Shown piece after piece: positions 1 to 64,000 of a stretch of 64,000 nt of DNA (the first letter of the stretch is position 1; each line of letters starts with the position of its first letter). The notes beneath the pieces were generated by a model. That model saw only the letters and a list, made by a program, of their open reading frames with translations, did not search any database and was not told where the DNA came from. The position numbers and the translations under genes were made by a program. Origin of the DNA: Dysidea avara (taxonomy: Eukaryota; Porifera; Demospongiae; Dictyoceratida; Dysideidae); the NCBI RefSeq assembly GCF_963678975.1, contig NC_089277.1:18758001-18822000 (forward strand). Reading direction: 5' to 3'.

Positions 1-215
1 CTAAATGGTACACCTCAAATATACACTATCAGATTAAGTGTCTTCGGACTCGACTACGAAAGAAATACAAATCTCATCCTACTGATCACAATTTGAATCG
101 TATAAAAACAGCAGAAGATAACCTCCAAAACAGCATCCAACAAGCCAAGGCCAATATTAAAGCAAATCTAGTCCACAATTTCGCCTTCAGTAATGACTCA
201 AAAATATATCAGCAT
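1..215 (+). mobile_element. LINE (non-LTR retrotransposon) fragment, 5' part
   Basis: The + strand reads as the linker of a non-LTR retrotransposon polyprotein between endonuclease and reverse transcriptase, with segments such as NRIKTAEDNLQNSIQQAKAN and NDSKIYQH. The reading frame stops at position 215 where another element has been inserted, and resumes at 1348. The fragment runs off the left edge of the window. Family assignment (CR1/Jockey-like) rests on recalled similarity and is an inference. Confidence 0.6.
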
Positions 216-1347
216 CAGGGGCGTAGCCAGGATTTTTTGAAGGGGGGTTCCAGCACCAGCATTGAATTACGAGAAACTACAGGGGTCTGGGGCGGCGCCC
301 CCAGCCACTGAGAGACTTTCAATATTTTAATAAATCAAAACTCAGCAAACTGCTATATTTTATGCAAAAAGTACATTAATTATGATACATTAAGTGCCCC
401 TGGGATGAAGGTAGTACTAGATAAAATCACCTAGTGGACAGGGCCGCCCAGAGAAATTAAGGGGCCCAGGGCAAAGAGTTAAAGTGGGGCCCTTGACCCA
501 AGTTGTAAGGTGAAGACCAAAAAAAAAAAGGTCACAACCTGCTGGCAATGACAATAACTACCCATCACCAACCACATCTCCTTATCTATAAGCTTGCTAT
601 ACTGCTCCTCTGAAGAATACTGTGACTGCTTTATTAGAGTATTTAGATCTGACTGCTCTATTAGAGTATATCGATCTTTTAAACAGGTATTCAGGGGGCC
701 CTTCATGGGGCCTCCTGGGGCCCCTTTCAGGCTGGGGGCCGGGGAAATGCCCCAGTTGGCGGCCCTGCTAGTGGAAACAGACAGCATAACACATAGAGAC
801 ACATATAGTAATCTGTAAGTGATGGTTATATCTCACTGTGGTATAGGGGCCATGAATCCACTGATACAAATGACAATCAAAACAATATAACTATACAAAT
901 ATGCATAGCATGAATTCATTTTGCATAACACAAGTGATAAATTACTGGAGCTCTATATCTTTAAACACTGCACACCAAAGCTATAGCAGTATAAGGTCAT
1001 GCTAAGTTTTGCATTTAATGTTTGAATGTCTGAAAAACTTCATAATATGGACATGGATATTTACATGCATGTTCTATTAGAGTATACCTGACTGCTCTAT
1101 TAGAGTATATACCTGACTGCTCTATTAGAGTATATCGATCTTTTTAACAAGTTTTGAAGAGGGTTCATGTTACCTCTGTAAATCCTTCCCTGAGAGATGA
1201 ATGTAAATTTTATCAATTGTTGTGCTGTACCGTTACACTATATTGCTCACTCATTTTGTCCTGCCACACTAAATGGTGTGTTAGGATCCTGCTTACAGGA
1301 GTCTAAATTTTACAGGGGGTTCCTGAACCCCCCTCCCTACGCCCCTG
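216..1347. mobile_element. TIR DNA element with 5-bp target duplication, inserted in the LINE
   Basis: The element starts CAGGGGCGTAGCCAGG and ends with the inverted CCTACGCCCCTG. It is flanked by a perfect 5-bp duplication, agcat at 211-215 and at 1348-1352. Removing the element and one agcat copy restores the LINE reading frame (QH then VRNITKSAS). It encodes no transposase that I can see, so it is non-autonomous. Two further elements in the window (29669-30664 and 48764-49253) share the terminal motif and the 5-bp duplication. Superfamily is not certain; the CAG...CTG ends are hAT-like, but most hAT elements duplicate 8 bp. Confidence 0.8.
439..767. mobile_element. Non-autonomous hAT element nested in the 216-1347 element
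   Basis: The ends are CAGGGCCGCC and its inverted partner GGCGGCCCTG. They are flanked by a perfect 8-bp duplication, ctagtgga at 431-438 and 768-775. Length is 329 bp. An 8-bp duplication with CAG...CTG ends is the hallmark of the hAT superfamily. The G/C-rich ends create spurious ORFs on both strands, which are not genes. Two copies of the dispersed motif CTCTAATAGAG (here inverted) lie at 623-641 and 650-670. Confidence 0.85.
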
Positions 1348-1352
1348 AGCAT

Positions 1353-1470
1353 GTAAGAAACATCACTAAATCTGCTTCTATCCCTGCTACAGTCTTCTTT
1401 GATGATAGTTCTACCACCCATGACATTGATAAAGCTACTTTGTTCGACAGGTATGAATTGTCTATGATTA
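1353..1470 (+). mobile_element. LINE fragment, continuation after insertion
   Basis: This is the continuation of the LINE polyprotein interrupted at 215. It reads VRNITKSASIPATVFFDDSS and on through ATLFDRY, a segment that precedes the reverse transcriptase core in CR1-like elements. It loses similarity shortly after 1455 and passes into the neighbouring NLR pseudogene. Confidence 0.6.
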
Positions 1471-1477
1471 ACTGATC

Positions 1478-2735
1478 CCTCATGGCAAGCATACCTCAAT
1501 GCTATTTTTTTTGTCAAATAGTTTGGCAACCTTGATTGCCATCACAGCCATGATGGTCAATGCATAAACACATCCTTGGATACACATGCCAAGGCCAGAA
1601 ATGTTTCACTTTGTGTACCATAAGTTGGTGAACTCTCGATCTCCTGAGCACATACCATAGCTTTTTTCTTGGGGCTCACATGCTTAAACATAGCCTGCTA
1701 TTCTTATGCATGCATAAGACTGCATGGGTACATTTTTGTATTCCTTCATACTTACGTAGCACTTCTAGACCATGGTGCCAAGATAAGTACATAGGTGACA
1801 GCTAATTATAACAGCAATTATTTCTTTTCTTATATAACATATCCTCAGATCAGTCAGAGTGGTGTCGGTTTCTAGTTCCTTGCAGATCTTTTTCATTCCA
1901 TCATCTCTTATTTCATTCTCGCCAATACCCAGCACTCTTAACCTATGTAAAATCAACATAATAGAAAACCAACTTAATCTTCAGGACAACTAATTTGAAT
2001 TAAAGCACGTGTGTTGAGTTTATTTACATCATTATCCAACTAGACAAGTGCCTTACTTCTCACACTAAGTCATTGTTCCCAACTGAAGATAGCACTCTCT
2101 TATAGGGCCAGGATACTGATGCACAACATAAAGGTGATAAGGTGTGCAGTATGATGAAAATTTAAATTGAAATGTGAACTTGCATCTGATGCGTCAGATA
2201 TTTCACTATCATACAAACACTTTGGTGCAGTCAACTTTTGCTCGGGAAAGTGTATTAACTTATGGCACACAAAGTGAAACATTTCTAGTGTTTTCAATCC
2301 TGATAGACCACACAGCATTATCATGACATTCAGGAGTTTATCAAGATATTCCTGAACTGCTCTTGTTCTGAAAGAACTACGGCAATATATATATATATGT
2401 GTGTGTAGCGAACAAAGGAAAACTAGCTAGGACATTGTTACTGGTAGAACACCTTCATCTACTTCCCTGTGTGTAGATTTCCAGGAATTTTGTCTAATTA
2501 AATGCTTCAATTAAGGAACACAAGGTACAATATTGCTTAGTAAAACAGATTTCTATATCTTCTATAAGATTGCTTTGGTCAAAAAAGAGATTGTAAGCCA
2601 ATTAATATGCTCAACTGCACATGTATAACATCTTCATCCTTCCTCTGAAGTAACTCCTGGAATAATGGCTAGTAATTTTTCTTTACGTTGAACATACTCG
2701 AAGGTCTTTGATTGGTTTTAAGGTCAGACTCATGG
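1478..2735 (-). pseudogene. Decayed NLR (NACHT-LRR) pseudogene, inverted copy of the 16.6-18.4 kb region
   Basis: Minus-strand blocks match the NLR at 17170-18455 piece by piece. 1765-1959 encodes an LRR with RVLGIGENEIRDDGMKKICK, against RVLDIGGNEIGDDGMKTICK in the intact gene. 2100-2324 encodes the post-NACHT segment MIMLCGLSGLKTLEMFHFVC. 2530-2735 matches the region around 17170-17360. The match continues into the intron (1478-1500 against about 18440), so this was a genomic duplication and not a retrocopy. It lacks the CARD and Walker A exons, has stops and gaps, and contains two short stretches in the opposite orientation (about 1595-1660 and 2468-2525). No function is expected. Confidence 0.8.
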
Positions 2736-2742
2736 GTATCTA

Positions 2743-2781
2743 TGTGTGTGTGTGTGCGTGTGTGTGTGTGTGTGTGTGTGC
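2743..2781. repeat. (GT)n microsatellite
   Basis: A TG dinucleotide tract with one GC interruption. It marks the edge of the NLR pseudogene homology. Confidence 0.95.
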
Positions 2782-2945
2782 TCGGTTATGCCAAATTGGT
2801 GTTGTTGTTGTTTCCTTGAGCAAACTTTACTTACATTGCTCCAGTCTACCCAGCTGTTTAAAAGGCATGGGGACCTGGTGGCCTGCATGGTGTCAACTGG
2901 GGAAGCAGCCCACCAAGCTGTAACATCAATGGGTAGCTGGTATTA
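2782..2945. repeat. Probable dispersed SINE-like or MITE-like repeat
   Basis: The segment begins ctcggttatgccaaattgg and includes cattgctccagtctacccag and a GGGGACCTGGTGGCC-like stretch. I recall such sequence as a widespread invertebrate repeat. No gene can be supported here, and the + strand ORFs are translations of the repeat. Assignment is weak. Confidence 0.35.
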
Positions 2946-3409
2946 ATTTGTTAGAAAAAGTGCTATTCAGAAGCGTCTTCAGATGGAAAATAGTTGTATA
3001 CCGTATATATAACTGGTAATTTTTGAAGGTCACAGTGCTGGTTCACTGAGTAGGCATGACCGTGGTGTCAAATGAGGAAAGCTGAGTGGTGTTTGCAGAA
3101 AACTTGCCTCAATTTCTTCAGTATACAAACTTTACCATTTCATAGGTACCGCATTCATGGCAAATTCATGAAATAAGTTACTAGTGTAATGCGCGAAAAT
3201 TGCGCACATCGAAAATTTTTACGGATAGCTACGCATGTACAGTATCGACAGATTCCATTCCATTCCAGTCCAGAATCCAAATTCCAGTCACGCTTGTTAC
3301 GTCACATAGATGGAAACTGATTATAAAAAATCAGAGGTTACTTCCGTTTGCAATTCCAAGTCTCACCTTTGAACATAGAAACTGAGATCAGTACAAACCG
3401 GGTAATAAG

Positions 3410-6400
3410 ATGTTGTCTACGAAGTTGCTCCAATTGAATTTCAGTCTAGGAAGACGTATGTTTCAGTCTTCCTGTCAGTCGCGTGGCCATTTGATACTGC
3501 GACTGAAGCCACATCGTCATCTGAGTCCCGTCACAATCAGGCGCGCAGTCAGCCCTTTGGGTGGAGTTTCTTCTGTGAGGTATTCTTCATCTGGTAAGTT
3601 TGAGTGATCCTGTTTTGTGGTTGTAAAAATAATGGGGAGTTGTTTTACAGTCGAGGGCCCTACCGACTTAGGGTACATCCCAGGGCACATCGCTCGGGGG
3701 CTAGCGTAGCTATATCCGAACTGATTTTGCTACGCTCAACGTCATTATGACGCTACTGAGGTTTTCACCAGCGTTCGAATCTGCGTGACGCCGTGCGTGA
3801 GAGCGTACCCGGTTAGCGTGATGGCAAAAGGCTGAGTGTGCAATCACGCTAACTGCTACGCTCTCACGCACGGCGTCACGCAGATTCGAACGCTGGTGAA
3901 AACCTCAGTAACTTCAGATCCCGTCCCCCATTATTTAGTATCACGCTATGAAACTGATGCACTGACAATAGAAATACAAAATACATTCACTTTCTTTTAT
4001 AATACTTAATTACCAATTATAGAATATGCTGCTCCAGTGTGGTGTCCCATTCTACAATGCCAAACTTATCAAATAGAGAAGATTATTATTATTATGTAAT
4101 GGGCTGAGATACCTAGGCAATGAATATTGCCAGGCTAGGCCGCAGGCCTTTGTGTGTGCCCATATCAGCAATGATTTTTTCGAATAATCATCAAGTCGCT
4201 CTTTGAATGTTGCTACTGTAGGTGCTGAAATGATAGTGTCAGGTAGAGAGTTCCAAAGATTGACAATCCCGTTTGAGAAAAAGTTATGCGTCTACAAAAT
4301 AGAGAGTAGAGATTAAGTTTTTCTAGACGACTTTCATATGGAAGATGGACAAGTCCTGGTACACATTTTGTTGCTCGTCTCTGTACTTTTTCAAGACTAT
4401 CAATATCCCTGGCTAAGTAGGGACTCCAAGCCTGTACACAATATTCCAGATGAGGCCGAACGTACATCTTATATAAAAATAATAAACATTTCAACGAATA
4501 CTGTCCAGCTCTGTCTTCAAACGTTTTATCTATATGTACAAATAAGGGAACTTTATTTCAAGTACCCCACACCCATCGCAACAGCTACACTGTACAAAGA
4601 AAATTACCCATAAGCTTTAAAATATACAAGGAGTGGTTTGCCTTCATTACAAGTTCATCATCATGCTTACACCCCATATGCACAAGCCTCTGAGAAAACT
4701 TGCACTTTTGTGGGTAGCAGATTGATTTAGTTAATGGAACCAAGTAGCTCTGTAAGTGACACACTGGAGAATTTTGAGGCTGTAACTAGTCCTGATCATT
4801 GTTCAAACCATACTGTGCTGTTTGACTGTTAAATTGCCATGTTTTTCTTCAACCTTGCTGCTTTATAAGGCCCCAAAATCAACCTATGGCTGACGTTATG
4901 CATGTATGTTATTCTTTAATGAAATTGTACCTGCAATCAGTTTTGAATGTCATACTCTTGTTCTCCCTAAAACCAAGCTCATGCACTGTAGTTCTCCATT
5001 ATTCCTATCTTTCTGTATATTTGTGCAGTCAAACTATGATCATTTGGTGTTCTTGCTCAGTAAGCCCACAAGTTCAAATTTCGAAGGGGGTTTCTGGAAC
5101 CCCAGGAAACCCCCTAAATACATCTCTGACATTTAATTTTCATTCCCAACGTTGTTCTGTACAGTAGTAGTCTTCACGTCCTCTTCATATAGGACTTATC
5201 CATTTATAAATGTATGTAGGCTAACACACTACAGAGTACTATGGGCCATATAATTATTTTGTTGTACAGTCTTCTAGAAATCTAATGCAGAGTCATAGAG
5301 ATTCAGCTGGCATTAGTCTTGCAGGCCAGGCCCTGCCACAGGAATTGTACATTAATATCATTATACTGTTCATAGAATGCTGTTCATAGAAATTGGCCAC
5401 TCTATAATGGATACAATACTTATAGGTCACAGACGCATTGCTTGGGAAGCAGACACTACAGCAGTGGCAATCACACAAGATTTACATTTGTTTTCGGAAA
5501 TTTCTACCAAATCCAAAATCTTTGCAGAACTTTACACTATAATACAACCCCAAACCTCTTGTACGTCAGCTCTATAATCACCGCTGGATAGGGTATTGCC
5601 ATTATTAAGTTCAAAATAAAGGTTTTATCAAACTAGTTATGCTCTAGCTTAGCCTTGCAGGCCAGATCCAGAAACTTGTGGTTTTTAATATAAGGCACAG
5701 GTGCTTATACTTAAGCCATGAGGCTCTAAGAAGCAAGTAAGTGAATGATTTGAGGTAACCTTACAGAATTCTAGCAATTGTTCAAAATTACCTTTAGTTG
5801 CTAACAGTTTGGTCTCCCTTTTTAGTCACAATATTGCAACACAATGTAAATATTTGTAAATATTTGTAAATATTTATACCTAAGTTAGACTACACCAAGG
5901 ACCACACAATCACAGAAGGCCCAGTACTAGCTGAAGTGCTCCAGAAGGCTATACAGTGTAGTTACCCAAACAATTGTTGTCAATCAAACTTACAGCTGAA
6001 CTAGGAGCTGCTGCAATATACTCAGACTTGCACAGTGACTTATAGATTTTAATTTGAGTGTTATGATATTAATTTTATCAATGTTAGAACAAAGACCTGT
6101 CCTTCCCCAGGCACAATGAAATACTGTATACATACTGCGATATACGTGTGTGTGTGTATATATACATGTGTGTTAATGATAACGATTGTCCGATGTATTG
6201 ACTGTTTTCCAGCTCTAAGATTGCACTACTGTAGTATTCATACAATCGAAGTATGCATGACTGTTCTATTAGGATACTTATTGTAATGACTGACCTCATC
6301 CTTGAAGTGCAAAAGGCTATGTATATGCATTTACTGCTATGCTATACTTTGCATTGTCCCAAATTATGTTGGAGTAGTTGGAGCCAATATTGGACTTGCT

Positions 6401-7456
6401 TACGATTATGTCAAATTTTGTTTACTATCCAAAGTGTACATTACTGACTAAAATTATGATTTGAATATCCATGCAAGTATTTGTTAATGGTAAATAACTT
6501 TTTGTTACTTTTGATTGTAAATATGTTTATTATATCAATATTTTATTTCATTCACATTAATGTTTTAATAACATGTGTCACTTGGTATATAAAGTCTGTA
6601 GTCATTTGTGTGGTACATGTTATCCTTTTCCTTTGGGTTTAGTGCATCTTGTCTTGTAGGCAAATATGATAAGAGTTATAAGCAGTTTGATCCAAGGGCA
6701 TTTATGGAGATGAGGTGTCCAGGGACAGAATTTGAAACCGTGGACAAGAGAATCCAATCACAGTGGAAGCTGACCAAGCTGCATGACTTCTATAAGGATT
6801 TCCACATGGAGTGGGACACAGCCAATGCCAAATTTTTGGAATTTGCTGCAGGACCTTACCTCCATACCCTGATCAGTGCAGCACCTCATGTTGGTGAGAT
6901 ATACCACTCTGATTATTTACCTGCTTGTCGTGATGAAGTGCTAATGTGGATGAGGAAAGATCCCAATGCTTACAACTGGGATCCCTACTTCAAATATGTT
7001 GTTAACACACTTGAAGGTCAGGATGGTGAAGATGCTGTCCTGAAGCGTCAAGAGGTACTCCGTAGCAAGTTCAAAGGTTCACTCTATCTTGACATGAAAT
7101 CTGACAACATGCTCCCTGACCATAATGGAAAGTTTGATGTGATATTTAGTGGGTACTGTATCGAGTATCTATCATCATCACTTGAGGAATACAAGACATT
7201 CATTAAGAAAGTATACAGTCTACTTAACCCAAATGGTTATTTTGTAATGCTAGCAAGTATGGGGGCTACAGAGTATTATGTAGATGATTTGATATATCCT
7301 TGCTATCCTCTACGAATAAATGAGGTTTTGACTACCTTAGAAGAAATTGGCTTTACCACATGGTTTTCTGAGATTGTGAGAATAAAGCGTGAAGAAGGCA
7401 TTGAATACCCCAGTGACCAGGTGTGGAATAGCTGCTATGTAGCTCAAAAGAGTTGA
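3410..7456 (+). CDS. NNMT/PNMT/TEMT-family SAM-dependent methyltransferase with presequence-like first exon
   Basis: Two exons: 3410-3593 and 6660-7456 (326 aa). Donor CTG|GTAAGT and acceptor TTGTAG|GC join in phase 1, giving [15 protein letters not shown]. Exon 2 carries the whole methyltransferase domain. The SAM-binding motif I region reads [10 protein letters not shown] (residues 119-128), where family members usually have GSGP. It is followed by [12 protein letters not shown] and, further on, by [13 protein letters not shown] and [20 protein letters not shown]. The order matches nicotinamide/phenylethanolamine N-methyltransferases, so an amine or other small-molecule acceptor is likely; the substrate cannot be read. 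Exon 1 is Arg/Ser-rich and nearly free of acidic residues, like a mitochondrial targeting peptide, which is unusual because most family members are cytosolic. The first GSG glycine is replaced by Ala, but the domain is otherwise complete. A 5'-truncated paralogue lies at 34448-34744. Confidence 0.8.
3697..3910. repeat. Long perfect hairpin (54-bp arms) next to a MITE-like end, in the methyltransferase intron
   Basis: Arms 3754-3807 and 3857-3910 are exact reverse complements over 54 bp. The inner ttagcgtgat is also partly paired, leaving a loop of about 20 nt. The flank at 3697-3753 (gggggctagcgtagc, then aactgattttg and cgtcattatgacg) resembles the terminal repeat of the Harbinger-like MITE at 54831-55147. 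Perfect arms imply either recent origin or gene conversion. Confidence 0.9.
3990..4082 (+). mobile_element. LINE reverse-transcriptase C-terminal fragment (+ strand)
   Basis: One + frame reads [20 protein letters not shown], the conserved C-terminal motif of CR1/Jockey-type reverse transcriptases. It is cut off by the 3' end of an oppositely oriented LINE at 4083. Confidence 0.55.
4083..4620 (-). mobile_element. LINE 3' end (minus strand) with internal deletion
   Basis: The minus strand encodes [20 protein letters not shown] and [15 protein letters not shown], the end of a non-LTR reverse transcriptase. After SLFCRR it jumps straight to the terminal motif [13 protein letters not shown] with about 70 residues missing. 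The 3' end is an ATT trinucleotide tail at 4083-4098. It lies in the intron of the methyltransferase gene and is inactive. Confidence 0.75.
5075..5125. repeat. Short G/C hairpin, remnant of a TIR element
   Basis: gggggtttctgg at 5084 pairs with ccaggaaaccccc ending near 5113. The same gggggtttc / gaaaccccc pair occurs at the ends of the 5-bp-duplication elements (for example 48780-48810). Confidence 0.5.
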
Positions 7457-9736
7457 CATTGAAAATTTTGAACATTGCATGGACATTAACTGAAGTTGAC
7501 AGCTAACTAAACTTGACGCCTGTATTATATATTTTTAAGTTTGTATTGAACTGTGTGTTATGAGCTAAATTTACAGGTTTCTTACATTTTATTGTATGAC
7601 AATGCTAATTATTTTATCATGATTTTTTGCATCATTTTACTGTAAAAGTTGGTCTGTTTCTCTTAAAGTTTGCACTACCAACAGTGCATGCAAAGTACAC
7701 CTTATCATAGAAACCAAATTACATCAATATGATCCAGTAAGGAATGCATGTATTTTGCTGGGTACTTTATTTAGTTTTTATTGTATTTTAAATATCTAAA
7801 CCCAGCTTACTTACATACACAATGGTGATTACAATGATTCTGGAAAATTACAATAGTATTTTTGACCACATTTGTTTATTTTTGTAATACCCTAATAGCT
7901 ACAGTGCATGTTTTTGAGGACTTCTAATAGAACACACATGAAATGTTCTAGAACAATATGGATTTTTCACTATGAATTTTTAGTTGATTCAGTGTCAAGC
8001 TAGAATTTTCATTTATAAGGTAGAACTAGCTGAACTGTGCAGTGATCAATCGTGATCATGGTCATTAGCAGCTGACAACAATCCTTCAGTGGTAGAAAGG
8101 GTGTGGGAGTAGTATGGAGGTCCTTAGTTTAAGCTTTGAACAACTTTTCTTGTCCAATGTTCACTTTTATCAGTGACTGTTCTATTAGAGTAGTTTGATC
8201 CCCAGTGATTTTACATCACGTTGGTTTTTTTGTAACTCTGGCTCTCACTATGATTTCACAAAAAAGGTTTGAGCTATGATGGTTAACCTATACACAGATC
8301 AATTTTCAATCCATTCCTTTAGATGGTAACATATAATTGGTCTTTTTTGTACAAATAATTCTGTGTAATTTATCATATTCACACCAGATTTGGTGTGTGA
8401 ATTCACCTCAATACATCCTTGATGTACACCAGAATCAAGTTATGCATTTGTGTTTTATACTGGTTTTTGCTAAGTGTGCAAACAGAAGAAAAATTAAGCC
8501 ACAGAAGAAGCGGGAAGAAATTAAGCCTAACTTCGAGAACTTGCATTTCTCAAATCCATAAAGTGATTTTGCTGAAATTTGGAATGTGATAAGGTGCCAA
8601 AGGTGACTGGCAGCTAAAGAGAAAACCAGTATTAGTTATGAAAATATGTATACATATGAATGTACAGAATGAATAATAAAGACATGTGAGACCTCGTTGA
8701 GCATGTGACCACAGGTAGAGACCATAAAAAAGGACAACAGTACTAAGGAGGAAAAAACAAAAGATAAAATACAAAACTAGCTAAATCTATCAACATAGCA
8801 TTAGAGTTTGTATACAGTTTCTTGCTAGAAATATTCTTTGATAAGCAGAAATACCGGCAGAGGCAACATTATCATTCTAACCATTTCTTAATAACAGACT
8901 TCAACTCCAGGTGCCGGAACAAATATGGAAGAATGAAAACTGTGAACTTTTGAGAAGAGACCATGGAGCTATATATGCATTCATGAATAATATGTTTTCT
9001 TTCTTCCTGTCAATATATTATATAGCTACCCATGGTGTGGTGTAGTTAAGACTTGGCAATACATGAATCTATGACAATACGTATACGCCACAAACACACA
9101 CACACTGCGCTCTTGGCTGGCACGACACACTATTGTGTGTCTCAATCACAAGTTGAATTGTGACCAGCACCCCTTGCCACCACATTAGATGCTGTGACTG
9201 AGGTGAAATGCTCAGTTTAAGGCTCCACTGGGCTGCCACGGTTGGATTGAGCTCCTGGCTATAAGAAGAGAAAAGCTATTGGAGCATTGAAACTCTGTAC
9301 TTGACTCCATTATACCGGTACAGTAGGTCTGTATGGTCTTATGCTTGTACCCTACCAACCCAGAATTGATGTATAATAGCTAAGTAGCTGGCTATACTCC
9401 CCCTACCAAGAATGGTGTAAACAATGAAATGATAATTGAAACTGACAGCGTAGAAGTATTTAAGCATTGTATATTGATTGTAAATTAAATCGGTGCTATA
9501 TCCATGGAGGGTCCTGCCATAGATATAGTATCTATGGTCCTGCTGATTAAAAATAAATAAGAGCTAGGGCGCTTAGCCTTAGATGACTTACTCATTAGCG
9601 GCGCGCCTCACTGGCGCCTGCTAGACGGTGTTCCTAAGGCAGCAGCGGGCAGCACACCATTTGTTGAAGTATGGTAGTGCTGTAGTGAGTTGTACGCTTC
9701 ACCTCAACTTCCACCTATATAGTCAAGGGTGATAGT
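7457..9736. other. Intergenic, no gene seen
   Basis: This is AT-rich sequence between the methyltransferase stop and the CARD exon. It includes the putative 3' UTR. Only a copy of the dispersed motif (8174-8192, inverted) and a 21-bp palindrome near 9517-9537 (ccatagata / tatctatgg) stand out. A GC-rich patch at 9590-9660 just before the NLR start may be its promoter; this is an inference. Confidence 0.5.
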
Positions 9737-24683
<14,947 letters not shown>

Positions 24684-25649
24684 ACGCCTACTGACTATTG
24701 TGTTGATTATTATCTGGATATATAGGACATTAAACAGTGACATTTGTATATCTCCCTATTCCTAATAGTTACTATAGTACATGAGTATTACTTTTTTGTA
24801 CGTAGTTGTACCCCCATTCTGTATACATAATGAAGTATTGATCACATGATTTAAAATGCTAAGCAGTATGTAAACAAATACCTGCACGGTGATACAGGAA
24901 TCGATACAATTCTTATTGTAATTGATACATTGTATAAAATAATTAACATGACTTTATAGCGTGTTTGAAATTTAAGAAATTAATAAATTTGTAACTAAAT
25001 TATTTAATTCACATTGTTACAGAATTAAAGAAGAGAATATCTTCTGTCTATCTTGTTGTTGTTGTTCGTTGTTCGTTGTTGTTGTTGTTGTTTTTTTTGT
25101 TTTTTTTTTGAAAATCTGACAATGTCATACGTATGTGCACTGCTTTGTATTATTTTCAAATTCTGTATTGTCCCATCTCTACGTATTCACAGACCTAAGA
25201 CATAGTTAGTGTGTGAAATATAATAGTAGCTGTTGTGAAAGATACATAGATCTATGCTACAACAGCCAAGCTGTAAAACAAAGTGCAAAAAATTCAGAAT
25301 TAAGCAAGTCGTGTAATCAAGTGACAGTCATTCCCCTGCAATAATGTAAATGTCAGTGATTTTTACTGATGTTTAGTGATGCTGCCGTTATTGGTATTAG
25401 TAGCCATTTCTTGGCTGTCAAATTTTTGATTTTACAAGTTTTTTTCCTTTGAAAGCCTCATCATAGCTTATTGGGATATAGCCAGTTCACTAATCATATA
25501 TAGCTATAACAGCATAGCTGGCATGCCCTTATAACTTTACTGATCTGCAGTGGTTTTTGCTACAATATATTCTTACGATCTTTCATTTACAACAACTACA
25601 ATAGCATTTTAAATATAATTTTGAAGCACCTTTAAAACTTACAAGGCTA
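24684..25649. other. Intergenic, AT-rich; simple repeats only
   Basis: I see no exon with splice signals and no conserved protein segment. A (GTT)n / T-rich tract lies at about 25057-25110. Confidence 0.5.
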
Positions 25650-26069
25650 CAGCATCTGGGGGCCGGGGGATCCGACACAACACCAACTGGAATCCAACAT
25701 AAATCACTTGGAATCCCACAATGGAATCTGGAATCTTGGGCAAGAATCTGGAATCTTTGATAAAATGGAATCTTGACAAATGTTCGATTTTTTCCATATA
25801 TTATACTGTATATTATCCCATGTGTTGTGTTGTAGTCTCCTAAGCACTGTGCACATTTGACATGTTTGTACAGGCCTTGCCTGTACATGTGATCGCCAAG
25901 TAGCCTGGAAGTCAGTCAAATGTACAAATAGTGTTAATATGTATGTAGCTAGCTATGTAAGTTTGAATCTGGAATCTTGGCTTGGAATCTGGATCTTTGC
26001 AAAAGAATTGGTGAGATTCGGAATCTTCATGCAATTTTTGGGTGGTGTCGGACCCCTCACTTGGGGCTG
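25650..26069. mobile_element. TIR element with tandem ggaatctggaatctt units
   Basis: The left end CAGC, then gggggatccgacacaacacc, is mirrored on the right by ggtggtgtcggacccctc and GCTG. The interior has repeated ggaatctggaatctt words near both ends. No transposase. The minus-strand ORFs inside are artefacts. Confidence 0.65.
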
Positions 26070-26073
26070 AATA

Positions 26074-26284
26074 CCGTATAGCCTAAATATTTCGAGGGGG
26101 AAATTTTTACTGATTTCGCAGTTTTGGGGGTTAGCTATCAGTGAATATTTTAGCCTTGAAATATTTAGACTCCATATATAGTCTAATACATTTTTGGAGT
26201 GTTTGCAAATCCGTGAAAATTTTATTTTTAGCAACATTGCTCAACCTCAAACTGTTTGCCCCTCAAAATGTTTAGGCTATACGG
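26074..26284. mobile_element. pogo/Tc1-like MITE with TA duplication
   Basis: ccgtatagcctaaatattt at the left is mirrored by aatgtttaggctatacgg at the right, with TA on both sides. Length is 211 bp. A truncated relative lies at about 52969-53130. The termini resemble those of the larger pogo-like element at 36925-39548. Confidence 0.8.
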
Positions 26285-26530
26285 TACCTGCCTCCATTGT
26301 AGAGATACTGTACTCAATCAGGCTCTACACAGTCTAGCTTGACAATCAGTAATTGCTGGAAGATTTATAGTCTGGGGTGTATTCCCTACTGTCAGCACCC
26401 CCTTTCGGGAACCCTAGACCTGCCCCTGCTTTATACTCGTACTGTATCTTTCTCTCTGATTCACATGTCATTAATATATACATGCATGTAGTAAACACAT
26501 TAAAAGTGTATCATATTTAATCGTTGACTG

Positions 26531-29500
26531 TTACTTAGTACAAACTGCACATGATAATTCTCTTGATTCATCATACAGAGGACAAGGAAGTGATCCACAT
26601 CTTCCCTCTGTGAAATGGAATAATAAGCCATTCTGGTTTGCTGCTGATCCAGGCACTGGTTTGAGGGCTACATCCACACAGGTAAACTGAGAACGATGGC
26701 TGCCACCATGATATTCAGCCATTAAATATCCATAATATTCTCTGGTCCATCCTGTAGGACAAGTGTACTTGGCTGGGAGCATGTAGACTGTAGAACGTTG
26801 AGCAACATAGCAAACAGCACATGGTACATCTGTGTTGTGTCTACCATGGAGGTAACTGTTGCTATCAGTATGTGATTCATATTCAGCTCCATACATTAGT
26901 GCTCTGTGTGCTGAGCCCCACTAATTGGAGCAAGGAAGTTCGGATCCAGTGGCAGACACTGGATTGCTACCACCACCTTTTTTGCATAAAAGGATCCAGC
27001 TACTCTTCCACTATACACTAATTCTGCAGTAGGTGGACACTCGTCATGTCCCCATCTGACATATACAGTTCCTCCATTTCTGTCATTTCCTTTCATACCC
27101 TTTTCTCCCATAGTTCCTTTGATTCCTTGATATCCCATTTCTCCTTTGAGTCCTCTTATTCCAGGGTCTCCTTTTACTCCAATTGGTCCTTGTAATCCTG
27201 AAATAAGAACAATATTATTATACTTGGTCTATGTAAATTATACTGGTCAACAGTATATGTATATAGACAAAAATTAAAGTTTGAGGTTAGCAATTAAGAG
27301 AAAATATATAGCTTTGATACTGTGTGTAAGTAATGTTTTTGGTGGGTATATTGCAGATGTTATGTACCATATATTACGGCCCATGAGATAGCCTAACTAA
27401 AAGCTTCATTTTTTTTGTGTTTTGTTGTTCTTTATAGATATGGAAAAAGTAGCTACATGTATGACTCGGTAGTTAGTGTACTAAATAATTATGTAACTAG
27501 ATCTACAAAAAGGGGTCTTATAGCCTTTTCAAGTTAGATGTGTCATAACTTGTCATGTATTGAACCCATTGTCTTATAGTTATGTCCAGGAATAGTACTA
27601 CGTTAGGAGTGTAAGGGGACCATATTTCAGGCTGGTACCATATACACAACTCAAGTTATGGATTGCCAAGTACATGCAATTGGAAAGACCTCATTTTGCA
27701 GATTCGGTCACATTATATAATACCTTCATCTCCTTTAGCCCCTTTCATACCAGATTCACCAGTTTCTCCTACTGCTCCTCGCAATCCAGTATCACCTGTG
27801 CAAAGTAATATACTTGATAATTATGTATATACAGTGTTTTAAAATTAATTTATGAAAGCTTTACAGCACAAGTCTGTTTAAAGTTGTTACATAAAGTGTG
27901 TTTGAAAAGGTGAAGAAAGGAGAAAAAATCCATGACTGAACCTGCAGCCATCCAATAAACGTTTGGACGCTTACAAGAGTCTGCCAGGCAGTCAGGATGT
28001 TTTCTCCTTGTCAATTTCATGTATATATATGTATCCAAGGAATTCTAGAGAGTGACTTAATATTGTCTAAGTACCCATGTGGAACCAAATGGATATTAGT
28101 TCTAAACACAATTAATACACTATAGTGTTTAGTACTTGTGTTTACATGAAAATCTCTTATGTCAAGTTTGTATCTCTTGCCTGGTAGCTGGTTTTTTTTA
28201 AAACTTGCATCATAGACTTTCTATCATCATACTTGGTTCATTGTACCCAGGGTGGGGTTGTGATACTATTTATAGGGTTTTCAAGAAGTGGGTAAAGCAG
28301 CACACTCTGTGGTCATGCATTGTCACTATCCATCCATTGTTCACTTTAAATGGCACTGGCCTATATATATGGACCACTGCCTTTAGAGGCGATTTCACTT
28401 TCCCTGTAAGCAAATATTTATTACTTGTCAATCATTCATGATCAGTGCTGAAAAAATCATGATGCTGCTGAATTATAAAGGATTGTGTACATACCGACAT
28501 GTAGATCAATTTTTATAAAGAATCCTAATATACCTATTAATCCTCTTGGCCCCCGATCACCGGGATCTCCTCTTAGTCCAGTCTCTCCCTTGTCTCCTTT
28601 TGGTCCCTTGTCACCTTTGCTACCCTTTACTCCATTCAGACCAGTTCCACCTTTTGCTCCTTTTTCTCCAGTGTCCCCTTTAAGCATAAGTGTATGATAA
28701 TTAAGTGTTTACAGTTAACTTTACTGAGCAGGTAACCTTGACTTCCTTTTTCTCCTCTGTCACCTCTAGGACCAGGGTAACCTGAATCACCTGTATGGGT
28801 ATATTGTATTGTAAAAGTCCTGCACTTGCCTAGTTTAGTATCACTCAAGTTTCATATGCTGTAAATTTGGTACTGAATTACTTTCAAAATTGCAGTTAGC
28901 AAAGTTAAAATTAATTTTGTACTACTTTATTTCTAACAATTATTCTAAGTTTGGCATACAGTAGTACAGACTAAGAAAGATGCATATGAGCTATATGATG
29001 AGCTATATATATATGTACTGGCAAAATAAGTTCCAGCCAATATACAGTAGTACTTTATGGTCTCATGCCAATGCTGCCAAGGCACTGTGGTATCGTGGGC
29101 TTTTATCAATATTTTTTGTGGAAGGTACAAACCTTCATGATCTTTACTATGCTAGGCAGCTAACTATATACTTTGAATAAAAAAGTTGCTTAATGCGTAT
29201 AGCCATCGTTTAAAGAAGTGACATGTATGGAAAACAGCTATATGTGGGCAACGATGAAAAACTAATAATAATAAGTTTAATCCACATTGTATACCTATTA
29301 CTCCTCTTAGTCCTCTATCTCCAGTATCACCTCTTGCTCCTGGAGGACCAACATCACCTTTACGGCCCTCCTTTCCTATATCTCCTTTTGTACCTCTGGG
29401 ACCAGGTGTACCATCTTTACACTGACACTCAACTCCTGACTGTCTTTTCGTGATGTCATGAGTAATAATAGTGTTATCATGATTCATATTTGCCTGCAAC

Positions 29501-30995
29501 TAGAACAACATAGTGTGTAGTGGACATTTCAGAATAGGGTTTGCTACCTTGTGGCCTAAAATGTTAGTTCTAAAATTCACTGTGACTGATAGAAACACTA
29601 AACGTCTTGGTGACTAAGTTATATATATGCATTTTTATCATTCCACCAACACCTTTTCACACTTAAAGCAATGGGGGAATCTAGGATGGGGCATTTGGGG
29701 CAAATCCCCCCCCTCCCCCCCTACCTCACCTTTTGGAGTAGCCATAGCTAGGCTACTTCTTTTTGATTAAAATAGCTACTAAACTTTACCTCAGGCCTTA
29801 TAGCTGATTCATGAAAATATGCACATTTTACTAGCATTTATTATTGCAAATTCATCTAAAACCAAAGCAAATCAGTCAAATTTGCTATGAAATTGTCACC
29901 AAACACCTTCATACTAAGTGCCTCTAAAAATAAGTTAATTATCGTGTTGCTCCTTTTAAACACAGTAATAGCCCTTTAAGACTTCACAACCATCTGCAAA
30001 GGCCAAAATGGTAAAATCAAACAGTGAGATACTACATCATTTGCTGCTTCAAAAATGAAGCAACTAACAGTGTTGGGCAAGTTACTTTGTAAAAGTAACT
30101 AGTTACATATTACATATTACTTGCAACAGAACTATTTAGTTACGGTTACATATTACCCATAAAATAAAGTAACTGTAATAATATTACATATTATATTACT
30201 TTGTGTCCACAGCCTTAAACTGTCACGTGTGAAACTACCACCTTATCACGTGACATGATTGCGTTGTTGGACAATGTGCAAATCTTGGTTATAAGTAAGA
30301 AGCTAGTGAATAAGCTTCATTCAGTAGGCCTCGTTACTTCGTTGTGGTTAGGCGTTACTCAGAGGATTACTAACGAGATTAGTAACTTCGTTACTTTTAG
30401 TAATGATATTACGTCATATTAGACTCGTTACAGTAATTATATTACTTAGGTAACGCGTTACGTTTGTAAGTAAAGTGTCTTGCGTTATATTACCTGTTTT
30501 CATAGCGTATTTTGTTATCTTACTTTGTTACCACAAAAGTAATAATATTACATAATGCGTTACTCCCAACACTGGCAACTAACAAGAGAATCTGGCTCTC
30601 CCCAACCACTTACACCTTACCCTGTTTGTGCCCCTCCGCCTGCCAGCTCCTGGATCCGCCCGTGTAAAGGGCTAGTGCGCTAAATCAACTATGTGGTCTT
30701 GTATATAAATAATATACTGTTCAGACTATGAACATAACATAATGTATGGTAATACTGGGTATTATATATGATGTATCAGTATGTGTACTCTTTTGTTGGC
30801 CAATTATATAATAATTCTTACATTGACTTGTTCTTGTAACTTCAACAACAGTTCCCTATCATACTCTACCTGTTGTTGTAGTAGATCCAGTGATGACTGG
30901 AAGTACCAAGTCACACCAAGCAGTAGAATTAGACTAACTAGTGATAGTACTAAACTGACTATCACAACAACATCCTTGTTTGGAGCAGTAGCCAT
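26531..30995 (-). CDS. Membrane-anchored short-chain (spongin-type) collagen; frameshift in C-terminal domain
   Basis: Minus-strand exons: 30995-30822, 29499-29295, 28790-28737, 28677-28534, 27795-27724, 27197-26531. The first join is phase 0, the others phase 1. Exon 1 has a short cytosolic head, a hydrophobic helix ([20 protein letters not shown]) and a coiled-coil-like segment, so a type II membrane topology is likely. Exons 2-5 encode Gly-X-Y repeats; exon 3 is exactly 54 bp, the classic collagen exon size. The last exon has the non-collagenous domain of short-chain collagens: [47 protein letters not shown] and a final CAVCTK. Near 26896-26905 the frame slips between GAQHTEH and MYGAEY, so total exon length is not a multiple of three. 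A second, locally compensated slip is likely at KKVVVAIQ. The gene may be a recent pseudogene, or the assembly may have an error. Confidence 0.8.
29669..30664. mobile_element. TIR DNA element with 5-bp duplication in collagen intron 1
   Basis: The left end caatgggggaatctagga and right end tcctggatccgcccgtg form imperfect terminal repeats. taaag at 29664-29668 and 30665-30669 is the duplication. It shares ends with 216-1347 and 48764-49253, and it carries the hAT MITE 30068-30574 inside. Confidence 0.75.
30068..30574. mobile_element. hAT MITE, copy B (507 bp, intact)
   Basis: It starts cagtgttgggcaagttact and ends cgttactcccaacactg. The 8-bp duplication gcaactaa is at 30060-30067 and 30575-30582. 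It is very similar to copy A in the NLR intron and has no transposase. Confidence 0.92.
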
Positions 30996-31890
30996 GGTAT
31001 AACCAACACTGCAATACTTACATTATACTGTACTCTTATAGTTGTGAATGGTGTTGATGACTCAGCTGATCAGTGGAATGTCTAGGGGTGGCCGTTCTTT
31101 GTGTACTGTTTACTATAGTGACTTTCATACTGTACTGCTAGGAATTCTGTTTTGCATGACTGATATTGTGATTGGATGAGAGTAAACACATGTTGTATGT
31201 GGAGGGTTTTCCACCATAACCCATGCCATAGCAAAACAACAGAGAAAGGCTTCAGTGCATGTAACAGTCTGGGCCTATATACAAATAATTTCTCAACTTG
31301 ATGATATATATGGTGTATCATTAGTGACAATTACATTACAGCAAGAAGTGAACAATCTCTATGACTGCTCAGCCAGTGTAATATAAATGGCTTCTATCCT
31401 AGTGAAATACATTAATGTAGCCACTATCAACCTTAAAACTACTGATCATGCCTAAGCCTTTTACTAATTTGCCATAATACATGTGTTTACAATTATATCA
31501 ACACTTGTTAAAGGTGAGAATTAACATTTTACTGGACTTATGCTATACTTTACAGGCAGGTATATACTCTTTGAAATATCTCTTCATGCACTGGGGTGTA
31601 ATTATATAATCACTTATGCATATATTTTATGACTGCTACACACACAATATATCATGTGTTTGAATCACATGCCTCAAACTTATAGTATTACAGTGTCGAA
31701 CATTGTATTTTCCATAATGGGCAAATCCATTGTTGAGCAGGTTCCTGCTTGGGACTAAGTTGAACAGAAGAAAACAATACTGTGGTTATTCACTGTTGTT
31801 CTGATATAATGTAACTGGCCTTATTAGTAATGATTCTAATGAAGTGATGTCATTAGTACATAAGAGATATAATATTATACTATAGACCCT
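30996..31890. other. Upstream region of the collagen gene; nothing else seen
   Basis: This is AT-rich sequence with no recognisable exon, repeat or RNA gene. The collagen promoter is expected near 31000-31100 on the minus strand, but no clear core motif can be read. Confidence 0.4.
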
Positions 31891-31893
31891 TTG

Positions 31894-32090
31894 CAGGTAT
31901 AGCAACATCCACCAGGCCATCTTAGAGTACAATCCCTCTTTCAACTCTGATAGCATTGGAGTAAACAATACCAGGAAGTAGAGCTGCTTCTTTGGCAAAG
32001 GTTGACCAGGTTAAACCTACGCTCTCTCCTATGCTATCAGGGTTACACAATGGGTTGTACTCCAAGATGGTGGATGTTGCTATGGGCCTA
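31894..32090. repeat. Foldback element, arms of about 70 bp
   Basis: gcaacatccacca then tcttagagtacaa (left arm) is mirrored by ttgtactccaaga then tggtggatgttgc (right arm). ctgatagcat and atgctatcag form the inner part. The arms are imperfect. Overlapping ORFs on both strands are artefacts of the symmetry. Confidence 0.75.
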
Positions 32091-32489
32091 TGGCAGCAGT
32101 TCACCAGCAATGGGTCTATAATGAGGTCATGCATGAAGTACTCTTCAGCTGTGTTTGGGACCTACTTAACATGGTCACTATATCGAGGACAGATCATATA
32201 ACATGATCTTATGGCAGAATTAACCAGCCACAGATATTTCTAAAAATAATGTGTCACATCAAGAAGCAAATTAATCAAGTTAATAATGTGTGAATTGTAT
32301 AGATGTTAATTGTCCCTGTACAACATCAGCATCACCAGTCTATTACCAATTCTAAGATAAAAGCAGCAGGGTTGGCATAGCTTAGTCAGTGACCTTATAA
32401 TGGTCCAAAATTCAACACATTGCTATAAATTATCTATATGTCATGGATGAATTAGTACATTACTGTGAGAGCGAATCAGTTTACTGCAA

Positions 32490-32592
32490 AAAAATAAGCA
32501 GTGAATATTGTGGCAAATAGTGAACATCACTGTACATCTAAAAGAATTTGCAGTGACATTCACTATTCGCCACAGTATTCACTACTTATTCT
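32490..32592. repeat. Hairpin, arms of about 30 bp
   Basis: aataagcagtgaatattgtgg (left) pairs with ccacagtattcactacttatt (right), and gcaaatagtgaa with ttcactattcgc. Loop about 35 nt. Confidence 0.8.
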
Positions 32593-32599
32593 TTTAGTG

Positions 32600-33925
32600 T
32601 TATATTTGTACAACCCCTGGTAATTAAACATTTTATATAAACAACTACAGTAGCTAGTGGGGCTACACATAATATTATACAGACATGAATCCACTGAATG
32701 ATTTGTAAACAATCAAATTAAAACTTCACTATTTTTTTGATGATGATATGTATACAGCTGTGGGCGGGGTAAATGGTAATCATAATGTAAGAAACATGTG
32801 ATGCATATTATAATGTTGCCATATCTACTATATAATATATAGAGAGAGCAGTGAGTGGTAAAGTATATAACTGGCTATACCCGACATGCCTTATTGTCAG
32901 TGATCAGAATCAATCAACTATTATTTGATGATTGCCTTCACAGGTGCTTGAGGCCATTCAGTAGAACAACCAGATGAAGATTAGCCAGTAAAACAATTAC
33001 GCAGTTCCACTGATCCATATCTGTGGTATATAGCTAACTCCATTTATATGCCTGCATAGAGTGCTCTGTGCATAATTTGCATATGAAATGTAATAATATT
33101 ATACTGTAGGCCGAGTAGTAACTAGTAAATATTTACTGTAAACACTATGCACATGCCATATACATGCATAAGTATCATTGCTTTAATATCCTGAACCTTG
33201 TACAGTAGCTATGTACATGCATGTCACAATTGTGTATAGAATCACCTATACATACTGTAGTTCTTGGAAAATTCCTGTAACTATATTATTATAATGAATT
33301 TCATGAGCAAAACTTCGATGAATTCTTTCCCAAATAATTACGTTTGATGCAGAATTGCATTTACAGGAGTTCATAAGTGTTGTAAGGCACACCTAGCATA
33401 ACACTAGCATAACACTAGCCAAGTCTTCGTTAAATTTGAAATTCAAGTGGCCAAGTCTACATACATTATCCATGCTGCTTATTGGCTTTAACAAGTTCAA
33501 GTACATCAAGAATCATTATTCACAATTTTCACACCACTGTGTATTCTGCTTGCACTCATATACAGTATCAATTGTTAACAAAACTTTAATTTTGACTGAA
33601 CATCTGTGGCAACAAAAACAATTTTCTAAACATTTCATTCAAAAGTGTTTATGAAACTGTCATCATGAACAATAATAAAGTGAATGGTGGATCTGGATTT
33701 TGTTGCATAGAACCAAATGTACATAATATTATATGGGTATTTGTCCCATGATAGTATATAGTGAGTATATTATGTGTATATAATAACTATAGCAACAAAG
33801 ATGTATATATACAGCCATAACACTCGTGTTTCATGTGGACACATGCTGAAGTTGTAAAGTTGACTCCAAAAAGAAACTCTGGTTGCATACTTTAAAAACG
33901 AATTAAGTATAGGTTTAAGGAAGAA
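32600..33925. other. Intergenic, nothing recognised
   Basis: This is AT-rich sequence with no ORF showing codon or domain signal and no splice-flanked exon. Confidence 0.4.
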
Positions 33926-34340
33926 AATCCATCCCTCCTGGAGGAGACTGAGTGTGGCCCCGACTAGACATTGGGTGACCTGCAGTTCGAATCCTGAGGT
34001 TGGAGGGATTTTTTTCCTTACTTTGACCCCTTTTCTGTTACACCTTTTCAGCTATAAGTCACTAAGTCTATAAGTCCTTGCAATTAGGTTAGGTAATCCT
34101 AAAGCTGCAGCACACGTTGCTGTCAGACCTTCAGTGCTGGTCACTGTAAAGTGCTAACAACTACAACAATAAGAAGTATGATTGCCTGGCAGAGCATTCG
34201 AGCATAAATTGGATGGCTGCAGGATTGAGGCTGCCAAGGCTCAATTATGGATTTTTTTCTCCTTTCAAAAATGCTTAACATCGTCATCTTAAACAGGCTG
34301 TAGGACAAGGTATCCTGCAGACTTTAGCACTTGTGCCTTA
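33926..34340. repeat. Possible tRNA-derived SINE(s)
   Basis: The segment has an imperfect B-box (gcagttcgaatcctg) in a tRNA-like setting between atccctcc and ggagggat, which could form an acceptor-like stem. A second SINE-like head (gattgcctggcagagcattc, then ctgcaggattgaggctgcc) follows at about 34175. The T-arm stem is poorly paired, so this is not a functional tRNA. An A-rich (AAATA)n stretch follows at 34376-34425. Confidence 0.4.
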
Positions 34341-34447
34341 ATACATATATTAATATGCAAAATGTTAAATATGTCTTGATAAATAAATAAGTTTAAAAAT
34401 AAATAAATAAATATGTCATAATGTTACATGTCTTGCCAGGGTGACGT

Positions 34448-34744
34448 TTAGGTCTTTTGTACTACATAGCAGCTGGCACATTCCTTATCACTGGTGTATG
34501 CAATTCCCTTTTCATACTCCATCTTCACAATCTGTGCATACCATATGGTAAATCCAACCTCTCGTAGAGTGCTCAAAATATCATCAATACTTAGTGAAAA
34601 GCAGTGATACTTCACAGTATCGACATAATACATTATCGATCCAATATTGGCTAGCATCATCAGGAATCCATTTGGGTTGAGTAAGTCATACACTCCTTTG
34701 ATGATGGTCTTGTACTCATCAGGTGAAGTTATACACAGAAGCAC
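34448..34744 (-). pseudogene. 5'-truncated copy of the NNMT-family methyltransferase
   Basis: 98 codons match the C-terminal third of the 3410-7456 gene: DEYKTIIKGVYDLLNPNGF, then YVDTVKYHCFSL, STLREVGFTIWYAQIVKM and CASCYVVQK, against [20 protein letters not shown] and so on. Homology stops abruptly at the N-side without an AG acceptor, and no SAM-binding part is found upstream on this strand. The ORF is open, so the truncation is the only clear defect. Confidence 0.75.
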
Positions 34745-35960
34745 AATAATTATTGCATAAACACTGTGGTTTTTGTCATTGTATATTCGTGGTCACAGAA
34801 AATCTCAGAAGCTCTCCCCCTCAGTTTTCACTTCTACATTGACAGAGACCCATGAAAGGCCAAATATATTGAACCATCTCTACAATACGCTAAGCATTGA
34901 GGCAAACAGTTACTTATTATTAGCTACACGTGTATGTACTATTTTATGACATTGAAAGGTTGATCATTAATTTTACTGTCACGTTCTGCACCAAAGACTG
35001 ATGGACGACAACAGTACATATTAACAAGGCTCATTCATCAGGGTAAATATCACACTCAAATTCCTATAAAATGCGGACTTGTCTGTGCAGAGAACTAACA
35101 ATTGTCAATTAGCTGTACTATAGAAGAAGTTCTGGCTTGGAATCACCACGTTTCTAACAGCTGAAGTATCTTAAGCAAGTATTATCTATATAGGGATGTG
35201 TAACCAGCAGAATATAGCCAATAGCTAAGTGAAAGGATAACAAGTTAACAAGTTATCCAATACAACAAAATGTACAGCAATGCATATCGCTGATACAGAA
35301 TACTATTACAGTGTGCTATATTATTACTCTTGCTTGTATATAACTGTATATTATTTTACTTGCATACCACAGTACTTATATATGTGACAGAAGTTTGGAA
35401 AATCAGCCACATGGTCATGTGTGAAATAATTAGAATTTTAATGTTTAGGGTGATGCCAAGAGTCCCTCTCCACTAATAACTCTTGGTGATGCTGTTTAGT
35501 GCAGGGTCCAGTTTTAAACTTATTTCAAAATCTTTCTTGTAATTCAAGGATTTGAGAATCGATTAAAATCATTAACAAGTGGATTTACACCATAAAACTT
35601 ATTATTTTATTTTAGGTGTCAAATGTACCCATATGGAGATTTTCCAAAGTTTGGTCACATAATTCTATACCATTCTACAGTACATGTACAGCTCAAATAT
35701 GACACACACGGAAGTTCATGTGTGTTGGTCTTGTATGCACACAGTATTCTGTATGAACTAGCATGGCTACACACGTGGCTCTGTAGCTAGCTACTGTCGG
35801 TTATAGCTATCTAACATGTGATGTTATACCTGTGTGTTGATGGTACAGGCACAGGTACTGCATTGAAATTACAGAAATGATAAAATTGTTATACTACAGG
35901 GCTGGTTACTGTGATTACTCATAACTTAGTGTTGCTGTTGTTAATTTGTTTTTGCTCTAG
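34745..35960. other. Intergenic, nothing recognised
   Basis: No supported coding, RNA or repeat feature. Confidence 0.4.
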
Positions 35961-35969
35961 GTCTTCAGT

Positions 35970-36250
35970 TTCATGAGTAGGGTGTGGTCGTTAATTACCT
36001 GCTTTGTAGTGGGAACTACATAGAATGACGCGTTTGTTCAGTTCGCCTGTGAGCAAAGGCAGAAACATAATACTTAAGCATTTTTGTGCTGGTATTCTTT
36101 TCCCGGTTAGTACATGTCTGTGGGCCTGTGTAATTTTCGCATACATTTTAATTGTTTCATTCATTAATTCATATTTATGACATAATTTGATCACATTTTA
36201 AAATTAACTTTAGTACTTGGTTGTATAATTATTACTAGGACTGGGTCACA
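35970..36250. repeat. Dispersed repeat family, inverted copy
   Basis: ccggttagtacatgtctgtg, then ttttcgcatacatt and tactaggactgggtc, match inverted or direct segments at 20855-21010, 21700-21837 and 42050-42215. A left part (gtggtcgttaattacctgc) matches 41445-41480. Confidence 0.65.
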
Positions 36251-37279
36251 TACAACCAAGTACATACACCAACTTGACAACATACCAATAGGGCATGTAC
36301 GTATAAACAGTGTCATATTTGGCACCAGCAGTGTGTGTTAGTGCCAGCGGTAATGATACAGATATAAACAAGCAGGCAAGGGGATTTAACTGGTATCTGA
36401 AAATCACAACACAAAATTTTTTGAAATACGCTAAAAAACAAGTCAGGCAGTGGTATTAATAGATTTGTTTACACTGTAAGTGTGAGATGCTTCTGAAGAT
36501 TACTCAGTCCAGAAGTGGGGTAAGTCGAATTCTCGGGAACGGGAACGACCAATGGAAAATGCCTGATAAAGGTCATCATGTGAATATACAGGATAGATTT
36601 ACTGCACAATGTTTCCTTTGCATCATTGTTCTAATAGAGCAGTCACTTGTAATAAAACTAATAGAGCAGTCAAGAATGTTTTGTTTACTATCCCACCAAG
36701 GACCTGCATTGAAAGCCTGGACTACAGTTAGGTATATAAGGACTATCTAAGTCAACAATACTGAAAGTTAGCTACTCCTTTGAATTCTAAAATATTCAAC
36801 TCAGTATTTACAAAGTATTCTAGTTAAGTGACGGTGTCTATTATAAAGGCTTCAGAAACTGCACCTGCATGCTGCTTCCAGATAATTAAAGAAGTCATAT
36901 AAGGGGAGTATGCATGCAGCAGTACCGTATGTGTGGAAATTTTTGCAGTATGAAATTTTCATGGTTGCAAACTAAAACAAGATTTTCACGATTTTATTTT
37001 CACGGTTCTGAGTTAAAACAGAATTTTTCACAATTTTATTTTCACAGATCTACCTCAAGTTTTCGCGGTTTTTCGTGCATCTTGCAGCTATTCGAGTTGG
37101 TATTAAAGTTAACATTGCACAATGACTACGCGAGATATAACTCATTACTTTAAGCCAGCCAAGCCAAGCGCTTTGTCAAGTAGCGTGTCGCAGTCAACAA
37201 TTGATTGTGTTAACAGCTAGGGAGCTGAAAGCAATCTCAAGCGCCACTCACAGCCAAGCAGGAAAGAAACATGGTGAAT

Positions 37280-38290
37280 ATATGAAACTCGATGATGAAG
37301 AGAGAGCTACTGTTGGTGAATACGCTGCAAAACATGGAATTGCAGCTGCCATTTGACATTTTGAAGCAAATAACTTTTCCCAAATTTAAAGGAAGCCAGT
37401 GAAAAAAAGCCTATATGCATGCTGTATTAAACCAGTCAACTGAAAGAAAGCGAGGTGGCAAACCAGTGGAAGTTACAAAGCTTCCTCAGAAAAGGGTGGA
37501 AGACCACTTTTACTAGGAGAGGAACTGGAGGAAGAGGTCAAATTGTTCATAAAAGCTTCACGTGCAGAGGGGACGGTTGTGAATACTGAAACCGTCATGG
37601 GCACAGCTACAGGTGTTGTAATCAACCATAATGTCAACTTGCTTGCTGAAAATGGGGGATATATTAATATAACCAAAGAATGGGCACAGCGATTGCTTCA
37701 ACGAATGGGTTTAGTAAAGCGGAAAGGGACAACAAAACTCCCTCTGATTTTGAAAAACTGAAACAGCAGTTTTTGTCCGACATCCGCACAATAGTTGCAA
37801 TGAAAAGCATTCCAAAGGAGCTAATAATCAACTGGGACCAAACAGGTATGAAATATATACCAGTGTCCAATTGGACCTTTGAAGAGAAGGGGGCTAAACG
37901 GGTAGAAATTGCTGGGCTGGATGATAAACAGCAAATTACAGTACTATTGTCATGTACGATGGATGGAAAGCTGCTGCCCACACAAGTGATCTATGCTGGC
38001 AAGACTCCTGCTTGCTTACCTAAAGTCCAGCATCCACAGAATTGGTATTTGACCTATTCTGAAAATCACTGGTCAAATGAACACACCATGATGGGCTATC
38101 TACATAACATATCTCGTGCTAATCTGAATCTGCATGAGCAGCTCCCATCAATGCCTTGTCATATTTGACTCATTCAAAGGTCAAACTACAGATGCCTTTT
38201 TGGATACCCTGGATGAGAACAATATCCTAGTAGTAGAAGTTCCCCCTGACCGGCTGCAACCATTAGAATTTATTTTTTTAAGCAAACATA
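37280..38290 (+). pseudogene. pogo-like DDE transposase, frameshifted
   Basis: Successive frames give EYAAKHGIAAA, GGRPLLLGEELEEEVKLFIK, WAQRLLQRMGLVKRKG, then IINWDQTGMKYIPVS (first catalytic Asp) and LVIFDSFKGQTTDAF (second Asp). At least two frame changes and stops in the N-terminal part break it. The final acidic residue region is lost after 38290. It would have mediated cut-and-paste at TA, and it is inactive here. Confidence 0.75.
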
Positions 38291-38899
38291 ATGTTTCTTC
38301 ATCCCACTTGGTATATCCAGAGTCATACACCAACACCTTCTTACCTGGTGTGCCAAAATGGTAGTAGCACATATCCAGTGATCTCCACCAATATGGAAGA
38401 TCTGTAGAGCATTGCATGTGGACTCTTTATGAGGTTTGTCTTGTAAGAGTGTAAGACACAGACCATTGATGTTAGGGAATTTGGGTTTCAAAATTCTCTG
38501 TGCAAGACTAATGTGCTTACTATTTCGTGATGAAGTGAAGGTGAAGATGGAGCCCATCGATGAGGATGTCTGTGCAGAAAGTCAGGAGACACAAGAAAGT
38601 ATCGAGACCCAAGTGTGGGTTAAAGTTAGGGATATATCTTGGACAAATTTATAGACAAAAAGATACTTACCAGTAGTGAGAAACTCACTGACATGGGCTG
38701 TGATGTCACAGCAATGGACTGGACTGAAGAATCAGTAACTGCAAACTTACAGCTGGCAATTACCATTAGGCTGAGTATAGCCTGTAGGCAATCTGTCTAG
38801 GCCCTCAGGGTAAAAGAATGCCTCAGATTTTAGATTGCATGTTAAAAAGCTATTCATACAGTTAATTGCATTCACATTTTTTTCTATTTACACAGCCAT

Positions 38900-39403
38900 C
38901 TAGCTAACCATAAATACATGCTTTACTCCATTTAAGGTGGTCCCTAAAATTAAGTTTTGCCCAGGGCCAGCCCCTGCAACAATGACAACTGCTATGAACA
39001 TAATCAACCTACGTATAATACCTTGCAGCTCACTAACCCTGTTGTGTTCATCACTTAACAATTTATGTGCCATCTTTGTTGCATCGTCTGGTCCAGTAAA
39101 TTTATACTTGCATGGAAATTCCAGCCCACCTTGCATCAAATCATGAGAGTATCTTCTTGGTCCGGTCACCATGCTGATAGTTGTCCCACCATTCCTCAGA
39201 AATCACGTAAACATGCAAGAAATAGTGCACGGTACATGGCCAACAATCGCTCTGTCTTCCACAGTGCTACTGTGAAGGGGTCTCTCGGATTTCTAGATTC
39301 CCTCTCACATATCACAGTTTCTCCAACTGGGGCATTCCATATATCCTTATAGACATGGTAGCCATGAATGCAGCTAATTAAGGTAAAAGCGCTGGTCATT
39401 GAC
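38900..39403 (-). pseudogene. ORF with GYHVYKDIW domain (unknown function), broken
   Basis: The minus strand reads GYHVYKDIWNAPVGETVICE and then RESRNPRDPFTVALW. After a frameshift and a stop it continues MVTGPRRYSHDLMQGGLEFP and CKYKFTG. I recall this order from a repetitive invertebrate protein family of unknown function. It lies inside the pogo-like element in the opposite direction, so it is either element cargo or a second element. No function is claimed. Confidence 0.55.
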
Positions 39404-39800
39404 TACGTCGCACCACTAGCATGTGTATACATGTGTTGCAAAGAAATGTTACATGCTATGAAAATTTCATGGATTTTATTTTCATGGTTGCTCTGTTAAC
39501 TGCGAAATCCGTGAAAATTATGTACCGTGAAAATTTCCACGCGTACGGTATGATTTTCAAGCTGAAGTGGGTCCCCGTGACTGCTTATTCTCCTCATTGG
39601 CACCATCTACACATGCTGCAGCTGTGACATGTGACAAGGTGCGGGTACAACTTCCCAATTGCAAATCTATATGCAAGTACTGTCAAATAATTAGAATGCT
39701 TTGTACAATGTTTAATAGTTGAATTGTTTATGGTTTCAAGGGATATACTAACTTTCAGTGTTGATGACTTAGCTAGAATATATATATATATATATATATG

Positions 39801-40040
39801 TACCACTCTGCGTGGGCAGTTCAAAGGCACCGCCAATGCCATAATTTGTATATTGCACTGCTGCAGACCGCAGCAAGTGCATTATAACTTATAACGCACT
39901 GGTTGCGGTTTTTTAGACCACAACGAGTGCATTATACGTTATAATGCACCGACAGCAGTGCAATATACAGATATTGCACTGGCTGCGGTTTTGCATGTGC
40001 AGCATAGCACAAGTGCCGGTGGCGAAGACCACTGCGACAC
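39801..40040. repeat. Repeat with left-end motif and inverted gcactg words
   Basis: accactctgcgtgggcag, then ttcaaaggcaccgcc, matches the left end of the element nested at 21917. Multiple gcactg/cagtgc and tgcggttt words at 39880-39990 form overlapping hairpins around ataacttataacgcac and cattatacgttataatgc. Confidence 0.6.
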
Positions 40041-40740
40041 CTCACCTAATAGGTGGAAAGACACTTCACGGATCACTCGAATTCTTTTATAGCCTGACAT
40101 GTAAAGGTCGATTGTGGGCCATAACGTCACCAATACGTATAATGTTTACAAGCAGCCAATGGCGATCGAAAAAGCCAACACGGGTGGCCACAACTCTAGT
40201 CTACATATATATAAACGTACTTATACACCTTACTAGTCTGGTGCCATCTTAGCCCAGATTAAACTGTAGTCCACTTCGACAATGACTCAATAAAACAAAT
40301 ATATTCTAAATAATACTAACCTTTACGTTCGATTGTGGTAACCAGTTTTGTCATGCCACCAGATTCGAGTTTAGCCAGTGTGAATAGTAAGAATTAGACT
40401 AGTATCGTTTAGTAGTTAGGTTTTGTTTACTTAAAACATCTATTTAGCTACTTTTTTTCGCTCGAGAGAATCACTATGGCGATTAGTCTGGCGCTTAGTC
40501 TATATGGCGATTGAGTGATCACGCTGGCATGCTGAGCACTACATGATGAGAGTCGAACAGCGAATGCAGGTTAGTGATATAACCCATAGCGTACTAGCTT
40601 TCAATATCTCAGGTGGCTGCAGTACTGCAGGGGGAACGTCATCGCAACGTCCGGCTTGGTTACCCACAATCGATGTTAGAAACCTGGCCTTTATAAGTGT
40701 TACAGCTGTCTTATGAGACTCTCCCCACCTATTAGGTGAG
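40041..40740. mobile_element. TIR element with CACCTATTAGGTG-type ends
   Basis: ctcacctaataggtgg at 40041-40056 is mirrored by ccacctattaggtgag at 40725-40740. The arms extend inward through tcgattgtggg / cccacaatcga (about 75 bp, imperfect). No transposase. Confidence 0.65.
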
Positions 40741-40748
40741 TGGTACAT

Positions 40749-40867
40749 AACAGTTATACAACGTGCACTCGTGCTCTGCCTGTATAAACGCACTTGCCTT
40801 CGGGCCTAACGGCCCTCAGGCTCGTGCGTTTATATCAGGCAGAGCACTCGTGGCCGTTGTATAACTA
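40749..40867. repeat. Foldback with GC-rich centre
   Basis: agttatacaacg, then tgctctgcctg and ataaacgcac, pair with gtgcgtttat, caggcagagca and cgttgtataact. The centre is gccttcgggcc, then ggccctcaggc. It has the same architecture as 15420-15533 and 42246-42326. Confidence 0.8.
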
Positions 40868-42245
40868 TATAATATATACCTAACCCGTGACAGCTATAGT
40901 CAATCAATTCACAGGATTTCAATGATGACCTTTATCAGATGATTTATACATGATGACCTTTATCAGGCATTTTCCGCTTGTCGTTCCCATTCCTTGCTTT
41001 CTGTTCCCGTCCTGTTTCCGTTTTCCTAGAATTCTACTTACCCCAAAAGTGAGACTATGCACACCAAGGCTGGCACATGTACAATCAACATAATGTTATC
41101 AAGCCAATATGGCATAATAGTGACAGACTAGAGGCCACCAGTAGCTAAGTGCTGGTGCATTAGTCTATGGCAATGGCACAGTGTACACACTATATGCATA
41201 CACAACATACAGGAGATACACATTATTGTAATAGCGTATGCGTAGCAATGCATTATTGGAAACACTATAAAGGTGGAAAATAATTCAGCTAGCAAGCCAG
41301 GCAAAGGACGAAGCATACAAAATGTACAATACAAACAAATAATATGCATACAAACAATGTTGTGCATTTTGTAAACATTAACTTCATCTTGTTGTTCATA
41401 AGTTAATCAACTGGCATGGCAGTGGTTGCTACTACTCGTGAATCAGGTGTGGTTGTTAAGATTATCTACCTTGTAGTGGGCGTTATATAGAATGGTATGT
41501 CTGTTCAATCACCAGCATGAAAACGCCTAATTATTACACTGTATAGTGACTGGGTTTTTTCGAGGGGGAAGTATTTCACAGATTGCAACCATCCACAATT
41601 TCAAGAGAAAAATTTTGCTTCTTTGGAATCTTTTATGCATTCATAATACTAAATAAAACCATTTTGATCTCTAGTTGTAAATTTTGAGGGGAAAATTTTC
41701 ATGAATTGGAGCCAATTCACAAAAACGCAAAAAAATTCCCTCAGAAAACCCCCACTATATGGTATGTTTGTGCCTATAGTCAGTTCACGTTCACCTGAGC
41801 CCCTGCTAAATATAGCAATATCAAAGAGGTGAACATGTGTAAAGGTTTTGTACTGGAACAAGTATATTTTCATGTTGTAAACATGCTTCCATGTCTATAC
41901 TAAATGTATGGGATATTTTTAAGCCTCACAACTCACTTGTTCTTGCCCATATTAAAGTGTCTTTTGATAAACAGTTCCAGCTTTTAAAAGGCTTCACAGC
42001 ACTACTGAAGCTGGCCCATGTAACAAGAGTTAAGCAAAAAACAAAGGCTCAGGCGAACATGACCGACTATAGTTTGTTCACTGGCGATCCTATCTCCCTG
42101 GTTAGTACATATCTGTAGGCCTTGTGGTTTTTGCATACATTAATACATTCATTCATTATTTGATGTAATTTTGACCGCATTTCTTATTATTCTTAGTATT
42201 TGGTTGATTGGTATAGGTAATCACACACATTTGAGTGTAATTAGG

Positions 42246-42326
42246 GAATAATTGTACGAGTAACAGTCAAAATTGCATGAGGCGAAGCCGAGTGCAATTT
42301 TGGCTGTTACGAGTACAATAATTCCA
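42246..42326. repeat. Foldback with GC-rich centre
   Basis: ggaataattgtacgagtaac, then caaaattgca, pairs with tgcaattttg and gttacgagtacaataattcc with few mismatches. The centre is gaggcgaagccgag. Confidence 0.8.
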
Positions 42327-42469
42327 TAATTGCACGAAAATGCGTGTGATTGCCTACTAATCACATAGTGACCACCCTTTGTGGTTTGTAGTACACATCT
42401 ATCCAGTTCTATGTGGCCATTAACTTCTACCAGGTGATTGCATCATCCTTCTTTGTATCACATCATTTG

Positions 42470-42650
42470 TTGTTGCACTTAAAAGGCTTCACGTGTCAGC
42501 AATTCTGATTGGCTACATGTCTACATATGTTGCACTTAAAAGGCTTCTATTGTCAGCTTATTTGATTGGCTATTCATTATATCACTTTCTTGTTGCACTT
42601 AAAAGTGTTCTGTTATTCTGCTATTTTATTGGCTACTTTACAGTGCAATT
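42470..42650. repeat. Three tandem ~60-bp repeats
   Basis: Each unit begins gttgcacttaaaagg (or aaaagtgtt) and ends with a attgg(c)ta word: units start at about 42473, 42529 and 42592. The open frame across the array is a repeat translation. Confidence 0.75.
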
Positions 42651-42721
42651 ACAGAAACAAGGCCATGCGATTTGCACTCCTACTATTGGGACTAATGTAT
42701 GGCAAATTAAACCACTATGTG

Positions 42722-43235
42722 ATTATTATTATTATTATTAGGTAAGACGGCAAAAGCCTTTAAAACCTGATCTAAACATACAAAATCACTTACCGTAAAT
42801 GACAAAAGTTTGACGTGACTTAAGTTTGGCAAATTGAAACAAATTCGCCAAATTTTATTTGCCAATTCAGTATTTTATATTGCTCAATATTGGTAGCATG
42901 ATATATTTACCACACCAAACTTTTGTTGTTTATGGTATATTGATGGATAAGTTTAAGAAGTCAGTAAAATCAACATCAATGGTATTTTCTGGGAGTCCAT
43001 TCCAATTACTAACAAGAAGTGGTGTTGTGGTAAACATGTAGCATGTGGCTCAGATATTTTAAAACAATGACCTCTAGTTATGGAAGATGACTGAAAGGTA
43101 AATAGTGATGTAGGATCCATGTCCATTAAATTGTGAACCAGTTTATAAGTGTGGATTAATCACCCCTAATACAGTCATTGATATCTAAGGGATGGTAAGT
43201 TGAGATAACGTAATCTGTTAACTTATGGGAAGTCT
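42722..43235 (-). mobile_element. LINE 3' end with ATT tail
   Basis: Minus-strand pieces read LVHNLMDMDPTSLFTFQSSS, RGHCFKISEPHAT and FTTTPLLVSNWNGLPENTID, the terminal region after the reverse transcriptase in CR1-like elements. Several frame breaks are present. An (ATT)n tract at 42722-42741 forms the 3' tail, as in the LINE at 4083. Confidence 0.65.
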
Positions 43236-43502
43236 ATAATTCCTTATTTCAACCTGCTGGGTTACAACTAGTGGGTAAAATATACATGAAACATGATTAA
43301 TCTGATATGGCCTGTAATACTGACAGTAAACAGATGCAGGTGGTGGATGTGAAACAGCAAATTTATTTGGAGCTCAATTTGGAGTGGCAGCAATTAATGG
43401 CCTTGTCCATAAAGCCAATTAATCATATGTTTTTACTCTCTAATAGTGACCCGGAAAGAACTGATGCCTATTCTATCCAGTTAAATTATCACCTGAGTTA
43501 GC

Positions 43503-46400
43503 ATGTCTGACGACCTTGGCGAAACCCCTGAACCACTGAACTTATAGGACAGAACTCACAGGGGAGAGAACTGGAAATGCTTTAAGCGTGATTAGTCTTA
43601 TTACAATAATGTGGCTGCCAAAATTCACAAGGAGCAGATAGTGAAGTCAGAGTTGCACATCTGCTCAGTCTTATTGGCAAGGACGCACAAGACCTTTATA
43701 AAACATTCACACTCAACAATGATGATATAAAAAGACACCACTAAAATTCTTGCAGATTTGAAGCACACTGCATCCCAGAGATTAACCTTATCTACGAGCG
43801 CTACATGTTCAATTTCTGTGTCCAAGAACCAGGAGAGGCAATTGACTACTACATCATCAACATGATTAAGCTAGTTGAGAACTGTCGGTATGGTGGACTA
43901 TGCGACGATTTGATATGAGGTAAGCTGGTAGCGGTGTTAGAGATGACAAAGTAAGAGATAAATTATTGGGCATGAAAGACCTCAAAGTAGACAAGATTAT
44001 CAAGACAAACCAGGCCCTGAGAGTGATGGATATGGCCAGTGTAGTAACAGATGAATCAATTGTGAACAAAGTGAGGCATAAGAGAGGCAAGGGTCAACGC
44101 CACAGTAGAGATAGGAGTACAGATTCTAGTGGAAAGGGCAGATAGGAAGTTAGCCACACAGAAGATAAACAGACGCCTGGCTTCGCATGCAAATTCTGTG
44201 GGAAAGATAAAAAATTAATAAGAGAGAACTTTGCCCTGCTGTAGACAAAGAATACCACAAATGTAAGAAAAAAAAATACTGCTACTGTCTGCCAGTCAGG
44301 CAAGAAACCTCTCTATATCCTGAGAAATGAACAAAGGGTCAGTGAAGAAGAGTGTTACGATGTCAGTGAAGAAGAGGCACATGCAGTCACTATTAACAAG
44401 TCTGTTTGACTAAGTCCTCGTCACCTGCTTAGTCAACAAACAAGTTAACAACATGAGGTAATATATGAGATTGATACAGGTGCATCATGTAATGTTTTAG
44501 TGATTATGTGAGAGCAACTGGAGGGCCAACACCTCAAGAAAACTACAAGTCAACTGACGATGTACAACAACTCTTGTGAGTATCCTTTGGGTAGAACAAT
44601 GTTGTGTATCAAACAACAAGGTATCAAACAACAAGGTACAACACAGTCATTGCATTTCTATGTTGTGAGACCACAGGTTATCCCTATCCTGGGCAGAGCC
44701 TCCTGAATCTTAACAGTGATGCAATACATAATGTGACAGAAGTCACACTCCTTCCTACATAATCTATTTTTAGACAAAGCCCTTAAGAATTACAGAGATG
44801 TTTTTGAAAAAAATTATTGGGTACATTACCAGGGGAGTACACCATACAAACAAACAGTGACATTTCTCCAGTGGTGCACCCACCCCATGTCAATGTCATA
44901 GCTCTTGTAAGTGAACCAATAAGATAGATGTCAAGTATGGTGGTGGTTGAGAAGAAAAACAACAAACTGAGAATTTGCCTTGATCCCTGTGACTTGAACA
45001 GAGCAATGATGCATAGCCACTATCCATTGCCAACCATAGAACAAGTTGAACAAAGCAAAAGTGTTTATGATTTTAGATGCAAAAACTGGCTTCTGGCAAG
45101 TCAAGCTTGATCAACAAACAGTCCAGTTACCTTACCACTTTCAATATGCCGTTTGCAGATTGAAAATGTCTTTCGGTATTAGCAGTGCTCCTGAATGTGG
45201 CAGCAGCGATTGTTGAAGGTCTTGCTGGTGTTGAAATTATAGCAGATGACCTCTTATTTAGTTTGTGGATTTGGTGATACCTGTGACGAAGCATGGGCTA
45301 ACCATGATGTCAATCTGCAGAGTTTCCTCAACAGAGCCCGTAAACGTGGTCTAAAGCTGAACCAAGACAAAGTGAAGCTGAGATGCTCCTCTGTACCATT
45401 TATTGGCCATGTTCTCACATACAAGGTGCTTACACCAAGACAAAGGCCATTTCAATATGCCAACCCCTATCGATGTAAAATTATTCTTAGGGATGGTTCA
45501 ATACCTAGCAAAGTTCTTACCTCAGTTGTTGACTATTACAGAACCTCCTAGAAAGCTATAGTGCAAGAAAACTCAATGGTGCTGGCTCCCGGAACATGAC
45601 GAAGCATATTACTAAACTCAGACAGCTGATATGTGAAGCTCCAGTCCTGAAATATTATCCATAAAACAAGTTACTTTACAGTGTGATGCATCTAAACGTG
45701 GCTTATATAGGCTATTCACTTTTACAAGAAGGGAACTGATAGCTTATGGTACCTGAGGTCTTACCTCAGCTGAGCAGAATTATGCTCACATAGAAGAGAT
45801 GCTTGCTATTGTAGTGGGGTGTGAGAAGTTTGATCAGTACATATATGGCCGCAAAGCGTATGTTGAAACAGATCACAAGCCTTAAGTGTTGATCACAAAG
45901 AAACCTGTTCATAGTGCACCTAAACTAATGTTAAAGCAAAGTTATAGCAAAAGCCAGAGCCCAGCAAGTCAGTTATTACAACAAGACAGCTTGACCCTTA
46001 CCTGAGATTATTCAACCAGGAGAAGTTGTTTGCATGAAGAATACATGGTCCAAAGCAGTATGTAAAAGTAAAGTTGCACTAAGGTCCTATGAAAATGCAA
46101 TGGTCAAACTTTCCGTCATAATTGTAAGGATCTGAGACCCACACCAGAGAAAATACCCACTGACTTAACTTCCTTTGAACCGTCATCTGATCTGAAGTCT
46201 AGTGATGTACAGAATAAATCAAACAATGCTCCAAGTGATGGCAGTCCACTTAATGAAACGATGACCAGTGGACAGTGGCACACCTCTTAAAGTATCCTTT
46301 CGTGGATGTGTCATCAAACCGCCTAAATGTTTGATTGAGAACTGTGACATTAAGAACAGCAGCTGCAATATTTCATGTTTTCTTCAGGTAGAGGAGGATG
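43503..46400 (+). mobile_element. Degenerate Ty3/gypsy LTR retrotransposon
   Basis: Landmarks in + order: a gag-like region (43503-44100, for example FNFCVQEPGEAIDYYI), a partial zinc-knuckle (CKFCGKD), a protease motif DTGAS near 44475, reverse transcriptase (RICLDPCDLNRAM, 44960-45010; IADDLL near 45240; FIGHVLT near 45405) and an RNase H motif (QCDASKRGL near 45680). The integrase core is absent: RNase H is followed within a few hundred bases by the post-integrase tail. Many stops and frameshifts are present. An LTR-like start (tgttgtaacattagtac) follows a purine tract at about 46390, but I could not find its 5' partner. Confidence 0.8.
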
Positions 46401-46617
46401 TTGTAACATTAGTACTAGGTCTATAAATTTAGAGTGATTTTATTTCTTTGTAATCATTACTTAAGGATAGGAAATTCTTGTATATTACCATTACTTGTAA
46501 TTGTTTAGCAGCGGTATTAATAGTGGTGTTGCATCTGATTTAGTGCCCTCGTAGCTTGGCTTGTTACCTGCTAGATATCAACACAAGTAAGAGGACACAC
46601 AACAAAACCTAATAGAG

Positions 46618-47690
46618 GGATTGTACGCGTGATGCGTTATGACGTATTTTCGTAAAATGCTTAACAACCATTGCTTGTCAGACATTTGTGAGGTACGCAA
46701 GTAAAGGCTACGAACATTCTCAATGGTTTAGTGTAGAATGGAACACGTTCGCTAGGTTAGTTACTTGGATAGCCGTTGTAAAAATTGTAATGTCCATGAC
46801 TAATCGACAATAGCTATTACGGTTGTCCAACTTAGTGCTAGTATTTGTGACTGAATTTGACAAAACCCGGCTTCGACGCACAAAACTTCGTTAGGAGATA
46901 TGGCGATTTTAAGTAATCATTGTGTAATAACTTCCCAGTGCCTACAGCTGTGCAAGCAAAATTTGCACCAAGTATGCATCTATTTACTAGCTATCACTGA
47001 GTGGGTGTATACATTTCTGATACCCAAAATTAGCTCTGTTTTGGGCAGCTTTTCTCGAGTGGGTAATAATATCACAGGTGATAGTAATAGGGTGGGAGGG
47101 TGGGGGTGGATAGTAATAGGGTGGGAGGGTGGGGGTGGATGGTGGTCTTAATATACGGGTATAAAATGGAGTAAGAAGACGATTGGAATCCAGAGGCCAA
47201 GTTTGGGCTCTCCATGGCCCTCAAATCACTCCAAATTGACCGAGAACACTATTGGTGAGCTCTCTGTGAAGTCCCAGCTCACTACACACCATTATCACAA
47301 AGCCATGGCCATCCAATGGCGCCAATCTCCCACTCGTGGCTTTGACAGGGTCGGAAGAAAGCTGCCACAGAAACCAGACTTGCCAGTCCTGAAGGAAGTA
47401 CAGTGTGGAATGTGATAGTGTATTAGGCCAGCAATCCATTTCTGGTAAAAACGTAAGTTTGATTTTGTGTGTGTGGAAGCCTTGTTATGTGAAATCCGGT
47501 CACATTTAATGTTTGTTTCTAACCTTATCCTAGCTTTTTGACAGAGATTCTCTTATTTGGTAAAGCATGGTGACCAAGTAAGTGCATTTGCCCCATTGAA
47601 AAGTAAACCTCACAAATGTCAGACTAGCAACGGTTGTTAAGCATTTTCATAATTCACACCACAATACTCTTCGCGTGCAAATCATCTAAA
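46618..47690. mobile_element. Non-autonomous TIR DNA element
   Basis: aaaatgcttaacaaccattg, then gtcagacatttgtgaggt near 46655, is mirrored at 47610-47660 (acctcacaaatgtcagac, then ggttgttaagcatttt). The ends gattgtacgcg and cgcgtgcaaatc are approximate. It contains the twin G-quadruplex motif and no transposase. Confidence 0.65.
47090..47135 (+). repeat. Two tandem G-quadruplex motifs
   Basis: gggtgggagggtggggg occurs at 47090-47106 and again at 47119-47135 as part of an exact ~29-bp tandem repeat. Four G-runs with 1-nt loops are the most stable known class of parallel G-quadruplex sequence. Confidence 0.9.
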
Positions 47691-48272
47691 AGGCACTCAG
47701 GTGAGCTGTCCAGAAACCTCTGGCCCTAACATCTGCACGAGCACCACCCACAACATTGGCAGCATGGTGGGTATCTCCAGCTTCTGAAATAAAGTAAGAG
47801 CACTCCCCTTTGCTGCTATTGCTTACACGATATTTAAGAGTTTACCACGTTTTACAGAGATCACGTGATTTTTTCTCTGAGTTTGCCAAAACATTAACCC
47901 TCCCCATCCATAAGATTAATTTTTGTCATGGCTTAGAATTTGAATTTAAACTCCTATATATTCGGCATAGCCGTTCTTCCATATAGGAGGAGTATACACA
48001 GTACACATACATAGCTACTGACATAAATACACATACGCAGCAGCTTAGCTAATTCTCGTGCATCCGAAATTGCTCCACCTTCATCTCCTCCCATTACAAA
48101 TTAACGGTTATTGTCAAACGAACACCAATTATACATATAGCTATAAGTGAAGTGTTCAACTTACCGGAAGCGGTAAAGTGTCTGACAGAGTAAGCGCTGA
48201 GCACGTAGACATGTCGATTCCTTGAATGTACAGGTCTTCCTAAGCTGACACCCACCTTTGTTGCAGCCAACA
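47686..48272 (-). CDS. Predicted small two-exon gene, unrecognised
   Basis: Minus-strand exon 1 at 48272-48164 begins MLAATKVGVSLGRPVHSRNR, ends SVRHFTASG, and has a strong GTAAGT donor. A possible exon 2 at 47783-47686 joins in phase 1 (TTTCAG|AAG) and would end in a TAG stop, for 68 aa in all. Exon 1 is basic and Ser/Arg-rich like a mitochondrial presequence. Exon 2 contains ARADVRARGFW, a motif I recall from repetitive invertebrate ORFs, so it may instead be a mobile-element fragment that only resembles an exon. I do not recognise the product. Confidence 0.35.
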
Positions 48273-48315
48273 TCTTTTAATTAAGGTCACGCGATGATTG
48301 CTGATTACAAAGCAC

Positions 48316-48735
48316 TTACAGACGATTGCGGAATCTATGCAACACAGGAAGTCAATGGAAACGTGAGCTTGTTACGTAATTCGGCACCTTTTCAAAGCAA
48401 ATAGATCACGTTTTCGGTTTTCGCTTGACGGTTTTTGTTGCAAAGATCGCGCAATCGTCTGTATAGCGGTTCTAAGAGACCTTGCGCGTCACGTGCGGTA
48501 ATTATTGTTTGAACTTCAAAAATGAATTGATTTGATTGGACGAAATCTTGTGCACGTGATTTTCACTTGTTTTGTTGTCGCGCAAGGTCTCTTAGAACCG
48601 CAGTACAGAGGATTGCGGAATCTTTGCAATACAGGAAGTCACCAGAAACGTGACTTATCAAAGTTGTGGTGACGCATTTCAAAGTTGATGGATCACGTTT
48701 TTCGGTTGGCGCTTTACGGTTTTTGGCAAGTTGTA
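48316..48735. repeat. ~120-bp direct repeat with a small MITE between the copies
   Basis: gattgcggaatct, caggaagtca, gaaacgtga and gatcacgttttcggtt recur in order at 48323-48437 and 48608-48735. Between them, 48465-48600 is bounded by gcggttctaagagacc and its exact reverse complement (23-bp perfect terminal repeats), a Tc1-like MITE candidate. Confidence 0.75.
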
Positions 48736-49379
48736 CCAGTCACCAGTACCTTTCACTAATGCGCAGTGGCGGATCTAGAGGGGTTTCTGGGGTTTCGACA
48801 GAAACCCCCTTTTTAAATTTAGCTCAGTAGCAGTTTAAATATATAAACATTGTTGCACTGACAATTTGTTATAGCAAACAACTATATGCCACTGTATTTC
48901 AGTAGCATGCATGCAGTTGCACTTAACTGACACCATTTATAGCTATTAAACCCTCGGCAACACTTCACTTTTCATCTCTCACTGCATTAAAAACGATCGA
49001 GATACTCTAATAGAGCAGTCAAGTAACTACTCTAAAAGAGCAATCAAAGCTACAGCTTGTAGTCACCATCTTTGCCCTATAGTTAGCTATATAACATTTA
49101 TTTAAAGCATTGGATTTATTACAATTGGTAACTAAAAATAGCCTAAAATCCAATCTCAGAACTTCTAAAGTCTCAAAATTTTCTGGAGAAATGCCTTATT
49201 CAGCTACACCAACTTTCAGAAACCCCCTTTTAAAAATCCTAGATCCGCCACTGATGCGATGTTCCATCTCTTTTTCTTTACTCCGTTCTGCCATCTTGGC
49301 TATCCGGGGCAGTAGGACCATGAGACCTGTACATGTGGAGCGCCCCACTACCTCTGCGCCTGGCAGAGGTTCAGCTTGA
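48736..49379 (+). pseudogene. Repetitive-ORF C-terminal fragment split by a MITE
   Basis: Reading across the MITE at 48764-49253 (one atgcg copy kept) gives LSLMRCSISFSLLRSAILAI, then RGSRTMRP, ending at a stop at 49379. The pattern RCxxSFxLLRSAI..IRGSRS is one I recall as the C-terminus of a repetitive ORF family in marine invertebrates. Only this last segment is present, so it is a remnant. Confidence 0.5.
48764..49253. mobile_element. TIR MITE with 5-bp duplication
   Basis: cagtggcggatctag at 48764 is mirrored by ctagatccgccactg at 49239-49253. atgcg at 48759-48763 and 49254-49258 is the duplication. gggtttc / gaaaccc blocks lie inside both ends. It carries the dispersed motif at 49002-49021 and a diverged copy at 49029-49047. 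Confidence 0.88.
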
Positions 49380-49585
49380 CTCATCTGTTTAATGTGTTAA
49401 TTTTATTTTATATCTGTTTAATGTGTCCATGACAAAAAAAAACAGTACCGGTATAATAACCGGAATTAGAAATGGAACGGAACGGAACGAGACGAAATGA
49501 CTAAACCAGGTGAAGAAGAAACCTAAGCTGAACCCGACCCTAACCTGAGGTTTGCCTCTAAAGCTTAATGATGTCTTTCACTGTC

Positions 49586-49873
49586 TGTATGAAGGTAAGT
49601 TTTTGGTGAGTTCTAGGCGAGCTAGGGCCGTATGGAACGCCGTTTGTAACAAAAATACATGATACCTGACTCCAGCTACCTTATTATCGCCGATAATAAA
49701 ACACCATCCTTATTATCGCCGATAATAAGACTTATTATCGCCAATAATAAGACCTCGCCTTATTATCGCCGATGATAAGACTCCAGCTTATTATCGCCGA
49801 TAATAAGGCGGTGCTTATTTTCCTAGGAAATAATTAAGACAGCGCTTAAATTATGTTTTCGGGTGCGTATATT
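49586..49873. repeat. Left TIR of the HECT element with five palindromes
   Basis: Five units of TTATTATCGCCGATAATAA (some with one change) lie between 49679 and 49807, 20-28 bp apart, with differing spacers. They are good candidates for transposase binding sites. Confidence 0.88.
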
Positions 49874-49927
49874 TTAGCGCTTTAAAACTCTATTTATATC
49901 ACACTAAGTTAGTCATAGAAGGCTTAC

Positions 49928-50700
49928 ATGGCTGCAGGTACTTCGCGTGAATCTCAACTATGGGGATGGGAAGCATTTTTTTGACAAAATTGCAATTTTT
50001 CTTCGCGAAAGCGGTCGCCAATTTGGAAACTGCTTGGAAAATTATGCTAATTATGCCATAGAAAGGTTGGAAATCTGCATTATTACTGTTTCTCGCCTTA
50101 AGGCACATTTGGAAAATGGTGCAGTACTTGTCCAGCCCGAGTACCATGAAGTTGTGACCGGATATAAGAACAATATGGAGAGCTTGTTAACATATTTGAG
50201 ATCGTTGTCTGGAGAATGGGAGAGATACATAGCCTCAATGGAACGTGTATCAGAATCTTTGCGATACAGAGTTGCAACAAGGGAAAGTGTAGGTAGAGGA
50301 AGACCTCCATTTATTGTAGCAAAGGAACAACTTGAATATTTGCTCATTTTCATGGACCAACATAGCATTGTTGTTGGGCGTTTCCAGGATGACATTGTAT
50401 AGGAGACGTCAAGAATTTGGAATGCTGGATGAACCAGGCAGGGAACTGACTGATACAGAACTTAGAACTAGAGTGTCAGAAATTAAGAATACACTTCCTG
50501 GTGTAGGAGAAAAGTTGATTCTAGGCCGACTGAAGTCAATGGGGTATAGGGTGACTAGAGCTCGTGTTCGAGATGCACTGAGGTCTGTAGACCCCATCAA
50601 CACTGCTCTTAGGTGGCAGGGGGGATTACAACTCGAAGACCTTACTCAGTTCCTGGACCTAATTCCCTAGGCCTGTGGCATATAGGTATGCACTTATAGT
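49928..50700 (+). pseudogene. HTH / integrase-like protein of the element, frameshifted and truncated
   Basis: A start at 49928 gives MAAGTSRESQLWGWEAFF, then a run of seven T (49976-49982) breaks the frame. The next frame (to 50402) carries DKIAIFLRESGRQFGNCLEN and, later, VGRGRPPFIVAKEQLEYLL. After a second break near 50343 comes a helix-turn-helix (SWTNIALLLGVSRMTLYRRR) and RLKSMGYRVTRARVRDALRS. A third break near 50622 leads to TTRRPYSVPGPNSL and a WHI-like end. In metazoan integrase-core proteins that I recall with this arrangement, the WHIDG Asp starts the DDE core. Here the core is missing, so the protein cannot be active. Confidence 0.65.
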
Positions 50701-51643
50701 TGTCTATGTGCTATGTTGTATGTTGCAACATAAATATATTATTATATTAACTGTACAGCACAAAATTTTGAAGGATACAGAATCTCTATACTGATTTGGC
50801 AAAGTTTTTGACAGATATAAGAGAGTATAGCTGCACATATAAAAACTATCAAAGTTTTTCTTTGCACCATATACAGAAGGTGTCAGTTTGATTTGCATGA
50901 CTGTGTTTTGAATCTGCATGACACTATGTTGTGCAGTCAAACCTCTCCAATCTCATGCACAGAGACATCAATTCTGTCAAGTCACCTGTGTAATCATCGT
51001 ACAATATCTTTGGATTATGCAATAAATTAAGAACGATGATTTTTTTTTGAATTTGCAGCTATTACAGCTTTTTTCTATTACAAAAAAATGCTTGGATGCT
51101 CAATACTTATACTCTGTGATAGTTGTTAATGCAGCTATTAATCTTTGCCATATTGCAAAGGTTGAAAACAATGTATTTCCCAGTCTAGGGAATCCAATTT
51201 TTGTCAGATTACAGAGTACAAATGTGTCAGATTACAGAGGTTGTGTTCTATACAAAAGTGTTAGTAAATGTTGCTAAAGCACATCGATTCTTTAAACTGG
51301 CTGGGTATCAAGGTCATTGGCAAACTGCTTTTCCACGGGTAATATGCGAGTTAAATACCGAGCGGTGCCTTTGAACACCCACGCTAAAGTGGTATATATA
51401 TATTTGTAGCTCTTGATTGAGATAACTACTTTAGAGCAGTCATCTACTGTAATAAAACAGTCATTGTAGCTGATATGGATTTTTAATTTTCCCATGACTT
51501 GTTGGGTTGGTACTAGTTGGTGAAATAGCTGATTAGTTAGAGTAATTTGGTATGGCCTAATATGGTTTTGGTATTACAGTATGCTTTACGACATGTTGCA
51601 ACTGAGAATTGTTTACATTGCACTAATATTATGTACACACTAG

Positions 51644-52820
51644 GTTGACAACATAAATGACAGTATTATCCCAGAAGACAGAAAAATTATTGAGAGAGGT
51701 ATGTGATATGGTAGTTTACAAAAATGTTACTATAGCTTTGTATGTTGCAGCGGAAGACAAACGTTTGGAGTTTGTGAAGCAAATTTGTCCAGTGACACCT
51801 CCAATTCTGACTGCTCATGTGATACGACAAAAAGAAGTGTTTCGAGATACCTTGGAACTTTTGAGGAAAGATAAAGTGCTTGAAGAGTTTCCTCTCAAAC
51901 TTCAATTTTCAAATGAGCAGGCAATAGACTATGGTGGAGTGTGTCGTGATATGTTTTCTGCATTTTGGGAGCATGCTTATTTCCACTTTTTTGAAGGATC
52001 AAACCCGCTAACTCCATGTCTGCACGCAAATACAGATATGAGTGCACTGCCACAGTTGGGCAGAGCACTGTCACATGGTTACCTAGTATGTGGGTATTTT
52101 CCAGTGCGAGTAGCCTTTCCCTGTTTGGCTGCTGTTGTCTTGAACCTTTATATAGAAATCTCACAAAAGATACTTGTGCAAAACTTTGCTGAAAGCTTAA
52201 GCCGTTCAGAAGCTGCTACAGTAAAAGGTGCTTTGGCTTCAGCTACATTTTCCAAGGAATTGCAAGATAAATTAATTTGCATTCTGAGTCGCTATGGCTC
52301 CATGGTATGCCCTACTCCTAATGGACTGAAGATGCAGATCTGCAATGTAGCCAAATACTACTACACAGCAAAACCTATGGCAGCCATTTCTAGCATTGGC
52401 TGTGGAATCCCTTCTAATGAGAAGCAGTTTTGGGATAGTTTCACTGTTGAGGAACTATATTCTCTGCATGATTCACTTAGTGTGACTCCAGAAAAGGTTT
52501 TGGCTATACTAGATGAACCCATTGAGGAGAATTCTACCCAAGCAACTGTTTTTGGCTATTTAGAGCAGTATGTTGGGAACATGAAGAATGAAGAGGCTAG
52601 GCGTTTCTTGAGGTATACCACAGGGAGTTCAGTGTTGATTGGTCAACGTATAACTGTTAGCTTTAACAGCTTATCAGGATTCACCCGACGACCTACTGCT
52701 CATACATGTGGGTGTGAATTGGAGCTGCCTTCAACCTATCTCAGCTATCTTGAGTTTGAGAAAGAGTTCAATGTCATTTTAGCTGATGATGACTATGCTT
52801 GGGACATGAATGCTCGTTGA
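51644..52820 (+). CDS. HECT-type E3 ubiquitin ligase domain protein encoded in the element
   Basis: Best model: exon 51644-51698 and exon 51751-52820, with a 52-bp intron (GAGAGAG|GTATGTG ... TTGCAG|CG) in phase 1, giving IIPEDRKIIERAEDKRLEFV. The ATG at 51657 is in another frame relative to this exon and is probably not the start; the true 5' end is upstream and not found. The N-lobe has LQFSNEQAIDYGGVCRDMFS and SHGYLVCGYFPVRVAFP. The C-lobe ends with RPTAHTCGCELELPSTYLSY, where the Cys at 52707-52709 is the expected thioester residue of HECT ligases. The ORF is free of stops, unlike the integrase-like gene beside it. It would accept ubiquitin from an E2 and pass it to a substrate; the target is unknown. 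Confidence 0.75.
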
Positions 52821-52968
52821 CTGTCAGTACACCAGTTGTAGCCAGGACGCTGTGTATATTACTTTAATGATTTTTGCATGTGTGTTTTGTGCCATTCATA
52901 ACATGGCCTGTTAATAAACATGATGATTTTGGATAGTTGCATATGATGCATGTGTTAGGTATATTGTA

Positions 52969-53130
52969 CCGTATGTACTAAATACTTTGAGGGAAAATCA
53001 GTAGTTTTCGCGGTTTTGCATGGGGGTAGTTATCAGCGAAAATTTTATTGAAATCTTTAGATATCCATATAATCTAGCAAATACATTTTGGGAGTGTTTG
53101 CAAATCCACGAAAAAAATTTTTTTGACTAG
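52969..53130. mobile_element. Truncated pogo-type MITE inside the HECT element
   Basis: taccgtatgtactaaatact, then ggtagttatcagcgaaaat and gagtgtttgcaaatccacg, match the MITE at 26074-26284. The right end is missing. Confidence 0.65.
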
Positions 53131-53271
53131 ATCAGCTGGTGTCTGCTCGAATTACGACCTTGTTCAACTCAATACTGCTCACTGTTGATGCCATGATTCA
53201 CTGAAGCAGCCATGACTTAGCTAGCTAACATTAATATTATTAATGCTAAAAGCTAATAGATCTATATACGC

Positions 53272-53559
53272 GCCCTAGGACATAATTTAAGCGCTGTCTT
53301 AATTATATCCTATAAATAAGCGCTGTCGTATTATCGGCGATAATAAGTTAGAGTCCTTATCATCGGCGATAATAAGGCGAGGTCTTATTATCGGCAATAA
53401 TAAGTGTTATTATCGGCGATAATAAGGATGGTGTTTTATTATCGGCGATAATAAGGTAGCTGGAGTCAGGTATATTTTTGTTACAAACGGCGTTCCATAG
53501 GGCCGGGCCAACCCTAGCTCGCCTCGAACCCTGAGTCACCAAAAACTTACCTTCATACA
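53272..53559. repeat. Right TIR of the HECT element with five palindromes
   Basis: Five units of TTATTATCGGCGATAATAA lie between about 53328 and 53456, in the mirror order of the left arm, including the same variant unit with tcggcaataa. This shows that the arms descend from one sequence. Confidence 0.88.
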
Positions 53560-53572
53560 ACTAGTGTGCTTG

Positions 53573-53970
53573 CTATAGTACGTTCACGTTGAGCTGAATC
53601 CTGAAAAACAGCTAAAAATTAAAAGTGGATTTTTTCTCAACAGAGTTAACATTTCAGCCAACCAGATGATTATTGGTAACAGCAAAGGTGTCAACAACAG
53701 ACACATATGGTTTGGCTCCATTACAAGTTCGGGAAAGGGCTGTAATGGGCACTGTACTTTTATGGCTTCCCTATAGGAAATGTATTGTGAAAATTTTGAT
53801 TGGCGGTAAATATTATGTCAAACATTTAATCAAAAAGTTTTTGAAATATTTTTAGCGGGTCAAGCAGTAGAGGTCTACTACAAATAAGCCAAATTTCAAG
53901 ATCATGTGTAATTGCATCCATGAGTTATTAAATGTTTTTGAAGATTCAGCTCAACGTGAACATACTATAG
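53573..53970. mobile_element. MITE adjoining the HECT element
   Basis: ctatagtacgttcacgttga, then gctgaatc at 53573-53600, is mirrored by gattcagc and tcaacgtgaacatactatag at 53943-53970. It begins about 13 bp outside the right TIR. No coding capacity. Confidence 0.8.
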
Positions 53971-54424
53971 TTTTTTAAAAATATATATTCCGGCCCTAAT
54001 GGCACTCCCATCCTCCCCGATCTCTAGCTAGAAGTTAAACCTAATTTAATTTATAAATGACAAAAAGCAGCTAAACCTACAGAGCCTACACAGACCTACA
54101 AAAACACCGCATGGACCGCCAGCATACACACAGCAAAACCCCCGGACAGGGGCCTTAAGAAGTGCACTTCAGAGTGACCATTCCTGATTCCTGATTTCGG
54201 TTATTATAACTTGCCACGGTTTTGTTGCAAACATTCCGCAAACCTCTGTGGCTTTTTGAATTTGCGCGTAAAAAAATAATCATGTGTTTTAATTTGCGCG
54301 CTGGGTGGGATCTACGCCAGTCGAGACGCCAGTGCCTCGGTACGTGCACATTGAGGTAGAAGCGAGGGTTAATCACAAAAGGCATAGATAATATACCTAC
54401 TGCAAAAGGTGATGCTTGTCAGCA

Positions 54425-57400
54425 ATGGGGATTTTTACGAGATGTCAGATCACCTTGGAGCTCGATTCATCTGTTAATTTCAAGTTCAAGACAGCACTGA
54501 AGAAAAAGATCGTCGACAACGATGGAATAGTGTCATTCATCGTCACCAAAAAGGTACTCTTAGACAGATGGTGTCACGTTTGCTATAGTGTGATCTTGCC
54601 GCGTGGTGCCTTTGAGTTGGCGGTACCCGCCCCTTTGCAGTAGGATACAGCATTAGGAATGCAATATAATTCACCTACTTGGGTTCTTGTAGATCGTGTG
54701 ATATCTAGCTATGCCACTTTGGTGGTAGCTGACATGTGTAAGGTCAGTACATGGGTTGGTAGCTAAAAAATCAGGAGTGCTAAATCACCAAGGGGTGTGA
54801 TCGCATAGCTTGTTTGCAATCATAATGTTAGGGGGCATCTCCAAACTGATTTTGGTACATTTAACGTCATAATGACATCGGGGGCTTCAGCCCGTGATGT
54901 TTTAATTAATTTGAGCGTGCCTATAGTGGACAAGTGAAAATGTCTTGCCAAACCACACTATTCGGAGGAGCTACCAGAGATGTCTATGAAAATCCAATAC
55001 CAGAAGTTTGTAGAGGTTACGTTTTAGCGAAGTAGTAGAAATAGCTATAATTGTGTTTAAAAAAACATTAGCTAGCTAATTTTCACATTGGGAGGAGCAA
55101 TGTCATAATGACGTTAAGTGTACCAAAATCAGTTTGGAGATGCCCCCTTAGTTTTGAGATATTAACAGGTGATGCATTGGAAGAATGCGAGGAGTTGTTA
55201 GTGACAGCATATAGCTTGGTCACTTATTTAATTTTCCATCTCCCAAAAGGGTGGGTTGGTTGGGCCCGTGAAACGACTAATCAAGTTGAAATGGCCTCTA
55301 AGACTCCAGCTCAGCTTATTTGGTATATTTTACAGCCCACGTTTAGTGACTAAAATAAAGTTGACATACGCCATCAAGTTAAATAAAGTTACAGTATGGA
55401 TGACAGTCAGGACCTATAGCTAGCATTATAAAACAGCAATCAATGAGTGTGGTATTTGTAACCTGATTTTCATTGTAATTACAAAACTTGCAAAGTGAGG
55501 TTTACATTCAAACATTTCACTCCTAAAGTAGTATGCATCACTCGGTGGTGTTTATACATATTATTTGTTTAATGGCTCTAGTCCATGATTTATGTGTTAG
55601 AACTAATAAGCTACTTTTAGCAAAGGAGCAGAGAGAACCAACATAGTATGCTGCAGTATGTAAGTGTTTGTTTTAGGTTTGCAACAGAAGTAGTGCCAGT
55701 ATTTTCCTGCAATTAGCAATTGTGAACGTGTATTTCACGGCAATAATGTCACCTTATATATGCAAGCATCAGTAGCGGTTATGTATTATTTAGTAAGGCT
55801 GACCAAAATGCAAGAAGTTAGTCCCTAGGTGGGTTAGGCAAGCTCCACAATACTTAACAGTTATTTTACACTTGCTTAGAATGTAATATGTAATTGTACA
55901 ATCTATTTTATTTATTTTATTTTTAGTTTAACTATAAGGTAAGGTGAATACAAAAGGCAAATATGCCTATATGAGTACCACCTATAAAAACAATACAATA
56001 CAAAACCAAACAACTAAGGATACATTACAAAGACAATTACAGTACATTGAAATAAAAGCCTACATTAAAACATACATGACTTAATCAGAAACAAAAAGAA
56101 AATTGTATAACATTCGCCTAAAAGTAGTGCGGCGTGTAGTTGACAGAATGTCAAATGGGATGGAGTTCCACTAAAAAACACTGATCGATATAAGGTAATG
56201 CGAATTTAGTCCTAGTTCCCTGAAGTGACTGTGAATTGTTTCACTATTACGTACACTTTAGCTGTGTGACCCATACTGTGAGTATTAATGAATCTGTATT
56301 CTGTAGACGACACATTTGGTGGTTAACAATGCTGAGAAGAGTGCTGAGTCATACAAAGGTCGTATGGCACTGACGTATGGGATTCCTATTGTGTCGACCA
56401 GTTTTGTTGATGTTAGTGTTGAGAGGGGAGAGTTACTGGAACCAGATGATTTCCTGGTAGTTGGGAAAACTGCTGCTGAACAATTTCAAACTGGAAAGAT
56501 TATCGGTAAAGTGTGATTACTGTATGCAGTATTTGTCTGTAGCTTACGATACTGTTCAAAAATCCTTTTATGTAGTGTTTTTGTTGCTGATTCTCTGTGT
56601 ATTAACTTTGTAGCTTCCCAACAAGACAAGGAGAATTCAGACAAGAAGAAGAAGAGACAAAAGTCCACCATATCACTAAACCAACTAAAGTACAGTTATG
56701 ATATAATAACATGCTGTACTGTTATTAACACTATAGACCACTATCATGGCCACACTCCACTGATAATAATCTAGTTGAGTTTGATGAAGACAACTATGAA
56801 GTGGCTCGATATGCCTTCCTCAAGGTATCATGGATTTGTATCTACACTGTACCATTGCATAAGCATTTTCCAACACTTAACCTTAGTGTACAAATGTACA
56901 ATATATATTACTAGCATACATATCTGCTTATGTCCATAATTTTGTGAAGAAAGATTATAATATGGTGGTACATAGAGTATATTATAGTGTGAGGCTTGTA
57001 AATACCCTGAAGGTATATGTATGTATGTGGCTGCACGTTTGAACTTCAATGGCATCTACATATATTTTCTAACAAATCTAGGATAACCATTTGTAAATAC
57101 ATATCTATACATGCATGTTCGCAATTGATTGAAGAAACAGCTAGTGCTGCTGCAGACTCAATCTACAGTATGTATGCTAGCATGTGCGTATGTGTATGTA
57201 CTGGTACATGCAATGTGTATGTTGAGTGTCTATGTGTGATGTTATTGTTCCCTACACATTGTAGAAGTTTGATAGTCGTAGTCAGTTGACCACCTTCACT
57301 AGTCTGGAGATACATGTGGTAATGGGTCAAGATGACACATCATCACACTACAGGATATTCCTCCATAATGGAATAATGGAGAAGAAAGATAAGGTGAGTG

Positions 57401-57482
57401 TGTATGTATGTACATATACAGTGCAGTAGCTGATTCTGCAGTGCACTACAACTACATTAGTGTGGCATTCTCAAATGCAGTA

Positions 57483-57539
<57 letters not shown>

Positions 57540-58873
57540 ATATGCCTACTGCATACAAACCATGAATGTATATGCCAACACAAAACACATGACATACATG
57601 TATGAATGCATACGTACGTACAACGTACATGGGAATTTTATTGAGAGTATACGTTTGTATGTACATACTGGACCACATTCTCTCCACCCTACAGGATGGA
57701 GAGATTGGTAGTAAGAGTTGTTACTACTTGTCCACACAACTGGACTCAGAACATGTGTTCACTCTACTCTACAAACAGTTCACTAGTTCTCCTCACAAGT
57801 TGGTAAAGGTAACCTTCCTCTCCAGCCATGTTGGATCTGATAAGCTCAAGAAGGTACATAGTTGATGTTTGCCAAATCTGCATGTTGGGAAAACAGCAGT
57901 TTAACAACGTACATGTATGGCAAAGAAATTGTCACAGAATTGATTTTACTGCAGAATGTGCATGCATATGTGTTTACGTACATTAATATGTACAGAGGGT
58001 GTGAAGCAATAAACTTCCACAATTAACTTCAAGCTAATAGTACAGTACATATGTGGATACTGAAACTTAATTATTGTGTATGCACAGTGCAGAGCTATGA
58101 TGTGCTCTATGATTACATACTTTAGTTACTGTGACTTAGGTAGTATGTAAATGCATGTACATTGCTTTAAAAACACACACATAGAGAGCAGTATTGGTGT
58201 TATGTACACGTGCTGTATGTCAATGTCACTGCTACTCTCTTACCTTAATTTGGGCTCATCCCATCCCAGCACACACACATATGTTAGTGATCTGAGTGGA
58301 GTAGCTAACATTCAAGTAACCAGGGTGCTGCCTCAGTTAAAAAGACACTGAGTGCTGCGAAAGACCAAAACATGTACACAAGCTCTAATAGAGCAGTCAG
58401 ATCTACTCTTGTGTCTCACAAACCAATGTTTCTGGCCACACACTTTGTGTGTGTTCTCGATTGCTATTAATGTTGTTTCAGATGATGTTGGATATTCGTT
58501 CATCAACTGGAGCAAGTGAAGAGCTACCATTATACATTTCTGATCTGGTGGGCTACATATGGAATGAGGCTAATGGAGAACTCAATGATGTACTATCTGT
58601 ACCAGTGGAGCGTATTAAATTGGAAGAGGTTGAGAAGGCTGAGGCAGCTTTGTTGTCCATTAAACTTGTTATTGATGGAACTAACAAAGATGGAGATTTA
58701 CAGAAACTAACAAACGACTTTTATTCTGCTATTCCACACAAACACAAGGCTGTATTGGATACAAAGAGGATGATAGCTGAGAAACAAGATCTCTGCCAGG
58801 TGTGTGTGTGTGTAGTGTGTGAGCATGGTAGTGAGTGTGTTTGCGTGTTTGTGTGTGCATGCTTGCGTGTGTG

Positions 58874-58904
<31 letters not shown>

Positions 58905-61900
58905 ATGTATCTGTATGTGTGTCGGTCACTACCAACACTACCTATTCCACACTTGTAGTTGGTTAGAGATGTGGTCAGTGTTGGTGAGAGTACCAACTGG
59001 TCCACAAGGAGTAACATGGAGAGCAAATATCGGTCACTACGTTGTGACCTGACAGTGTTGGACCAGTCCTCTGAGGAGTTTGTGTACATCAGACAACTTC
59101 TACTGGACAGTCAGGACAAGTGAGCGGCTGTCTTATTTGTATAATTCGATAAATGGAAGCAGAGAATCACACCACTAAATGTAGGGGCTCGACAGAATAA
59201 AAGCTCCCTGTTTTGATTCAATTTTATGATTTACGTTTGATGCAATACAAATGGTGTGCATCCCCCTGTGCTTTGTTGCATTTATTAGAAAAATAAAGTA
59301 AAATGCTTATGTGTAGATGTAAACTAGGTAAACTTTGCAAGCAATCAACCTGTGTCCACATGGTCATAAAATGTTGCATGTAGTAAGATGATCTGTTAGA
59401 ATGTTAACGGTGAAATTTGCGAAGTACATAATGTGTATGTAAACAGTGGGAAGTCACAGTAGTGATGGTTCAGATTATAGTGCTCTATATTTCTGATTTC
59501 TGACAGTCAATAATACAAAACATCTTGTGTTCTCCCTTCACAGATCATCGCCATCACTGATAGAAGTGAAGAACATTTATGGGGTACATCGACCAGTGGA
59601 GGATGGTCACTTCACACATCAGTTAGACAACAAACAGTTATTGTTCCATTCATCATCAGTATGTTACTATCATCTAGTCTCTATATTGACCCTTCTCTTA
59701 CTATAGGTGAAAAACTTTGTTGGGATATTATCAAGGTATGTATGTGTGTGTCTATGCGTTAAGCATGTACATATAGATCGATGCTCATAACTGGTCTCAT
59801 GTATTGGCATATAAGAGAGTAGTTCATCAGAAATTGCTTGAATGCTAAGATTTCATATATGTATAGCCACTTCTATCATTCTAACAACGTGTATTACATG
59901 TAAGACACAGAAGGGTGGGGTGCAGAAGTGAAGAGTAAGTGTTAGAATAATGAGATAGAATTTGAAAAAAAAGGCTAAGGTTTCTATTGCTTCATTCTGA
60001 CATCCACTTTGAAGTTGTTTATGCTTACTAAAGTGCTAAACATTTGATGTCTTGAATTGGCGGGAGCTCATTATGCCACCATTGAGCATGCTGGCTCCAA
60101 AGTTATACAGCATGAATTAATTGTGTTGGAACCAGACTGGCTAGTCTGGACTTTACAGATTCTCTAATAGAGCAGTCAGTGCAGTACTCTAATAGAACAA
60201 GTTTCAGTAATGTACATAGCTACCTACGCCCTGGACCATTTTGTAACTCTAATAGAACTTACACTTTGTATTCAATGACTTTAAAGGAATATAGCTTGTA
60301 CAATGTACATATGGTACAATAGTACATTCACTACATTGTTCACCACTCAGAGGACTATTGCTACCCAAGATTGTGGTAGATGATTTTGGAGGTACAAGAA
60401 CTGATCCAGGAATGTTGGGGAGTGGGGTCTATTTTGCTTCCTCTTCAAGGTGATTGAGAAGTGTGATCAGCTGATGTTATTTGTGTCCTTCACAGTGTCT
60501 CATCACAGTATTCTAAACCAGGGAAGACTCGTGGTAGTCGTCTGATGTTAGTCAACCAAGTGGCCTTGGGAAATGTCTTGGTATGAATACTGTATAACGC
60601 ATGCATGAACACGCACATACCCAGGAATACAAGAGGCAGGTTTGAGGTGTTAGTTTGTGCATGTCAGAGGTGAATATGTAGTGGTTGGTGAGTTGCTATT
60701 TAATTTTGAGTAGCTGGTTGGTACCAACCACTGTGTACACATCCCTGGCCACACTTGCTCACATCCATCACCGTGGTCTTGTGTATGATATACATACTGT
60801 CTGTTGTAGATACTGGCCAGATACTTGCATTCTATCTCACCCATAAAATTCCTGTAGATTTTGTGCCTGCTTAGATGTTCTTTTGATAAAATGTGAGATC
60901 TCTATTGATTTAAATGATATGAATAGAATTGTAATTATTGCTTGAGATAAACTAGCAAATTAAATGCAAATTATTAACTATAAACGCAAGCATACAAGTA
61001 CAATTGGTGAATATTATGAACACCTCCAGGAGACCACATCAAGGATGATGGAGCTTACAGAGGCTCCTAAAGCTTACAACAGTGTCCATGGATTAAAGAC
61101 CAGTAATGAGTTACCATCAGAGTTTAAGGGAGATGAGTATGCTATCTACTCCACCAGTCAGCAAAGGATAAGGTAAGGACTTATTGTGTGTATACGTATC
61201 CAAGGAATATTATACAAATGTTATGATTTTGTGTATATTACTGTAATTTCTCATATTTTAGTTCCATGTACATTGATTCTTACGTATGTTGTCATGTAAT
61301 TAAACAATTTTTGTGTTTTGTTCAGGTATTTGGTGGAATTCTGTTTACCTGGCGATGATAAAGGTGTAGTAATAATATAATGTGTGCTTGTATACACAGC
61401 AAATGACATACTGTACATACACACATACATACATATGCAACATAGTACATCATGTGATCTGAGGCATGTGTTGTCAAGGCTACAGACGTCAAGAGACAAG
61501 GTAGTGTATTGTGTGATCCAAAAAGATGTTACGATGCACCAGTGTGTTATTAACAGGAAGGATTTTCACAAATACGTAGCCCTGTACTGCCTTTACAAAA
61601 AGAAAATGATTTTTTTTGCTATGGAAATGCCAGTAGTCCGCATACCAAGTTTGAGCAGTCACCCTAAGCATTCTTAAGATACGAGCCTTCAAAAGTCAGC
61701 TTAATTTTTAGAAAATTTTCTTTCTTCATTTTTTTGCACACTTACAAATAAAACTCAAATATATTATCTGATTGCCTTGAAGTTTGGCACAAAGTGCATC
61801 TTGGTATCGAGGTTGATTTGGATACAATAAACGGTCACAGGGTTATTCATGGAAAATAATTGTCATGCCAACAGAGTAAACTGCTTATGGGAGGTATGTG

Positions 61901-63341
61901 TAGGTTAACCATCAAAAGTAAAACCTTTTGTGGTTTAGTACAAACATCTGTGGTGTTGTTATAACTAAACAATTAAACATGGGTTTATAGCTACGTAATT
62001 ATGCTTGATCAAGATTTGTTATAAAAAAAGGACTGGTCATTACAGGAAATGCATTAAAGTGACAAAAGGAAATTCACTGTGTTGATAGTCTTATCCATCA
62101 TATATTTTGGTTACACATGAATCGGAGTAACAGTTCAGGACTTATAATACAAAACCTAACATGTGTAAAAAATGTACAATCAAGATGCTCTAATAGAACA
62201 TTCACCTGTGTATTATATAATAAAAGTTGACGGGGGTTTTGCACATAGAAATAGACATCATCCATATAAAACAGCCAAGTATGAAAAGAGAGTGTAGCCC
62301 AAATGGGTGAAAAGGTTGTGACACTAGAAAGGTGGTGGTCAAAAAATGGCTGCAGTGCCAATTGTTTCGCCATTGTTGTTTACGATTTGCATTTATATTA
62401 TTGGAGCCATTTCTTTTGATTTCACTTAAATCACTGTTTTTTTAAGGGCTGCATCCTTTCTTCACAGCTTGGCTGTTTTCAGTTGGTAATAGATAGTGTG
62501 TCCAGACAGATGTGTGTTGTTTACTGTGAATTAGTGAAACAAGAGGTGGAATGCTGTACTCCAGCTATTATACGTATGACATAAGAGTCTTTCTTCATCC
62601 ATGCAGTGTGATTGTACGTAAATGTTTAATATATAGTCTGTAAATACTGCAGTAAAATTATGTTGTCCATGGAACATTAGGACACTAATGTTTGGCCATT
62701 GTTAACAGATGTGCAATAAATGGGGTTTGGTCTGCTAAGTACTGAAATTAGTTGGATGTTTTGGCCAGTGATAAAACTGTTTGCTAAGGTATTATTTTGT
62801 TGTATAATTTGTTCAGTGAAACAAGTCTTTTATTTTGTACTGTTTATGCTAGTTTTTCATGCACTTGCGTAGTACCATTCCTTCTACAACAGCTCTACAA
62901 GAACATGTTTATTGATATTATGTGTATAACTGAATGTACTTACGTACATGGTACGTATGTCAACTGGCATGTAATACTTACAGTATGTTAATGCATTGTC
63001 AATACTTGTGTTAGGTTCTATTGATCATCAGTTATCAGTTACTGGAGATGAAGCAGTTAGTGAAGCTAGTGATGTTGATGAACCAGTTAATGTTGAAGGT
63101 GTGTGTTATTTGACCAGTGTGTGTACTGTAGTACTGTATGTGTGTTGTTCAGTAGCATCAATGTGTACACACAGATATGCTCACAGTTTACATAAGTACT
63201 TCCGCACATGTAGCTGTATCACTGAGTGATGTACAGGACATAGAGGATCCCCTCAACAAGGTGGAAGCTGGTCTGGTGGGGGGAGATATCCCATTACAGT
63301 CAGTGCATATTAAAGCTAAACTGATTGACCTGGCAGCTCAG
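54425..63341 (+). CDS. PARP4: Vault poly(ADP-ribose) polymerase (PARP4-like), 5' part
   Basis: Sixteen exons in frame (660 aa so far): 54425-54553, 56307-56505, 56614-56689, 56737-56824, 57265-57393, 57695-57853, 58482-58799, 58959-59119, 59544-59658, 59707-59735, 60351-60449, 60496-60580, 61030-61172, 61326-61363, 63015-63098, 63214-63341. The start MGIF... and a BRCT-like N-terminus (1 to about 100, with THLVVNNAE) fit PARP4. Next come a PARP regulatory helical domain (ISDLVGYIWNEANGELNDVL to IAEKQDLCQLVRDVV) and the catalytic domain. The catalytic triad is intact: His455 in LLFHSSS, Tyr495 in GSGVYFASS, Glu565 in GDEYAIYST. VHIKAKLIDLAAQ at the end opens the VIT domain. The VWA and vault-binding parts lie beyond the window. 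The product would ADP-ribosylate proteins, in the vault particle or the nucleus. Exon 10 is only 29 nt and exon 14 only 38 nt. Confidence 0.92.
54831..55147. mobile_element. PIF/Harbinger-like (Tourist-type) MITE in PARP4 intron 1
   Basis: gggggcatctccaaactgat, through taacgtcataatgac (46 bp), is mirrored at 55102-55147 with two mismatches. TTA on both sides (54828-54830, 55148-55150) fits the 3-bp TWA duplication of PIF/Harbinger. The ORF that starts at its right arm is an artefact. Confidence 0.85.
55151..56306. other. Rest of PARP4 intron 1, nothing recognised
   Basis: AT-rich intron sequence without a conserved exon or a clear repeat boundary. Confidence 0.4.
57482..57538. repeat. (GT)n microsatellite in a PARP4 intron
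   Basis: A pure GT tract of about 56 bp between exons 5 and 6. Confidence 0.95.
58800..58922. repeat. (GT)/(GC)-rich microsatellite at a PARP4 donor site
   Basis: The donor of exon 7 (CAG|GTGTGTGTG) opens directly into a GT tract, followed by a gcgt tetranucleotide run near 58881-58905. Confidence 0.9.
60159..60258. repeat. Cluster of three dispersed CTCTAATAGAG motifs in a PARP4 intron
   Basis: ctctaatagagcagtca at about 60162, actctaatagaac at about 60186 and actctaatagaac at about 60245, all in the same orientation. See the finding on the dispersed motif. Confidence 0.85.
61364..63014. other. PARP4 intron between exons 14 and 15
   Basis: No exon or element boundary is recognised. One motif copy lies at 62187-62204 (gctctaatagaacattca). 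Confidence 0.4.
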
Positions 63342-64000
63342 GTAGGAACATGACAGTGATAATTTCCTCATCCAAACTGCTTCGTATGTCACATTTCCCC
63401 AAAAATTGAATGCTGTAGCTATGTCCTATTTCAGCTACGTATGATTTGTAGGTGACTGCTATTTAGGATGTCATTAATCACATTTTCAATTCCTGTGTAG
63501 GCTAGAAAGGATTATGTATCTGAGAGTTCCATGTGTTGTATTGTAATATTATTTGCTCTTTAGTAGTTCAATGTTCTATTCCTAATAACCAACATGACGG
63601 GTTTAATGAGAAAGTGTGGCACTATATTCCATCTTTTTTACGTAATACAATCCGAATTTGCGTAAGGCGAAAAGATGGGTAAAGTCAATGCAGGCAATGT
63701 TTTTTCAAAGTATTTCTGCCCACTGTAATACTGCATCCATTAATCACTACCTGAAATAGAAACCTTGTAATTGTACTTTATATATACTCTGGCTTTGCTG
63801 AAGGGATGACTTTTCTGTACAGGTGTTTTGTGAGTATGAAATTTAAGTCACCTTACTTTTAGCGCCTTAAATGTACTGTAACTGATTATTCCATGCCGTA
63901 ATTATGAATGGTTTTAGTCCTCACACTACCTGTGTTTGATAGGTTAGTTGCAGTTGACATCGCATTTTTTGCCCTACAAAAAAGACTAGTAATTTGCACA
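63342..64000. other. PARP4 intron running off the window
   Basis: Follows the GTAGGA donor after exon 16. No further exon of the VIT domain is seen before the end. Confidence 0.5.

Follow-up and report, generated by a model that had tools for sequence, protein, structure and literature searches.

In the main text of PMC10045372, IS3EU and GingerRoot transposons are described as leaving 6-bp target duplications, where Ginger1/Ginger2 leave 4- or 5-bp ones; complete IS3EU families always end in TA..TA, and GingerRoot ends are mostly TA..TA and occasionally TG..CA (PMC10045372). Some of these transposons carry additional genes: where the account in PMC12730594 treats the TET-carrying fungal IS3EU families, a TET/JBP dioxygenase gene lies between the transposase and alpha-kinase genes. 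Here we describe an element of 3,974 bp, at positions 49586-53559 of the window (the whole 64-kb stretch of DNA that was analysed), in which a pair of inverted arms encloses a broken transposase-like gene and an unbroken HECT ubiquitin-ligase-like gene. We tentatively favour the reading that this is a decayed, non-autonomous copy of a cut-and-paste transposon of the IS3/IS481 type, resembling IS3EU and GingerRoot, and that the HECT gene is an accessory gene of its family; all statements at the level of the family rest on one copy of the element. The features are the following:

49586-49872, + strand: left terminal inverted arm, starting TGTATGAAGG, with palindromes at 49681, 49710, 49732, 49760 and 49788
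49953-50349, + strand: transposase-like gene, N-terminal part; no family assigned, its best NCBIfam match (0.057) being a model other than a transposase
50344-50616, + strand: transposase-like gene, HTH part, in a different frame; IS3 model E 6.6e-5, IS481 0.034, IS21 0.15
50619-50696, + strand: transposase-like gene, short tail GGITTRRPYSVPGPNSLGLWHIGMHL, a third frame piece terminated by a stop
51276-51400, no strand assigned: dispersed repeat nested in the element; it shares 85% identity with 21910-22044 and in part matches 39792-39833 (88% over 43)
51644-51698, + strand: probable upstream HECT exon (VDNINDSIIPEDRKIIER), after CACTAG, proposed from reading frame and splice-like borders
51699-51750, + strand: probable GT..AG intron of 52 bp, proposed from frame and borders
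51751-52820, + strand: main HECT exon including the stop, with N-lobe DYGGVCRDMF and C-lobe PTAHTC
52913-52918, + strand: AATAAA polyadenylation-like signal, 93 bp past the HECT stop; the element contains four AATAAA in all
52967-53114, no strand assigned: second dispersed repeat in the element, 77% identical to 26072-26219
53263-53559, - strand: right terminal inverted arm, with palindromes at 53328, 53357, 53385, 53407 and 53436

The window reads as eukaryotic and probably animal, possibly from a sponge: six of the nine ORFs that were scanned match Pfam families at an E of 0.01 or below, including NACHT, LRR, the PARP regulatory domain, an NNMT-type methyltransferase and DDE_Tnp_1_7, which we take to be a piggyBac-type transposase.

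Terminal arms and palindrome arrays

The first-pass annotation had reported inverted arms of about 290 bp with five palindromes each, and both the arms and their arrays were recovered. The outermost part of the arms is an exact inverted pair of 24 bp, TGTATGAAGGTAAGTTTTTGGTGA, at 49586-49609 (+) and 53536-53559 (-), for which shuffling gave a mean of 0.00; together with the arms of about 290 bp, it provides the matching inverted ends seen in DNA transposons with terminal inverted repeats. Local alignment of one arm against the other yielded 299 aligned columns (282 identities and 17 mismatches) and 36 further gap columns, and BLAST gave 86.8% identity across 303 columns including gaps. The arms have a CpG observed/expected ratio of 1.6, against 0.44 for the window.

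The outermost base of the element is uncertain, because beyond the 24-mer the arms stay loosely similar for another 7 bp (CACTGTC against the inverted CACTAGT); the true ends may be as much as 7 bp outward, or 2 bp inward, of the exact pair. The outermost exact match reads TGTATG..CATACA, that is TG..CA, and a shift of 2 bp inward turns this into TA..TA. When the flanks were compared over lengths of 2 to 8 bp, the best candidate for a target-site duplication was the 6-bp pair ACTGTC/ACTAGT, identical at three of six positions; if the ends are taken as TA..TA, the flanks are TGTCTG and CAACTA, with two of six positions identical by eye. A second copy of the element was not found in the 64-kb window.

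The repeated unit of the arms is a 19-bp odd palindrome, TTATTATCG(C/G)CGATAATAA, present at ten sites, five per arm. Half of these sites are exact on one strand and the other five carry one mismatch at best; allowing up to three mismatches, 20 strand-matches were found, whereas 100 shuffles averaged 0.03. Measured from the end of each arm, the palindromes start at 96, 125, 147, 175 and 203 on the left and at 106, 135, 157, 185 and 214 on the right, so that their order is the same in both arms and their spacing nearly so (29, 22, 28, 28 versus 29, 22, 28, 29). The fourth palindrome deviates identically in the left and right arms and, because it is common to both, this deviation probably predates the present insertion. 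In the third palindrome the two arms have changed separately, CG having become CA or TG, the outcome expected of methylated CpG.

The broken transposase-like gene

Downstream of the left arm, the three frame pieces of the transposase-like gene (49953-50349, 50344-50616 and 50619-50696) can be read as one protein that is interrupted by at least two frame changes, one between 50325 and 50371 and the other between 50599 and 50619, with a third frameshift possible close to the start of the gene. The middle piece contains a Fis-type HTH under Pfam's cut-off and shows a weak but specific relation to transposases: its match to the NCBIfam IS3 model covers positions 101-176 of 369 and its 22.3 bits are far under the cut-off of 160 bits, and the IS481 match is likewise far under the cut-off of its model. 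With the pieces joined, the IS3 match has an E of 1.2e-4 and the IS481 match one of 0.041, reaching model position 129 of 284, and a transposase family of PHROGs is matched at 5.7e-4. Low scores of this kind are expected of a fragment, yet they are not proof.

It had been stated earlier that no superfamily could be assigned to the element. This can be improved upon, since the HTH piece scores against both the IS3 and the IS481 models of NCBIfam, which makes an IS3/IS481 type probable even with scores far under the cut-offs. The joined N-terminal pieces as read here contain two Cys only, and no HHCC zinc motif is seen by eye before the expected core. An HTH of IS3/IS481 type and the absence of an HHCC motif fit IS3EU and GingerRoot, and we call the element probably IS3EU/GingerRoot-like by its HTH, a statement of likeness and not of membership.

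The protein terminates in ...NSLGLWHIGMHL, followed by a stop. In the integrase fold, a Trp of this kind is followed three residues later by the first catalytic Asp; in the present protein that position is a Gly. A DDE core should start around 50619-50696, where GTATGC at 50686 is a possible splice donor. No DDE or other catalytic core was found downstream: seven more ORFs, six within the element and one in the right flank, match no Pfam family at cut-off, and reading all three forward frames by eye revealed none. The broken HTH/integrase-like gene of the first-pass annotation is present, but of the integrase it retains just the DNA-binding N-terminal part. Because no catalytic core was found after the HTH piece, the present copy is expected neither to produce a transposase nor to move by itself, and it would be mobile only through a transposase supplied from elsewhere.

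The HECT gene

The HECT ORF (51657-52820) is free of stops over 387 codons, whereas base shuffling of the interior, repeated 500 times, gave 191 at most. It passes the Pfam HECT cut-off (27.8 versus 23.9 bits, E 2.5e-6) with a match that covers the C-lobe end only, residues 293-369 and profile positions 210-291 of 306. Comparisons by phmmer against the sequences of solved structures add the N-lobe, aligned to RSP5 around DYGGV (whole-sequence E 1.4e-5, the stretch alone 0.0088), and the C-lobe motif PTAHTC, aligned to AREL1 (whole-sequence E 2.4e-5, the stretch alone 0.00096); the middle part of the ORF is diverged. The alignment places the catalytic Cys of PTAHTC at codon 52707-52709, which bears out the earlier description of an unbroken HECT frame with its active-site Cys. 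No other domain was found beside the HECT domain, and no NCBIfam or PHROGs family was matched at E up to 1, as expected of two prokaryote-based libraries. A single-sequence structure model of the ORF had a mean pLDDT of 37.1 and is too poor to use.

Removal of 51699-51750 shifts the frame and opens a longer upstream reading, VDNINDSIIPEDRKIIERAEDKRLEF. We consider this segment a probable intron of the HECT gene and, because it gives a plausible longer reading, the first ATG of the ORF is probably not the real start. The HECT gene and the transposase-like gene share a strand and are enclosed by a single pair of arms, and their CpG observed/expected ratios are 0.31 and 0.49, respectively. A separate nested element around the HECT gene was also considered: one of ten interior inverted pairs (14 nt, 86%) brackets the gene, which we took as chance.

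Origin of the ligase and comparison with known systems

The first-pass annotation had suggested separate selection on the ligase or its later domestication; if domesticated, the ligase would now be a host gene under selection with relics of a transposon around it. An open HECT frame beside two to three frameshifts in the transposase-like part allows this: at the rate of that part (2-3 in 729 bp) HECT would escape frameshifts with a probability of 0.05-0.01, and at the gap rate of the arms, with two thirds of the gaps assumed to be frame-shifting, with one of 0.002-0.0006. The arm rate uses 5-6 events counted by eye, with neighbouring gaps merged; a script gave 11 gap openings for the alignment as a whole. 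This rate probably overstates decay, because under it the transposase-like part should hold 6-8 indels and only 2-3 frame breaks are seen there. Stops, on the other hand, tell little against neutrality: with arms taken as identical at insertion and their substitutions used as the measure of decay, about 1.1 stops are expected in the HECT exon and the probability of none is 0.33. A simple conditional test gave 0.17-0.07, and the transposase may have started decaying before this insertion. The openness of the HECT frame is weak evidence of selection, and we consider domestication unlikely.

It could also be supposed that the arms are an inverted duplication or a palindromic array around a host gene and not the ends of a transposon, in keeping with the lack of a clear target-site duplication and with a similarity that fades outside the 24-mer rather than ending sharply. 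The long matched arms with their ordered palindromes, the deviation that both fourth palindromes have in common and a transposase-like gene in the interior make this very improbable. That a DNA transposon bounded by terminal inverted repeats encloses the HECT gene, as had been proposed, is supported, on one copy. Nearly as likely as an accessory gene is a single capture, in which a host HECT gene or gene copy was taken up once by a non-autonomous transposon and has no role in transposition. The probable intron and the polyadenylation-like signal resemble those of a host gene, one copy is known, and GingerRoot elements carry gene fragments; the CpG ratio of HECT is near that of the window and unlike that of the arms, which hardly discriminates, given the similar value of the transposase-like part. 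However, with the motifs of both lobes and its own stop the HECT gene is not a mere fragment, it has strand and arms in common with the transposase-like gene, and accessory genes exist in IS3EU relatives.

The reading that we prefer, an IS3EU/GingerRoot-like copy with the HECT gene as an accessory gene, has several points against it: the single copy, the unclear target duplication, the missing DDE core that would define the superfamily, the low score of the HTH, an outermost exact match that is TG..CA and not the TA..TA of complete IS3EU families, and the capture that could have happened once. In a working relative, the anatomy suggests that the transposase HTH would bind the five-palindrome arrays in each arm, probably as dimers; by the known chemistry of the family, the DDE core would next cleave the element at its ends and link these to new DNA. 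The ligase may act in trans, by ubiquitination, on the stability of the transposase or on host silencing proteins. That an animal lineage of the IS3/IS481 type regularly carries its own HECT ligase, which marks for destruction either the transposase or a silencing factor of the host and so forms a protein-level counterpart of the TET/JBP demethylase on fungal transposons, is possible but somewhat doubtful. If the ligase were a regular part of such a family, transposons would be exploiting protein degradation by the host, and the numerous short HECT genes that animal genomes contain might belong to transposons instead of the host; if it was captured once, the HECT gene is an ordinary passenger.

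The collections searched for relatives consist of viral, bacterial and archaeal DNA, where misses say little on animals. In viral contigs the HECT protein gave four pattern stretches and the HTH protein 31, with none confirmed; the 24-bp end and each of three degenerate protein-motif patterns gave no hit, and the palindrome occurred in two contigs, at one site each, taken as chance. Genome contigs gave 22 stretches for HECT and 145 for HTH, again with none confirmed, and tblastn at E up to 1 found no match for the transposase-like protein in plasmids or for HECT in phages. A search of a library of open-access papers found no transposon that carries a HECT gene. PMC4255032, considered as a precedent for a transposon with HECT and integrase, concerns retroviral integrases, and HECT does not occur in its main text.

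As a ligase, the HECT protein has the N-lobe DYGG motif and the C-lobe PTAHTC with its catalytic Cys in common with AREL1 and the RSP5/NEDD4 family, and it differs from them in that no other domain was found beside it, in its divergent middle and in its location inside transposon arms. Fish and invertebrates have many short HECT proteins named 'G2/M phase-specific E3 ligase-like', which may be of the same kind as the one described here.

As a transposon, the element resembles IS3EU and GingerRoot in its IS3/IS481-like N-terminal HTH, a weak match, and in that no HHCC motif is seen, and differs from them in that no DDE core was found and a 6-bp duplication is not clear. The TG..CA of its outermost exact match would correspond to the rarer ends of GingerRoot, in contrast to the TA..TA of complete IS3EU families, as the main text of PMC10045372 gives them. 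IS481EU elements also have an IS481-like transposase, and Banshee, thought to belong to them, starts with 5'-TGT; they have been described from parabasalids, whereas the present window looks animal, and the word 'ubiquitin' is absent from the main text that describes them (PMC10045372). Accessory genes, alpha-kinase and TET/JBP, are present in the TET-carrying IS3EU families (PMC12730594), and the HECT gene may be one in the present element. A transposon with a HECT gene invites comparison with the demethylase genes on these fungal transposons: in both, a host-type regulatory enzyme is aboard, which for TET/JBP is thought to aid escape from silencing, but there the enzyme is a DNA demethylase and the hosts are fungi, whereas here it is a ubiquitin ligase in a probable animal (PMC12730594, in the part on TET/JBP transposons).

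CpG loss in the arms of the HECT element

Across the whole of the two arms, the inverted ends (about 290 bp each) of the decayed transposon that encloses the open HECT ORF, CpG occurs at 1.6 times expectation, and the surrounding window is CpG-poor. Each arm has independently lost one CpG from the third of its five 19-bp palindromes (49732-49750 on the left, 53385-53403 on the right); read in left-arm orientation, the change is CG to CA in one arm and CG to TG in the other.

Other coding and repeat features of the window

12095-13975: long, uninterrupted ORF of 627 aa for a piggyBac-type transposase; matches Pfam DDE_Tnp_1_7 at E 1.2e-94
15436-15516: 39-bp inverted repeat, 82% complementary, 3-nt spacer, adjoining long GT/CA runs
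16571-18010: NACHT ORF, Pfam match
23927-24538: LRR ORF, beyond the NACHT ORF, Pfam match
37668-38168: partial DDE_1-type transposase; Pfam E 0.005, under Pfam's cut-off

Ends for the piggyBac-type transposase ORF were absent among the 25 of 90 inverted repeats listed, which CA/GT runs crowd. The NACHT and LRR ORFs are perhaps pieces of at least one NLR-like gene.

A small element beside the HECT element

53573-53970: small element with inverted repeats; the 46-bp arms open with CTATAGTACGTTCACGTTGAGC and are 87% complementary

This element lies to the right of the HECT element, starting 14 bp beyond its end. It is bordered on both sides by TA, which suggests a mariner-type MITE.
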